Shown piece by piece: positions 1 through 64,000 of a stretch of 64,000 bases of DNA. Position 1 is the first letter of the stretch; each line of letters begins with the position of its first letter. The notes under the pieces were generated by a model, which saw nothing but the letters and a program-made list of their open reading frames with translations, ran no database searches and had not been told where the DNA came from. Made by a program: the position numbers and the translations under genes. The DNA is taken from NCBI RefSeq assembly GCF_027587175.1, contig NZ_JAPCID010000019.1:1-64000 (forward strand), in the 5' to 3' direction. Source of the stretch: Solirubrobacter deserti (lineage in GTDB: Bacteria > Actinomycetota > Thermoleophilia > Solirubrobacterales > Solirubrobacteraceae).

Positions 1-302
1 AGATCGAGGCGACGGTCGACCGTCGTGATCCGTCCGCGGTCGAGGTCGTGCTCGATCCCCGCAGGGACGGGCGATACCTCGCGCTGATGTTCCACTGGCG
101 CGAGGGAGAGCGGACCTACGGCGTCTCGGTCTGGATCGAGCCGCTGGCGAGCCCTCAGGTGGTTTTGCCGTTCCAGGGTCCAGACTTCGCCGAGGCGGTC
201 GACGCCGCCGCCGACTGGTTCGACGGGACGGACTACCACGGACGCGACGGCACGTGGGCGGCGCGGACCTTGCGCGAGCTCGCGGAACTTCGACCGAAGT
301 AG
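1..302 (+). CDS. Hypothetical protein, 5' end outside the window
   Basis: The reading frame is open from the first bases of the window (codons begin at base 3) to a TAG at 300-302, so about 99 C-terminal residues are visible and the start lies upstream. A GTG at 48 could be an internal start, but the frame continues upstream without a stop, so a longer gene is more likely. The visible part is acidic, with an aromatic stretch (FHWREGERTYGVSVWIEP) typical of a small alpha/beta cytosolic protein. No signal peptide, membrane segment or known motif can be seen. I do not recognise the family. Confidence 0.5.
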   Translation, partial: IEATVDRRDPSAVEVVLDPRRDGRYLALMFHWREGERTYGVSVWIEPLASPQVVLPFQGPDFAEAVDAAADWFDGTDYHGRDGTWAARTLRELAELRPK

Positions 303-777
303 CGCTTCTCGACGGTTCCGCCACTTCGCCGCCGGCCGTGGAGCTGTCGCGTTGCATGGAAGACGATCGCGGCAACTGCCGCGCGAAGTGCGACGAACCC
401 TCCGGATAGCGAAAGGTTCGTTACGCCGACGCAGATCTTGTCGCCGCTGCTTGGGACGAGAAGCAAAGTAGTGCTCTTCGACGATATTCGCCGCTTTCGC
501 GTTCGCGTGAATGCGGGAGGGCCGACCCTGATCTCTGGGAAGCCAAGGAGGCGTCCCGCCACCCACGAACCACCCACGCCACCCTCGCACGCCGCCCCCA
601 GGAGAAGCCGCCGCGCTTGCCGACCCAGCTTCCTGGGCGGCACGCGGCGGTACCTCCCAGCGCGCTCAAGTGCCCCGCGAACGACCCACATCGCCACGCG
701 AGGGAGAGGGCGAGCGCGGGGAGGTGCCGTCGCGGGCCGACTTCCAGCAGCGGGCGTCTATGCGACCACAGACCGAC
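303..777. other. Intergenic stretch, no gene supported
   Basis: This 475-bp gap lies downstream of two genes pointing towards each other. Several frames are open across it, but none has a ribosome site, a recognisable protein or consistent third-position GC. The part around 440-520 is noticeably less GC-rich than its surroundings. No hairpin or tRNA-like fold was found. Confidence 0.5.
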
Positions 778-1527
778 TCAGGCGACCCGTTCGACGAAGT
801 CCGCCACGCGCGCGATCGTCGTGGCCTGGTCGGTCTCGTTGAAGACCTCGTGGCGCGCGCCGTCGATTACGACGAGCTCGCTGTCCTCGCCTGCGAGGCG
901 TTCGACGACGGGCCGGGCGAACGCGACCGGGACGAGCTGGTCGTCGCCGCCGTGCACGTAGAGCAGCGGCAACGCGCCGAAGGCCGGGCCGTCCGCGATG
1001 GCGCGGTCCGCGTCGATGAAGGCCTGGATCGTGGGCCGCTTCCAGCCGCCGTGGTAGACGAGCGGATCGGCCGCGTAGGCCTCGCCGACCGCGGGATCGC
1101 GCGAGAGCACGGCGCCGTCGATCGGGTCCGACGGCGGGTCCGCGAGCCAGCTCTCCAGCACGGGCGAGAGCCCGATCGCCGGACCGCTGAGCACGAGCCC
1201 GGCGAGGTCCTTGCCGAAGCGCTGGGCGTAGCGGGTCGCGATCAGGCCGCCCATCGAGTGGCCGACCATCACGACCGGCAGGTGCGAGCGCGCGCCCGTG
1301 ACGACCGCCCGCAGATCGTCGACGACCGGCTCGAAGTCCTCGATCAGCGCCGGCTCGCCGGGCGAGCGCCCGTGGCCGATGTGGTCGGGCGCGACGACGG
1401 CCGACCCGCGCGCGTTGAGCGCCGCGGCGACGTGCGCGTAACGCCCGCTGTGCTCGCCGTAGCCGTGCACCAGCACGACCAGGCGTACGGGATCTTCGAC
1501 CGGCCATTCGCGGACGTGGAGGCTCAT
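778..1527 (-). CDS. Alpha/beta hydrolase, monoacylglycerol lipase-like
   Basis: This 249-residue protein is a complete alpha/beta hydrolase of the lysophospholipase/monoglyceride lipase group. The oxyanion region VLVHGYGEHSGRY is at residues 18-30. The nucleophile elbow GHSMGG puts the serine at 91. The acid is Asp196 in GGDDQLVP and the base is His226 in GARHEVF. Spacing and length (about 250-280 residues in the family) agree with an intact cytosolic enzyme that releases fatty acids from monoacylglycerols or similar esters. The start codon overlaps the stop of the upstream secreted-protein gene by 4 bp (1524-1527), so the two are probably co-transcribed. The substrate cannot be read from sequence. 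Confidence 0.88.
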   Translation of the reverse strand: MSLHVREWPVEDPVRLVVLVHGYGEHSGRYAHVAAALNARGSAVVAPDHIGHGRSPGEPALIEDFEPVVDDLRAVVTGARSHLPVVMVGHSMGGLIATRYAQRFGKDLAGLVLSGPAIGLSPVLESWLADPPSDPIDGAVLSRDPAVGEAYAADPLVYHGGWKRPTIQAFIDADRAIADGPAFGALPLLYVHGGDDQLVPVAFARPVVERLAGEDSELVVIDGARHEVFNETDQATTIARVADFVERVA

Positions 1528-2483
1528 GCCGGGAGCGTCCGCGTCGTGAGCTTCGGCGTGCGGTTGGAGCGGATCTTGAACTGCAGCGCCTTGCCCTCGT
1601 GGCCCGGGGCCGTGATCCGCAGCGTCAGCGTCGCGCCCGGCCGCAGCTTGGCCTTCTTCATGCGCGAGAGCAGGTTGAGCGTCGCGCTACCGCGGCTCGC
1701 GGCGGCCCTGCGCGACTTGAACGGGCAGCCCTTGCCCGAGCAGGTGAGCTCGACGGTCGCGTTCGCGGGCAGCTCGCGCACGCGCAGCAGGTTCACGCGT
1801 GACCACGTCTTCTTCGCGTTGAAGCCGTAGCTGACCGGCGACTGGATCCGGGGCGCGGGCGGATCGACGCCGTTGCAGTCCTGGTCGACGCCGTCCTGGG
1901 GCGTGTCCACGGCCCCCGGCCGGATCGCGGCGTTGAGGTCGTTGCAGTCGAGCGTGTTCGCCACGCCGTCGCCGTCCATGTCGTTGAACGGCGTCGCGGG
2001 CGGCGGGGTCACGCCCGGCTGCACCGTCCCGCCGCCCGGAGGCGTCCCCGGCGGCAGCGCGCGGAACGCCGCGCGCAGCTCGAAGTAGTGCTCGCCCGTC
2101 GTGCTGCCCTGCAGGACGTGCAGCTCGCACGTGGGCGAGGCCGGGTTGGCGCAGTAGTGCCCGTACTGCCGGGACTCGGGCGGAGCCGTGAGCGTCCAGC
2201 TGACGAACTCGTAGCCGGCGGCGGGCGTCGCGGTCACGGCGAGGGTGGCGGGCGCGGAGCCGTACCACACCGAGCCGCAGGTGCGGCCCGCGTCGGCCGT
2301 GGACTCACAGGCGAGCGGCCCGTACGCCGACGGCCCTCGGGTCCCACCGGTCTGCTCTGCTTTGCCACGACCCTCGATGGCGAGGCTGAAGTAGTTCCCA
2401 TCCTGGTCGGCGAACGCCGGCGGCGCCCAGCCGAGAACGATCGTGAGGGCCCCCGCGAGCCCCACCCTGCGCGCGAACGTCAT
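1524..2483 (-). CDS. Secreted protein with MopE-like metal-binding motif
   Basis: The 319-residue product begins with a signal peptide (residues 1-25, cleavage near AFA-DQ). Residues 30-140 form a beta-rich domain with paired cysteines, resembling the InlB B-repeat/'VTATPAAGYEFVSWT' type. A proline/glycine linker at 143-165 follows. Next comes an Asp-rich motif (DMDGDGVANTLDCND, then DGVDQDCNG) of the kind annotated as the MopE putative metal-binding motif with conserved cysteines. The last 100 residues are a beta-sandwich with the pattern common at the C-termini of actinobacterial exported proteins (LLSRMKKAKLRPGATLTLRI). It is probably a Ca2+-dependent extracellular protein. It overlaps the lipase gene by 4 bp. 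The function is unknown. Confidence 0.75.
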   Translation of the reverse strand: MTFARRVGLAGALTIVLGWAPPAFADQDGNYFSLAIEGRGKAEQTGGTRGPSAYGPLACESTADAGRTCGSVWYGSAPATLAVTATPAAGYEFVSWTLTAPPESRQYGHYCANPASPTCELHVLQGSTTGEHYFELRAAFRALPPGTPPGGGTVQPGVTPPPATPFNDMDGDGVANTLDCNDLNAAIRPGAVDTPQDGVDQDCNGVDPPAPRIQSPVSYGFNAKKTWSRVNLLRVRELPANATVELTCSGKGCPFKSRRAAASRGSATLNLLSRMKKAKLRPGATLTLRITAPGHEGKALQFKIRSNRTPKLTTRTLPA

Positions 2484-2504
2484 GCGGCCAATCGTAGGCG
2501 CGAC

Positions 2505-2519
2505 CGCCGCTTGGCGGCG
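2505..2519 (-). terminator. Short GC hairpin after the antiporter gene
   Basis: CGCCGC (2505-2510), a TTG loop and GCGGCG (2514-2519) form a 6-bp perfect stem. It sits in the 43-bp gap between the stop of the antiporter gene (2527) and the start of the next minus-strand gene. There is no T-run, as is usual in high-GC actinobacteria, so it is only a weak terminator candidate. Confidence 0.35.
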
Positions 2520-2526
2520 TATCCGC

Positions 2527-3783
2527 TCAGTGACCGAGCCAGCGGCGGCTCAGCCCGGTCGCGCTCACCCCGTGGGCGACGATCGAGACCACGATGCAGA
2601 CGACCGTCGTCCACAGCACGACGGCCGCCTCGCCGCCGCTCAGCACCCCTGCGCCGACGGCGACGGCCGCGTAGTAGAGCGAGCCGATGCCGCGCACCCC
2701 GAACCACGCCACGAACAGCCGCTCGCGGGCCGTCATCGAGCTGCCGACGAGCGCGATCAGCACGCTCACCGGCCGCGCGACCAGCAGCAGCGCCGGGGCG
2801 AGCAGCCAGCCCGACCAGCCCGGCGCCTGCAGGCCGTCGAGCGTGAGACTGGAGCCGAGCAGCAGGATCAGCGCGAGCTCGCCGAACTTCTCCACCGTCT
2901 CGGCGCCGTCGTGGACGCTGCGGTTGTACTCGTGCCCGTGCTCGTAGCGCCGGAACGCGACGCCGCCGACGAACGCCGCCAAGAAGCCGTACGCGCTGAC
3001 CAGCTCGGTCGCCCCGTAGATGACGAGCACCGCGGCGATCGCCAGCCAGCCGTCGAGCTCGGGCGCGAGCAGGTCCCGGTCGCGCAGCCACACGGCGAGC
3101 GCGGCGATCCCGTACCCGAGCGCGCCGCCGACGATCACGGCGACCACGACGCGGTAGGCGACGTCCGCGAGCAACCAGTCGGCCAGCCACCCGTCCGCCT
3201 CGCTGCCGGCGAGGATGATCCCGAGCAGCACGAACGGGTACGCGAGCCCGTCGTTGAGCCCGGCCTCGCCCGTGATCGAGAAGTTCGGCTCACGCTCCTC
3301 CTCGTCGCCGGGCGGGCCGACGCCGACGTCGCCGGCGAGCACCGGGTCGGTCGGCGCGAGCGTCGCCGCGAGCACGATCGCCGCGCCGAGCGAGAGGCCC
3401 ATCATCTGGGAGCCGAACAGCGCGACGAGCCCGATCGTCAGCGGCATCGCCACCAGCAGCAGCCGCCCCACGTGCTGCCAGGCGGCCGCCTTGAGCTCGC
3501 GCTCGAGCTTGAGGCCCGTGCCGAACAGCGCCACGATCACCGCCAGCTCGGCGGCCTTCTCGAACAGCGACGACTTCTCGACCGGCTCCAGCCGCGGCAG
3601 GTCGAGCACCTGCATCACGACCGCGGCGAGCACGCCCAGGCCGAGGTAGATGAGGCTCGCCGAGAACGCGCGGTCGTGCTGGTGGGAGAGCGCGCCGACG
3701 GCCGCGAACACGGCGACGCCGGCGAACAGCAGCCCGATCGGGTACGGCTCGGCGAAGGTCAGACCAGGGGTGGCGGCGATCAC
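2527..3783 (-). CDS. Cation:proton antiporter, CPA1 type
   Basis: This 418-residue integral membrane protein has about 12 hydrophobic segments spread over its whole length. The motif LAATLAPTDPVLAGDVGVG in the middle, and EAGLNDGLAYPFVL about 30 residues later, are the paired ion-binding signatures of CPA1 (NhaP-like) Na+(K+)/H+ antiporters. The Asp of the second motif is the expected transport residue. Between them is an acidic loop (GDEEERE). The start is GTG. The protein should extrude Na+ or K+ in exchange for protons, aiding pH and salt homeostasis. No regulatory C-terminal tail is present. It stands apart from its neighbours, with gaps on both sides. Confidence 0.87.
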   Translation of the reverse strand: MIAATPGLTFAEPYPIGLLFAGVAVFAAVGALSHQHDRAFSASLIYLGLGVLAAVVMQVLDLPRLEPVEKSSLFEKAAELAVIVALFGTGLKLERELKAAAWQHVGRLLLVAMPLTIGLVALFGSQMMGLSLGAAIVLAATLAPTDPVLAGDVGVGPPGDEEEREPNFSITGEAGLNDGLAYPFVLLGIILAGSEADGWLADWLLADVAYRVVVAVIVGGALGYGIAALAVWLRDRDLLAPELDGWLAIAAVLVIYGATELVSAYGFLAAFVGGVAFRRYEHGHEYNRSVHDGAETVEKFGELALILLLGSSLTLDGLQAPGWSGWLLAPALLLVARPVSVLIALVGSSMTARERLFVAWFGVRGIGSLYYAAVAVGAGVLSGGEAAVVLWTTVVCIVVSIVAHGVSATGLSRRWLGH

Positions 3784-3800
3784 GAGCGACGCCTACCCAC

Positions 3801-4690
3801 TCACGGCGTGGCGACCCGCGACTGCGCGAGCGCCAGCAACGCCGCGGCGGCCGCGCCGAGACGCCGGGCGCTCGGCGCGGCGACGAACGTCTCGAACACC
3901 GGGGCGTGGTCGCGGATCGAGATCAGCGCGATGCCCTCGGGGTCGCGCACGAACGACGGCGCGAGGAACGCCACGGCCACGCCATGGCGGACGAACTCGA
4001 CCATCGTGCGCGTGTCGTTGATCTCGAGCGCGACGCGGCGTTCGAGGCCGGCGGCGGCGAACGCGCGGGCGGCCGCCACGCGCGTGGCCCAGTTCGACGG
4101 TCCGCCCGCGAACGTCTCGTCCGCGAGCGCGGCCCGCTCCACCTCGGGGGGGCCCGCGAGCGGATGCTCCGTGTGGACGCCGAGCGCCATCCCTCCCGCC
4201 GCAGCGGCGTGAGCGCGAGCCCGCTCGCACGCGGCGTCGGCAGCGCCAGGAACGCGAAGTCCAGCCGGCCTTCGCGGACCTGCTCGGCCATCTCGGCGGA
4301 ATAGCCCTGGCGGACGTGGAACTCCACGTCGGGATGCTCGGCCCGGAACGCGCCCAGCAGCCGGGCGAGGCTGAAGCCGACGAGCGCGTCGGCCTGCATG
4401 GTCCCGATGCGGACGAGCCCGCGCAGGCCGCCGTGGACGAGCTCGACCGCTTCCCGCGCGGCGTTCGCCGCCGCCAGCGTCGTCCGGGCCTCGGGCAGCA
4501 GCGCTCGGCCCGCGTCGGTGAGCGTCACCTGGTGCGTGGTGCGGTCGAAGAGCTGGGCGCCCAGCTCGCGCTCGAGGGCGCGCACCCCGGCTGAGACGGC
4601 GGACTGGACGACGTGCAGCCGCGCCGACGCGCGCGTGAAGCTTCCCTCCTCGGCGACGGCGACGAACGTGGCGAGGTGACGCAGCTCCAT
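3801..4690 (-). pseudogene. LysR-family regulator, disrupted by one apparent frameshift
   Basis: The start is ATG at 4690 (MELRHLATFVAVAEEGSFTR), giving a standard N-terminal winged helix (residues 1-60, LHVVQSAVSAGVRALEREL). The frame then runs into the LysR effector domain as far as LTPLRREG. Near 4187-4198 the correct continuation (MALGVHTEHPLAGPP...) lies in another frame and runs to a stop at 3801. Restoring one base would give about 296 residues, the normal LysR length. The break is at a G-rich run (GGGAGGGATGG on the coding strand), so it could be a sequencing error or a real mutation. The gene is divergent from the MFS transporter, which it probably regulates in the usual LysR manner. 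Confidence 0.8.
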
Positions 4691-4702
4691 GCCGTCAGTT
4701 AT

Positions 4703-4736
4703 CGCAGATCGCGATAGCCGATAGCGACTATCTGCG
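4703..4736. promoter_or_regulatory. Divergent LysR/MFS promoter with inverted repeat
   Basis: The 55-bp gap between the LysR start (4690) and the MFS start (4746) holds an inverted repeat CGCAGAT (4703-4709) and ATCTGCG (4730-4736). Between the arms lie two direct GATAGC(C/G) elements. LysR proteins normally bind such dyads in the divergent promoter, so this is the likely operator. The assignment is inference from position and symmetry. Confidence 0.5.
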
Positions 4737-4745
4737 TTGAACGCG

Positions 4746-6038
4746 ATGGTTGCGCGGGTCACCATGCTCGGCATGACCCTCTTCCCGCACTCCTCGCAGG
4801 CCGCGGCGGGCCGCCACGGCGCCGGGCTGTGGGCGGTCGCGCTCGCCTTCCTCGCCGTCCTCGCGTTCTCGACGGTGCCGACTCCCCTGTACGCGATCTA
4901 CCAGGCCCGGGACGGCTTCTCGACGTTCCTGATCACCGTGATCTTCGCCGCCTACGCCGTCGGCGTCGCCGGAGCGCTGTTCTTCGCCGGCCACGTCTCG
5001 GACTGGCTCGGCCGCCGCCGGACGCTCGTCGCGGCCCTGCTGCTGGCGCTCGTCAGCGCCGCCGTCTTCCTGCTCTGGGACACCCTGCCGGGGCTGCTGG
5101 TCGGCCGCGTGCTGAGCGGGCTGGCGGTCGGCGTCGTGACGGCCACCTCGACCGCGTTCCTCGTCGAGCTGCACCTCGCGCAGCGGCCGGGGACCTCGCC
5201 GAAGCGGGCGCAGATCGTCGCGACGACCGCCAACCTGGGCGGGCTCGGGCTGGGTCCGATCGTCGCGGGTGTGCTGGCCGAGACGGTCGCCTCGCCGCTG
5301 ACCGTGCCCTACGCCGTGTTCGCCGCGTTGCTCGTCGTCGCGGTGATCGCGGTCGCGCTCGCGCCGGAGACGGTCACGCGGCCGCAGCGGCGCCCGGCGT
5401 ACCGCCCGCAGCGGGTGGCCGTGCCGGCCGCGGCGCGCGGAAGCTTCTTCAGCGCCGCCGCGGGCGCGTTCGTGGCCTTCGCGGCGTTCGGGCTGTTCAC
5501 GTCGCTCGCGCCCTCCTTCCTGGCGGGCACGCTGGGCCACACGAACCATGCGCTCGCGGGCGTGCCGGCGGTCACGGGCTTCGGAGCGGCGATCGTCGCC
5601 CAGCTCGCCGCGGGCGCGTGGGACGTGCGGCGGCTGGTGGGCACCGGCACCGCAGCCCTGTCCGCCGGGTTGGCACTGCTGGTCACCGCGCTGTGGGCGT
5701 CGAGCCTCGCGCTCTTCCTCACGGGCGTCGTGATCACCGGCGTGGGCGCCGGGCTGCTGTTCAAGGGCGGGATCGCGCGCGTGTCGGCGCTGGCCGCGGC
5801 GTCGCCGAACCGCGCCGAGGTGCTCGCCGGCTTCTTCCTCGCCGGTTATCTCGGGCTTTCGGTGCCGGTGCTGGGGCTGGGAGTCGCGAGCCAGTTCATG
5901 GCGCCGAAGGTGGCGCTGCTGGGCTTCGCCGCCCTGCTGCTCGTCGGCGGGGCCTTCGCGGCGCGGCCGCGCACTGACCGCGAGCGTCACGGTCAGCGCA
6001 CGGATGGCCCACGAGCGTTCGCAACCCAGAACGGTTAG
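4746..6038 (+). CDS. MFS transporter (drug/metabolite efflux type)
   Basis: This roughly 430-residue major facilitator protein has 12 predicted membrane helices. The conserved loop 2-3 motif is seen as GHVSDWLGRRRTL, and a GxLaGPxxGG-like stretch (NLGGLGLGPIVAGVLAE) marks helix 5. The ATG at 4746 was chosen because it precedes the first helix closely; a TTG at 4737 and ATGs at 4764 and 4773 are possible alternatives. Neighbouring the LysR regulator head to head, it is likely an exporter induced by an aromatic or drug-like ligand. The substrate is not readable. A strong hairpin at 6176-6202 ends the transcription unit. Confidence 0.85.
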   Translation: MVARVTMLGMTLFPHSSQAAAGRHGAGLWAVALAFLAVLAFSTVPTPLYAIYQARDGFSTFLITVIFAAYAVGVAGALFFAGHVSDWLGRRRTLVAALLLALVSAAVFLLWDTLPGLLVGRVLSGLAVGVVTATSTAFLVELHLAQRPGTSPKRAQIVATTANLGGLGLGPIVAGVLAETVASPLTVPYAVFAALLVVAVIAVALAPETVTRPQRRPAYRPQRVAVPAAARGSFFSAAAGAFVAFAAFGLFTSLAPSFLAGTLGHTNHALAGVPAVTGFGAAIVAQLAAGAWDVRRLVGTGTAALSAGLALLVTALWASSLALFLTGVVITGVGAGLLFKGGIARVSALAAASPNRAEVLAGFFLAGYLGLSVPVLGLGVASQFMAPKVALLGFAALLLVGGAFAARPRTDRERHGQRTDGPRAFATQNG

Positions 6039-6175
6039 CAAGACCACTGTGACCGATCGTCCTTCTGACCCGCGGGCCGTATGGGACTCCCTCCCCGTCA
6101 AGTGCGGCCGAGTTCGCCCTACCGGAGAACTCCTCGGGTTCGGGCTCTGACGCGATCGAGCACATCTCGCGACCA

Positions 6176-6202
6176 CTGCGGGGCGCCGACGGCGCCCCGC
6201 AG
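6176..6202 (+). terminator. Strong hairpin terminator downstream of MFS gene
   Basis: CTGCGGGGCGCC (6176-6187), loop GAC and GGCGCCCCGCAG (6191-6202) form a perfect 12-bp stem. It lies 138 bp after the MFS stop and 80 bp before the phosphatase gene. The rest of the 6039-6282 gap holds only a second, weaker dyad, GAGTTC (6110-6115) with GAACTC (6127-6132), and no supported gene. Confidence 0.65.
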
Positions 6203-6282
6203 CACGCGCCGTGAACCTGCGATCGCGGCCGCAAAGTTGCCAAACGCGCTGATCGTCGCGGGTTCGTGCCGATCACCCGTGC

Positions 6283-7767
6283 GTGCGTGAACGGTCGAAC
6301 GGGTTCTGGCTCGCGCTCTGCGGCGCGTGGCTGATCACGGTCGTCGTCGCGGACATCGTGCTGGACCGCGAAGGGCATCACCCCGTCGTGCTCGTCGGCC
6401 TGGTCATCGGCGCGCCGCTGCTCGCCAGCATCCGGCTGAACGCCCGCCGTACCGCGTTCGTCGGGGCGCTCGCGCTGTGCGTCGCCGCCGTCCTGTGGCA
6501 CATCAACGCCATGCCCGCCGGCGCCGACTCCGCCGCCCGGCTCGCGGCGCTCGTGTGCGCGTGCGCCTTCGGCGTGCTCGCGGCGCGGCGACGCGAGCAG
6601 CTGCAGGCGCTGTCGGATCAGCGCCGGCTGAGCGCGACCCGCGCCGAGTTCCTGGCCGCCGCCACCACCGAGCTCGTCTCCTCGCTCGACTACGTGCAGA
6701 CGCTCGCGCACGTCGCCCGCGCCGCCGTGCCGGCGCTGACGGACCGCTGCGTGATCGACATCGATGAGGGCCGTGACGTCCGGCGCGTGGCCGAGTACGG
6801 CGCTGCGGCGCGCGGCTCCGCGGTCGCCGTGCCGATCGTGTTCGAGGGGCAGTCCATCGGCTCGATCACGTTCGCCAACGGCCCCCGCTCCCGCGTGCTC
6901 GACGACGAGGACCGCACGCTCGTCGTCGACCTCGCGGCGCGCACCGCGCGGGCGGTCGAGCACGCCCGCATCAACGCCGAACGCGATCACATCGCCCGCA
7001 CGCTGCAGGCCTCGCTGTTCCCGCCCACCCTGCCCTCCGCTCCCGGGCTCGAGCTCGCCGCCCGCTACCGGGCCGCGCGCGGTGGCGCCGACGTCGGCGG
7101 CGACTTCTACGACTGCTTCCCGCTCGGCGACGGCGAGTGGGTCACGCTCGTCGGCGATGTCCAGGGCAAGGGTGTCGAGGCCGCCACCGTCGCCAGCCTG
7201 ATCCACCACTCGCTGCGCACGATCGCCGTCCAGCAGGATTCCCCCGCCCGCATGCTCGAGCAGCTCAACGACGTGGTCCTGCGCCGCCGCGAGGGCTGCC
7301 ACGGCCGCTTCTGCACGCTGGCCCTGGTGCGCCTGCGGGCGCGGGAGGACGGCGGGTTCGACGCGTGCGTCGCGCTCGCCGGCCACGCGCAGCCGCTCGT
7401 GCGGCGCGCCGACGGCGCGGTCGAGGCCGTCGGAGCGCACGGCACGCTGATCGGCGCCGTCCCGGACGTGCGCCTGGATGACGCCTCCTTCACGCTCGAT
7501 CCCGGCGACCTGCTGCTGCTGTTCTCCGACGGCATCACCGAGTCCCGCCGCAGCGGCGAGCTGCTCGGCGAGCGCGGCCTGTGCGCGCTGCTGGCCGGCA
7601 CCGGCGACGACGCCGACCACGTGTGCGAGCGCCTTGTCCTGGCCGCCAGCGCGGACGTGCCCGCCGACGACATCGCGCTGCTCGCCGTCGAAGTCCCCCG
7701 GGTAGAGTCCCGCCATGGCGTTCAACGAGGGCAGCGAGCGGACGGAGCACTTCCGCGTCGAGGGTGA
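6283..7767 (+). CDS. Membrane GAF-SpoIIE (PP2C-type) phosphatase
   Basis: The 494-residue product has about four membrane helices in residues 8-95, a short coiled segment, a GAF-like domain (about 115-230) and a C-terminal SpoIIE/PPM phosphatase domain. The metal-binding signatures are GGADVGGDFYDCF, VGDVQGKGVEAA, GHAQPLV and LFSDGITESR. Such proteins dephosphorylate STAS anti-sigma antagonists in partner-switching pathways; a STAS protein lies at 63535-63912, but no link between them is shown. The start is GTG at 6283. The 3' end overlaps the thioesterase gene by 53 bp, and the last roughly 18 residues are therefore unusual and may not matter for function. Confidence 0.85.
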   Translation: MRERSNGFWLALCGAWLITVVVADIVLDREGHHPVVLVGLVIGAPLLASIRLNARRTAFVGALALCVAAVLWHINAMPAGADSAARLAALVCACAFGVLAARRREQLQALSDQRRLSATRAEFLAAATTELVSSLDYVQTLAHVARAAVPALTDRCVIDIDEGRDVRRVAEYGAAARGSAVAVPIVFEGQSIGSITFANGPRSRVLDDEDRTLVVDLAARTARAVEHARINAERDHIARTLQASLFPPTLPSAPGLELAARYRAARGGADVGGDFYDCFPLGDGEWVTLVGDVQGKGVEAATVASLIHHSLRTIAVQQDSPARMLEQLNDVVLRRREGCHGRFCTLALVRLRAREDGGFDACVALAGHAQPLVRRADGAVEAVGAHGTLIGAVPDVRLDDASFTLDPGDLLLLFSDGITESRRSGELLGERGLCALLAGTGDDADHVCERLVLAASADVPADDIALLAVEVPRVESRHGVQRGQRADGALPRRG

Positions 7768-8083
7768 GTTGCTGACCGATGTCGACGGCACCCTGCCGAT
7801 GCCGGTGCTGTCGACTCCCGGGATGATCTCGATGATGGAGTGGGCCGCGTCCAACCTCGTACGCGAAGACCTTCCCGCCGGCCACGCGACCGTCGGGTTC
7901 GAGGTCAACGTCCGGCACGTCGGCGGCGCGCTCGAGGGCGCGGAGTGCACGGCCCGGGCGCAGCTGCGCGAGGTGATCGACGGCCGCAAGCTGCGCTTCG
8001 AGGTGGAGGTCTCCGAGGGCGCGCGCACGATCGGCGTCGGGACCCACGAGCGCCGCCTGATCTCGGTCGCGCCCGAGCTGTGA
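7715..8083 (+). CDS. Hotdog thioesterase, fluoroacetyl-CoA thioesterase (FlK)-like
   Basis: This 122-residue single hotdog-fold protein has the features of the FlK-like family: STPGMISMMEWAA carries the Thr and Glu expected in the active site, and VGFEVNVRHVGGAL carries the His. The length is typical. It presumably hydrolyses a small acyl-CoA in the cytosol. True fluoroacetate resistance is unlikely to be its general role, since most homologues are generic thioesterases. ATG at 7715 is used; it lies inside the 3' end of the phosphatase gene. The stop overlaps the GTG start of proC (8080-8083), so translation is probably coupled. Confidence 0.75.
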   Translation: MAFNEGSERTEHFRVEGELLTDVDGTLPMPVLSTPGMISMMEWAASNLVREDLPAGHATVGFEVNVRHVGGALEGAECTARAQLREVIDGRKLRFEVEVSEGARTIGVGTHERRLISVAPEL

Positions 8084-8862
8084 GCGTTCCTCTGCTGCTG
8101 GTCGGCGGCGGCCGCATGGGCGAGGCGCTGCTCGGCGGGATGCTCGCCGCGGGCCGTCCCGCGCAGGACTTCGCCGTCGCCGAGGTGTCCGCGGCGCGCC
8201 GCGCGGCGCTGACCGCCACGTACCCGGGGGTGCAGGTCGTCGAGCAGCCCGTCGCCGCCGAGGGCGTCGTGCTCGCGACCAAGCCGAACGACATCGCCGC
8301 CGTCGCGGCCGCCGCCGCGCAGGCCGGCGCCCAGCGGCTGCTGTCGGTGGCCGCGGGCATCACCGCCGCCGCGATCGAGGCCGCCGCGCCATTGCCGGTC
8401 ATCCGCGCGATGCCGAACACGCCCGCGCTGGTCGGCGCCGGCGTGACCGCGATCGCCCCCGGCGCGCACGCCGGCGAGGACGACCTCGCGTGGGCGGAGG
8501 CGATCCTGGGCGCGGTCGGCGTCGTCGTGCGCGTGAAGGAGGCCCAGCTGGACGCCGTGACCGGCGTGTCCGGCTCCGGCCCCGCGTACGTCTTCCTCAT
8601 CGCCGAGGCGCTGAGCGACGCCGGTGTGCTCGCCGGCCTCCCCCGCGACCTCGCGAACACGCTCGCGTTCCAGACGCTGCTCGGCTCGGCCCAGCTGCTC
8701 ATCGACGGCGACAGCCCCGCGAACCTGCGCGCGGCCGTCACCTCCCCCGGCGGCACGACCGCCGCCGGCCTGCGCGAGCTCGAGCGCGGCGGCGTGCGCT
8801 CGGCGTTCCTGGAGGCCGTGATGGCCGCCACGGAGCGCTCGAGGGAGCTCGGCAGCCGCTAG
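8080..8862 (+). CDS. proC: Pyrroline-5-carboxylate reductase
   Basis: The 260-residue protein catalyses the last step of proline synthesis: NAD(P)H-dependent reduction of 1-pyrroline-5-carboxylate. The Rossmann motif VGGGRMGEALLGG is at the N-terminus. The family signatures IRAMPNTPALVGAG and VSGSGPAYVFLIAEAL are present, as is the C-terminal TSPGGTTAAGL region that ends the ProC signature. The GTG start at 8080 overlaps the thioesterase stop by 4 bp and places the nucleotide-binding loop correctly. It converges on the giant secreted gene, overlapping its stop by 4 bp (8859-8862). No other proline gene is nearby. Confidence 0.95.
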   Translation: MSVPLLLVGGGRMGEALLGGMLAAGRPAQDFAVAEVSAARRAALTATYPGVQVVEQPVAAEGVVLATKPNDIAAVAAAAAQAGAQRLLSVAAGITAAAIEAAAPLPVIRAMPNTPALVGAGVTAIAPGAHAGEDDLAWAEAILGAVGVVVRVKEAQLDAVTGVSGSGPAYVFLIAEALSDAGVLAGLPRDLANTLAFQTLLGSAQLLIDGDSPANLRAAVTSPGGTTAAGLRELERGGVRSAFLEAVMAATERSRELGSR

Positions 8863-11800
8863 CGACGGAGGGTCACGGCGCGCTTGCCGAGCACGGTCGT
8901 GCCCTGACGGAGCTCGAGTGTCGCCTTCACGCGGCCGCGCTTGAGCAGGGCGCGGCCCTTTGCGTTCAGCTTGACCGTCAGCTTGGCCGTCTTGCCGCTC
9001 GCGAGCGCGCCCGTGCGGCCCGTGCCGACCACGGAGCGCTTGACCATCAGCCGCGCGGTCACGGCCGCGCAGCCGGACGTCCCCGCGGGACACGCGAGCT
9101 GGGCCGTGACCGTTTGGCCGCGCACGATCGCGCGCTTGAGCGCCGTGCGTCCCGCCGCGACCGGCTTGGGGTCTGCATGCCGGGGCGCCGGAGCGACCAC
9201 CGGGTCGATCGTCACGACGAAGCGCACGCTCGCGGCGTTCCCGGCTCGGTCCGCGGCCGAGCACGTCACCGGCGTCGCGCCCACGGCGAAGACGGCGCCG
9301 GACGCGGGGGAGCAGCCCACGTCGACTGCCCCGTCGACCGTGTCCGTGGCGACCGGCACGGCGAACGCGCCCGTCCGGACGTCGGGCGCCGGACCGAACA
9401 CGGGCGGTGTCGTGTCCTGCACGCGCACCGTGAATCGACTCGTGACGCGCTTGCCGCCGGCGGTCGCGCTGCAGGTCACCTCCGTCGCGCCGAGCGCAAA
9501 GACGCTGCCGGAAGCCGGTGCACATGTGGTCCCGATCGGCGCGCCGACCCCGTCGGTGGCGGACGGCGGCGTGAACTCGACCGCGCGTCCCGCACCCGAG
9601 GCGGCCTCGGCGACCACGTCGGCAGCCGTGGCGATCACCGGCGCCGACGCATCCGCCCCGCGCACGGTCAGCGGCGTCCACGTCGTCTGTCCGTCGGCAG
9701 CTGCGGTCTTGAGCGTCGCCCACAGCTCCCCCGCGTTCGTGAAGCGGTGTTCGACGCGCGCGCCGGTCGCCACGCCACCGTCGGAGAACGCCCACGTGTG
9801 CGTCGCGTCCGCGGGGCCGTCCGCGATCAGCCGGAACGTCGAGGCCGTCCCGTCCACCCGCTCGGCGCGCGCCGCCACGCTCGGTGGGGCGCGGTCGGGC
9901 GTCGTCGTGAACGCCTCGACGTCCACGGGCTCGTCCTCGTGCACGTCGTCACCCGTGACGCGCAGCTTCCACGTCCCCGGGCCCGGGTTGGCGAGCACGA
10001 GCTTGTGCGACGTCGGCGTGCGCATGCTCACCACGCCGGGGGAGTCCTCGTCCACCACGGTCCCGCCCGGGCTCACGAAGGAGAGCGAGACCGTGCTGCC
10101 CGGCCAAGTGGCCTGCGCCTGCAGGGTGTCCGCGCCGGCGGCGGGCTGCAACGTGCCGACGTCGATCGTCTGGCCGAGGTCGAGCAGCACTCGCTGCGGC
10201 GCGATGCGCTCGTTCAGCGCGCGCTTGAGCGCGCTCGCGTAGGCCTCTTGGCCGCGCGCGTTCGGGTGGAAGGCGTACGAGATCGGGCCGTAGTTGCCCG
10301 GCGTGCTGAAGAACGGGTTGGTCGCCGAGTTGAAGCCCGTCTGCGGGTTGATCCGGCCGTTCTTGCACAGCGGGATCTGGTCGAAGTCCGTGCCCAACTC
10401 GACGTAGCTGATGCGCGAGGACCCGGTCGCCTTCACGGCCTTGTGAACCTCGGCGTTGAGCATGGTGATCACGGAGTCGATCGCCCGCCGGTCGCCGCGG
10501 GTCAGCGACGGCTCCCCGGGGCCGAGCAGCTCGCAGTCGCCGTCGACATCGGCGCCGTCGACGATCTTCGGGTAAGGCATCACGTACACATGGGCCTTCG
10601 GCGCGCGCCCGAGCAGCCGCTCGTACGCGGACACGAGCCGGTCGTGGAGATCGTCGTCGACGAGGTTCAGCGGTGACACACGCCGCTCCTGGTTGATCGC
10701 TTCGTCGAAGTCGTTGATCAACCGCTCGCTGCGGTACTGGCAGAAGATCTTCTTCGGGATGTTCGCCCAGTTCAGGCATGAGTCCGCCCACTCGACCACA
10801 TCGCGGATGTCGCTCGCGAGCGCGAACTGGTCGTCCCACACGTGCGCGAAATTGCGCAGCCAGGGCTCGCTGCCGAGCGCCTGAAGCGGCGCAGCGCTGC
10901 AGTCGATGACCGGCAGGATGCACGCGATCGCGATGTCCTTGAATCCGATGTCGTTGCCGCCCATCGACAGCGTGACGACATCGGTGAAGCGGTTGACGGA
11001 CTGCTGCTGCGGGCCCTCGTCCGGATTGCGGCGGTTATCCATCCAGATGCCGCGGCGATCGCGCCCGAGCACGCGTCCGCGGTCATCGGCGCGAGGTTGC
11101 GCTGGATGCCGTCGTCGGCCGCGACCAGCCGCCCGTAGCTGCCCACGGAGCGGTGGCACTTGTTGCCGCCGTCACCGTCGACGTCCCCGGCGGTCCCCGG
11201 GTCGAACGCGGGCACGCCCTCACCCGAGGAGAACGAGTCACCGAGCGAGACGTAGCGCGAGGGGCCGACGCCGATCAGGTGCTCGAAGCGGACATCCTCC
11301 GGGCCGTGCTCGGTCGCGATCATGTAGTAGCGACCGGCGTCGCGGTCCGTGTCCGGGATCGTGGCGGCCTCGGTGATGAAGCGGTCGCCGTAGCGCTCCC
11401 ACGTCCCAGAGTCCAGCCGCTGGCGCGTCCACAGCTGGTAGCCGGTGATCGGCGCGTCACCCGGCTCGACCGCAGGCCGGTCCCAGGTCACGACGATTCG
11501 CTCTCCACCACCGGACGGCTCGACCCGGTGGCGCACGTCGTACCGGGGCGGCGGCTCCGGCGGGCACGGCTCGCGTTTGACAAGCTCCGGGTCGAGGTCG
11601 ACGTCGCCGCCGGTGCGCTGCACGAACGAGCGGTCGAGAGCGAGCTCCAGCGGGCGCGGGTCGTCCTCGTGCCCCAGCCCGGCGAACACCGTGTAGCGCG
11701 CCCGGAACGTCTCCCCGGGTGCGAGCTCGGCGATCCGCTGCCTGCGGTCGGCCGAGGCGTAGAAGAAGTCGGCGTGTTCAGGGGGCTTGTCCGCCGCCTG

Positions 11801-14800
11801 CTCGAACATCTCGACCTCGAGGTTGTAGACCGGCGCGTCCTTGACATTGGTGATCTCGACCTCGAACCCGTACGGGCCCCAGCGGTGGGTGTAGCAGTCG
11901 AGCACGATCCGCGTCTTGAGCGCGGATGCCCCGTAGACGTCGAGCGGCGTCCGGGTGCCCGCGGTCATGAACACCGGGGCGTCGACCGGCGCCAGCGTCG
12001 AGGAGTAGGTCGCTCTCAGGTCGTAGCTTCCCTCGGTGTCCCCGCGCACGATCCACTCCACGGCGCGACTGCGCCCGCCCACGATTGCCCCGACCTCTTG
12101 GGTCGCGGATTGCGGTCGTGGTAGCGGCGCGAGTGATAGGCCCGGCGGGAGCTGCAGGCTCGCGACCCCCGGCTCGAACGTGAATCCCGGGTCGGCGAGG
12201 TTCTGCACGATCAGCTGGACGTCGAAGAACGCCTTGAGGAACGACGCCTTCATCGGCAAGACGAGCCAGTGGATGAACGGCTTGCCGGCGACGTGGGTGA
12301 GCGTCGGGAGGTACTGGCGGCCGTTGAGCACCCAGCAGCCGATGAGCGTGTCGGCCTCCGGGCACGGGTTGGCGCCACCGCCACCACCACCGCCGCCACC
12401 GCCGCAGTTGGACGCGCAGACGATCTGCCCGTCCCAGTACCACAGATGCACGGTCTCGCTCGCGGGCGGGTCTTCCTCCTCGGCGCCGACCGGGTCGAAC
12501 CAGAGGTGCACCTTCGCCTCGTACACGTGCGTGTTGGCGGGGTCGTCGACGTCGATGCCGGCGTCCAGGATCTCCGCGAGCGTCATGCGGCGATGCTCGA
12601 GCGTCGTGGCGCCGAGCTGGCCCTGCTCGAGATCGACCGCCACCTCGCCGCGGCCATCGGTAACGGTGACGGGCGCGGTCCGGGGCCGGTAGCCCGGCGC
12701 ATAGAGATACAGCGTGTGGGTGCCGTCGGGGAGGCCGCGCAGGCGCGCGACGCCATCGGCGCCGCTCGTCGCCGACGTACGGCTGCCGTCCCCCGCGATG
12801 TAGGTGACAGTGGCGTCGCCCACCGGCATCCCGGACCCGGTCACGCGCACGGCCAGCGCTCGGTCGGCCGGCGGCGGGTCGGTGACCGTCACCCGCGCCG
12901 TGTCCGTCGCGGTCGACGTCCCGATCGTCGTGGTCAGCGTGACCGTGTAGGTGCCCGGCGCGCGCGAAGGGGTGCGTGGCCGCGCGGCCAGTCGCGCTCG
13001 AGCCATCGCCGAAGTCCCACTCGTAGCGAGTGATCAGCGCCGCGGGACGCGAGCCGCCGCCGTCGAACGCGACCGCCTCGCCCGCCTGCGCCTGCTGGTC
13101 GTCGCCCGCTGCCGCGGTCAACGGCTCCGACAGCGCCGTGACGACGCGCACGGTCCTGGTCGTGGTGCGCTCGCCGTCGTTGACCGAGAGTCGGACGAGG
13201 AAGCTGCCCGCGGTCGCGTACGTGTGCGTGAGCGGCGTCTGCGGAAGCGTGCCGGTGCGCTCCGGGCTGCCGTCGCCGAACGACACCCGATACGTGAGCG
13301 CATCGTCGTCGGCGTCCTCACCCGTGATCGTGGCGGTGACCGCGAACGGCGCGCTGCCCTCGTCGCGATCGAGTGTCAGCACGGCCGTCGGCGGGCGGTT
13401 GGGCGGCGCGGTGACCGTGACGAGTGTGCTGCGGCGCGCCCCGTTGCCGGCGCCGTCGTCCACGTCGGCGAGCACGCGGTAGGCGCCCGGCCGCGTGAAC
13501 GCGTGCTCGAGCTCCAGGGGCGTGTGCGGGCTGGCCCGCGTGCCGGTCACGACTGGGCTGCCGTCACCGAAGTCGAGGCGATAGCTCAGTTCGCGCCCGC
13601 TCTCGCTGCGCGCATCGAGCCGGATGCGGCTGGTGACCGGCGCCTCGCCCGCCGCCGGCGCGGCCTCCAGCTCGAGCTGCGGCGCGGCCGTGTTGACGGT
13701 GACGGGCACGGGCGGCAGCGACGTTTGGTGGGCCGATCCGTATGCGTCGCGCCAACGGACCGTCACGGCCAGCGTGCGATCGCCATTGAGGTGCGGCGCG
13801 AGCTGCATCGCCGTCGCCCATTGACCGCTTGCGTTCGCGGCCGTGATGGGGAAGCAGACCGCCGTCGTCACGCACGGGGCGACCTCGGTGACCGGCACGT
13901 CGGCGGGCGTGAACGTGAACGCCGCCGAGCGCGAGAGCACGTCGGTCGCCACGGGCCGCAGCACGCGCCCCGGCGGATCTCGACGAACGCCGATCCGGCC
14001 GGCGACGGTCGTAGCTAGCCCTTCCGGGCCGGTGGCGACCAGTGTGTACGCGTAGCCGCCGTCGGGCGCCGCAGCGCCGTCCTCGTTGCGCCCGTCCCAG
14101 CTGAACGAGTGACAGCCCTGGGTGCGGTCGTCGCTGCGCACGGTGCGGACGGGCTTCCCGTCACGAGTGATCGCCAGGCGCATGTCCGCAGGCGCGTCGA
14201 TGCAGTACGACGGGCCGCCCGTGTCCTCGCCGCCGTCACCGTCGGGCGTGAAGTAGCGGTCGCTGGAGACGTTGCTGATCTGTACCGCGCGCGTCACTAC
14301 GACTCGCCGCGTCGCCATCGCATACGAGTGCGACGCCCCGAAATCGTCCTGGTAATACACGTGGCCCCACAGCCAGGTGGCGCCCGTGGGTGTCGTCGCG
14401 GTGTTCCATTCGAGTCCACGCGTGCCGTCGAAGTCGGGGACTCCGAGCGACCCGATGCCCTGCCAGCTACAGCGGAGGTCGGCGTAGCAGAGATAGAGCG
14501 AGCCGCCGGTGATCGTGCGGCCCTCTGCGGGGGCGATCTTGACGCGCACGCTGCCCGTGACGACAGCGTCGGCGGCGGGCGCGAGCAGCGTGGCGACCGG
14601 GCGCGTGTCCACGCCGAACCTCCCGCTCGCGATGACGGGTTCGCCGATCTCACCCGCGGCCTCGACCGAGTACCGGTAGACGCCGTCCGCGACCCGCTTG
14701 CCGTCCTCGTCGCGACCGTCCCAGGTGAAGCTGTGACCGCCCTCGTCGCGGGCCACGTCGGTCTCCAACCGGCGCACGAGTCCGCCGGCGTCGTCACGCA

Positions 14801-16871
14801 CGCGGATGGTGACGCGCGCCGCGGCCGTGATCACGTAGCTGACGCCGACCGCGTCCTCGTGCCCGTCGTCGTCGGGCGAGAAGTACCGCTCCGGTGACTG
14901 CAGCGTCAGCGTCACCGCGCGCCGCACTTGCACGCGCCGCACCGCCAACGGGTACGAGTGGCCGGCGCCGAACGCGTCCGTGTAGTACGCGTAGCCCCAT
15001 AGCCCTTTCTCACCCGTCGGGAACGCGACCGTGTCGAAGGTGACGCTCCGGACGCCGAACGCGTCCGCCTCCCCCAACGACCCGATCCCGTACCAGGCGC
15101 ACTGCCCGGCGTAGTAGCACCCGTACAGCGTCCCGCCGGTCAATGCGCGCCCCGGATGCGGCGCCACGCGGACCGTCACCTGCCCGTCGACCACCGCACC
15201 GTCCTCCGGCGCGACGATCCGGGCCACTGGCGCCGTGTCCACGCCCACACGCAGGCTGGCGGATTGCGGCTCTCCGATCGCGCCGACGGCCCGCACGGTG
15301 TAGGTGTAGACGCCGTCGGGGACGCGCTCGCCGTCATCGTTGCGGCCGTCCCAGGAGACGGAATGCCCGCCCTCGGCGACGGCGACCGCGTCGGCGATCC
15401 GGCGCACCGGCTCGCCTGCGGCGTCGCTGACGTTGATCGTCACGGTCGCTGCGGCGGTGACCGCATAACTGAAGCCGACGGCGTCCTCGTGCCCATCGCC
15501 GTCGGGCGAGAAGTACCGCTCCGGTGACTGCAGCGTCAGCGCGACCGCGCGCCGCACGTCGACCCGCCGCACCGTCAGCGGGTAGGAGTGGCCGGCGCCG
15601 AACGCGTCCGTGTAGTACGCGTAGCCCCACAGCCCTTTCTCACCCGTCGGCAACGATGCCGCGTTCCAGGTGAGTCCGCGGACGCCGAGCGCGTCCGCTT
15701 CGCCCAGCGACCCGATCCCGTACCACGCGCACTGCCCGACGTAGTAGCACCCGTACAGCGTTCCGCCGGTCAGCGACCGCCCGGACCGAGGCGCCACCCG
15801 GATCATGACCTCCCCGTCGACCACCGCGCCCTCGTCCGGCGCCACGATCTCCGCCACCGGAGCCGTGTCCACGCCGACCCGGCCGCTGGCGCTCGCAGGC
15901 GCTCCGACGGCCCCGACGACGTCCACGGTGTACGAGTACTCGCCGTCGGGCACCGTCGCTCCGCTATCGTCGCGCCCGTCCCAGCTGACGCTCGAGCCGC
16001 CCTCGGCGACGAAGACATCGCTCACGAGCCGGCGCACGACGCTTCCTGCCGCATTGCGAACGCGCACGTTCGCCGTTCCGGGCGCCGTGGTGACGTAGCC
16101 GATGCCGTACGCGTCCTCGTGCCCGTCGCCGTCGGGCGAGAAGAACCGCGCCGCGCTGTTGACGCTGACGGTGACCGGCCGTTGGACGACAACGTGACGA
16201 GCATCCACCGGGAAGCTGTGTGAGGTGCCGAATTGGTCCGCGTAGTACACGTAGCCCCACAACCACGTGTCGCCGGTCGAGGAGGAGCGCGTGTCCCACT
16301 CGAGGGTGTCGTCGGCGTCCAGCGAGCCCAGCGACTGCCACGCGCACTGTGACGCCCAATAGCAGCGGTACAGGTTGCCGCCAGAGAGCGACCGACCGGC
16401 GTGCGGGGTGACGACCACGCGGACCGTTCCCGTCACGGTGGCGTCGGCCGCGGGAGCCGTGATCGCCGCGACGGGTGCGGTGTCGATGGCGATCCGCCGC
16501 TCCGCGCTCCCCGTCTCCCCCGCCTCGTTGACCGCCGTGATCCGGTAGCGATAGACGCCGTCCTGGGCAACAGCGGTGCTCGCGTCGCGACGGCCGTCCC
16601 ACGCGAACGACGCCGACCCTTCCGTCGGCACGTCTGTCTGCACCCGGCGGACGACCTCGCCGCTCGCATCGACCACGACGATCGACACGCGGGAGCGCTC
16701 GGAGACCTGGTAGGAGAGCCCGAGGACGTCCTCGTGCTGGTTGCCGTCCGGGGAGAAGGATCGCTCGGGCGTCTGCAGCGTCACGGTCGGCGGAGCCGCG
16801 CTCGCCGGTGCGGCGAACGCGAGCAGACACAGCAGCAGTGCCGCCAGGGACAGCACTGAGCGCTGAGCCAT
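8859..16871 (-). CDS. Giant secreted multi-module SGNH hydrolase, two apparent frameshifts
   Basis: One protein of about 2,670 residues is spread over three frames: 16871 to about 12955, then about 12955 to about 11070, then to 8859. The total length, 8,013 bp, is divisible by three, so the two indels compensate. In order, the modules are a signal peptide (1-26), five FlgD-Ig-like repeats with FSPDG motifs, three PKD-like domains, a carboxypeptidase-regulatory-like domain, a Gly-rich run, a large beta region and a fibronectin-like segment. An SGNH esterase domain follows (block I GDSFSSGEG near 11250, block III GGND near 10960, HPNARGQ near 10260), then a PKD-like unit, two HYR domains and a beta-sandwich end. 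The first indel sits at a GGG run (plus-strand CCC, 12954-12956), the second near 11050-11090 inside the esterase domain. Either these are sequencing errors or the enzyme is inactive. It probably acts on esters of polymers outside the cell. Confidence 0.8.
13960..16790 (-). repeat. Five in-frame FlgD-Ig-like repeat units, about 615-630 bp each
   Basis: FSPDG-type motifs recur at about 16757, 16142, 15512, 14882 and 14252 (coding on minus). Each unit carries FSPDG, WDGR, VDTAPVA, a GR(S/A)LTGG-like turn with a Cys pair, and a WGYxYY segment. Units 3 and 4 are nearly identical at DNA level around 14870-15020 and 15500-15650, which points to recent duplication or gene conversion. Confidence 0.8.
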
Positions 16872-17088
16872 TCGCGCGACCCTAGTGGAGAACCCGCGCC
16901 ACGTTCAATCAAGCCTGACCGATGGTGGGGGTCGGCGTGCTCTCGGTCGAACGCGACGGCCGAGCGGTACGCCAAGACGTCGCTCCGGTTTCGACCGGCG
17001 GTCCAGGGTCCCCGGACCGCCTGCCGGATAGGTTCGGGCCGCCGCTCCAGCGAGCGGCGTCGGGTCAACCTTCTCCGGAGCATTCCCT
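16872..17088. promoter_or_regulatory. Divergent promoter region with an 8-bp hairpin
   Basis: This gap separates the giant secreted gene (minus) from the amidase gene (plus). It contains GGCGGTCC (16997-17004) and GGACCGCC (17014-17021), a hairpin with a 9-nt loop in the likely 5' leader of the amidase. A GGAG at 17077-17080 is the amidase ribosome site. No clear promoter box is visible. Confidence 0.4.
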
Positions 17089-19884
17089 TTGCGCAGACTT
17101 CCTCTCGCGTCGGCCGCCGCATGCGTGCTGCTGGCCGCATCGGCGTCCACGGCCTACGCCTGGACGACCGTCACGAACGCCAACCGCGACATCTGGAACG
17201 TCAATGACGCCGCGGACCCCGGGATGGACACGGGCTCCATCCACAACACGGGCACGAACTCGCTGCAGGGCTACGGCGGCCTGCGCGTGCAGGTGCCGGG
17301 CAGCCCGCGCATGAACGGCGTGCTGCTGCGGGGGTTCGACCTGACGGCCGACAGCGCCACGCAGTACACGAGCAAGAAGGCCGTCAAGCTCGGCGGCGTC
17401 GCGATCAAGCGCTCGATCGCGTTCAACACCGAGGAGGCGTACGCGCGCTTCTTGGACACGTTCACCAACACGACGGGCGCGCCGATCACGATCGAGACCG
17501 CGTTCGGTGGCCAGCTGGGCTACAACACCGGCACCAACCAGAGCGCGATCGCGGCGACCTCGAACGGCGACACCGCGCTCACCGCCGCCGACAAGTGGGC
17601 CGTCCACTACTCGCCTTCGGCGGGCGCCGGCTCGGCCACCGTCAACGGCACGAGCGCGACCGTCCCCGGCACGTTCGACCGCACCGGCAACTTCCTGCGC
17701 GGCCCGTTCGAGTTCCCGCTCGAGACCACGGGCGATCACGCCAACCACGTCGGCTACGTCAACACGCTCACGATCGCGCCGGGCGCGACCGAGGCGCTCG
17801 TCCGGTACGTCGTGACCGGCCTGTCGGAGACGCGCGCGCCCACCGGCGGCGGCAGCACGCCCGCCGCGGGTTCGCAGGTCGCGGCCGTCACGGCCAAGGC
17901 CACGGCGCTCGCCGCGGCGCCGCCGCTCGGTGACCTCGCCCCGGCCGAGGCGTGCGCGCTGGTCAACGTCGACATCTCCGCGATCAACTGCGGCAGCGCG
18001 CCGGCCTACGCGCTCGGCCCGGTCGCCGGGGACAAGGCGATCGGCGCGACCACGAAGTCGCCCTACAACGTCGTCGGCAAGACGATCACGCAGCTGATCG
18101 CGGACCTGCAGGCCGGCAAGACCACATCCGAGCAGATCACCCAGGCCTACCTGGACCGGATCGCGGCCTACGACCGCGGGCCGTTCGGCCTGAACTCGAT
18201 GATCACGCTCGCTCCGGACGCGCTCGCGCAGGCCAAGGCCGCCGACGCCGCCCGCAAGGCCGGCGACACGCGTCCGCTGCTCGGCATCCCGATCGTCGCC
18301 AAGGACCTGATGTCCACCAAGGACATGCCCACCACGGGTGCCTCGCGCGTGTTCGAGGGCTTCCAGTCGACGACGGACGCGTGGCAGGTGATCAAGATCC
18401 GCGAGGCGGGCGCGATCGTGATGGGCAAGGCCAACCTGGCCGAGTACGCCAACGACGGCCACTTCTCACCGTCCGCGTACGGCCAGGTGTGGAACGCGTA
18501 CAACCCGTCCAAGTCGCCGATCGGCTCCTCCGGCGGCACGGCCACGGCGGTCGCCTCCTCGTTCGCCGCCGCGGGCTTCGGCACGCAGACCGGTGACTCG
18601 CTGTGGGGCCCGTCGTCCGGCGCGTCGCTGGTGTCGCTGCGCGGCACCGACGGCATGCAGTCGAGCGACGGGACGATGCCGCTGACCTACATCCAGGACT
18701 ACGTCGGCTGGATCGCCCAGTCGACCGCCGACCTCGCGCTGCTGCTCAACGCCACCGCGCGCAGCGACGCGCCCAACGACCCGCTCGACGACGTGGCCAA
18801 CGGCAAGCGTCCCGCGGACTGGACCGCCGGGCTGGACACGAACGCGCTCCAGGGCAAGGTCATCGGCGTGCCGGACGGCACCGCGTGGGAGGACCCGTTC
18901 GGCACCGAGGGCACCGAGGCCGCGCTGCGCGACGCGTTCAAGTACTTCGTGCAGGCCGGCGCCACGATCACGACGATGCCGGCGGCGCCCAACGGCCCGT
19001 CCAACCCGCCCGGCGACCGCGGCTACGAGGGCTGGCGCCAGTGGCTGCTCGCGCACCCGAACGCGCCGTACACGGACGCCGCGCAGATCCTGCGCAGCCC
19101 GCTGCGCCTGCCGCAGTTCCGCAACACGACGCCCTACACCGGCACCGGCGCGATGACCGTCGAGCAGACCAAGGCGTGGGAGGCCCAGCGGGCGGAGTAC
19201 CGGGCGCGGCTGGCCACGTGGATGGACGAGAGCGGCGTCGACGCCGTCGTCCTCCCCGGCCTACTCAGCGACATCCACCTCAACGACTCGATCCAGCCGT
19301 CGTTCGGCCGGCGCGATCCGCAGTCGTCGGCGGCGGGCGTCCCCACGGTGATCTTCCCGGCCGGCGTCAACGACCACGGCCAGCCGATCAACCTGCAGCT
19401 CCAGGGCAAGGCGTTCCAGGACCTCGAGCTGCTGAGCTTCGCGCACGCGTTCGAGGCCAAGGCGAACGGGCGGCTCGCGCCTCCGGTCGACGTCACGCCG
19501 GTGCTGCCGTTCGCGACCACGACGCCGGGCACGGTCGGCGGCACGGTCCCGGCCACGCTCAGCCTGACGCTGGCGGGCACGCCGACCTTCGGCGCGTTCA
19601 CGCCGGGTGTCGAGCAGGAGTACACGGCGGGCGCGACCGCCAGTGTCATCTCCACCGCGGGTGAGGCGAAGCTCAGCGTGTCCGAGCCGGGGCACCTGGC
19701 CAACGGCGCGTTCACGCTGCCGGAGCCGCTGCGCGTCGAGTTCAGCAAGGCGAGCTGGACCGCGCCGGTGACCAACGACCGCGTCGACATCGCGTTCAAG
19801 CAGCTGATCAAGCGGACCGATCCGCTGCGGACCGGGACCTACAGCAAGACGCTGACGTTCACGTTGTCCACGACGACTCCGTAG
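17089..19884 (+). CDS. Secreted amidase-signature enzyme with shared C-terminal module
   Basis: The 931-residue protein starts with TTG at 17089, supported by GGAG eight bases upstream. It has a signal peptide (1-24, cleavage near AYA), then an unrecognised beta-rich domain (about 25-260), then an amidase-signature domain (about 340-800). The catalytic Lys405 (VAKDL), cis-Ser480 (GSSGG) and nucleophile Ser504 (TGDSLW) are spaced 75 and 24 residues apart, as in characterised members. It should hydrolyse an amide or ester outside the cytoplasm. Residues 814-931 are the module also found in the proteins at 27004, 44488 and 47004. The 3' end overlaps the convergent gene at 19859 by 26 bp. The substrate is unknown. 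Confidence 0.85.
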   Translation: MRRLPLASAAACVLLAASASTAYAWTTVTNANRDIWNVNDAADPGMDTGSIHNTGTNSLQGYGGLRVQVPGSPRMNGVLLRGFDLTADSATQYTSKKAVKLGGVAIKRSIAFNTEEAYARFLDTFTNTTGAPITIETAFGGQLGYNTGTNQSAIAATSNGDTALTAADKWAVHYSPSAGAGSATVNGTSATVPGTFDRTGNFLRGPFEFPLETTGDHANHVGYVNTLTIAPGATEALVRYVVTGLSETRAPTGGGSTPAAGSQVAAVTAKATALAAAPPLGDLAPAEACALVNVDISAINCGSAPAYALGPVAGDKAIGATTKSPYNVVGKTITQLIADLQAGKTTSEQITQAYLDRIAAYDRGPFGLNSMITLAPDALAQAKAADAARKAGDTRPLLGIPIVAKDLMSTKDMPTTGASRVFEGFQSTTDAWQVIKIREAGAIVMGKANLAEYANDGHFSPSAYGQVWNAYNPSKSPIGSSGGTATAVASSFAAAGFGTQTGDSLWGPSSGASLVSLRGTDGMQSSDGTMPLTYIQDYVGWIAQSTADLALLLNATARSDAPNDPLDDVANGKRPADWTAGLDTNALQGKVIGVPDGTAWEDPFGTEGTEAALRDAFKYFVQAGATITTMPAAPNGPSNPPGDRGYEGWRQWLLAHPNAPYTDAAQILRSPLRLPQFRNTTPYTGTGAMTVEQTKAWEAQRAEYRARLATWMDESGVDAVVLPGLLSDIHLNDSIQPSFGRRDPQSSAAGVPTVIFPAGVNDHGQPINLQLQGKAFQDLELLSFAHAFEAKANGRLAPPVDVTPVLPFATTTPGTVGGTVPATLSLTLAGTPTFGAFTPGVEQEYTAGATASVISTAGEAKLSVSEPGHLANGAFTLPEPLRVEFSKASWTAPVTNDRVDIAFKQLIKRTDPLRTGTYSKTLTFTLSTTTP

Positions 19885-20377
19885 CGGCGCTCGGGGGCGG
19901 CACGGCGATGATCGGCCGTGCCGCCTCCATCCGCTTGTGCAGCAGCGGGTTGGCCGTACTCGACCCCGCCGGGATGTAGCGCGCGAGCTCCCCGTAGAGC
20001 GGCTTCAAGCGCAAGTTCGTGGCGTCGAGCACCACGCGCTTGCCGTCCGCCCGGGTCAGCCACAGCTGGCGTCCGCGGTAGCGCTCGAAGCCGGTCAGCT
20101 CGGCGCGGAGCAGCTCGTCCATCCGGATCGGCTCCCGGTAGCCGAAGACGTGGCGCGAATACAGGGTGGGCCCGTCCACCCACACGCGCGCGTACGCGAT
20201 CGAGGCCAGCCCGAACAGGGCGAGCAGCGTGAACGGGATGCCGATGACGAGCGACATGCTGATCCCGCCGAAAACGAGGACGGCGACGCCGATCAGCCCG
20301 AGGTAGAGCCAGATCGGGACGGCGAGGAGGCGCCCGCGCCCCACGAGGCGCGCGTTCGGGGACTGACGGTTGGACAT
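19859..20377 (-). CDS. Membrane protein with PH-like (YdbT/YvbH-type) domain
   Basis: ATG at 20377 gives about 172 residues (MSNRQSPNARLVGRGR...). Two adjacent membrane helices occur near residues 18-60. A soluble part follows (VWVDGPTLYSRHVFGYREPIRMDELLRAEL) that looks like the bacterial PH-like domain found in small two-helix membrane proteins. The frame continues upstream to 20491, but the longer start lacks a ribosome site and hydrophobic logic. The C-terminal end overlaps the amidase gene on the other strand. The function is unknown; homologues with this layout are generally uncharacterised. Confidence 0.6.
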   Translation of the reverse strand: MSNRQSPNARLVGRGRLLAVPIWLYLGLIGVAVLVFGGISMSLVIGIPFTLLALFGLASIAYARVWVDGPTLYSRHVFGYREPIRMDELLRAELTGFERYRGRQLWLTRADGKRVVLDATNLRLKPLYGELARYIPAGSSTANPLLHKRMEAARPIIAVPPPSAATESSWTT

Positions 20378-20741
20378 CTCGGTCCGCTTACCCGCTAAAC
20401 CTTCGGCCATCGCGGCCGATGTCTGGGTCGTGGGCCTCTCCGCGACCTCCGTCTCCGCGCCGTCGCAACCGGTGGACTCGGTTGCGATCATCGCCCCTGC
20501 GGCTGACGTGGCAGCCCCGAGCGAATTCGCCGCGATCCTGCGCTGCTACATCCCCGAGCAGGAGTGCGAGAAGACGGCGGGACGCTTCACGCGCCTGAAC
20601 ATGGCGCTGCGGGCCGGCCCGCCCTACCAGGACGCCGAGGGCGCGCGCTCCTGGTGGGCCTGGTAGCTCCCGGCCTCAGGGGTACGCGAACACACACCTT
20701 GGTGGTTGGCCGGACCCGGCGCCGGCTGAGAACGTGCTCCT
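20378..20741. other. Intergenic region between divergent genes
   Basis: The gap lies between the PH-like gene (minus) and the next plus-strand gene. A frame runs from a TTG at 20370 to 20666 and ends in a Trp-rich tail (ARSWWAW), but it has no ribosome site and overlaps the neighbouring start, so I do not call it. No hairpin or operator was recognised. Confidence 0.4.
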
Positions 20742-21602
20742 ATGCCTTCCCGGGTGAAGCGACCGCTCCTCTGGCTCGCGCTTGCTCTGCTGCTGCTCGT
20801 GGTGGGCGCTTCGGTGGCCGGCCGCTCGAGCTCACCCGCGCCGCCGGCTGAGCCTGCGGACGTGGCGGTGGTCCGCGGTCCCCCAGCGGACGCCGTCACG
20901 ATTGCCAAGCCCGCCTCCGGCCTCGTGACGAGCGCACGATCGGTCCAGGTCCGTGGGTCGGCACCGTGGATCTCGCCCGACGACGGCGAGGCAGTGGTCC
21001 GCGTGACCGTCAACCGGCGACCGCACGAGGTGTTTCCCACGGCTCAGGGGTACGCGACGGTCGTCGCGCTCGAGCTGGGGCGCAACGAGATTGTCGTCCG
21101 CGGCTCGGCGTCGCGCTTCGACGATGATGAGGCGGTCCGGGGGTCGGCGCGCGTGGTCATCGAGCGACGCCGGGCGCCCGGCGATGACACCGGCGTGCTC
21201 GACCGGGCGACGGCCTCCATGCTGGCGGACAGCACCGAGGAGGCCTACTGGCTCTGCGGCGAGGACGACGGATGCTCCACCGAGCCGGTGTGCTTCAAGC
21301 TCGGCGCCCGACGCGTCGACTGCGCGATCGCGCGGTGGTACACCGAGGACCCAGTCCGCCGCTGCGGGCACGTCTACACGTTGCGTCTGCGCGGCGAGCG
21401 TCTCTATGCGGGGTCCTATGCATGCCGCGGGCGCGTGTCCCCAGATCCGCGCCGGCTCGTGCGCGCGAGCGTCACCCCGATCCTGAGTCGCGTCGTCATC
21501 GACGCCGACGATGAAGACACGTGGTCACGGTTCGTGGTCAACGAGCCCAACGCCTACGGGGCGCCGCGGTTCAACATGGCCCGAGACCGGTTCATGCCTT
21601 AG
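20742..21602 (+). CDS. Membrane-anchored hypothetical protein, cysteine-rich C-terminus
   Basis: The 286-residue protein has an N-terminal signal anchor (residues 7-26, PLLWLALALLLLVVGASVAG) and a Pro/Ala linker. An Ig-like segment at about 45-145 (KPASGLVTSARSVQVRGSAP) is typical of the 'glucodextranase B-like' fold. The C-terminal region has six cysteines between about 170 and 235, probably forming disulfides outside the membrane. No catalytic motif is visible. It may be an adhesion or regulatory ectodomain, but no function can be assigned. It is followed after 46 bp by another membrane-protein gene on the same strand. Confidence 0.6.
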   Translation: MPSRVKRPLLWLALALLLLVVGASVAGRSSSPAPPAEPADVAVVRGPPADAVTIAKPASGLVTSARSVQVRGSAPWISPDDGEAVVRVTVNRRPHEVFPTAQGYATVVALELGRNEIVVRGSASRFDDDEAVRGSARVVIERRRAPGDDTGVLDRATASMLADSTEEAYWLCGEDDGCSTEPVCFKLGARRVDCAIARWYTEDPVRRCGHVYTLRLRGERLYAGSYACRGRVSPDPRRLVRASVTPILSRVVIDADDEDTWSRFVVNEPNAYGAPRFNMARDRFMP

Positions 21603-21648
21603 CGGTTCGTACCGGAATGCGCGCCGCCGATCGATCGTCGCTGGTGGT

Positions 21649-22263
21649 ATGTCCGCCACCGCCCACCGGCACGCTGCCGCCAAGACCCGTCCGGCGCTGG
21701 TGGCCGGTGCCGTCGCCGGCGCCGCCGGACTGCTGGTGTTCCTCGTCATCCACCACGTGTGGATCATGCCGATCTGGTTCATCCTGCCCCCGGGGCTCGC
21801 CATCGCCGGCGTCGGCGGGCTGGCGATCGGCTGGGCCTACGGCGAGCTGGAGCATCGTCTGCCCGCGCGCCCCTGGCGACACGTCGCGTGGGTGTGCCTC
21901 GTCGCGTTGACGCTGGCGCCGAGCGTCGCGCTGGCCGAGTTGCGCCCGGCACTGTTCGACGCAGACACCGGCGAGCTCCGGCCGGGCACCGATCTGATGA
22001 CCGTGGCCACGCGCTTCGGAGCCGAGTTGCTGTTGCCGGCAGCGCTCGTCGGCGCGCTCGTCGGCTGGCGTCTCGCGGGCCGGCGGGCGGCCTGGATCAC
22101 CGGCCTGGCGGGCTTCGTGCTGGCTCTTGGGCCCGGGCACAACATCCCGTTGTTGGGCGGCACCGCGGGCGCGGCGAAGGGGGCGATCCTGCTCGCGTCC
22201 ATCGTCGTGGTCTCGACGTTCGTGCTCGTGGAGACCCACGCGCGGCTGTCGCGGCGGAGCTGA
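21649..22263 (+). CDS. Multi-pass membrane protein of unknown function
   Basis: ATG at 21649 (MSATAHRHAAAKTRPALVAG) gives 204 residues with about six hydrophobic segments. They include VAGAVAGAAGLLVFLVIHH, IWFILPPGLAIAGVGGLAIGWAYG and two near the C-terminus around ALGPGHNIPLLGG. The frame is open further upstream but would overlap the previous gene without a better start. The pattern GWAYGELEHRLP...WRHVAWVCLVALTLAPSVALAELRP is not one I can link to a named family. Third-position GC is high, as expected for a real gene. Confidence 0.6.
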   Translation: MSATAHRHAAAKTRPALVAGAVAGAAGLLVFLVIHHVWIMPIWFILPPGLAIAGVGGLAIGWAYGELEHRLPARPWRHVAWVCLVALTLAPSVALAELRPALFDADTGELRPGTDLMTVATRFGAELLLPAALVGALVGWRLAGRRAAWITGLAGFVLALGPGHNIPLLGGTAGAAKGAILLASIVVVSTFVLVETHARLSRRS

Positions 22264-22325
22264 TCACGCCCCGCCCCTGACCGGGCCGTGTTCGTCGCGC
22301 GTCTTCACTGGGGTAGGCCGCCCGG

Positions 22326-22424
22326 GTGTTCCTCTTCTTCTCCAGCCGTCTCGGCTGCCTCGGCTCGCTCCTCGTATCGGTGATCATCACCGTTGTGCTG
22401 CTGTTCCTCCTCGGCGTGCTCTGA
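22326..22424 (+). CDS. Small 32-residue hydrophobic peptide
   Basis: A GTG at 22326, preceded at good distance by GGGGTAGG (about 22310-22317), opens a 33-codon frame ending in TGA at 22422-22424. The product begins MFLFFSSRLGCLGS and continues as a single membrane helix rich in Leu, Val and Ile. The short leader with an RLGCLGS motif before one helix suggests a conserved single-pass micropeptide. A small CCCCG/CGGGG hairpin (22428-22442) follows the stop. It is too short for standard gene finders. The role is unknown. Confidence 0.45.
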   Translation: MFLFFSSRLGCLGSLLVSVIITVVLLFLLGVL

Positions 22425-22453
22425 CCACCCCGCCGGTCGGGGGGAATGGCTCT

Positions 22454-22487
22454 ATACCGTTGCCGCAAGCGCTTGCGGACGCGGTAT
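22454..22487. promoter_or_regulatory. Symmetric palindrome upstream of a 44-residue gene
   Basis: CCGCAAGCGCTTGCGG (22463-22478) is a perfect 16-bp palindrome. It is flanked symmetrically, after 3-nt gaps, by ATACCG (22454-22459) and CGGTAT (22482-22487). The centre GCAAGCGCTTGC resembles LacI-family operators. It ends 10 bp before the ATG at 22498, so it could be an operator or an RNA hairpin controlling that gene. Confidence 0.5.
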
Positions 22488-22497
22488 TACGGAAGGG

Positions 22498-22632
22498 ATG
22501 CTGAATCGAATCCTCTCCGCCCTGACCCGCCAGTTCCCCACCGCCCACGCCCCCGAGGCCGGGCACTTCCACGCCGGTCCGCGCGGCCCGTACCCCTGTT
22601 TCGACGCGAATTGCCGCCAGGCCGCCAAGTAG
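22498..22632 (+). CDS. Small 44-residue protein with HFHAGPRGPYPC motif
   Basis: ATG at 22498, with GGAAGGG just upstream (22491-22497), opens a 45-codon frame. The product starts MLNRILSALTRQFPTAHAP, an amphipathic helix-like stretch. It then has HFHAGPRGPYPCFDANC, a compact motif with two His and two Cys that could bind a metal ion. The end is QAAK. The motif and the placement after a strong palindrome make it look like a real gene and not a chance frame. I do not know a characterised homologue. Confidence 0.5.
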   Translation: MLNRILSALTRQFPTAHAPEAGHFHAGPRGPYPCFDANCRQAAK

Positions 22633-22662
22633 GCGCGGCCTCAGGCGGTCCGCCAAGCCGTC

Positions 22663-23454
22663 ATGATCCCGGGCATGGTGGACTGGGGCGCGGGACGCTA
22701 CGAGACGACAGCCGAAGAACTCGCCCCGGTGTCGGAGCGGGTGGTCGACCGTTCCGGCGTCGGCGCGGACACTGACGTGGTCGACGTTGCGTGCGGCACG
22801 GGCAACGCCGCGCTGCTCGCCGCCGCGCGCGGCGCACGCGTCATCGGCGTGGACGGCGCGCCGCGCCTGCTCGCGGTCGCGCGCGAACGCGCGGCGGCGC
22901 GCGGCCTGGAGGTCGACCTGCGCGAGGGCGACCTCGCCGCGCTTCCGGTCAACGACGGCGCCGCCGACGTGGTGCTGTCCGTCTTCGGCGTGATCTTCGC
23001 GACCGATCCCGCGGCCGCCTTGCGCGAGATCGCGCGCGTGCTGCGCCCCGACGGCCGCGCACTGGTGACGGCCTGGGTGCCCGCGGGCCCGATTGACGCG
23101 ATGCTCGGCGCGGCGGGCCGCGTGATGGCGCGCGTGGCCCCAGGGCCTCCGCGCAAGCGCTTCGCGTGGTTCGACCCCGAGGCGCTCGCCCCCGTCGCAC
23201 GCGAGTCCGGGCTGACCCTCGCCACGACGGAGCCGGCCGAGCTCGAGATCCGCGCCGCTTCGCCCGAAGCCTACGTGGACGCCGGCAGCGAGCACCCGAT
23301 GGCGCTCGCGATGCGGCCGGCGCTCGAGCGGGCGGGCGCCGGCGAGGAGGCCCGCGCCGCGATGATCGACGTGCTGCGGGAGGCCAACGAGTCTCCGTCC
23401 GCGTTCCTCGTGCACAGCCCGTACGTTCTGCACGGGCTGCGCCGCACGAGCTGA
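22663..23454 (+). CDS. Class I SAM-dependent methyltransferase
   Basis: The 263-residue protein has the Rossmann-type methyltransferase core. Motif I is VVDVACGTGNAALLAAARGARVIGVD at about residues 39-64. An acidic residue after the second strand fits SAM binding (VIGVDGAPRLL), and motif II-like DLAALPVNDGAADVVLSVFGVIF covers about 88-110. The C-terminal part (FAWFDPEALAPVARESGL) resembles the UbiE/small-molecule methyltransferase group. The start is ATG at 22663, with a possible second ATG at 22675. The substrate is unknown and the neighbours give no clue. Confidence 0.83.
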   Translation: MIPGMVDWGAGRYETTAEELAPVSERVVDRSGVGADTDVVDVACGTGNAALLAAARGARVIGVDGAPRLLAVARERAAARGLEVDLREGDLAALPVNDGAADVVLSVFGVIFATDPAAALREIARVLRPDGRALVTAWVPAGPIDAMLGAAGRVMARVAPGPPRKRFAWFDPEALAPVARESGLTLATTEPAELEIRAASPEAYVDAGSEHPMALAMRPALERAGAGEEARAAMIDVLREANESPSAFLVHSPYVLHGLRRTS

Positions 23455-23601
23455 AGGCGCCGCGTCCGGTCGCCAACGCGCTTGTCTCGCGCGCGAGACG
23501 AGCGCTTCCGTGCGGCGGGTCGCGGCGGTAGCGTTGCGCGCAATCGCGAGGCCGGTCGACGGCCTCCACGTCTGACAACTCGCCCAGGAGAGGGGGAGAG
23601 A

Positions 23602-25221
23602 GTGAGAAGGCTCACCGCGCTGTCGGTGACGACTTGTGCTGTCGTCATCGGTTCCGTCGCACCGGCCAACGCCGATCCGCGCGACGTCTCGTCGGAGAAG
23701 CTGCGCAAGTCCGTCACGCTTCAGGGGCTGCAGGAGCACCTGGAGGCGTTCCAGGCGATCGGCTCGGCGAACGGCAACACGCGCGCCACCGGGACGCCCG
23801 GATACGAGGCGTCCGTCGAGTACGTCGTCGCGACGCTCAAGAAGGCCGGATACCGCGTCACGACGCCGGAGTTCAACTATCCCGTCTGGCAGGAGAACAC
23901 CCCGGCCAAGCTGACGTGGGGTTCCAGGTCGTTCACGTCCTCGCCGTCGTCGGCGTCCGGCACGCCCGTCGACATGATCACCTTCGGGTTCACGCCGTCG
24001 GAGACGCTGACCAACCTCCTCGTGGTGCCGACGAACGACATCGTCATCCACACCGGTTCCGACAACACGTCCACCAGCGGGTGCGAGGAGGAGGACTATC
24101 CGGCGGCGGCCGCCGGCAACATCGCGCTGATCCAGCGCGGAACCTGCCCGTTCGTGCAGAAGCTCGCCCTCGCGGAGGAGGCCGGGGCGGCCGGCGTGAT
24201 CCTCTTCAACGAGGGCAACAGCCCCACGCGCGTGAACCCGCAGTTCATCGAAGGGCCGTTCGACCTCGGCATCCCGGCCGTCTACCTCAGCGCCACGCTC
24301 GGCAAGGAGCTCTACGCCGCGACCCAGCAGGGTCCCGTACGCGTCACGTTGACCACGAACACGACGACGACGCCGCGCTTCTTCCGCAACGTGATCGCCT
24401 ACTCGTCCACGGGCGACCCGGACAACACGGTCATGCTCGGCGCGCACCTGGACTCGGTGCCGGCCGGCCCGGGCGTCAATGACAACGGCTCTGGCTCCTC
24501 GGCGCTGCTCGAGATCGCCGAGGGCATGGCGCAGCTGGCCAAGAACAAGAACAAGGGCAGCCTCACCAACCGGGTCGCGTTCGCGTTCTGGGGTGCCGAG
24601 GAGTCCGGGCTGATCGGCTCGACCTACTTCGTCGAGCACCTGTCCGACGCCGAGAAGGCCGACATCCTCGCGAATCTGAACTTCGACATGCTGGCCTCAC
24701 CGAACTTCGCCCGCATGGTCTATGACGGCGACGGCAGCTCGTTCGGCACGGAGGGCCCGGCCGGCTCGGACATCATCGAGCACGTCTTCAACCAGTATTT
24801 CGAGTCCGTCGGGCTGACATACGAGGCGACGGCCTTCACCGGCCGCTCCGACTACGGCCCGTTCATCGCCGAGGGGATTCCGGCCGGCGGCCTGTTCACC
24901 GGCGCCGAGCAGCCGAAGACCGCGGCGCAGGTCGCCCGCTACGGCGGCGTGCAGGGCGCCTGGCTGGACCCCTGCTACCACCAGGCCTGCGACACGTTGA
25001 GCACCCTGCTCGGCTCACCGCCGCTCGACGCTCAGGGGTTCCTGCCGCTGCCGGTCGCCCAGTGGCCCGCCGCGGCCGCCGCGCTCGCCGGCAACGGCCT
25101 GGTCGGCTTCGACCAGATGGCCGACGCCGCCGCGCACGCCACCTGGTACCTCACGATGGCGGACGACCCGCTCTCGGGCGAGCCGACGCTCACCCTGCCC
25201 AAGCGCGCCGGCGGCCACTAG
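23602..25221 (+). CDS. Secreted M28 zinc aminopeptidase with PA domain
   Basis: GTG at 23602, preceded by the strong site AGGAGAGGGGG, gives 539 residues. A signal peptide (1-24, cleavage near ANA) is followed by a protease-associated (PA) insertion (about 130-260, with RGTCPFVQKLALAEEAGAAG). The M28 catalytic domain comes next. The zinc and catalytic residues are His282 (GAHLDS), Asp294 (NDNGSG), Glu333/Glu334 (GAEESG), Asp362 (NFDML) and His460 (CYHQACD), which matches the family spacing. It should remove N-terminal residues from extracellular peptides. A perfect 12-bp hairpin terminator follows. Confidence in the fold and activity is high; the preferred residue is unknown. Confidence 0.93.
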   Translation: MRRLTALSVTTCAVVIGSVAPANADPRDVSSEKLRKSVTLQGLQEHLEAFQAIGSANGNTRATGTPGYEASVEYVVATLKKAGYRVTTPEFNYPVWQENTPAKLTWGSRSFTSSPSSASGTPVDMITFGFTPSETLTNLLVVPTNDIVIHTGSDNTSTSGCEEEDYPAAAAGNIALIQRGTCPFVQKLALAEEAGAAGVILFNEGNSPTRVNPQFIEGPFDLGIPAVYLSATLGKELYAATQQGPVRVTLTTNTTTTPRFFRNVIAYSSTGDPDNTVMLGAHLDSVPAGPGVNDNGSGSSALLEIAEGMAQLAKNKNKGSLTNRVAFAFWGAEESGLIGSTYFVEHLSDAEKADILANLNFDMLASPNFARMVYDGDGSSFGTEGPAGSDIIEHVFNQYFESVGLTYEATAFTGRSDYGPFIAEGIPAGGLFTGAEQPKTAAQVARYGGVQGAWLDPCYHQACDTLSTLLGSPPLDAQGFLPLPVAQWPAAAAALAGNGLVGFDQMADAAAHATWYLTMADDPLSGEPTLTLPKRAGGH

Positions 25222-25228
25222 CCGCCGC

Positions 25229-25256
25229 GGGAGCGGCGCCACACGGCGCCGCTCCC
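25229..25256 (+). terminator. Hairpin terminator after the M28 peptidase gene
   Basis: GGGAGCGGCGCC (25229-25240), loop ACAC and GGCGCCGCTCCC (25245-25256) form a perfect 12-bp stem. It begins 8 bp after the peptidase stop. Confidence 0.75.
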
Positions 25257-25315
25257 CACCGCAGCGTTCGCGGTTCAGTGGAATACGCAGCGCCGGGCGG
25301 CGTCTTGTCCGAGCG

Positions 25316-26956
25316 ATGACCCTCCCCAGAACCCTCCTCGCCGGCGGCGTGCTCGCCGCCGGTCTCTTCACCGTCATGACCGCGTCCGCGCAGGCCGCGG
25401 TCACGTCGAGCTTCAACAACGGGACGCTGAGCGTCAACGGCGACAGCCTCGACAACAACGTGACCATCAGCCGCAACGCCGCGGGTCAGATCCTCCTCAA
25501 CGGCGGCGCGATCCCGGTGGCCAACGGCACGCCGACCGTCGCCAACACCAACCTGATCCAGGTGTTCGGCCTCGGCGGCAACGACGTCCTCACGCTGAGC
25601 GAGATCAACGGCGCGCTGCCGCGCACGAACCTGTTCGGCGGTAGCGGCAACGACACGCTGACCGCCGGGTCGGGCAACGATCAGCTGTTCGGACAGGCCG
25701 GCAACGACACGCTGCTCGGCAAGGGGGGCTTCGACTTCCTGTTCGGCGGCACCGAGAACGACACGCTCACCGGCGGCGACGCCGACGACCAGGTCTTCGG
25801 CGAGAGCGGCAACGACCGCATGGTCTGGAACCCGGGCGACGACACCGACCTCAACGAGGGCGGGGCCAACACGGACACCGTCGAGGTCAACGGCGGCGGC
25901 GGCGCCGAGCAGTTCACGACCACCGCCAACGGCACCCGCGTGCGCTTCGACCGCATCAACCCGGCGCCGTTCTCGATCGACATCGGAACGTCCGAGAACC
26001 TCGTGCTCAACGCCAACGGCGGCGACGACAGCGCCTCCGCGACGGGCAACCTCGCCGCGCTGATCAAGCTGACGACCGACGGCGGCACGGGCAACGACAC
26101 CCTGCTCGGCTCCAACGGCGCCGACATCACCATCGCCGGTGACGGCAACGACTTCGTCGACGGCCAGCAGGGCAACGACGTCGCCTTCATGGGCGCCGGC
26201 GACGACACGTTCCAGTGGGACCCGGGTGACGGCAGCGACGTCATCGAGGGCCAGGACGGCGCGGACAACATGCTCTTCAACGGCTCCGCAGCCAACGAGA
26301 ACATGGCGGTCTCGGCCAACGGCGGGCGCGTGCTGTTCACGCGTGACGTCGCGGCCATCGTGATGGACCTCGACGATGTCGAGACGATCACGCCGAAGCT
26401 GCTCGGTGGCACGGACCGGCTGACCGTCAACGACCTGTCCGGCACCGACGTCCAGAACGTCAACCCGGACCTCGCGCAGTTCGGCGGCGTCAACGACGCG
26501 GCGGCCGACAACGTCGTCGTCAACGCGACCAACGGCGACGACGTCGCGGTGGTCGCCGGCGCCGGCACCAACGCGCAGGTGCTGGGCCTGGCCACGCGCG
26601 TGAACATCGCCGGCGGCTTCGCGGCCAGCGACCGCGTGACGGTCAACGCGCTCGCGGGCGACGACGTCGTCGACGCCTCCGGGCTCGCCGCGTCCGCTCT
26701 GCTGCTGTCGGTGGACGGCGGCGACGGCGCCGACGTGATCGTCGGCGGCGCCGGCAACGACACGCTCAACGGCGGCGCGGGCGACGACGTCGTCCTCGGT
26801 GGCCCCGGCACCGACGTGATCGACGGCGGCCTGGGCGACAACGTCGTCCTCCAGCTCGTCAAGTCCGCTCGCACGGTCTCGGGCAAGACGGTGCTCTCGC
26901 TCGACGGCGAGCGGCGCGAGCTCCCGCGCGCGGACGTCAGCCAGCTCACGCGCTGA
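25316..26956 (+). CDS. Secreted RTX-like calcium-binding repeat protein
   Basis: The 546-residue product has a signal peptide (1-27, cleavage near AQA-AV). Clusters of GGxGNDxLxG/GxGxDD nonapeptides follow, at about 115-165 (FGGSGNDTLTAGSGNDQLFG), 255-310 and 470-510 (GGAGNDTLNGGAGDDVVLGG). Between clusters are less regular beta-roll segments. RTX repeats bind Ca2+ and fold outside the cell. Unlike classical RTX proteins, it carries an N-terminal Sec signal and no catalytic domain is recognisable. The C-terminus (KSARTVSGKTVLSLDGERRELPRADVSQ) is not a known sorting signal. It is a structural or binding protein at most. A 13-bp hairpin follows. Confidence 0.8.
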   Translation: MTLPRTLLAGGVLAAGLFTVMTASAQAAVTSSFNNGTLSVNGDSLDNNVTISRNAAGQILLNGGAIPVANGTPTVANTNLIQVFGLGGNDVLTLSEINGALPRTNLFGGSGNDTLTAGSGNDQLFGQAGNDTLLGKGGFDFLFGGTENDTLTGGDADDQVFGESGNDRMVWNPGDDTDLNEGGANTDTVEVNGGGGAEQFTTTANGTRVRFDRINPAPFSIDIGTSENLVLNANGGDDSASATGNLAALIKLTTDGGTGNDTLLGSNGADITIAGDGNDFVDGQQGNDVAFMGAGDDTFQWDPGDGSDVIEGQDGADNMLFNGSAANENMAVSANGGRVLFTRDVAAIVMDLDDVETITPKLLGGTDRLTVNDLSGTDVQNVNPDLAQFGGVNDAAADNVVVNATNGDDVAVVAGAGTNAQVLGLATRVNIAGGFAASDRVTVNALAGDDVVDASGLAASALLLSVDGGDGADVIVGGAGNDTLNGGAGDDVVLGGPGTDVIDGGLGDNVVLQLVKSARTVSGKTVLSLDGERRELPRADVSQLTR

Positions 26957-26961
26957 GTGCA

Positions 26962-26992
26962 CGGGCGGGGCGGCTTCACGCCGCCCCGCCCG
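26962..26992. terminator. Bidirectional hairpin terminator
   Basis: CGGGCGGGGCGGC (26962-26974), loop TTCAC and GCCGCCCCGCCCG (26980-26992) make a perfect 13-bp stem. It lies between the convergent RTX-like gene and the exported TIM-barrel gene, so it probably serves both. Confidence 0.75.
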
Positions 26993-27003
26993 CGTGAACC
27001 GTC

Positions 27004-28407
27004 CTACGGCTGAGTGGTGCTCAGCGTGAAGGTGACGGTCTTGCTGTAGCTGCCCGTGCGCAGCGGGTCGGTGCTCTTGATCAGCTGCTTGAACGTGACG
27101 TCGACGTTCTCGTTGCTCGTCGGGCCGTTCCAGGTGGACTTGCTGAACTCGACCTTCAGCGGCTCGGCGAGGCTGAACGCGCCGTTGGTCAAGTGACCCG
27201 GCTCGCTGACGGCGAGCGTCGCGTCACCGGCGGTCGAGGTGACCGTCGCGCTCGTCGACGCGGTGTACTCCTTGGTCGGAGCGCCCGCGATGAACGGCTC
27301 GAACGTGGCGCCCGTGCCGAGCGTGAGCGCGAGCGTCGCCGGGACCGTGCCGCCGACCGTGCCCGGCTCGTCGCGGACCTTGCCGAACTTGATCGTGTTC
27401 ATCAGGTTGAAGGCGACCTTCGACGAGTTGAACGGGTCCAGCGACAGGTCGTACTCCCAGTGGTAGTAGTCGACGTCGGCCGCGGCCTCGAAGATGCGCT
27501 TCCAGTCCGTGACGTCGTTCGGGCCGCCGGCGTCGGTGACACGCGACATGTCCGTGGACGGGATCGTCTGCGGGTTCTTGGTCGGGTCCGAGCCCTTCAC
27601 GTGCAGCATCGAGATCCGCTTGGAGTGCTTGCGCAGGAACGCGACGGCCGCGTCCTGGTCGTACGACAGGCCCTCGAGCAGCCAGTGCACGTCGATCTCG
27701 AACGTGACCAGCGACGGGTCGGTGTTGAGGATCACGACCTCGAGCGCGGACACCGTCTCCTTGACGCCGTCACCGTTCGTGTCGTACTGGAGCTTGGTGG
27801 AGAGCTCCTTGTCGTGGTTGTGGCCGTAAACCCACAGGTCCTGCGCGCGGGCCTTGGCGCCCAGGCGGTTCATGACCGCGCCCATGTTGACGGCGCCCTC
27901 GACCGTGTCCATGTTCGTGCCCGCCGGCCAGCCGCCCGAGCCGACGTACTTGAGGCCCAGCGCCTTGGCCTGGGCCAGGCGCGCGTCCCAGCTGCCCTCG
28001 TCCACCGCGCCGTGGTCGGCGACCGCGTGCAGCCCATGCTCCTCGTACTTGGCCCGGTACTCGGCGGCCGTCCAGCCGAACGTGCCGTTGAAGTTCTCGA
28101 ACGCCGTGAAGCCGTTGGCCGACATCTGCGCGAACACGTTCTGGACCGCGGCCTGCATCTGCGCCGGCGTGTTGGGCGTGCCGCCGGGCGGGAAGTAGTT
28201 GCCGCCGCCGAAGTCGATCGCCCCGAACACCGGGACGAGGAAGTTGTAGAGCTGGAAGGAGATCTTCTCCTTCGGGATCATGCCCGTCGGCTCCGTCTGG
28301 GCACCGGCGGACGGCGCGACGATGGCGGCCGCGGCCAGGCCCGCGACCGCGGCGGCCCCGAACCCCGAACGCACGCGACTGGCGATCGCGTTGCGGTTTG
28401 ACCTCAC
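27004..28407 (-). CDS. Exported xylose-isomerase-like TIM-barrel protein with shared C-terminal module
   Basis: GTG at 28407 is chosen because AGGAGGAG lies directly upstream; this gives about 467 residues. A twin-arginine-poor but clear signal peptide ends near GAQTEP. The body (about 45-340) resembles the AP-endonuclease 2/xylose isomerase-like TIM barrel of sugar phosphate isomerases/epimerases (KISFQLYNF, then DHGAVDEGSWDARLAQAKALGLKYVG and later FEIDVHWLLEG, MLHVKGSD, DYYHWEYD). The expected acidic and His metal ligands are visible. Residues 348-466 are the C-terminal module ending TFTLSTTQP shared with three other proteins here. An exported member of this isomerase fold is unusual; its substrate is unknown. 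Confidence 0.8.
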   Translation of the reverse strand: MRSNRNAIASRVRSGFGAAAVAGLAAAAIVAPSAGAQTEPTGMIPKEKISFQLYNFLVPVFGAIDFGGGNYFPPGGTPNTPAQMQAAVQNVFAQMSANGFTAFENFNGTFGWTAAEYRAKYEEHGLHAVADHGAVDEGSWDARLAQAKALGLKYVGSGGWPAGTNMDTVEGAVNMGAVMNRLGAKARAQDLWVYGHNHDKELSTKLQYDTNGDGVKETVSALEVVILNTDPSLVTFEIDVHWLLEGLSYDQDAAVAFLRKHSKRISMLHVKGSDPTKNPQTIPSTDMSRVTDAGGPNDVTDWKRIFEAAADVDYYHWEYDLSLDPFNSSKVAFNLMNTIKFGKVRDEPGTVGGTVPATLALTLGTGATFEPFIAGAPTKEYTASTSATVTSTAGDATLAVSEPGHLTNGAFSLAEPLKVEFSKSTWNGPTSNENVDVTFKQLIKSTDPLRTGSYSKTVTFTLSTTQP

Positions 28408-28439
28408 GTGGACTCCTCCTCTGGGTTTGACGTCCATCA

Positions 28440-28457
28440 ACCTACTGGCATGTAGGT
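28440..28457. promoter_or_regulatory. Inverted repeat upstream of the TIM-barrel gene
   Basis: ACCTACtggcatGTAGGT forms a dyad with perfect 6-bp arms, 33 bp before the GTG start at 28407. Its position fits an operator for the minus-strand gene. No cognate regulator can be named. Confidence 0.4.
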
Positions 28458-28510
28458 CGTTCCGTCAAGTGTGCGCCGAAAGTGGTGCGAGAGGCGGTCG
28501 AAACCCGTCG

Positions 28511-29320
28511 TCAGTCCAGGCGCACCGCCCAGGCGCCGCGTGAGCCGCGGGCGAAGACGAGGCCCAGGAGTCGTCCGTGGCGGTCGAGGACCGGGGCGCC
28601 CGAGTCGCCGGGCCGGACGGCGGTCGCGAGCTCGAGCACGGGGCGATCGCGCACGTCCCCGATGGACGCGGTGGCGCGCCGGCGCACGCGCGTGGAGAGC
28701 GTGACGGCGCGTCCGTCGCGCAACACGCGGACGGTCGCGCCACCGTGCCCGCCGAGGCGCAGCGACGGCGCGACGAGGCCAGGCACGGCGAGCTCGGCGA
28801 GATCGAGCCGCCGGTCGATGCGCAGCACACGGGCGGGACGGGCGCCGACGTGCACGGTGCGCGCACCGTCGAGCACGTGCGCGACCGTGAGCACGCGGCC
28901 AGGGCCGGCCGGAACCGCGGTCGCGATCGCGCCGCCCGACACGGTCACCCGCAACGGCTCGGGCGGCGAGGGCGAGTCCCGCCACCCGGGGACGAGCGCG
29001 ACGACGGCGAGGCCGGCGAGCGCCGCGGCGCGCCGGGACCGGGCGAGGCGCGCCGGCACACCGGGCGGCGGGGCGGGCGCGCGAGGGCCAGACCGGACGA
29101 GGCGCGCAGGCACACCGGGCGGCGGCGCGGGCTCGCGAGGGCCAGACCGGGCGAGGCGCACAGGCACACCGGGCGGCGGCGCGGGCTCGCGAGGGCCAGA
29201 CCGGGTGGCGGGACCGGGGGTGCGGCAACGGGGCGCCACCTGTCGGCGGTCAGTTGACGCACCCTCCTCCCCGGGTCGCGATGGGCCCGTCGGCGTGTCG
29301 TGCGCCGCGCCCCGGCTCAT
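28511..29320 (-). CDS. Membrane-anchored trypsin-like serine protease
   Basis: The 269-residue protein has a Pro/Arg-rich cytoplasmic N-terminus with three 18-residue repeats ([13 protein letters not shown]...), one membrane helix (about 98-113) and an extracytoplasmic chymotrypsin-fold domain. The catalytic triad is visible as His in LTVAHVLDG, Asp in [10 protein letters not shown] and Ser in [11 protein letters not shown]. The domain is small (about 150 residues), like HtrA-type cores but with no PDZ domain. The ATG overlaps the LacI stop by 4 bp (29317-29320), so both are expressed together. Why a protease follows an inositol-type repressor is not clear. The highly charged repeats may be recent expansions. 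Confidence 0.75.
29045..29206 (-). repeat. Three tandem 54-bp coding repeats
   Basis: Three consecutive 54-bp units (29045-29098, 29099-29152, 29153-29206) differ at only a few positions and encode 18-residue Pro/Arg-rich repeats in the cytoplasmic tail of the protease. The in-frame unit size and near identity suggest recent copy-number change. Confidence 0.85.
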
Positions 29321-30324
29321 CGGGGCGCCGGGCCGGTCGTCGCGCGCACCACCAGCGTCGGTTCGTGCACGCGCGTCACCTTCTCCGCGCGGCCCTCGGT
29401 GCGTTCCAGCAGCAGCGCGAAGGCCTCGGCGCCGATTTCGCGGCGCGGCTGGTTGATCGTGGTCAGCTGGATATGGGCGAGGCCGGCGACGAACGTGTTG
29501 TCGTAGCCGATCACCGAGACGTCCTGCGGGATGCGCAGGCCGTCCTGCTCCAGCCGGTCGATCAGACCCAGCGCGACGAGGTCGTTGGCGGCGATGACCG
29601 CGGTGGGCAGCGTGCGGGCGCGCAGCAGCCGGGCGGCGGCGTCGGCGCCCGCGCCCTCGGTGAACTCGCCCGCCACCACCCGGGCGGCACGGGCCAGGCC
29701 GGCGTCCTGCATCGCGCGCTCATAGCCGGCGCGGCGTGGGGCAGCGCCCGCGCCGTCGCCGCCGTCGACGTGCACGATCGACGAGTGACCGAGCTCCACG
29801 AGGTGCTCGACGGCGAGGTGCGCGCCGACCGACTCGTCCGTCAACACGCAGTCCAAGGTCGACGCGCGCACGCGGCGGCCCGTCACCACGCACGGCAACC
29901 CGCCGGTGGCGGCCGCGATCTGCGGACCGGGCAGGTGCGGGGAGACGAGGATGAGCCCGTCCGTGCGGTACTCGAGCAGCGCCTCGAGCATCGCCTGCTC
30001 GCGCTGCTTGCGCCGGCCTCCGGTGATGAACAGCAGCCGGTAGCCGGCGTCCGACGCACCGTCCTCGATGCCCTCCGCGATCTCGGCGAAGAACGGGTTG
30101 TGGAGGTCGTTCAGGAGGATGCCGACCGTGTTGGTGCGGTGCGAGGCGAGGTTGCGCGCGATCGCGTTCGGCCGGTAGCCGAGCCGCGCGGCGGCATCGC
30201 GCACGCGCTCACGGCGCTCTTGGCTGACCTTCGAGCTGCCGCGCATCACCAGCGACACGAGCGCGCGGGAGACGCCGGCCTCGCGCGCGACGTCGTCCAT
30301 GGTCACGTACGACCCTCGCGTCAT
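29317..30324 (-). CDS. LacI-family transcriptional repressor of the inositol locus
   Basis: The 335-residue protein has the LacI helix-turn-helix and hinge at the N-terminus ([23 protein letters not shown], then [14 protein letters not shown]). A periplasmic-binding-like effector domain follows ([21 protein letters not shown] ... [20 protein letters not shown]). The length is standard. It is divergent from the iolE operon, and two matching operators lie in the 94-bp gap, so it most likely represses both directions until inositol or a derivative binds. The stop overlaps the start of the membrane protease gene. The effector identity is inferred from the neighbouring catabolic genes. Confidence 0.88.
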
Positions 30325-30344
30325 CTGGCGCTCAGTATCCCAGG

Positions 30345-30396
30345 TTGCGTTGGAGCGCTCTAATCCGTAGGCTTCCCGTTAGAGCGCTCTAACGGG
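30345..30396. promoter_or_regulatory. iol promoter with two LacI-type operators
   Basis: TTGGAGCGCTCTAA (30350-30363) and the perfect palindrome TTAGAGCGCTCTAA (30379-30392, extended by CCCG/CGGG to 30375-30396) are two copies of one LacI-type site, centres 29 bp apart. A possible promoter is TTGCGT (30345-30350) with TAGGCT (30368-30373), 17-bp spacing, which would put the first operator in the spacer and the second at the transcription start. The promoter boxes are inference; the palindromes are seen directly. Confidence 0.8.
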
Positions 30397-30418
30397 CGCA
30401 ACCGGCGGAGGAGAGAGC

Positions 30419-31324
30419 GTGGAGAGACAGATCGACTCGGGGTTGCCCGGGCGACTGGCGGCAGCCCCGATCTCGTGGGGCGTGTGCGAGGTGCCCGGCT
30501 GGGGCCGGCAGCTGGCGCCCGAGCGCGTGTTCGGGGAGATGGCGCAGCTCGGCATCACCGCGACCGAGCTGGGCCCGCTCGGCTGGCTGCCGCACGACAG
30601 TGCCGCGGCCAAGCGCATCCTCGATCGCCATGGTCTGCAACTGGTCGGCGGGTTCGTCCCGGTCGTCGTGCACGAGCCCGAGCTGGACACCGACTACGCG
30701 CGCCGCGCCGCCGCGCACCTGGCCGCGGCCGGAGGCGAGCTGTTCGTCGCCGCCGCCGTGCAGACGCTCGGCTGGGCCACGCCCGTCCCGCTCACCGACG
30801 AGCAGTGGCAACGGGCCGGCGACCACCTGGACACGCTCGCCCAGGTGGCCCGCGAAGAGGGCGTCGAGCTCGTCCTGCACCCCCACGTCGACACGCTCGT
30901 GGAGACGGCGCAGGACGTGACGCGCGCGCTCGAGCACACCCGCGTCCCCTGGTGCCTGGACACGGGCCACCTGCTGATCGGCGGCACCGACCCGGTCGCG
31001 TTCGCCACCGAATACGGCGACCGCATCGGCCACGTGCACTTCAAGGACGTCGACGCGCGGGTCGCCGCGCGCACGGACCTCACCCTGATGGAGGCCGTCC
31101 AGCACGGCCTGTTCCAACCCCTTGGACGCGGAGACGCGCGCATCGACGAGGTCGTCGCCGCGCTCCGCCGCTCGGGCTACAACCGCTGGCTCGTGCTCGA
31201 GCAGGACCTCGCCATCACCGGGTCGGAGCCCCCGGTCGGCACGGGTCCGGCGCAGGATGTCGCCACCAGCATCGCGTTCCTTTCCACGTTGGCTCCGAGC
31301 AAGGAGGAGGCGGTCAACCGATGA
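30419..31324 (+). CDS. iolE: Inosose dehydratase, IolE type
   Basis: GTG at 30419 follows GGAGGAGAG at ideal distance and gives 301 residues, the usual IolE length. The protein is a xylose-isomerase-like TIM barrel with the N-terminal PISWGVCEVPGWGRQL region of the inosose dehydratase group. Later come LHPHVDTLVET, the metal-site stretch PWCLDTGHLLIGG and HVHFKDVD. It would convert scyllo-inosose to the diketone that IolD hydrolyses. It is the first gene of the operon under the LacI operators and overlaps the binding-protein gene by 4 bp. Some homologues are other isomerases, but the iolB/C/D/G neighbours support IolE. Confidence 0.78.
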   Translation: MERQIDSGLPGRLAAAPISWGVCEVPGWGRQLAPERVFGEMAQLGITATELGPLGWLPHDSAAAKRILDRHGLQLVGGFVPVVVHEPELDTDYARRAAAHLAAAGGELFVAAAVQTLGWATPVPLTDEQWQRAGDHLDTLAQVAREEGVELVLHPHVDTLVETAQDVTRALEHTRVPWCLDTGHLLIGGTDPVAFATEYGDRIGHVHFKDVDARVAARTDLTLMEAVQHGLFQPLGRGDARIDEVVAALRRSGYNRWLVLEQDLAITGSEPPVGTGPAQDVATSIAFLSTLAPSKEEAVNR

Positions 31325-32295
31325 AGCGACTCACGATCTTCCTCGCGCTCGCGCTGACGTTCGCGGCGTGCGGGAACTCGGGCGACGACAGCACCAAAGA
31401 GGGCGGCGACGCGGTCGAGCTCACGCAGGGCTCGGGCCTGACGATCGCGATGGTCACGCACTCCGACGAGGGCTCGTTCTGGTCCGTCGTCAAGAAGGGC
31501 GCCGAGCAGGCCGCCAAGGACCAGGGCGTCGAGCTCGTCTGGAGCCCGTCCAACAACGACCCCGAGAAGGAGGCGCAGCTGATCGACGCCGCGGTCTCCC
31601 AGAAGGTCGACGGCATCGCGGTCAGCGTCCCGAACGCCGACGCCATCAAGGGCTCGCTGACCAAGGCCAAGGACGCCGGCATCCCGATCATCACGCTCAA
31701 CTCCGGCGCCGACCAGTCGCAGGCGCTCGGCGCGATCACCCACGTCGGCCAGGACGAGGCGATCGCCGGCCAGGCCGCCGGCCAGCGCCTGAAGGAGGCG
31801 GGCGCCAAGAAGGTGTTGTGCATCATCCACGAGCAGGGCAACGTCGGCCTCAACCAGCGCTGCGACGGCGTCAAGCAGGGCTTCGGCGGCGCCGTGGAGA
31901 ACCTGCAGGTCAAGGGCACGGCGGACGTCGCCACGACGCAGACCGAGATCAAGTCCAAGCTGCAGGCCGACAAGTCCTTCGACGCCGTGATGGCGCTCAA
32001 CCCGGACATCGCCAACGCCGCCTCGACCGCCGTCAAGGGCGCGAGCAGCCAGGCCAAGCTCGCGACGTTCGACCTCAACCCGGACGTCACCAAGCGCATC
32101 AAGGACGGCTCGATCCAGTTCGCCGTCGACCAGCAGCAGTACCTGCAGGGCTATCTACCGATCGTCTTCCTCAAGCTCTTCAAGGCCAACGCCAACACGG
32201 TCGGCGGCGGCCAGCCCGTGCTCACCGGCCCGGGCTTCGTGGACCAGAGCAACGTGGACACCGTCGAGAAGCTGGCGGGCGAAGGCACGCGATGA
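31321..32295 (+). CDS. ABC importer substrate-binding lipoprotein (inositol/sugar)
   Basis: The 324-residue protein has a lipoprotein signal peptide with Cys17 in LTFAACGN and an acidic linker. A type I periplasmic-binding fold of the ribose/inositol group follows (LTIAMVTHSDEGSFWSVVKKGAEQAA, VDGIAVSVPNADAI, GQDEAIAGQAAGQRL, ATFDLNPDVTKRI). It captures the substrate at the cell surface for the permease and ATPase encoded next, each overlapping by 4 bp. Its place between iolE and the other iol genes makes myo-inositol or an inositol derivative the likely ligand. The binding-pocket residues cannot be assigned with certainty. Confidence 0.87.
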   Translation: MKRLTIFLALALTFAACGNSGDDSTKEGGDAVELTQGSGLTIAMVTHSDEGSFWSVVKKGAEQAAKDQGVELVWSPSNNDPEKEAQLIDAAVSQKVDGIAVSVPNADAIKGSLTKAKDAGIPIITLNSGADQSQALGAITHVGQDEAIAGQAAGQRLKEAGAKKVLCIIHEQGNVGLNQRCDGVKQGFGGAVENLQVKGTADVATTQTEIKSKLQADKSFDAVMALNPDIANAASTAVKGASSQAKLATFDLNPDVTKRIKDGSIQFAVDQQQYLQGYLPIVFLKLFKANANTVGGGQPVLTGPGFVDQSNVDTVEKLAGEGTR

Positions 32296-33344
32296 GCGCG
32301 GTCGGGGCTCCGCCCAAGCCGGTCCCCGTCGCCGACGAGCGGCTGGCCAACATCAGCCTGACCGCGCGCCTGCTCCGGCGCCCGGAGATCGGCGCGCTGC
32401 TGGCCGCGATCGTCGTCGCGATCTTCTTCTGGACGCAGAGCAGCCTGTTCCTGCAGCTCGACGGGATCGCGAACTGGACCGACGTGGCGTCCACGATCGG
32501 CATCCCCGCGGTGATGGTCGCGCTGCTGATGATCGGCGGCGAGTTCGACCTCAGCGCGGGCGTGATGACCGGCACGGCGGGGCTCACGCTGGGCGTACTG
32601 GCGACCGAGGTCGGCCTGAACATCTGGTTGGCGATCGTGCTGACGCTGATCGGCGCGACCGCGATCGGGTTCGCCAACGGCTACATGGTGATGAAGACCA
32701 AGCTGCCGAGCTTCATCGTCACCCTGGCGACGTTCTTCATCCTGCAGGGCGTCAACCTCGGCGTGACGAAGCTGATCACCGACCAGGTGACGGTCAGCGG
32801 GATCGACCTCGCGGCGGGCTACTCGTCCGCGAACGCGATCTTCGGCGACAGCTTCACCAGCCACGGATTCCGGATCACGGTGCTGTGGTGGATCGCGATC
32901 ACGCTGGTCGCCACCTGGGTGCTCACGCGCACGCGCACGGGCAACTGGATCTACGGCGTCGGCGGTGACGCGAACGCGGCGCGCAACGTCGGCGTCCCGG
33001 TCGCACGCGTGAAGATCGGCTTGTTCATGGCGACGAGCTTCGTGTGCGCACTCACCGGCATCATGGTCGCGCTGCGGCTGGCGTCCACGCAGGCCGGCCA
33101 GGGCGTCGGCGAGGAGTTCCAGTACATCATCGCCGCGGTCGTCGGCGGCTGCGTGCTCACCGGCGGCTTCGGCTCGGCCGTCGGCGCTGCGCTCGGCGCG
33201 ACGATCATCGGCATGGCGTTCATCGGCATCCAGTTCAGCGGCTGGAACACCGACTGGCGCTTCCTGTTCCTGGGCGTGATCCTGCTCGTCGCGGTCCTGG
33301 TCAACAACTACATCCGCAAGCGCGCCGAGGGGGCCCGGCGATGA
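32292..33344 (+). CDS. ABC importer permease (inositol/sugar, RbsC-like)
   Basis: This 350-residue permease of the BPD_transp_2 (RbsC/XylH) family has about ten membrane helices. The family stretch [22 protein letters not shown] marks the early periplasmic/helix region. The conserved [21 protein letters not shown] motif near the C-terminus corresponds to the EAA-like coupling segment of this family. ATG at 32292 overlaps the binding-protein stop (ATGA), and the stop overlaps the ATPase start in the same way, so the three are translated as a unit. It forms the channel for the sugar bound by the upstream lipoprotein. Confidence 0.9.
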
Positions 33345-34117
33345 GCGCCACGCTGCTCGAGACGCGCGACGTCGCCAAGTACTTCGGGAACGTCGTCGCC
33401 CTCAAGGACATCTCCGTGGCGGTCGGCGCGGGCGAGGTGACGTGCGTGCTGGGCGACAACGGCGCGGGCAAGTCGACGTTCATCAAGATCCTGTCCGGCG
33501 TGCACCGGCACGACGAGGGCGAGTTGCTGGTGGAGGGCGAGGCGACGCACTTCTCCAACCCGCGCGACGCGAAGGAGCGCGGCATCGCCACCGTCTTCCA
33601 GGACCTCGCGACCGTCCCGCTGATGTCGATCTGGCGCAACTTCTTCCTCGGCTCGGAGCCGACGAAGGGCGCCGGGCCGCTGCGCCGCATCGACGTCAAG
33701 GGCGCGCAGGCCACGATGCGCGAGGAGCTGCGCAAGATGGGCATCGACGTGCGCGACGCCGACCAGCCCGTCGGCACCCTGAGCGGTGGCGAGCGGCAGG
33801 CGGTCGCGATCGCGCGCGCTGTGTACTTCGGCGCGAAGGTGCTGATCCTCGACGAGCCGACGTCCGCGCTCGGCGTCAAGCAGTCGGGCGTCGTCCTGCG
33901 CTACATCGCCCAGGCCCGCGACCGCGGGCTCGGCGTCATCTTCATCACCCACAACCCGCACCACGCGTACCCGGTCGGCGACCGCTTCGTCATCCTCAAC
34001 CGTGGCCGGCTCGCAGGCACGTGGACCAAGGACGAGATCGGCCGCGACGAGCTCGTCAGGCAGATGTCGGGCGGAGCGGAGCTGGACGCGCTGGAGCACG
34101 AGCTGAGGCGGGCATGA
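33341..34117 (+). CDS. ABC importer ATP-binding protein, single-domain
   Basis: The 258-residue ATPase has Walker A GDNGAGKS, the Q-loop (ATVFQDLAT), signature [14 protein letters not shown], Walker [13 protein letters not shown] and a switch His (FITHNPHHA). Most ribose-class importers use a fused two-domain ATPase of about 500 residues; here only one domain is present, as in the fructose/FrcA-like group, so it must dimerise. After the signature the text [13 protein letters not shown] is typical of that class. It powers the importer encoded directly upstream. A 37-bp gap with GGGAGG leads to the next gene. Confidence 0.9.
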
Positions 34118-34154
34118 CTCGCGCTGCGCGCTCGCATGCTTCGGGAGGCCGGGG

Positions 34155-35294
34155 ATGATCGGCGTCGGCGTGATCGGGTTCGGCTGGCTCGGCCAGGCGC
34201 ACAGCCGGTCGCTGCTGCGGATTCCCACGCTGTTCCCCGAGCGCGCCGACACGAAGCTCGTCGCCTGCGCGGACCCGCTGCCCGAGCGGCGCGAAGACGC
34301 GGTGCGCTCGTTCGGCTTCGAGCGCGCCACCGACGACTGGCGCGTGGTGATGGACGCGCCCGACATCGACGCGGTATGGGTCGCCGCGCCCAACATGCTG
34401 CACGTCGAGCTCGTCGAAGCAGCGGCCGCGGCCGGCAAGCACGTGTTCTGCGAGAAGCCCGTCGGCGGCACGCCCGCGCAGACGCTGCGGGCGGAGGCGT
34501 CCGCGCGCGACGTGATCAGCGGCGTCGGTTACAACTACCGCTGGGCGCCGCTCGTGCGCTACGCGCGGCAGCTGATCGCCGACGGCGTGCTGGGCGAGAT
34601 CACCAACTACCGCGGCCGCTTCTTCTCGATGTACGGCTCAGATCCGCTGGGCGTGCTGTCGTGGCGCTTCCTCGTCGACCAGGCCGGCCACGGCGTGACG
34701 ACGGACCTGATGAGCCACTCCGTCGACCTCGCGCACATGCTGCTCGGGCCGATCACGCGCGTGGTGGGGACGACCGAGACGTTCATCGCCGAGCGCCCCC
34801 TCCCCACCGCCGCCGGCAGCCACTACGGGCGCGGAGCCGCCACCGACCCGAAGGGCGCCGTCACCAACGAGGACTACGCCGCGATGCTGTGCGAGTTCGC
34901 CAACGGCGCCCGCGGGACGTTCGAGGCCAGCCGCAGCATCATCGGCCCCGAGTCGCAGATGGCGTTCGAGGTCTACGGCACCAAGGGCGCGCTGAGCTGG
35001 AACCTCGAGAAGCTCAACGAGCTGCAGCTCTACCTCGTCGAGGACGAGCTGCACACGGGCTACCGCACCGTCTACGGCGGCGACCGCTTTCCCTACCACG
35101 GGCACTTCGTCCCCGGCAGCGCGAACGGGATCGGCTTCGAGGACCTGGTCGTGATCGAGGACTACGAGTTCTGCCGCGCCGTGGCGGACGAGCGCCCGTT
35201 CGAGCCCGGCTTCGAGCAGGCCGTGCAGTGGGTGCATGTACAGGACGCGCTGCTGCGCTCCGCCGAGTCCGGGCGCTGGGAGGACGTGGCGTGA
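34155..35294 (+). CDS. Gfo/Idh/MocA-family oxidoreductase
   Basis: The 379-residue protein has an N-terminal Rossmann domain (VGVIGFGWLGQAHSRSL) and the catalytic EKPV motif with Lys101. The C-terminal alpha/beta domain carries TDLMSHSVDLAHMLLG, whose His is the likely acid/base. It should oxidise or reduce a sugar or cyclitol with NAD(P). In this operon a scyllo-inositol or methyl-inositol dehydrogenase role is plausible, since the second such gene (35291) is the better iolG candidate. GGGAGG precedes the ATG at 34155. The substrate is inferred from context only. Confidence 0.82.
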   Translation: MIGVGVIGFGWLGQAHSRSLLRIPTLFPERADTKLVACADPLPERREDAVRSFGFERATDDWRVVMDAPDIDAVWVAAPNMLHVELVEAAAAAGKHVFCEKPVGGTPAQTLRAEASARDVISGVGYNYRWAPLVRYARQLIADGVLGEITNYRGRFFSMYGSDPLGVLSWRFLVDQAGHGVTTDLMSHSVDLAHMLLGPITRVVGTTETFIAERPLPTAAGSHYGRGAATDPKGAVTNEDYAAMLCEFANGARGTFEASRSIIGPESQMAFEVYGTKGALSWNLEKLNELQLYLVEDELHTGYRTVYGGDRFPYHGHFVPGSANGIGFEDLVVIEDYEFCRAVADERPFEPGFEQAVQWVHVQDALLRSAESGRWEDVA

Positions 35295-36301
35295 GCGTGA
35301 CCGCCACCAAGACGGTCCGGATCGGCGTGATCGGCGTCGGGCGCATCGGTTCGATGCACGCCGACCTGCTCGCGCGCCAGGTCCCGGGCGCGGAGGTCAC
35401 GTGCGTCACGGACGCGCGGCCCGACAGCGCCCGCGCCGTCGGCGACCGGCTGCGCGTGCGCGCCTCGACGATCGACGGGCTGCTCGCGGCCGGCGACGTG
35501 GACGCCGTCGCGATCTGCACCTCCACCGACACGCACGCGGACCTGATCGTCGCGGCCGCCGAGGCGGGCAAGGCGATCTTCTGCGAGAAGCCGGTGTCGC
35601 TCGACCTGGCCGAGGTCGACCGCGCGCTCGCCGCCGTGGAGGCGGCCGGCGTGCTGTTCCAGATCGGGTTCAACCGGCGCTTCGATCCCGCGCACGCGGC
35701 GGTCGCCCGCGCGGTGGCCGAGGGCGAGGTCGGCGACGTGCAGATCCTGCGCATCACCTCGCGCGACCCGGCGCCGCCGCCGATCGAGTACGTGCGCACC
35801 TCCGGCGGGATCTTCCTCGACATGACGATCCACGACTTCGACATGGCGCGCTTCGTCGCGCAGAGCGAGGTCGTCGAGGTCTACGCGCGCGGCGCGATAC
35901 GGATTGACGCGGACTTCGCCGCCGCCGACGACGTGGACACCGCGGTGATCGTGCTCGAGCACGCCAACGGCTGCCTGACGACGATCGACAACTCGCGCCA
36001 GGCCGTGTACGGCTACGACCAGCGCGTCGAGGTGTTCGGCTCGGCGGGGATGGCGGCGTCGGAGAACCCGCTCGCGCACTCGACCATCGTCCGCACCGCG
36101 ACCGGCGTGCGCGCGGCGACGCTGCCGTACTTCTTCCTCGAGCGCTACATCCCGAGCTACCTGCGTGAGTGGGAGGCGTTCGTGACCGCGATCGCGACGG
36201 GCACCGCGCCGCCGGTCGGACCCGCGGACGCGCGGGCGCCGCTCGTGATCGGGCTCGCGGCCTGGCGGTCGCTGCGCGAAGGGCGGCCGGTCCGCCTATG
36301 A
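35291..36301 (+). CDS. iolG: Inositol 2-dehydrogenase
   Basis: GTG at 35291 overlaps the previous stop and gives 336 residues, the normal length for inositol dehydrogenase. The Rossmann loop is GVIGVGRIGSMHADLLA. Lys100 lies in FCEKPVSLDLAEVD, and Asp177 and His181 in GGIFLDMTIHDFDMARF form the expected Lys-Asp-His catalytic set. FQIGFNRRFDPAHAAV is a typical IolG stretch. It oxidises myo-inositol to scyllo-inosose with NAD+, the first step of the pathway completed by IolE, IolD, IolB and IolC nearby. The stop overlaps the next gene by 4 bp. Confidence 0.88.
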   Translation: MSVTATKTVRIGVIGVGRIGSMHADLLARQVPGAEVTCVTDARPDSARAVGDRLRVRASTIDGLLAAGDVDAVAICTSTDTHADLIVAAAEAGKAIFCEKPVSLDLAEVDRALAAVEAAGVLFQIGFNRRFDPAHAAVARAVAEGEVGDVQILRITSRDPAPPPIEYVRTSGGIFLDMTIHDFDMARFVAQSEVVEVYARGAIRIDADFAAADDVDTAVIVLEHANGCLTTIDNSRQAVYGYDQRVEVFGSAGMAASENPLAHSTIVRTATGVRAATLPYFFLERYIPSYLREWEAFVTAIATGTAPPVGPADARAPLVIGLAAWRSLREGRPVRL

Positions 36302-37143
36302 GGGTGCTGGTGACGGGCGCGTCGGGGTTCGTCGGCTCCAACCTCGTGCACCTGCTGCGCGAGCGCTGCGACGTGCTCGCGCCGTCCCACGCCGAGCTCG
36401 ACCTCACGACGACCGTGCCGCCGAAGGTCGACGCGATCGTGCACGCAGCGATCTGGAACGCGCTCGACGGCCTGCTGGCGAACCGCAGGAAGGCCTGGGC
36501 GGGCTACGTCGAGGCCACCCGCAACTGCGTGCGTTCGGGCGCACGCGTCGTGCTCGTCTCCACGGACTGGGTGTTCGACGGCACGCAGGGCCCGGCGCGC
36601 GAGGACGAGCCGCCGAACCCGATCAACGCCTACGGGTTCCTGAAGGCCGCGTCCGAGCTGGTCGTGCTCGAGGCGGACGGGACGGTCGCGCGGATCGCCG
36701 GCGTGCAGGGCGTCCACCGGGCCAAGCCGGAGACGCCGCGCGCGCAGGACGCGGGCTTCGGCTACCTCGTCGCGTCGGTGGTCGACGCCCTCAGCGCGGG
36801 CCGCCCGTTCACGGTCTGGGACTCACCGGACATCAACCGGATCGCCACGCCCGTGCTGGCCACGGACGCGGCCGAGCTGATCTGGCGCGCGCTCGAACGG
36901 CGGGTCACGGGCATCCTGCACTGCGTCGGGAGCGAGCACGTCGACCGCGTCTCGCTCGCCCGCCGCGCGGTGGAGGCGTACGGTCTGGACATGGAGTTGC
37001 TCGAGGTCGGCGCGCCGCCGCCGCAGCGCGAGCGGATCCCGTACGACACGCGGCTGGACGCGACCGAGACGGCGCGGCGGCTGGACGTCGAGTTGCCGGA
37101 CGTGAACCGCCTGCTGGAAGGGTTGGCATGGGCTTCGACGTGA
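36298..37143 (+). CDS. NAD-dependent epimerase/RmlD-like reductase in the iol operon
   Basis: The 281-residue extended short-chain dehydrogenase has the N-terminal VTGASGFVGSNLVHLL loop. The active-site region is LVSTDWVFDGTQGPAREDEPPNPINAYGFLKAASE, where the Tyr and Lys of the YxxxK motif are visible as YGFLK. The layout resembles dTDP-4-dehydrorhamnose reductase (RmlD). It overlaps iolG by 4 bp and iolC by 16 bp, so it is a fixed part of the operon although standard inositol catabolism needs no such enzyme. It may handle a related cyclitol or a sugar moiety. The exact reaction is unknown. Confidence 0.8.
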   Translation: MRVLVTGASGFVGSNLVHLLRERCDVLAPSHAELDLTTTVPPKVDAIVHAAIWNALDGLLANRRKAWAGYVEATRNCVRSGARVVLVSTDWVFDGTQGPAREDEPPNPINAYGFLKAASELVVLEADGTVARIAGVQGVHRAKPETPRAQDAGFGYLVASVVDALSAGRPFTVWDSPDINRIATPVLATDAAELIWRALERRVTGILHCVGSEHVDRVSLARRAVEAYGLDMELLEVGAPPPQRERIPYDTRLDATETARRLDVELPDVNRLLEGLAWAST

Positions 37144-38030
37144 TCACGATGGGCCGGATCGGCGTGGACGTCTACCCGCACCAGGTCGGCGTGTCGCTGC
37201 GCGAAGTGACGTCGTTCGGCAAGTTCCTCGGCGGCTCCTCGACGAACGTCGCCGTCGCCGCGGCGCGGTTCGGACGCGACGTCGCGACCATCACGCGGAC
37301 GGGCCGCGACCCGTTCGGCGAGTTCCTGCACGACGCGCTCGGAGGCTTCAACGTGGACGACCGCTGGGTCACGCCCGTGGACGGCCTCCCCACCCCGGTG
37401 ACGTTCTGCGAGATCTTCCCGCCCGACCACTTCCCGCTGTACTTCTACCGCGAGCCCAAGGCGCCGGATCTCGAGATCCGGGCCGAGGAGCTCGACTTGG
37501 ACGCGATCCGCGCGGCGCGCGTGTTCTGGGCCACCGTCACGGGGCTCTCACAGGAGCCGTCGCGCAGCGCCACGCTGGCCGCGCTGGAGGCGGCGCAGGG
37601 CATCACCGTGCTCGATCTCGACTGGCGCCCGATGTTTTGGCCCTCGCGCGCGGAGGGCCGCCGCTGGGTGCGCGAGGCGCTCCGGCATGCGGACGTGGCC
37701 GTCGGCAACGAGGACGAGTGGGAGACCGCGGGCGAGGCCGACGTGGCGCTGCGGATCGTCAAGCGCGGTCCGCGCGGCGTGTTCGCGCAGCGGGGCGACG
37801 AGACCGTCGAGGTGCCGCCGGCCCCGGTCGAGGTCGTCAACGGGCTCGGCGCCGGCGACGCGTTCGGCGGCGCCCTCTGCCACGGCCTGCTCGCCGACTG
37901 GCCGCTGGAGCGGATGATGCGCTTCTGCAACGCGGCGGGCGCGATCGTCGCGGGCCGGCTCGCGTGCGCGGACGCCATGCCCACCGCCGAAGAGGTCGAG
38001 GACAAACTGCGAGAGGCTGTCAATGCTTGA
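37128..38030 (+). CDS. iolC: 5-dehydro-2-deoxygluconokinase
   Basis: This 300-residue PfkB-family kinase begins MGFDVITMGRIGVDVYPHQVGVSL and contains FLGGSSTNVAVAAARFG, both typical of IolC. The PfkB signature 2, VNGLGAGDAFGGALCHGLL, carries the catalytic Asp. It phosphorylates 2-deoxy-5-keto-gluconate made by IolB. The length fits, and no fused aldolase domain is present, unlike some long IolC proteins of proteobacteria. ATG at 37128 overlaps the upstream gene, and the stop overlaps iolB by 8 bp. Confidence 0.9.
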   Translation: MGFDVITMGRIGVDVYPHQVGVSLREVTSFGKFLGGSSTNVAVAAARFGRDVATITRTGRDPFGEFLHDALGGFNVDDRWVTPVDGLPTPVTFCEIFPPDHFPLYFYREPKAPDLEIRAEELDLDAIRAARVFWATVTGLSQEPSRSATLAALEAAQGITVLDLDWRPMFWPSRAEGRRWVREALRHADVAVGNEDEWETAGEADVALRIVKRGPRGVFAQRGDETVEVPPAPVEVVNGLGAGDAFGGALCHGLLADWPLERMMRFCNAAGAIVAGRLACADAMPTAEEVEDKLREAVNA

Positions 38031-38751
38031 GTACGCGAAGCTGCGGATCGTCACCGACGCGGACACGTTCAACACCGGTGGCGACGAGGTGATCGTGCTG
38101 CCGCTGGCGGGCTCGTGCGCGGTGACGATCGACGGCGAGCGCTTCGAGCTCGAAGGCCGCGAGAGCGTGTTCTCGGCGGTCACGGACTTCGTGTACGCGC
38201 CGATCGGGTCGCACGTGGTGATCGACGGCGAAGGCCGCTTCGCGCTGCCCGCCGCGCCCGCCTCCCGCCGGCTGCCCGCGCGCTACGGGCCCGCGGAGGA
38301 CGTGCCCGTCGAGCTGCGCGGCGCGGGCAACGCCTCCCGCCAGGTGAACAACTTCGCGTCCGTCGAGGCCTTCGAGTGCGACACGCTGATCGCCGTCGAG
38401 GTGCTCACGCCCAACGGCAACTGGAGCTCCTATCCCCCGCACCGCCACGACGACCTCGAGGAGATCTACTACTACGAGGTCAGCGGCGGCGGATTCGCCT
38501 ATCAGCGCGTGTACGACGGGATGGAGCTGCTGGCCGAGGTGCGCAGCGGCGATCGCATCAACCTGCCGCTCGGCTACCACGGCCCGTCGATGGCCGCGCC
38601 CGGCTACGACCTCTACTACCTGAACGTGATGGCCGGCCCGGTCCGCGAGTGGAACTTCGTGGACGACCCCGACCACGCGTGGATCCGTGACACGTGGGCC
38701 GAGCAGGAGCTGGACCCGCGGCTTCCGATGACGAAGGCGAGGACCAAGTGA
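38023..38751 (+). CDS. iolB: 5-deoxy-glucuronate isomerase
   Basis: This 242-residue bicupin isomerase (usual length 250-270) converts 5-deoxy-D-glucuronate to 2-deoxy-5-keto-gluconate. The metal-binding strand SYPPHRHDDLEEIYYYEV supplies two His and a Glu, and GYHGPSMAAPGYDLYYLNVMAGP supplies the fourth ligand and the family signature. The N-terminal cupin half lacks these ligands, as expected. It lies between iolC and iolD with overlaps on both sides (the iolD GTG at 38748). Confidence 0.93.
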   Translation: MLEYAKLRIVTDADTFNTGGDEVIVLPLAGSCAVTIDGERFELEGRESVFSAVTDFVYAPIGSHVVIDGEGRFALPAAPASRRLPARYGPAEDVPVELRGAGNASRQVNNFASVEAFECDTLIAVEVLTPNGNWSSYPPHRHDDLEEIYYYEVSGGGFAYQRVYDGMELLAEVRSGDRINLPLGYHGPSMAAPGYDLYYLNVMAGPVREWNFVDDPDHAWIRDTWAEQELDPRLPMTKARTK

Positions 38752-40604
38752 GACTCACGGTGGCGCAGGCGCTCGTCCGCTTCCTGAGCGTCCAGCACAG
38801 TGAGCGTGACGGCGTCCGGCAGCGGCTGATCGCGGGCTGCTTCGGCATCTTCGGCCACGGCAACGTGGCGGGCGTCGGCCAGGCGCTGCTCGAGGCCCAG
38901 GACACGATGCCCTTCTACCACGCCCGCAACGAGCAGGCGATGGTGCACACCGCCGCGGCGTTCGCGCGCCAGAAGAACCGGCTCTCGACGCTCGCGTGCA
39001 CGAGCAGCATCGGCCCGGGCGCGACGAACATGGTCACCGGCGCCGCGCTCGCGACGATCAACCGCCTGCCCGTGCTGCTGCTCCCCGGCGACGTGTTCGC
39101 GACGCGCGCGCCCGGCACCGTGCTCCAGCAGCTCGAGGACGACCGCACGTTCGCGAACACCGTCAACGACACGCTCCGGCCGGTCTCGAAGTTCTGGGAC
39201 CGGATCGAGCGGCCCGAGCAGCTCGCGCCCGCGTTGCTCGCGGCGATGCGCGTGTTGAGCGACCCCGCGGAGACCGGCGCGGTCACGCTCGCGCTGCCGC
39301 AGGACGTGCAGGCGGAGGCGTACGACTTCCCCGACGAGCTGTTCGAGCCGCGCGTGTGGCGGATCCGCCGCCCGCTGCCGGAGCCGGACGTGCTCGAGGA
39401 GGCGGTCGCCCTCCTGCGCGGCGCGCAACACCCCTTGATCGTCAGCGGCGGCGGCACGATCTACGCCGAGGCCACGGAGGCCTTGCGCGAGCTCGCGGAG
39501 GCGACCGGCATCGGCGTCGGTGAGACGCAGGCCGGCAAGGGCTCGCTCCCGTACGACCATCCGCAGGCGCTGGGCGCGATCGGGGCCACCGGCACCACGG
39601 CGGCCAACGCCGCCGCGCGCGCCGCCGACGTGATCCTCGGTGTCGGCACCCGCTGGAGCGACTTCACCACCGCGTCGCGCTCGCTGTTCGCCGCCGACGC
39701 CACGTTCATCAACCTCAACGTCGCGTCCGTGGACGCGTTCAAGCACGCGGGGATGCCGCTCGTCGCCGACGCGCGGCTCGGGCTCGAGGCGCTCAACGAG
39801 GCGCTGAACGTCACGTTCGACACGCCGGCCAACGACTGGGACGCCGTCGTCGAGCGCGCGTACACCGAGCGCCACGACTCACCTTCGCAGGCCGAGGTGA
39901 TCGGCGTCGTCAACCGGGTCAGCGGCCCGCGGGACGTCGTCGTGTGCGCGGCGGGCTCGATGCCCGGCGACCTGCACAAGCTGTGGCGCACGCGCGACCC
40001 GAAGGGCTACCACGTCGAGTACGGCTACTCGACGATGGGCTACGAGATCGCCGGCGGGCTCGGCGTCAAGCTCGCGGCGCCCGACCGCGAGGTGTTCGTC
40101 ATGGTCGGCGACGGCTCCTATCTGATGATGGCCTCGGAGATCGCGACCGCCGTGGCCGAGGGCATCAAGCTCACGATCGTGCTCGTGCAGAACCACGGCT
40201 ACCAGTCGATCGGCGCCCTCAGCGAGTCCGTCGGCTCCCAGCGCTTCGGCACGGCCTACCGCTTCCGCGGCACGGACGCCAAGCTGCCGATCGACCTCGC
40301 CGCGAACGCGGCCTCGCTCGGCGCCCGTGCCATCGACACGCACACGATCGACGAGTTCGAGGCCGCACTGCGCGAGGCGGCCGCGAGCGAGACGACCACC
40401 GTGGTCCAGATCCACACCGACCCGATGGTCGGCGCGCCCGACTCGGAGGCGTGGTGGGACGTGCCCGTGGCCGAGGTCGCCGCGCTCGCCTCCACCCGCG
40501 ACGCGCGGGCGCAGTACGAGCGCGACAAGGCGACCCAGCGGACCTACCTAGGTGCGGGCGAGCGCCGCGCCCTCGATGTCGAGGTTGGGGATCACGCGTT
40601 GTAG
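38748..40604 (+). CDS. iolD: 3D-(3,5/4)-trihydroxycyclohexane-1,2-dione hydrolase
   Basis: The 618-residue protein is thiamine-diphosphate dependent and opens the cyclohexane-dione ring in inositol catabolism. The N-terminal domain has the activating Glu in YHARNEQAMVHTAAAFARQ. The central domain follows, and the cofactor motif is GDGSYLMMASEIATAV...VQNHG, about 30 residues from GDG to N. The family normally ends near QRTYL; here the frame continues for about 14 residues (GAGERRALDVEVGDHAL), which lie antisense to the C-terminal codons of the MMPL gene (overlap 40548-40604). That tail is probably dispensable. It is the last iol gene in the operon. Confidence 0.93.
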   Translation: MRLTVAQALVRFLSVQHSERDGVRQRLIAGCFGIFGHGNVAGVGQALLEAQDTMPFYHARNEQAMVHTAAAFARQKNRLSTLACTSSIGPGATNMVTGAALATINRLPVLLLPGDVFATRAPGTVLQQLEDDRTFANTVNDTLRPVSKFWDRIERPEQLAPALLAAMRVLSDPAETGAVTLALPQDVQAEAYDFPDELFEPRVWRIRRPLPEPDVLEEAVALLRGAQHPLIVSGGGTIYAEATEALRELAEATGIGVGETQAGKGSLPYDHPQALGAIGATGTTAANAAARAADVILGVGTRWSDFTTASRSLFAADATFINLNVASVDAFKHAGMPLVADARLGLEALNEALNVTFDTPANDWDAVVERAYTERHDSPSQAEVIGVVNRVSGPRDVVVCAAGSMPGDLHKLWRTRDPKGYHVEYGYSTMGYEIAGGLGVKLAAPDREVFVMVGDGSYLMMASEIATAVAEGIKLTIVLVQNHGYQSIGALSESVGSQRFGTAYRFRGTDAKLPIDLAANAASLGARAIDTHTIDEFEAALREAAASETTTVVQIHTDPMVGAPDSEAWWDVPVAEVAALASTRDARAQYERDKATQRTYLGAGERRALDVEVGDHAL

Positions 40605-42608
40605 CGGGCGCGGAAGCCACCAGGCCCGGGCGCCCAGCAGCGTCATCAGCGCCGGGATCAGCGTCATGCGGATCAGGAACGCGTCGATCGCGATGCCGAC
40701 CGCGAACGCGAACCCGATCGACTTGATGATCGGGTCGTCCGGGATGACGAAGCCCGCGAACACGCTGATCATGATCAGCGCGGCGGCGGTGACGACGCGC
40801 GCCGAGTGCCGGAACCCGTCGGCCACGGCCTCACGCGCCGTCGAGCCGTGCGCGTACTCCTCGTGCATTCGGGACACGAGGAACACCTGGTAGTCCATCG
40901 CGAGGCCGAAGATCACGCCGATGATCAGGATCGGCAGCAGCGAGATCAGCGGGCCGGTCTGCGTGACGCCGATCAGGTCCGCGCCGAAGCCCTCCTGGAA
41001 GACGAGCACGACGGCGCCGAAGCTCGCGGCGATGGTGAGCAGGAAGCCGCCGATCGCAGTCAGCGGGACGAGGATCGAGCGGAACGCGATCATCAGCAGG
41101 ATCACGGCCAGACCGACGACCACCGCGAGGTACGGGATCAGGCTGTCGGACATCTTCTGCGAGACGTCGATGTTGGTCGCGGTCTGGCCCGTCACAAGCA
41201 CTTCGGCGCTGAAGCGCGTGTCACGGATGCGCTCCACCAGCGCCTCGGTGGCCGCGCTCGACGGTCCGCTGGCCGGCGTGACGGAGATGAGCGCGAGCTC
41301 GCCGACCGGCTGCGGCGGGGCGACGGCGGCGACGTCCGGCAGGGTCGCGAGCGTCTTCGCCGTCGCCGCGGGGTCGCCGCCGCGGGCGACGATCGTCAGC
41401 TGGCCGTTCGCGCCGACGCCGAAGCCCTTCGCGACGAGGTCGTAGGCCTGACGCTCGGTCGTCTCCGGGCCGGAGGTGCCATCGTTGGGCAGGCCGAGGC
41501 GGACGTCGAGCGCCGGGATGGCGAGCGCGCCGAGCGCGACGATCACCGCGCCGGCGGCGATCAGCGGGCGGCGCATGACCAGCGCCACCCAGCGCGCGCC
41601 CAGCGTGTGCGTGTCCGACTTGGCGCCGCCGAAGACCTTGCCGCGCACGAGCCGCTCGCCGCCGAACGCGAGCAGCGCCGGCACGAGCGTGATGCTGGCG
41701 AACACGGCGATGGCGATCGTCGCGGCGGCCGCGATGCCCATCTGCGCGAGAAACGGCGTGCCGGTCATCAGCAGCGCGACGAGCGCGATCATCACGGTTG
41801 CGCCGGCGAACACGACGGCGCTGCCCGCGGTGCCGACCGCGAGCGCGATCGAGTCCGGGATGCCCATGCCGTCGCGGACCTGCGTCCGGTGGCGCGAGAG
41901 GATCAACAGCGCGTAGTCGATGCCGACCGCGAGCCCGAGCATCGCGGCCAGCGTGATCGACGTCGACGTGAGGTCGGTCAGGCCGCTGGCGAGCTGGATG
42001 CCGAGCATCCCGAAGCCGACGCCGATCAGCGCGGTCAGCAGCGGCAGCCCGGCCGCCAGCAGCGAGCCGAACGTGACCGCGAGCACGAGCATCGCCACCA
42101 GCACGCCGACCGCCTCGCCGATCGGCAGCTCGCTGTGCGCGGGCGCGGCTGCGCCGCCGAACTCGACCTGGGGCGCCGCGTCCTCCGCGGCCTGCGCGAT
42201 CGCGTCGGTCTGCGCCGCGGTCACCTCCATCTCGGGCACCGCGAACTGCAGATCGGTGTACGCGACCCGGCCGTCCTGGGAGACGACCGGCGGCGTCGCC
42301 GACGCGATGTCGGGCACGCCGCCGAGCCGTTGCACCGCGGCGCCGAGCGCCTCCCGGTCGAGCGCCTCGTCGGACGCAAACACCACGCGGCCGGTCGCGC
42401 CGTCCGCTCTGGCCTGCGGGACGGCGCGCTCGATCAGCTCGACCGCCGCCTGGGACTCGGTGCCCGGAACCTTGAACTCGTCCGAGAACGAGCCGCGGAA
42501 CGCGAGCGCGAGGCCGGCGAGGACGATCAGGCCGAGGAGCCAACCGGTGAGGACGAGCCGTCGGCGACGCGCCGAGAAGGCGCCGAGGCGGTGCAGAAGT
42601 CGAGCCAT
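40548..42608 (-). CDS. MMPL/RND-family transporter
   Basis: ATG at 42608 (MARLLHRLGAFSARRRRLVL) gives 686 residues. The layout is that of actinobacterial MMPL proteins: one helix, an extracellular domain (about 35-160), five helices, a second extracellular domain (about 350-460) and five more helices. The helix-4-like stretch LAVGIDYALLILSRHRTQV and its repeat FGLAMDYQVFLVSRMHEEY carry the conserved Asp-Tyr pairs for proton coupling. It probably exports lipids or a hydrophobic compound. It is divergent from the TetR gene, which likely controls it. The last 57 bp overlap the end of iolD on the opposite strand. Confidence 0.9.
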   Translation of the reverse strand: MARLLHRLGAFSARRRRLVLTGWLLGLIVLAGLALAFRGSFSDEFKVPGTESQAAVELIERAVPQARADGATGRVVFASDEALDREALGAAVQRLGGVPDIASATPPVVSQDGRVAYTDLQFAVPEMEVTAAQTDAIAQAAEDAAPQVEFGGAAAPAHSELPIGEAVGVLVAMLVLAVTFGSLLAAGLPLLTALIGVGFGMLGIQLASGLTDLTSTSITLAAMLGLAVGIDYALLILSRHRTQVRDGMGIPDSIALAVGTAGSAVVFAGATVMIALVALLMTGTPFLAQMGIAAAATIAIAVFASITLVPALLAFGGERLVRGKVFGGAKSDTHTLGARWVALVMRRPLIAAGAVIVALGALAIPALDVRLGLPNDGTSGPETTERQAYDLVAKGFGVGANGQLTIVARGGDPAATAKTLATLPDVAAVAPPQPVGELALISVTPASGPSSAATEALVERIRDTRFSAEVLVTGQTATNIDVSQKMSDSLIPYLAVVVGLAVILLMIAFRSILVPLTAIGGFLLTIAASFGAVVLVFQEGFGADLIGVTQTGPLISLLPILIIGVIFGLAMDYQVFLVSRMHEEYAHGSTAREAVADGFRHSARVVTAAALIMISVFAGFVIPDDPIIKSIGFAFAVGIAIDAFLIRMTLIPALMTLLGARAWWLPRPLQRVIPNLDIEGAALART

Positions 42609-42672
42609 GGACCACGAGAATACATCGTGATGCATAATTGCCATCTAAGGCATCGTTGCTACCGTTGATCGC
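42609..42672. promoter_or_regulatory. Divergent MMPL/TetR control region
   Basis: This 64-bp gap is clearly more AT-rich than its surroundings. It contains GATGC (42629-42633) and GCATC (42650-42654), a 5-bp inverted repeat with a 16-bp spacer, and a TGCATAAT stretch suitable as a -10 region. It is the probable TetR operator and the shared promoter. The dyad is short, so this is tentative. Confidence 0.45.
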
Positions 42673-43266
42673 ATGGACGTCGAGCTCGACCGTCGTGCAC
42701 GCAAGACGCTGCGGACCCGGCGCGAGATCGTGCGGGCCGCGACCGAGCTGGTGCTCGAGGAGGGCTACGAGCGCGCGACGATCACCCGCATCGCCGAGCG
42801 CGCCGACCTCGCGACCCGCACCGTGACGACCCGCTTCCCCTCCAAGGAGGCGATCTTCTTCGAGGGCTTCGACGTCGTGCTGGGCCCGCTCCAGCGCCAC
42901 CTTCAGGCGTCCGAGGGCGACGTGGTGGATCGTCTGCAGGCCTGGATCGCCGAGCTCGCGGGGACGCCGGACGTCGAGGACCCGGAGATGCGCCGGCTGC
43001 GTAGCCGCGCGATCGCGGTCGATCCGGACCTGCGCGCGATGCGCGTGCAGCACTTCGACCGCGCCCACGAGCTGATCGCCGCCGCGGTGGCGGCCGACAC
43101 CGGCACGGCGCCCGACAGTGCCGGCCCGCAGATGTTCGCCGCGGCCACCGTGGCGCTGTTCGGCGTGGTCGAGCCGATCGCGGCCGTGGACGGTGACCTG
43201 GCGCTGCCGGAGCTCGAGCGCGGCTTCGGCGTCCTGCGCGGGACGCTCGCCGCGCTCAAGCCCTGA
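42673..43266 (+). CDS. TetR-family transcriptional regulator
   Basis: The 197-residue protein has the TetR N-terminal helix-turn-helix (RREIVRAATELVLEEGYERATITRIAERADLATRTVTTRFPSKEAIF, within residues 16-61). A helical ligand-binding domain of normal size follows. It is divergent from the MMPL exporter, so by the usual arrangement it represses that gene and itself until a ligand binds. The 3' end overlaps the exporter gene on the other strand by 11 bp. No ligand can be deduced. Confidence 0.9.
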   Translation: MDVELDRRARKTLRTRREIVRAATELVLEEGYERATITRIAERADLATRTVTTRFPSKEAIFFEGFDVVLGPLQRHLQASEGDVVDRLQAWIAELAGTPDVEDPEMRRLRSRAIAVDPDLRAMRVQHFDRAHELIAAAVAADTGTAPDSAGPQMFAAATVALFGVVEPIAAVDGDLALPELERGFGVLRGTLAALKP

Positions 43267-44449
43267 GCCTGGCGTTCCCGGCCGCCGCGCCGACGAGCAC
43301 GCCGAGCGCGATCGCCAGGCCGGCCGCCACCGCGCCGGTCGCGGTGGCGAACCCCTCGCCGCCCTCCGTCGCGACCTGCGTGGCGGTGACGACGCCGAGG
43401 CTGCCCGGCACGAGCAGCCAGAACGACGGCAGGAACACGCTCAGCGAAGGCGGGCCGTGCGGCAGCCGGTGCACGAGCGCGGCGACCAGCGCCGCGGTCA
43501 CGCCGCCGGCGAAGCCGCCCAGCGCCGCGCCGCCGACGTGCTGGCCGAGCGCCTGCACCACGGCGGTCGTGAGCAGGCCGAGCAGCATCCACGGGAGCAC
43601 GCCGGGCGGCGCGCTCAGGTGCACATAGACGCCGACGCCGACCAGGACGACGCCGACGAGGATCGCGGCCGGCCCGAGGTCGTCGAGCCGCACGTTGGTG
43701 AGCGTGTCCGGGTGCAGGCCGACGACGTGCGCGGCCAGGAAGACGCCGAACGTGATCAGCAGCAGCTGCACCGTGCCGTACGTGAGCCGCGCCGTGCCGG
43801 CGACCATCGCGCCCTGCGCGAGCTCCGACATGCCCGTGACGATCAGCGCGCCCGGCAGCAGCACGGCGACCGGCGCGAGCGCGGTGCGCAGCGGCGCTTC
43901 CAGCAGGTCGAGCTCGGCCGCCAGGAACACGACGCAGCCCGCGCCGAACGCGGCCACGACCGGCAGCAGCGTGCGCAGCAGCTGCGAGCGGTCGGCGAGC
44001 AGGTCCAGCGCCGCGACCACGAACGCGGCCACCATCGCCGTCAGCGCGCTCGCGACGGTCGGCTGGAGCACGAGCGCGACCCCCGTCGCCTGCGGCACGT
44101 GCGCGAGCGCGACGATCGGCCGGGACACGCGCGGCGACTCGTACTTGATGTCCTGGACGGCGTCCAGCGCTTCCTGGGGCTCGACGCGCTTGCCGAGCAG
44201 TGCGGTCGTGATCTGCTCCACCTTGGCGGCCTGGTCGAAGCGCAGCGGCGGGCCGACCGCGGCGAACCCCGCGGAGGCGTCCGGGGCCAGGCTCACGAAC
44301 ATGCCGGTCGGGGTGGCGGCCACGCGCGTCTCCGGATAGCCGAGCGCGTTCGCGACGCGGCGCACCTCGCCCTCGACCTCGTGCACCGGCCGGCCGGCCG
44401 CGAGCGCGGCGACGCCGAGCTCGAGCAGCAGTTCGCGCGGGGCGGTCAC
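43256..44449 (-). CDS. Threonine/serine exporter family (ThrE) protein
   Basis: GTG at 44449 gives 397 residues. An N-terminal ThrE domain (about 8-240) starts with ELGVAALAAGRPVHEVEGEVRRVANALGYP, the family's cytosolic signature, and has PTGMFVSL soon after. It continues into membrane helices around the conserved GxxAFxA-like region. A second set of helices makes up the ThrE_2 half (about 250-390). Both halves in one chain is the actinobacterial arrangement known for ThrE of Corynebacterium. The start codon lies within a 15-bp hairpin at 44442-44480 and no ribosome site is visible. It follows the DUF1593 operon by 38 bp on the same strand. Confidence 0.8.
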   Translation of the reverse strand: MTAPRELLLELGVAALAAGRPVHEVEGEVRRVANALGYPETRVAATPTGMFVSLAPDASAGFAAVGPPLRFDQAAKVEQITTALLGKRVEPQEALDAVQDIKYESPRVSRPIVALAHVPQATGVALVLQPTVASALTAMVAAFVVAALDLLADRSQLLRTLLPVVAAFGAGCVVFLAAELDLLEAPLRTALAPVAVLLPGALIVTGMSELAQGAMVAGTARLTYGTVQLLLITFGVFLAAHVVGLHPDTLTNVRLDDLGPAAILVGVVLVGVGVYVHLSAPPGVLPWMLLGLLTTAVVQALGQHVGGAALGGFAGGVTAALVAALVHRLPHGPPSLSVFLPSFWLLVPGSLGVVTATQVATEGGEGFATATGAVAAGLAIALGVLVGAAAGNARLRA

Positions 44450-44480
44450 GGCGCGGCCACGATAGCCGCGCCGTGACCGC
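44442..44480 (-). terminator. 15-bp perfect hairpin at the DUF1593 operon end, covering the ThrE start
   Basis: GCGGTCACGGCGCGG (44442-44456), a 9-nt loop and CCGCGCCGTGACCGC (44466-44480) form a perfect stem in the gap between the last DUF1593 gene (stop at 44488) and the exporter. The exporter GTG (44447-44449 on minus) is inside one arm. It can act as terminator of the sugar operon, or hide the exporter start codon in the mRNA. Confidence 0.65.
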
Positions 44481-44487
44481 AGCCCCG

Positions 44488-47003
44488 TTACGGGGCCGTC
44501 GTCGACAGCGTGAACGTCAGCGTCTTCGAGTAGGTCCCGGTGCGCAGCGCGTCCGTCGCGCCGATGGCCTGCTTGAACACCACGTCGGACGTCCCGTTGG
44601 ACACGGGCCCGTCCCACCCGGACGGCGTGAGCTCGACCCGCAGCGGCTGCGGGAGCGAGAACGCGCCGTTGGTCATGTGCCCGGGCTCAGAGACGCTCAG
44701 CGCCGCATTGCCCGCGGTGCTGATGATCGTCGCCTTCGTGGTCGCCGTGTATTCCTTCGGCACGCCCGGCAGGAACGGGTCGAACGTCGGCGCCGCGCCC
44801 AGCGAGAGCGAGAGCGTCGCCGGCACCGTCCCGCCGACCGTGCCCGGGACGTTCGTGCCGACCGTGACCACGACCCGCTGGTAGCGGGTGAGCGCCGGGG
44901 TCCCAGCGTCCTTGACCTCGAGGATCGCGTGGATGGTGTCGCCGGGCTTCGCGTCGGCGGGGACGACGAAGCTCGCGTTGCGCGTGTCGGCACCGTCCAT
45001 CGCGATCCGGCCCGCGTAGGTGTCGGCCTCGTAGTACTGCCACCACTTGAACGTCACCGCGTCGCCGTCCGGGTCGACCGCCGCGCCGTTCAGCCCGACG
45101 CGCTGGCCGGGGGCGAAGACCATGTCGGGATGCGGCGTGGTCACGGTCGGCGGGTGGTTGGCGTCCTCGTAGGACTTGACCATCCAGTCGGCGCGCGCGG
45201 CCCAGTCGTTCTGGATCACGTCGACCCAGCGGGTCTGCGGGTACGTCGTGTTCCAGTGGCTGGAGATGGTCGTGCCGGCCGGGACCGCCTCGCTCAGCGG
45301 CTCGGTCAGCGTCACGCCCGAGCCGGCGCCGCGCACGCCGGTGTTCATCGGGTGCGCCGCGGTCAGCGCGGGCGCGAACGTGATCCCCGTACCCGGCTTG
45401 CTCTGGTCGCGCACCGGAGCGTTGTTGGCGTGCGCCAGCGCGAGCGCCGGCGTCACGTCCACGCCGGTGCCGGTCGCGCCCGGCGTGCCGACGGCGGAGA
45501 TCGTGACCGTCTCGGCGTTGCCGCCGCTGTCGACCGTCAGCGTGTCACCGGCGGCGAGGTTGTTCACCGACGCCACCTTGAGGTTGGTCGCCCCCGCCAC
45601 GTGCGCGCCGGCCAGTGCCGTCGCGACCCCGGCGGTGCCGACCTCGGTCACCGTCGGCGTCTCTTGGCCCGCGCCCGTGTTCAGCAGCAGCTTCTGGCCG
45701 ACGACGAACCCGGCGACGCTCGGAACCTTGATGTTCGTCGCCCCGGCCGCGGCGCCCGTGAGCAGGGTCGTGTTCGCTCCCTGCGCCGTGCCAACCGTGG
45801 CCACCGTCCGCGTCTGCGTCCCGATCGTGATCGGCAGGCCGGCACCGATCGGGTTCGTGCTGGCGACGTGCACGGTCGTCGCCCCCGCCGCGGCGGGCAG
45901 CACGGCGGTCGTCGTGGCCGCGGCGTACGGGTTGTAGTCGCGCGTGTTGGGCAGGTCCTCGACCCGGTACGGGTTGGTCGGGCTCTGGGTGAAGCGCCCG
46001 CCCCAGCCGCCCCAGGTCGGGTGGTCGAGGTTGCGCAGGCCCGTGTCCATCAGGTGCAGATAGGCCGGCGTGTCGCCTTCGGAGATGAAGTCGTTGAGCT
46101 GCGCCGGGTTGGGGTTGAGCCCCTGGTTGTGCTCGGGGTCACCCGGGATCTGCCGCCCGTCGCCCCACGTGTAGTACTGCGCCATCAACGGCCCGTGGCC
46201 GGTGAGGATGTTCTCGCGCATCCACGGGCCCTGCAGGTACGGCCGCAGCTCGGCCGGCACGCGCGTGCGCCACTGGTAGGCGAAGCTCCAGAACTGGTCG
46301 GCGTTGTAGATCACGCGGATCTTCGGCCAGTTCGGCAGCACGTAGGCGTTGTAGGTGATGTCCTGGTCGAGCACCGTGTAGATCACGGCCTTGCGTGAGA
46401 CCTTCTCGTAGATCGCGTCCCACGCCGGCGTGTGCTTGTACTGGTCCTCGATCGACTTCAGCGCCCGCGCGACCGTGTTCGTCCCGCCCCAGATCTGCAG
46501 GTAGACCGGCGACGGGTCCTCGTCGAGCAGCACCTGCTTGATCAGGTCCGAGCCGGGCGTGTCCTTGGCCATCTCGCCCTCGAACTCGATGTTGCCGATC
46601 CGCACCAGGCTCTTCAGGTGCTCCGGGGTGGGATAGCCGGGGGCGTGGGTCTTGAGCGTGTCGTAGCTCTCCGCGTACTTGTCGATCAGCTCCTGGATCC
46701 AGGTCTCGTCCGGGTTCGTGTTCCCGGGGATCAGGCTCTTGACCCAGCGCAGGTCAGTGCGCGTCCCGTAGCGCGGGTTGGTCGGCGAGGTGAACAGCGT
46801 GCCTTTGCCGTCCCCCTTCCAGTGCCACTGCGAGCTGGAGTAGACGAGGCCGACGGGTTCCATCTCGTTCGCGTACAGGAACCAGCGGATCATCGTGTCG
46901 ATGTCGTCGACCTCACCGTCCGTCGTGAGGATCGTGCGCGGCTTGGCGGCCTGCGCCGGCGCGGCGAACAGCAGCGCGGCGAACAGCACCAACAGGAGTC
47001 GTC

Positions 47004-47007
<4 letters not shown>
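44488..47007 (-). CDS. Secreted DUF1593 (nucleoside-hydrolase-like) protein with inserted repeat module
   Basis: ATG at 47007 gives 839 residues: signal peptide (1-20), then a DUF1593 domain with the acidic ILTTDGEVDDIDTMIRW motif that resembles the Ca2+-binding DxDxxxDD of nucleoside hydrolases. The domain is interrupted at about 366-584 by a beta-repeat insert absent from its neighbour. It then resumes (RWVDVIQNDWAARADWMVKSYEDANHPP), followed by an Ig-like domain with DPDGDAVTFKWWQY. Residues 722-839 are the module ending TFTLSTTAP. It probably hydrolyses a glycosidic bond outside the cell, though proteins of this family have been poorly characterised. ATGA overlap with the upstream paralogue shows common translation. 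Confidence 0.82.
45256..45912 (-). repeat. Inserted beta-repeat module in the DUF1593 gene
   Basis: About 219 codons (residues 366-584) hold at least three degenerate repeats with the consensus AGATxxxVxSVxxxxxGxxxxxxTG...TVTxVGTxGxxT. They start near 45890, 45750 and 45600. The paralogue at 47004-48917 joins the flanking sequences with no such segment. Confidence 0.7.
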
Positions 47008-51029
<4,022 letters not shown>

Positions 51030-51033
<4 letters not shown>

Positions 51034-52529
51034 CGCTCGCCCCCTTCCGATGCGACCATGATCTCCTCCCGGCTCGCGACGCCCCGGCGGACCTCGCGCA
51101 CCACCTTGCCCTTCGCCATCACCAGCAGCCGGTCGGGCACGTGCAGCGCCTCCTCGAGCTCTGAGGTGGCGAACAGCACCGCCACCCCGCGGCCCGCCAG
51201 CTCGGTCGTCAGCCCGAAGATGTCGGCCTTGGCGCCGACGTCGATGCCGCGCGTAGGCTCGTCGAGCAACAACACGCGCGGCTGCGTGAGCAGGGCCTTG
51301 CCCAGCACGACCTTCTGCTGGTTGCCACCGCTCAGCGAGGTGATCGGCGCGTCCGGCCCGGCGGCTTTGACCGTGACGTCGCGCATCGTCGCCGCGACCG
51401 CCGCGCGCTCGCGCTGGGCCGACACGAGCGGCCCGCGGATGAAGCGCCGCAGCCCCGCCAGGGACAGGTTCGCGCCCACCGACATCGATTGCACGAGCCC
51501 GTCGCGCTGGCGGTCCTCGGGTACGAGCGTGAGCCCGCGCGCGATCCGCGCCGCCACCGGGCCCTCGATCAGCTCGCCGTCGATCTCGACCTCGCCGGAC
51601 ACCGCCTTCAGCCGCCCCGCCAGCGCTTCCAGCAGCTCCGTGCGCCCCGCGCCCATCAATCCGTAGAGCCCGACGATCTCGCCCGCCCGGACGCTCAGGC
51701 TCACGCCGTCGACCGACAGCCGGCCCGGGTTGCGCGGGTCGGGGACGCTCAGCTCGCTCACGCGCAGCAGCTCGCCGCCGGACTCGACGTGCTCCTCAGG
51801 GAACAGCTCGTCCTGGCTGCGGCCGACCATGTGCTCCACGATCCAGGCGAGGTCGACGTCGGCGGCCTCGGCCTCGGCCACGAGCCCGCCGTCGCGCAGG
51901 ACGACGACATGGTCGGCGATCTCCAGCGCCTCCTCGAGGTGGTGGGAGATGTAGACGATCGCGACGCCGTCCGCGGTCAGCTCGCGGATGATCCGGAACA
52001 GCACCTCGACCTCGGCCGCGCTGAGCGCCGACGTCGGCTCGTCCATGATCAGCACGCGCGCGTCCTGGGCCAGCGCCCGCGCGATCTCGACGATCTGCTG
52101 CTGGCCCAGCCGCAGCTCGCTCACGTCCGTGCGCGGGTCGATCGGCTCCTCGAGCCGCGTCAGCAGCGCGGTCGCCGTCTGGCGCTGCGCGCGGTCGTCG
52201 ACCATCCCGTGCCGCACCCGCTCGCGCGCCATGAAGACGTTGTCCGCGACGCTCAGGTTCGGGAACAGGCTGAGCTCCTGGTGGATGATCACCACGCCGC
52301 GGTCGGCCGCGGCGCGCGGCGAGGCGAACGTGACCGGCTCGCCGTCGAGCTCGAGCTCGCCCGTGGTGGGCTGCTCGATCCCGGCCAGGATCTTCATCAG
52401 CGTGGATTTGCCCGCACCGTTCTCGCCGAACAACGCGGTGACACGGCCGGCCTCGACCGCGAAGTCCACGCCCTTGAGCGCGTGCGTGGCGCCGAAGACC
52501 TTCGTCACGGCGCGGGCCTCCATGATCAT
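51030..52529 (-). CDS. ABC sugar importer ATPase, two-domain RbsA type
   Basis: ATG at 52529 overlaps the DUF2291 stop and gives 499 residues with two ABC domains. The first has Walker A GENGAGKST, signature LRLGQQQIVEIARAL and Walker B VLIMDEPTSALS. The second has a changed Walker A (GLMGAGRTE), signature SLSGGNQQKVVLGKAL and Walker B VLLLDEPTRGIDVG. This asymmetry is normal for RbsA/XylG proteins, where only one site is fully active. It powers the importer of the 58190-44488 operon. A second ATG at 52523 is less likely given the overlap logic. Confidence 0.93.
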
Positions 52530-53152
52530 CCGGACACCTCGAGCTGCGCCGGGGTGATCGTGATGGCGGTCGGGGCCAGGAAGGTGAACGCGCCCATGAA
52601 CGTGACGGCCTTGCCCTCGAGCGACTCGCGGTCGAGGTCCTGCAGCACCGTGGCCTTGACCTCGTTGTTGAGCGCCGTGCCGGCGGCGGCGTAGTCGACC
52701 TGGTTGAGGAAGTCGTTGAAGCCCCACAGGCCGGTGGCGTCGCGCAGCGCGCTGCCGTTGATCGCCGGGCCGATCTGCAGCGACACCGTCACGTCGGACG
52801 GCACGCCCTCGACGTCGACCTCCACGACGTTCCCGTCCGGCGCCTTCGCCGTGCCGGTGCCGCGGACCGCGAAGGTGTACGGCGAGGAGCCGTGCCGCAC
52901 GCCGAAGCGCTCCCCCGCCGCGTCGGCGTCCTGCTCGAGCGCGGGCACGAGCTCGGTCAGCTCGACCGCCCGCCGCTCCAGCTCCGGCACGACCTTGGGC
53001 GCGAAGTTCTCGCGCCCGAAGGCCTCGGCGTCGAACGCCTCGCGGCCGTTGGTGGCCGCGCGCGGCTCGTCGGCGGAGCGCCAGCTGGCGTCCAGCAGCA
53101 TCAGGCCGAGAACGACCACCACGATCCCCGCGCCGATCGCGCGCGCCTTCAC
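52526..53152 (-). CDS. DUF2291-family membrane-anchored protein
   Basis: The 208-residue protein has an N-terminal membrane anchor (residues 5-22). An extracytoplasmic domain with EAFGRENFAPKVVPELERRAVELTELVPAL and SPYTFAVRGTGTA follows, matching the DUF2291 family that is found almost only next to ribose-type ABC importers. It has no lipobox Cys, so a plain anchor is assumed. The role is unknown; it may assist the importer or the binding protein. It lies between the SorC regulator and the ATPase with ATGA overlaps on both sides. Confidence 0.8.
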   Translation of the reverse strand: MKARAIGAGIVVVVLGLMLLDASWRSADEPRAATNGREAFDAEAFGRENFAPKVVPELERRAVELTELVPALEQDADAAGERFGVRHGSSPYTFAVRGTGTAKAPDGNVVEVDVEGVPSDVTVSLQIGPAINGSALRDATGLWGFNDFLNQVDYAAAGTALNNEVKATVLQDLDRESLEGKAVTFMGAFTFLAPTAITITPAQLEVSG

Positions 53153-54132
53153 GCGCTGACCTCTTCCGGCACGGAGCTCCAGTCGCCCGCGAGCCGCTCG
53201 GCCGTGAAGCGATCCGTGATCAGCACGTTCACGAAGCGCCCGCGCAGCGCGCCCTGGATGGCGGAGAACTTGCGCGGGCCGCCGGCCAGCGCGAGCGTGC
53301 GCCGCGGGCGCTTGATCTGCTCGAGGTCGAGGCCGATGACGCGCTCGTCGAGCGTCGACGCGACCGGCACGCCGTCGGCGTCGAAGAAGCGCAGGCAGAT
53401 GTCGCCGACCGCGCCCAGCTCGTCAAGCTCGTGCAGCTCCTCGGCCGTGAACACGTTGCCGGAGGCGGCGAGCAGCTTGGAGGGCGTGAGCGCGCCGATG
53501 CCGACGATCGCCAGCGTGATCTCCTCCATCCAGCGCATCGCGGCGGCGACGAACGGGTCGTCCAGCAGCGCGCGGGCGCTCTCGCGCGAGCCGACGACGC
53601 CCGGCGCCGGCAGGAAGCGCGCCTCGCCGCCGACCAGCTGCGCGAGCCGGCTCGTGAGCCGCGTCGCGTGCCCCTCGGCCGCTGGGTTCCCGGAGCCGCC
53701 GAGGATCTGCACGACCGCCTCGGCCCCGGGCTGCGCGGACGGGTGCATGTTGTCGAGCATCGCCAGCAACGTCTCGCTCCAGCTCGAGATGCCGAGGATC
53801 TCGCCGGACGTCAGCGTCGTCTCCAGGTACGCCGCCGCGGCCGCGCCGATCGCCCGCAAGGCCTCCTGGTCGTCGTCGTGCTCGCAGTCCACGACCACCG
53901 CCTCGCGCAGCCCGTACAGCACCTGCAGGCGGTCCTCGAGCTCGGCGTGGAAGCCCTGCGGCACCGCGACCGTGATCCGCACGATGCCCTCCTTCTCGGC
54001 CTGCTTGAGCAGGCGCGAGACGCGCGACTGGCTGAGGTCGAGCTGCGCCGCGATCTCGGCCTGGCGCATGCCCTGCTCGTAGTACAGGCGCGCGACCTTC
54101 GTCATCAGCCGCAGCAACGGGGTCGGGGTCAT
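53149..54132 (-). CDS. SorC/DeoR-type sugar-binding transcriptional regulator
   Basis: ATG at 54132 overlaps the kinase stop and gives 327 residues. The N-terminal helix-turn-helix is LYYEQGMRQAEIAAQLDLSQSRVSRLLKQAEKEGIVRI. The rest is the SorC effector domain, which resembles sugar-phosphate isomerases (ILGISSWSETLLAMLDNM, VVQILGGSGNPAAEGHATRLTSRLA, LAIVGIGALTPS, GDICLRFFDADGVPV, LALAGGPRKFSAIQGAL). Such regulators sense phosphorylated sugars, which fits the neighbouring kinase. It probably binds the dyads at 58207-58254 ahead of the operon. Confidence 0.88.
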   Translation of the reverse strand: MTPTPLLRLMTKVARLYYEQGMRQAEIAAQLDLSQSRVSRLLKQAEKEGIVRITVAVPQGFHAELEDRLQVLYGLREAVVVDCEHDDDQEALRAIGAAAAAYLETTLTSGEILGISSWSETLLAMLDNMHPSAQPGAEAVVQILGGSGNPAAEGHATRLTSRLAQLVGGEARFLPAPGVVGSRESARALLDDPFVAAAMRWMEEITLAIVGIGALTPSKLLAASGNVFTAEELHELDELGAVGDICLRFFDADGVPVASTLDERVIGLDLEQIKRPRRTLALAGGPRKFSAIQGALRGRFVNVLITDRFTAERLAGDWSSVPEEVSA

Positions 54133-55451
54133 CGCAGGCTTCCTTCCAACTCTGGGGACGCCATCCGGGAGCGGCGGACGGCCGCGTGCCACGCCTCGCG
54201 GCGCGCGTGCCGCTCGTCGTCGGAGATGGCGGGGACGAACGTGCGCGTCGGCCGCTCGCGCCGGCCGCCGGCGGCGAGGTCGGCGACGCCGAGCGCGGAC
54301 ATCTCGGGCGAGGTGCTCACGTGCACCGGGACGCCGGCGAGATCGGCCTGCAGCTGCATCAGCAGCTCGCTGGCGGTCGCGCCGCCGTCGGCGTGCAGGG
54401 CGTCGAGCTCGACCCGATCGACGATGTCGCAGATCTGGTGGGCGACGGACTCGAACGCTGCGCGCGCGAGCTGGGCGGGCGTGGTGCCGAGCGTGAGGCC
54501 GGCGATTACGCCGCTCGCGTCACGGTCCCAGTGCGGCGCGCCGAGGCCGCCGAAGGCCGGGACGAGGTGGACGCCGTCGGTGGTCGGCGCCTGCCGCGCG
54601 AGCGGCTCGAGGTGCTCGACGCCGAGCGTGCGCGCCATCCAGTCCAGCGCGGCGGCGGACGCGAGGATGTTGCCCTCCACCGCGTACACGGCCGAGTCGG
54701 TGCGCCACGCGAGCGTGTGCGCGAGGCCGTCGACGGCGCTGTCGGAAGGGACCATCACGGAGCTGCCGGTCCCGTAGGTCGCCTTGGCCGCGCCGTGCGC
54801 GTAGAGCGCCGCGTGGCTGTCGGCGAGCACGGCCGCGACAGGGACGCCGCGGTGGGAACCGAACCCGGCGTCGGAGCGCCGGATCTCCGGCAGCGTGTGC
54901 AGCGGGACGCCGAACAGCTCGCACAGCTCCGGGTCCCACTCGAGCGTCTCGAGGTTCAGCAGCAGCGTGCGCGAGGCGTTGCCGGCCTCGGTCGCGAACT
55001 CGCCCGTCAGGCGGTGGACGAGGAAGGCGTCGATCGTGCCCGCGCGCCGGTCGTCGCGCCCGCCCAGCAGCCGGTGCAGCTTGGTGGCGCTGAACATCGG
55101 GTCCAGCGCCAGACCGGTGCGGGCGCGCACGAACGGCTCGTGCTCGCGCAGGCGGTCGCAGTCGGGCGCGGTGCGCGCGTCCTGCCAGCCGATCACCGGG
55201 CTGACCGACGTGTCGTCCCACACCACGGCGGACTCGCGCTGGTTGGAGAGCGCGATCGCGTCCGGCGCCGGCAGCTGGTCGATGACCGCGAGCACGCTCT
55301 GCCAGATCTCCTCCGCGTCCTGCTCGACCCAGCCCGGGTGCGGATAGCAGCACTTGACGGGGACGCTCGCGCGGGCGAGGACGGCCCCGTCGTCGCCGAC
55401 GAGCACGCCTTTGGTGGACGAGGTGCCCTGGTCGATCGCGAGCACGGTCAC
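54129..55451 (-). CDS. FGGY-family carbohydrate kinase
   Basis: The 440-residue protein has the FGGY N-terminal phosphate loop LAIDQGTSSTKGVLV and the substrate region ALSNQRESAVVWD...VIGWQDAR. In the C-terminal half AFGGLGAPHWDRDASGVIAGL and LHADGGATASELLMQLQADLAGVPV carry the ATP-binding and signature residues. It is shorter than glycerol kinase (about 500). The pattern resembles glycerol/erythritol-type kinases, but the operon points to a ketose made by the isomerase. It would trap the sugar as a phosphate ester for the transketolase. Confidence 0.87.
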   Translation of the reverse strand: MTVLAIDQGTSSTKGVLVGDDGAVLARASVPVKCCYPHPGWVEQDAEEIWQSVLAVIDQLPAPDAIALSNQRESAVVWDDTSVSPVIGWQDARTAPDCDRLREHEPFVRARTGLALDPMFSATKLHRLLGGRDDRRAGTIDAFLVHRLTGEFATEAGNASRTLLLNLETLEWDPELCELFGVPLHTLPEIRRSDAGFGSHRGVPVAAVLADSHAALYAHGAAKATYGTGSSVMVPSDSAVDGLAHTLAWRTDSAVYAVEGNILASAAALDWMARTLGVEHLEPLARQAPTTDGVHLVPAFGGLGAPHWDRDASGVIAGLTLGTTPAQLARAAFESVAHQICDIVDRVELDALHADGGATASELLMQLQADLAGVPVHVSTSPEMSALGVADLAAGGRRERPTRTFVPAISDDERHARREAWHAAVRRSRMASPELEGSLR

Positions 55452-56389
55452 GCCGCGGCCCTCCGGAGCAGCAGCGCCGACTCGGCGATGCCGGCCGCGG
55501 TCAGCCCGAAGCGCCGGAACAGGGCGAGGGCCGAGCCGGTCGGCGCGAACACGCCCGGGACGCCCATCAGCCGCATCGGCACGGGCGCCTCGGTGGCCAC
55601 GACCTCGGCGATCGCGCCGCCCAATCCGCCGTGGATCGTGTGCTCCTCGACGGTGACGATCGCTCCGGTCTCGACCGCGGCCCGGACCACGGCTTCACGG
55701 TCGAGCGGCCGGACCGTCGGCATGTTCAGCACGCGCGCCTCGACGCCGCGGGCAGCGAGGAAGGTCGCGGCCTCGAGCGCGCGCTCGACCATCGTCCCGC
55801 ACGCGATGATCGCGATGTCCGCGCCATCGCGCAGCGTGGTGGCGCGGCCGAGCGCGAACGTATACCCCGGCTCGTTGACGTTCGGGACCGGCACGCGGCC
55901 GATGCGGATGAACACCGGGCCCTCGGTCGCCGCCGCCCAGCGGATCACGGCCTCCGTCTCGATCGGGTCGACCGGCACGATCACGGGCAGGTTCGCGATC
56001 GCGCGCAGCCACGCCAGGTCCTCGATCGAGTGATGCGTCGGGCCGAGCTCGCCGTAGGCCATCCCGGGCGACTGACCGCACAGCTTCACGTTCGTGTTCG
56101 AGTACGCGACGTCGGCCTTGATCTGCTCCAGCGCACGGCCGGTCAGGAACGGCGCCGCGCCGGAGACGAACGGGATCCGGCCGCCGTTGGCCAGCCCCGC
56201 GCCGACGCCGACCATGTTCTGCTCGGCGATCCCGACGTTGATCAGCCGGTCCGGGAAGGCCTGCTCGAAGGCGCCGAGCTTGGAGGAGCCGACGCTGTCG
56301 TTGACCACGGCCACGATCCGCTCATCACGCGTGGCGAGGTCGACCAGCGTGCGCTGGAACGCCTCGCGGCAGTCGTAGCGCTCGCTCAC
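55448..56389 (-). CDS. Transketolase, C-terminal subunit
   Basis: GTG at 56389 overlaps the stop of the N-terminal subunit and gives 313 residues. It contains the pyrimidine-binding domain with catalytic Glu in NVGIAEQNMVGVGAGLANGG, the FVSGAAPFLTGRALEQIK region, PVFIRIGR and the C-terminal transketolase domain (VTVEEHTIHGGLGGAIAEV). Together with the partner at 56386 it forms one ThDP-dependent enzyme of the split type. In sugar operons the split form often acts on a dedicated ketose phosphate rather than in the pentose phosphate cycle. Confidence 0.92.
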   Translation of the reverse strand: MSERYDCREAFQRTLVDLATRDERIVAVVNDSVGSSKLGAFEQAFPDRLINVGIAEQNMVGVGAGLANGGRIPFVSGAAPFLTGRALEQIKADVAYSNTNVKLCGQSPGMAYGELGPTHHSIEDLAWLRAIANLPVIVPVDPIETEAVIRWAAATEGPVFIRIGRVPVPNVNEPGYTFALGRATTLRDGADIAIIACGTMVERALEAATFLAARGVEARVLNMPTVRPLDREAVVRAAVETGAIVTVEEHTIHGGLGGAIAEVVATEAPVPMRLMGVPGVFAPTGSALALFRRFGLTAAGIAESALLLRRAAA

Positions 56390-57212
56390 GACAGCTCCTC
56401 CAACGCCTGCTCGGTCTGCTCGGCGGAGGGCACCTTGTGGTGCCACTCGACCCGGTCCTCGATGAACGACACGCCCTGGCCCTTGGTCGTCTTGGCGATC
56501 ACGCACGTCGGGCGCCCGCGCTCGAACGGGACCGCGCGGAACGCGGCCAGCAGCGCTTCCACGTCGTGCCCGTCGACGGTGCGCACGGCCCAGCCGAACG
56601 CGGCGAACTTCGCGTCCAGCGGGTCCAGCGCGTTGGTGGCCTCGGTGCGCGCGCCCTGCTGGAGCCCGTTGCGGTCGACGATCGCGACCAGGTTGTCCAG
56701 GCCGCGGTGGCCCGCGGCCATGATCGCCTCCCAGTTGGAGCCCTCCTGCAGCTCGCCGTCACCGACGAGCACGAACGTGCGCCGCGGAGAGTGGTCGAGC
56801 TTGGCGGCGATCGCCGTGCCCACCGCCACCGGCAGCCCGTGCCCGAGCGGCCCGGTGTTGGTCTCCACCCCGGGCACCTTGTTGCGGTCCGGGTGCCCGT
56901 TGAGCGCCGACCCGTCGGCCATGTAGGTGTCCAGCAGGCTGTCGGGGATGAAGCCGGCGGCGGCGAGCGTCGTATACAGCACACCGGACGCGTGCCCCTT
57001 GCTCTGGATGTAGCGGTCGCGCTCGGGGTCGTCCGGATGCTCCGGATCGACGTTCAGGACCGCGAAGTACAGCGTGGCCAGGATGTCGGCCGCCGACAGA
57101 TCGCCGCCGATGTGCCCCAGCCCCGCCGCGCGGATGATCTCGACGTTGCGCCGGCGGATCGCCCGCGCCTTCTCGCGCACCTCCTCGGCGGTCGCCTGAA
57201 CGTGCAGTTGGC

Positions 57213-57216
<4 letters not shown>
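56386..57216 (-). CDS. Transketolase, N-terminal subunit
   Basis: The 276-residue subunit binds the pyrophosphate end of ThDP. GLGHIGGDLSAADILATLYF and NTGPLGHGLPVAVGTAIA have the conserved His residues, and GDGELQEGSNWEAIMAAGHRGLDNLVAIVDRN is the GDG...N metal/ThDP motif. Length and partner order (N then C) are normal for split transketolases. ATG at 57216 overlaps the isomerase stop by 4 bp. Confidence 0.93.
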
Positions 57217-58190
<974 letters not shown>

Positions 58191-58206
58191 GGTCTCTCCT
58201 CCTGCG

Positions 58207-58254
58207 CTGCATAGATATTCAAGTACGAATGCAGCGTCCACGCATTTATATGCG
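58207..58254 (-). promoter_or_regulatory. Operator region of the sugar operon
   Basis: Upstream of the isomerase lie CGCAT-TTAT-ATGCG (58241-58254) and a wider dyad CTGCAT (58207-58212) with ATGCAG (58229-58234). The two share a GCAT/ATGC core, and the region is AT-rich. They are the likely sites for the SorC regulator. A weak GGCCC/GGGCC hairpin (58280-58300) may end the upstream DUF1479 transcript. The gap 58191-58312 holds nothing else recognised. Confidence 0.55.
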
Positions 58255-58312
58255 GCAGTGGCGGGTGTGTCAAATACCAGGCCCGGTCACTCACGGGGCC
58301 CGGTCCGATCGC

Positions 58313-59596
58313 CTACCGCTGATCCATCCCCAGACCGCGGCGGCCCGTGGCGTTGAGGCGCTCGGGCCGGAAGCGGTCCGGCCACGTGCGCTCGTAGTGC
58401 TCCTCGGGGAAGTCGCTCGGGCTCTCCCCGGCCAGGAAGGCCTCACGGACCTTCGCTGCGTACCGCTCGTTGCGAGGGCACCACGGCGCCGCCGGGATGT
58501 ACATGACGTTGCCCCAGCCCTGCTGGTCGGTGACCGGCGCGACGCTGTGGATCATGTCGCAGTGCCACCACACCGAGTCGCCGGCCTGCACGTCGGGGAT
58601 GCCGACGAGCGCGCGCATCAGCAGCGGATGCCACCGCTCGATCGCCGGGAAGACCTGGTTGACGGTCGTCCCGCACATGTCGTCGTCGGCGACGTCGTCC
58701 AGCAACGGGCGCAGCATCAGGTAGGCCATCGCCTCCGGGATCGGGACGGTGTGCAGCACGCCCTGGTCACGCGCCATGTCCGACAGCGCCGTCCACCCCT
58801 GAAACGTGCGGAAGACCGAGCACATCGTCGTGCCCGGGTACTGCGGGCCCGCCGTGCGATAGGACGCGTCCCAGGGGTCGTACTGCTCGACGGAGCCGTC
58901 GAACAGGTGCCGGAACGCCTGCTGGTAGGCCTCCGTCATCCAGAGGTCGAGCGTGCCCGGATCGAGGTGGGCGCCGAGACCGCCCGAGTTCGCGCCGGGC
59001 GGACGGCGGCGGATGCGGTCCGGGTAGAGGCTGTCGCGGTCGGGGTCGAACCACTGCACGCCCTCGGACGCGTAGGTCCACAGGTGGTTGAGGAACGACT
59101 GCACGTTCGCCATCCGGTCGCTCTGACGCGCCTGCATCTGCGCGGATGACCAGTAGACGGGGAAGATCTCAGGCTTGGAGCCGACGCTGCCGAAGAAGTC
59201 GTCGCCCGGGCCGCGGTAGTGCTCGAAGAACCGGTTGCGCTCGACATAGTCGACGATGTCCTGATCCCACCGCAGCGCCTGCTCGCGGGGGAAGTGACCG
59301 CGGACGACGAGGCAGCCGCGCTGCTTGAGGTACGCGAGCTGCTCCGGCGTGACCGTGCCGTTCGCGATGTCGGCGTACTCGATCACCGGCCACACGTTCT
59401 CGCCGCGCGCGGTGGCCGCCTCGATCCCCTCGACGGCGACGGTGAGCCGCGCCGTGACCGCGTCCCAGACCGCTTCGACCGTCCTGCCGGACGCCTCGAT
59501 GCGAGCGCGGATCGCCGCCTTGACCTCGCGCGTGGCCGCCTTCAGGTCGTCGGGCGGGGACTCCCAGTGGGGGGGCGATTGGACGGTCGCGGACAC
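58313..59596 (-). CDS. DUF1479 (YbiU-like) putative non-haem iron oxygenase
   Basis: GTG at 59596, with AAAGGAGAG upstream, gives 427 residues, typical for DUF1479. The region GLGAHLDPGTLDLWMTEAYQ holds an HxD pair, and WWHCDMIHSVAPVTDQQGWGN supplies the later His. Together these match the facial triad of Fe(II)/2-oxoglutarate oxygenases. GCLVVRGHFPREQALRWDQDIV is a typical N-terminal stretch. The substrate is unknown. It is divergent from the ROK regulator and upstream of the sugar operon on the same strand, but separated by 122 bp. Confidence 0.83.
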   Translation of the reverse strand: MSATVQSPPHWESPPDDLKAATREVKAAIRARIEASGRTVEAVWDAVTARLTVAVEGIEAATARGENVWPVIEYADIANGTVTPEQLAYLKQRGCLVVRGHFPREQALRWDQDIVDYVERNRFFEHYRGPGDDFFGSVGSKPEIFPVYWSSAQMQARQSDRMANVQSFLNHLWTYASEGVQWFDPDRDSLYPDRIRRRPPGANSGGLGAHLDPGTLDLWMTEAYQQAFRHLFDGSVEQYDPWDASYRTAGPQYPGTTMCSVFRTFQGWTALSDMARDQGVLHTVPIPEAMAYLMLRPLLDDVADDDMCGTTVNQVFPAIERWHPLLMRALVGIPDVQAGDSVWWHCDMIHSVAPVTDQQGWGNVMYIPAAPWCPRNERYAAKVREAFLAGESPSDFPEEHYERTWPDRFRPERLNATGRRGLGMDQR

Positions 59597-59612
59597 TTGT
59601 CTCTCCTTTGGA

Positions 59613-59678
59613 AAGGACTACTTACTAGAACTGCAAGGTAGCATCGTCGAAGCATTTAGGCAAGAGTCCTTCCTAGAA
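59613..59678. promoter_or_regulatory. Divergent DUF1479/ROK control region with repeats
   Basis: The 81-bp gap contains AAGGACT (59613-59619) and AGTCCTT (59665-59671) as inverted repeats, and the direct repeats CTTACTAGAA (59621-59630) and CTTCCTAGAA (59669-59678). One copy lies next to each start codon, which suits a ROK repressor controlling both genes. The region is AT-rich against its surroundings. Confidence 0.6.
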
Positions 59679-60724
59679 TGGGGGTCGTGGAGACGACGAA
59701 ACCGTCCCTGGAGCTGCTGCGGTCGCTGTCGGACGAGCACGTCCTGCGCACGCTGATGCGCGAGCGGCGGGCGACGAGGGCGGAGATCGCCGCCGCCACC
59801 GGGCTGTCGAAACCGACGATCTCCGAGAGCGTGAAGCGACTGAGCGCGTCCGGCGCGGTGGTCGACACGGGCGAGCGCACGACGGGGCGCGGCCGCGTCG
59901 GGACCTACTACGCGCTGCCCGCGTCGGGCCGGGCGCTGGTCGCGAGCCTCGCGTCGACGGGCGTCGTGGCGGAAGCGGTTGACGTGTACGGCGAGATCGT
60001 CGCCCGCGCCACCGCGCCGGGCGCGGACGAGCTGCACGGCGCCGCGCAGGAGGTCGCCGACGGGCCGTTCCGGCTCGCCGTCGTGAGCGCCGCCGATCCG
60101 GTCGACCGCCACACGGGCCGGCTGGTCGCGCTGCCCGACGCCCCGCTGGAGCTCGGAGCGCTCGACGTGCCGGCCGCACTCGCGCCGCTGGTCGACGGGC
60201 CGATCACCGTCGACAACGACGTCAATTGGGCGGCCCGGGCCGAGCCGCTGCGCGACTTCGCCTACCTGTTCCTCGGCGAGGGCCTCGGCTGCGCCGTGGT
60301 CAGCGACGGCGAGGTGCGGCGCGGGCACACCGGGGTGGCAGGCGAGATCGCGCACGTGGTCACCGTCGGACCGGACGGCGCCGCGATGCGGTTCACCGAC
60401 GTGTTCGGCGCGCTCGGCCTGCGGCGCGCGCGATCCACCGCCATCGACGTGCCGAAGCTGCTCGCGTCCGACGCACACGAGACGCTGGCCGGTGCCGTCG
60501 CGGGCGTGCTGTCGGCGATCGTCGCGCTCGCCGACCCCGAAGTCGTGGTCGTCGGCGGGCCGTGGGGACGCGCATGGCTCGAGCCGATCGCCCACGCGTT
60601 CGCGCAGGCGCCACGCCACGTGCCGTTGCGCCCCGCCACGGTCGGCGACGAGCTGGTCGCCGCGCGCGCGACCGCGCTCGAGCAGCTCCGGGACGCGGTG
60701 GTCTCAGCTGCGACGCAGCGCTGA
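59678..60724 (+). CDS. ROK-family transcriptional repressor
   Basis: The 348-residue protein has a winged helix at about 9-65 (LRSLSDEHVLRTLMRERRATRAEIAAATGLSKPTISESVKRLSASGAV) followed by a ROK domain with FLGEGLGCAVVSDGEVRRGHTGVAGEIAHV. The Cys-rich zinc motif (CxCGxxGCxE) that normally follows is missing, and the early kinase phosphate loop is not recognisable, so it is a regulator without kinase activity. Its HTH probably binds the repeats in the divergent gap and represses the DUF1479 gene. The end overlaps the CbiO-type gene by 21 bp. Confidence 0.87.
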   Translation: MGVVETTKPSLELLRSLSDEHVLRTLMRERRATRAEIAAATGLSKPTISESVKRLSASGAVVDTGERTTGRGRVGTYYALPASGRALVASLASTGVVAEAVDVYGEIVARATAPGADELHGAAQEVADGPFRLAVVSAADPVDRHTGRLVALPDAPLELGALDVPAALAPLVDGPITVDNDVNWAARAEPLRDFAYLFLGEGLGCAVVSDGEVRRGHTGVAGEIAHVVTVGPDGAAMRFTDVFGALGLRRARSTAIDVPKLLASDAHETLAGAVAGVLSAIVALADPEVVVVGGPWGRAWLEPIAHAFAQAPRHVPLRPATVGDELVAARATALEQLRDAVVSAATQR

Positions 60725-61414
60725 GACGTCGAAGCCCTCCGGCAGCTCGAGGTCGTGCGCGGCGAGCAGCTCGACGTCCGCGAGCAGGTCCAGGCACGGG
60801 CCGTCGGCGACGATCCGGCCGGCGGAGAGGATCACCGCGCGCGGGCACAGGCGGGCGGCGAGCGGAAGGTCGTGGGTGACGATCACCAGCGTTCGGTCGA
60901 GCTCCTGGAGCAGCTCCATCAGCTCGCGACGGGTGCGGGGATCGAGGTTCGCGGAGGGCTCGTCGAGCACGAGCACGCTCGGGTCCATGGCCAGGACGGT
61001 CGCGATCGCCACCCGGCGCTTCTGACCGAGGCTGAGCTGGTGCGGCGCGCGATCGGCGACGTCGCGCATGCGCACGGCGGCGAGGGCGGCGTCGACGCGG
61101 TCGTGCACGTCCGGCAGCTTGAGGTTGAGCGGGCCGAAGGCGACGTCCTCACGCACGGTCGGCATGAACAGCTGATCGTCCGGGTCCTGGAAGACGAGCC
61201 CCACGGCGCGGCGCAGCGAGTCCGCGCCGTCCACCGTGACCTCGCCGCCGCCGCCGCGCAGCAGCCCGTTGAGGTGGAGCATCAGCGTCGTCTTGCCGGC
61301 GCCGTTGGGACCGAGCACGGCGAGCCGTTCCCCGGCCGCGACGTCAAGGGTCACGCCGTCGAGCCCGACGACGCCATTCGGGTAGGTGAAGCGCAGGTCG
61401 CGGGCGCGGATCAC
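60704..61414 (-). CDS. cbiO: Cobalt/nickel ECF importer ATPase, CbiO type
   Basis: GTG at 61414 overlaps the CbiQ-type stop and gives 236 residues. Walker A is GPNGAGKTT, the Q-loop is LVFQDPDDQLFMPTVREDVAFGPLN (typical CbiO/EcfA wording), the signature is LSLGQKRRVAIATVLA and Walker B is VLVLDEPSANLDP. It energises the metal importer formed with the genes at 61411 and 62085. Only one ATPase gene is present, so it acts as a homodimer as in other Co/Ni systems. Confidence 0.92.
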   Translation of the reverse strand: MIRARDLRFTYPNGVVGLDGVTLDVAAGERLAVLGPNGAGKTTLMLHLNGLLRGGGGEVTVDGADSLRRAVGLVFQDPDDQLFMPTVREDVAFGPLNLKLPDVHDRVDAALAAVRMRDVADRAPHQLSLGQKRRVAIATVLAMDPSVLVLDEPSANLDPRTRRELMELLQELDRTLVIVTHDLPLAARLCPRAVILSAGRIVADGPCLDLLADVELLAAHDLELPEGFDVSALRRS

Positions 61415-62088
61415 GCCAGCAGCCGGACTGCGAGCAGGGGCACCAGCGCGCACGCGAACAGCGCGTCGGCCCGCGTGAAGGCCAGCGCTCCCAGGCGGGG
61501 CATCCGCTGCTCGAACCCGCGCGCGAGCATCGCCAGGTGCACGCGCTCACCGCGCTCGTAAGAGCGCAGGAACAGCGAGGTGGCGACGCGCCCCAGCGCC
61601 GCCGCCTGAAGCGCGTGGCGCGGCGCGTAGCCGCGGGCGAGCAGCGCGGCGCGCATGCGCCTCACCTCGCCCACGATCACGAACAGGTAGCGGTACATGA
61701 ACGCGGCGATCAGGATCAGCACGCGCGGCACGCGCAATCGCTCGAGCGCGTGCAGCACGTCCGGGAAGCTCGTGGTGGCGCCGAGCAGCACCGCGGACAC
61801 CGTGCCGAGCACGGCCTTCACGCCCGCGCTGGGCGTGAACAGCGCCACGAGCGCCACCGGCACGACGACGATCAACGCGCGCCGAGCGACCACGCCCGGC
61901 GGGACGCGGGCGACCACGGCGACGAGCAGGAGCGCCACCGCGCAGGCGGCCCACGCCGGCCAGGTCCGCGCCGTCACCGCGACGAGCGTGATCAGCGCGA
62001 AGCCGAGGACCTTCGTGCGCGGGTCCAGGCGGTGGATCGGGCTGCGCGCGTCCCCGGCGACGCTCGCCGCGTCCAGCGGGCGCTTCAC
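61411..62088 (-). CDS. cbiQ: Cobalt/nickel ECF importer transmembrane protein, CbiQ type
   Basis: The 225-residue membrane protein has the EcfT/CbiQ N-terminal [20 protein letters not shown] region and about five helices. The two coupling Ala-Arg-Gly signatures, ALLARGYAP and [10 protein letters not shown], contact the ATPase. The length is typical. It links CbiM to CbiO. Overlaps of 4 bp on both sides place it in one transcription unit with them. Nickel or cobalt cannot be told apart from this subunit. Confidence 0.92.
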
Positions 62089-63032
62089 GCCACCGCGCGC
62101 CGGCGCGCGAGCCGCGCGACCCCGTACCCGGCGCCGAACACGAGCAGCGTGCCGGTGAAGCCGGCCAAGCCGGTCGCGATCCGCTCGTCGGAGACCTCCG
62201 GGAACGCGTAGTCCGGGATCGGCGCGTCCTGTTGGATCGCGGCGAGCCGGCCGTCTTCGATGAACCCCTCATCCTGCGCGACCCGCTCGAGCCCGTCGGG
62301 GTGGCTGGACGCGAACGGGGACGCGGCCGTCGCCAGGCCGACGGCCACGGCGAGGGCGAGGACGGCGAACGCGCGCCGCAGCGCGATCGGGCGCAGACCG
62401 GGAGCCGCCGCGATCAGGTCCGGGCGCGTGGTCAGCACGGCGCTCACCGCGGCGACGGTCACCACCGCCTCCCCCACGCCGATCAGCGTGTGCACGCCGA
62501 GCATCGCCGGCATGACGGTGCCGAGCGGGACCGTGCCCGAGAGCGCGAGCTGCGCGGCCGTCGCCGCCGCGCCGGCCATCACGGCCAGCCACGCGCCGGC
62601 GCCGCTCACGGCCAGCAGCGTCGTCCGCCCTTCGCCGAACAGCCGGCGGGCGCCGTGCATCAGGCCGCCGACGAGCAGCGCGCCGATCACGCCCATGTTG
62701 AGCGCGTTCGCGCCGAGCGCGGTGATCCCCCCGTCGGCGAACAGCAGCGCCTGCACGCCCAGGACGACCGCCAGCACGAGGCAGGCGAGCCACGGGCCGA
62801 GCAGGATCGCCGCGAGCGCGGCGCCCATGAAGTGCCCGCTGGTCCCGCCCGCGACCGGGAAGTTGAGCATCTGCGCGGCGAACACGAACGCGGCGGTGAC
62901 GCCGAGCAGCGGGACGCGGCGCTCCTCGAGGTCGGCGTCGGCGCGCCTGAGGGCCACGCCGACCGCGGCCGCCCCGGGCAGCGCGCACGCGACGGCGACC
63001 TCCGTGGTGAGAAAGCCGTCAGGGATGTGCAC
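62085..63032 (-). CDS. cbiM: CbiM-CbiN fusion, metal-binding component of the Co/Ni importer
   Basis: GTG at 63032 gives 315 residues beginning [15 protein letters not shown]; the N-terminal Met-His start is essential in this family because it forms part of the metal site, so this start is well founded. [18 protein letters not shown] carries the further His. After the CbiM helices (about 1-215), a [13 protein letters not shown] segment and a last helix form the CbiN-like part in the same chain. It selects Co2+ or Ni2+. It is divergent from a Fur-type regulator, with a Nur-like dyad between them. Confidence 0.9.
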
Positions 63033-63064
63033 GACGCCCCGATCTCCAGCTACTGAGAGTGACT

Positions 63065-63098
63065 TGCAAGAGCGGGATTCTTGCAGCACTCGTACGAT
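63065..63098. promoter_or_regulatory. Nur/Fur-like operator and -10 region
   Basis: TGCAAGA (63065-63071) and TCTTGCA (63079-63085) are perfect 7-bp arms around a 7-nt spacer, midway between the importer and the Fur-type gene. The TTGCA half sites resemble the nickel-responsive Nur box known from Streptomyces. TACGAT (63093-63098) could be a -10 box placing transcription near the GTG at 63105, that is, a leaderless mRNA. Confidence 0.6.
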
Positions 63099-63104
63099 GG
63101 GCGC

Positions 63105-63545
63105 GTGACCCTCGCACCGCCCAGCGAGCCACTGCCGTTCCGCGACCTCGAGGACGTCGCCGCCGCGCTCCGGCGCGCGGGCAGCCGCCTCACCACGCCG
63201 CGCCGGATGGTGCTCGAGGCGCTGTTCGCCGCCGACGAGCTGCTCACCGCCGAGCAGATCGCCGACGGCAAGCTCGACCTCACCTCGGTCTACCGCAACC
63301 TCGAGAAGCTCGAGGAGCTCGGCGTCGTCCGCCACGTGCACATCGGGCACGGCCCGAGCGTGTACGGCCTGCTCGGCGACGGCGAGCGCGAGTTCCTCGT
63401 CTGCGAGCGCTGCGGCAAGGTGGTGGTGGCCGGCACGGACCAGCTGGACCGCGTCCGCGCCGTGATCCGGGAGCAGTTCGGCTACGAGGCGCGCTTCACG
63501 CACTTCCCCCTACACGGCCGCTGCCCCGACTGCATCAGGCGTTGA
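63105..63545 (+). CDS. Fur-family metalloregulator (Nur/Zur type)
   Basis: GTG at 63105 gives 146 residues. The N-terminal winged helix includes [30 protein letters not shown] and [18 protein letters not shown]. Metal ligands are visible in HVHIGHG, and two cysteine pairs (CERCGK and CPDC) form the structural zinc site. The length is normal. With the Co/Ni importer in divergent orientation and a Nur-like site between, it is most likely a nickel (Nur) sensor; zinc or iron sensing is possible. The 3' end overlaps the STAS gene by 11 bp. Confidence 0.87.
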
Positions 63546-63912
63546 GCAGCTTGCGGGCCGCCTCGGCGTCGTCGACGAGCGGCAGGAATTCGCTCGCTCC
63601 CGCGAGCTCGAAGGCACGGCACACGCCCTTCTTGGACGGGCGCAGCATGATCAATCGGGTCTGCGCCACGCGCGCCTCCTGAGCGACGCCCGCGAGGGCG
63701 CGCAGGCCGGTGGAATCGCAGAACTGCAGCGGGGCGAGGTCGACGACGACCCCCTGATTGCACGCCTCGAGGCACTCCTCGATGCGGGAACAAAGCTCTG
63801 GGGCCGTCCACAGATCCAGCTCACCACCGACCTCGAGCACGGGGACCTCCCCGAGCTGGTGACGGGTGATCGCCACGCGGGTGGCGACCAGATGGTTCGA
63901 CGTTGCGGACAT
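63535..63912 (-). CDS. STAS-domain anti-sigma factor antagonist
   Basis: The 125-residue protein is a single STAS domain (VPVLEVGGELDLWTAPELCSRI, then VVVDLAPLQFCDSTGLRAL) with the phosphorylatable Ser67 in CDSTGLRAL. Such proteins release sigma factors from anti-sigma kinases and are reactivated by SpoIIE-type phosphatases like that at 6283. No anti-sigma factor or sigma factor gene is adjacent, so its partner is elsewhere. ATG at 63912. The last 88 bases of the window (63913-64000) show no gene. Confidence 0.88.
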   Translation of the reverse strand: MSATSNHLVATRVAITRHQLGEVPVLEVGGELDLWTAPELCSRIEECLEACNQGVVVDLAPLQFCDSTGLRALAGVAQEARVAQTRLIMLRPSKKGVCRAFELAGASEFLPLVDDAEAARKLLNA

Positions 63913-64000
63913 GGGGTTCGCGTACCCGACCCACCGCCCGCGGATTGCGGCGCGTCAGCGCTCATACGAACCGTCGACCCAAGGTGACACCCCGCGGTCG

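What the first reader, a model, noticed from the sequence alone, without database searches (positions are those of the whole stretch)
8859..16871. A giant secreted SGNH hydrolase gene with two compensating frameshifts
Three frames encode consecutive parts of one coherent protein: FlgD-like repeats and PKD, then the carboxypeptidase-like to block I part, then SGNH block III to the C-terminus. The first junction is at a CCC run (12954-12956), the second near 11050-11090, within the esterase domain. The whole length is a multiple of three. Either the assembly has two indels or a 2,670-residue protein is broken; programmed frameshifting is a less likely third option.
Basis: seen in the sequence. 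Interest (0 to 1): 0.6.

Follow-up and report, generated by a model that had tools for sequence, protein, structure and literature searches.

The report
Broken giant secreted esterase gene
A soil bacterium (Solirubrobacter deserti or the same strain under another name) carries an 8-kb gene for a giant secreted esterase whose reading frame is interrupted twice; related species have intact giant relatives, so this is an ordinary broken gene, by real mutation or by sequencing error, and not a new translation mechanism.

Summary
Window 8859-16871 (- strand) is one ancestral 2,670-codon gene read in two frames, not three: the first and third pieces share a frame, and the middle 1.9 kb lies in another. 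A codon-usage HMM places the breaks at 12959/12960 and 11050/11051. Giant intact proteins (3,101-3,161 aa) in three sister Solirubrobacter species align without gaps across both breaks. Reading the pieces together lifts the GDSL match from 23.1 bits (below Pfam's cut-off) to 37.6 (above it). The second break separates the catalytic Ser/Gly blocks from the Asn/His blocks, so no single frame encodes an esterase. Programmed frameshifting and separate genes are effectively excluded by the relatives. Real decay versus shared sequencing error stays open. A second public assembly of the strain (NZ_QPKJ02) has identical breaks, but it shares contig ends with the window's assembly, so it is not independent. 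Frame lesions are no commoner here than in sister genomes and two fall in one gene, which favours recent inactivation (about 0.55). A third lesion 7 kb away lies beside base errors, which keeps sequencing error at about 0.4. Interest is low.

The parts
12957..16871 (-). 5' piece (frame 1 of the gene): signal-peptide-like N-terminus (MAQRSVLSLAALLLCLLAFAAPASA), FlgD_ig-type Ig repeats in ~630-bp (210-aa) units, PKD domains; 1,305 aa up to break 1
   Evidence: ORF; FlgD_ig 4.1e-59, PKD_4 6.4e-29; 630-bp repeat spacing; HMM frame
12951..12960 (-). frame break 1, inside a PKD domain, at a CCC (+) / GGG (-) run
11051..12955 (-). middle piece (other frame): end of PKD, CarboxypepD_reg domain, unassigned region, SGNH block I (YVSLGDSFSSGEG) and block II (ACSGA); 635 aa
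11040..11060 (-). frame break 2, inside the SGNH domain between block II and block III
8859..11051 (-). 3' piece (same frame as the 5' piece): SGNH block III (SMGGNDIGF) to the His block (FHPNARGQ), PKD, two HYR domains, basic C-terminal Ig-like domain; stop codon 8859-8861
8092..8859 (+). flank: proC (pyrroline-5-carboxylate reductase by sequence motifs), convergent with the giant gene; 72-84% identical orthologues in four of five sister genomes
17125..19881 (+). flank: secreted amidase-family protein (PF01425); in sisters G001 and G003 only about 575 bp separate it from proC

Best explanation
This is one ancestral gene for a giant secreted protein: a long stalk of FlgD-like Ig and PKD domains, a carboxypeptidase-regulatory-like domain, an SGNH (GDSL) esterase, and HYR/Ig-like domains at the C-terminus. 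It has been interrupted by two small length changes of opposite effect on the frame. Most likely these are real, fairly recent mutations and the gene is an inactivated copy. Mechanism, intact form (inferred): Sec export, with the Ig/PKD stalk carrying the esterase at or near the cell surface to cleave ester bonds of an unknown lipid or polysaccharide substrate. Mechanism, present form: translation would give a 1,697-residue secreted stalk with a nonsense tail (inferred from the ORF). The esterase cannot form, because the Ser and Gly blocks lie in one frame and the Asn and His blocks in another (shown). That the piece set is one broken gene is near certain (0.95); that the breaks are in the organism's DNA is the 0.55 claim.
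For: Codon HMM: strong coding signal in three abutting pieces with no stop or start at the joints. Intact giant relatives in sister genomes G001, G003 and G004 run through both joints without gaps, 37-39% identical over about 860 columns. Reading through restores the GDSL family: 37.6 bits against a cut-off of 32.9, versus 23.1 for the 3' piece alone. Solved SGNH enzymes 4HYQ and 5MAL align across break 2. For real decay: the second assembly has identical bases at both joints. Frame lesions in this genome (8 raw flags in 1.44 Mb, about six after removing one low-complexity false alarm) are no denser than in sister genomes G001 (2 in 0.4 Mb) and G002 (6 in 0.4 Mb, at least two of them in a repeat tract) by the same scan. 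Two independent random errors in one gene would be unusual (my estimate about 2% for six lesions). The joints are not unusual in GC or folding energy and are 7 kb from the nearest assembly disagreement. The gene is dispensable in the genus: sisters G001 and G003 have only about 575 bp, containing another small gene, between the same neighbours.
Against: No nonsense change and undiminished codon bias over 2,670 codons, so decay must be recent or absent. The assembly is a draft of a 72%-GC genome; the type-strain assembly was built from Illumina reads with SOAPdenovo (PMC10722151). A LysR gene 7 kb from break 2 has a one-base difference from three sister orthologues 40 bp from a cluster of base errors in the window's assembly, and the second assembly shares that length difference, so shared errors are possible.
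Confidence: 0.55

Rival explanations
1. The two frame changes are sequencing or assembly errors shared by both public assemblies; the organism has an intact 2,670-codon gene and makes the full secreted esterase.
For: Codon bias is intact and there are no nonsense changes over 8 kb. The two assemblies are not independent: contigs C35, C96 and C33 start or end with the same 8-base offset from QPKJ02 contigs. The window's assembly has demonstrable base errors at 4069-4151, where the other assembly agrees with sisters at most of the differing sites, with a one-base length difference at 4192 common to both assemblies. Three of the frame lesions found lie within 9 kb of each other.
Against: No disagreement between assemblies near either joint; the joints lack long homopolymers and unusual folding; lesions are no denser than in sister genomes; single-base indels are rare in Illumina consensus (general knowledge).
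Confidence: 0.4
2. Programmed ribosomal frameshifting: the ribosome shifts one way at break 1 and the other way at break 2 and makes the full protein.
For: The frames are exactly compensating and both flanking pieces are well conserved in codon use.
Against: Relatives encode the corresponding stretch in one frame with no shift; two shifts in opposite directions in one gene would be needed; no heptameric slippery sequence is seen at either joint in the printed sequence.
Confidence: 0.02
3. Three separate genes.
For: ORFs with possible start codons exist for the middle (13006) and 3' (11159) pieces.
Against: The joints fall inside a PKD domain and inside the SGNH domain; the downstream ORF starts encode out-of-frame residues without signal peptides; relatives have one ORF.
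Confidence: 0.03

Closest known systems
Giant multidomain SGNH proteins of sister Solirubrobacter genomes (G001 3,101 aa; G003 3,161 aa; G004 3,109 aa)
   Same: PKD - CarboxypepD_reg - conserved region - SGNH order, 37-39% identity, gapless at both joints
   Different: Sisters are intact; the one whose domains were scanned (G001) has Laminin_G_3 and fn3 in place of FlgD_ig repeats at the N-terminus; the two of these loci where it was seen (G001, G003) lie beside a glutamine-synthetase-like gene, not proC; these three are 57-82% identical to each other over the searched stretch
Streptomyces SGNH lipases: phospholipase A1 (4HYQ), S. rimosus lipase (5MAL), S. scabies esterase (1ESC)
   Same: SGNH blocks I, II and III align (4HYQ E 6e-14, 5MAL 5e-8, 1ESC 0.008)
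   Different: Those are small single-domain enzymes (234-306 aa) encoded in one frame
Frameshifted pseudogenes in draft bacterial genomes
   Same: Coding bias kept, small length change, intact relatives elsewhere
   Different: Two lesions in one 8-kb gene; reality not confirmed by independent reads

Membership tests
SGNH/GDSL hydrolase (PF13472, Streptomyces lipase type) | Block I GDS with catalytic Ser | tested here: met
   GDSFSSGEG in the middle piece; aligns with Ser10 of 5MAL (Ser10 among the active-site residues studied in S. rimosus lipase, PMC10779480)
SGNH/GDSL hydrolase (PF13472, Streptomyces lipase type) | Block II Gly | tested here: met
   ACSGA just before break 2, aligned with ACSGA of 4HYQ/5MAL
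SGNH/GDSL hydrolase (PF13472, Streptomyces lipase type) | Block III Asn (GxND) | tested here: met
   GGNDIGF in the 3' piece; aligns with Asn82 of 5MAL
SGNH/GDSL hydrolase (PF13472, Streptomyces lipase type) | C-terminal catalytic His | tested here: met
   FHPNARGQEAYASAL in the 3' piece, aligned with FHPNADGQE of the G005 SGNH protein
SGNH/GDSL hydrolase (PF13472, Streptomyces lipase type) | All blocks in one open reading frame | tested here: not met
   Break 2 divides the domain; score above cut-off only when read through
Programmed frameshift gene | Frame change conserved in relatives | tested here: not met
   Three relatives are in one frame
Pseudogene | Lesion confirmed in independent reads | not testable with these tools
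   Second assembly identical but not independent
Pseudogene | Intact homologues exist in relatives | tested here: met

The most novel reading that the evidence does not exclude
The giant esterase is made in full by two opposite recoding events, a double programmed frameshift that joins the catalytic domain only during translation.
Probability: 0.02. Interest if true: 0.85.

Novelty: new member of a known kind. Interest (0 to 1): 0.12.

Why it matters
Little beyond annotation. It documents a genus-level family of giant (over 2,600 residues) secreted SGNH proteins in Solirubrobacter with exchangeable N-terminal domains, and shows that automated annotation will cut this copy in three. It also shows that agreement between two assemblies of one strain is not independent confirmation when they share contig structure.

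Tried and rejected
Orthologue in other species for a selection (dN/dS) test: none close enough; the SGNH half has only weak matches in the order apart from the second assembly, and the middle part is at best about 42% identical. Viral contigs: no relative. First lesion list contained overlapping ordinary genes at C35:69386, C96:114356, C56:66722 and C56:76012, rejected on inspection. The C29:116903 candidate also looked like an overlapping gene pair and dropped out of the stricter scan. The C11:16569-16834 pair is a low-complexity repeat. The scan recovers only 16 of 40 planted single-base deletions, so its rates are lower bounds. NAD kinase lesion as proof of error: rejected, because the broken copy is an accessory paralogue and a second NAD-kinase homologue (C50) matches one found in all sisters. 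Local hairpins or extreme GC at the joints: not unusual. No structure prediction was run: the sequence evidence for SGNH was sufficient.

Full report
WHAT IS THERE. The reverse strand of 8859-16871 holds three abutting coding pieces. The open frames are 16904-11778 and 11171-8859 (the same frame) and 13033-10772 (the other frame). A seven-state Viterbi codon-usage model trained on this genome places the pieces at 16856-12960, 12959-11051 and 11050-8862. So two frames are used, not three; the shifts cancel, which is why the total (8,013 bases) is a multiple of three. GC3 is 0.90, 0.92 and 0.93 in the pieces. The joined protein is 2,670 residues.

DOMAINS. The 5' piece starts with a signal-peptide-like sequence and carries FlgD_ig (5 stretches) and PKD domains, with DNA repeats of 630-bp period. 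The middle piece has a CarboxypepD_reg domain and, at its end, SGNH block I (GDSFSSGEG) and block II (ACSGA). The 3' piece starts just before SGNH block III (GGND), contains the His block (FHPNARGQ), then PKD and two HYR domains. Alone, the 3' piece scores 23.1 bits for PF13472 (cut-off 32.9); read through, the SGNH domain scores 37.6 and matches the solved Streptomyces enzymes 4HYQ, 5MAL and 1ESC. In S. rimosus lipase Ser10, Gly54, Asn82 and His216 are among the active-site residues studied by mutagenesis (PMC10779480, abstract). Break 2 divides Ser and Gly from Asn and His.

RELATIVES. Sister genomes G001, G003 and G004 contain giant single-frame proteins (3,101, 3,161 and 3,109 aa) with the same PKD - CarboxypepD_reg - SGNH order. 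Over about 860 aligned columns they are 37-39% identical and show no gap at either joint. A G001 protein used as query hits the window's assembly in three pieces whose query coordinates continue each other (25-190, 189-372, 375-570) while the frame changes at 12951-12955. This excludes separate genes and a conserved programmed shift. The S. deserti copy is not a positional orthologue: in G001 and G003 the gap between proC and the amidase is only 572-581 bp and encodes a small protein that resembles the PPOX flavin family by eye. The giant gene is therefore an accessory insertion at a variable locus.

REAL OR ERROR. The window is contig C35 of a 129-contig draft. It matches NZ_QPKJ02000002.1, Solirubrobacter sp. 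CPCC 204708, with 7 mismatches and no gaps over 21 kb. CPCC 204708 is the type strain of Solirubrobacter deserti; the assembly described with it was built from Illumina HiSeq reads with SOAPdenovo (PMC10722151). Whether the window's own assembly is that one is not known. Both joints are identical in the two assemblies. They are not independent: over 123 kb they differ only in three small clusters (4069-4151, 86715-86898, 95571-95623), and three contigs show the same 8-base offset from QPKJ02 contigs.

A lesion scan of 1.44 Mb of this genome flags 8 places. On inspection these are the giant gene (two), a LysR gene, an accessory NAD kinase, an ABC ATPase, a PhoX-like (by eye) protein, and one low-complexity false alarm counted twice. 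The same scan flags 2 in 0.4 Mb of G001 and 6 in 0.4 Mb of G002, at least two of those in a repeat tract. The window's assembly is thus not unusually rich in frame lesions. Sensitivity to planted deletions is 16 of 40. Two random errors in one gene would be unusual (my estimate about 2% for six lesions over 1.35 Mb of coding sequence), whereas a decaying gene collects more than one. Against this, the LysR lesion lies 40 bp from base errors where the other assembly agrees with sister orthologues at most sites, and the length difference there is shared by both assemblies. Shared errors are therefore possible in this contig. I put real decay at 0.55 and error at 0.4.

FUNCTION. Inferred from architecture: secretion, a long Ig/PKD stalk, and an ester hydrolase of Streptomyces-lipase type. 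The species is reported positive for esterase C4, esterase lipase C8 and lipase C14 (PMC10722151), but nothing ties this to the present gene. As written in the sequence, the catalytic domain cannot be made.

VERDICT. Interest is low.

Noticed in passing
window 19516-19881 (+), C-terminus of the amidase at 17125-19881; also about 27007-27372 and 44491-44874 (-): The last ~120 residues of the amidase recur at about 59-79% identity in dozens of unrelated ORFs of every Solirubrobacter genome searched (36-93 matches per genome at E <= 1e-30, including whole-amidase matches). In 1.44 Mb of this genome all 14 motif matches (LRTGxYxKTLTFTL...) end within a few residues of a stop codon, and neither Pfam nor NCBIfam has a model that matches. 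It looks like an undescribed genus-wide C-terminal sorting or anchoring domain.
   Followed up: partly
window 3804-4690 (-): A LysR-family regulator gene is frameshifted at about 4192 relative to orthologues in three sister genomes (83-84% identical over the N-terminal part); same length difference in both assemblies.
   Followed up: yes
window 4069-4151: Seven base differences from the other assembly of the strain, clustered in 83 bp; the other assembly agrees with sister orthologues at most of them, so the window's sequence likely has errors here.
   Followed up: yes
L158 (G000:C33:82970-83799, -): An accessory NAD kinase gene is frameshifted in both assemblies; G003 and G004 have a 79% identical homologue with a longer open frame, and a second NAD-kinase homologue in this genome is unbroken.
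   Followed up: partly
window 8860-16990 versus L115, L116 and L117: The proC-amidase interval is variable in the genus: a small PPOX-like gene in G001 and G003, that gene plus a trypsin-like protease in G004, the giant SGNH gene here.
   Followed up: partly
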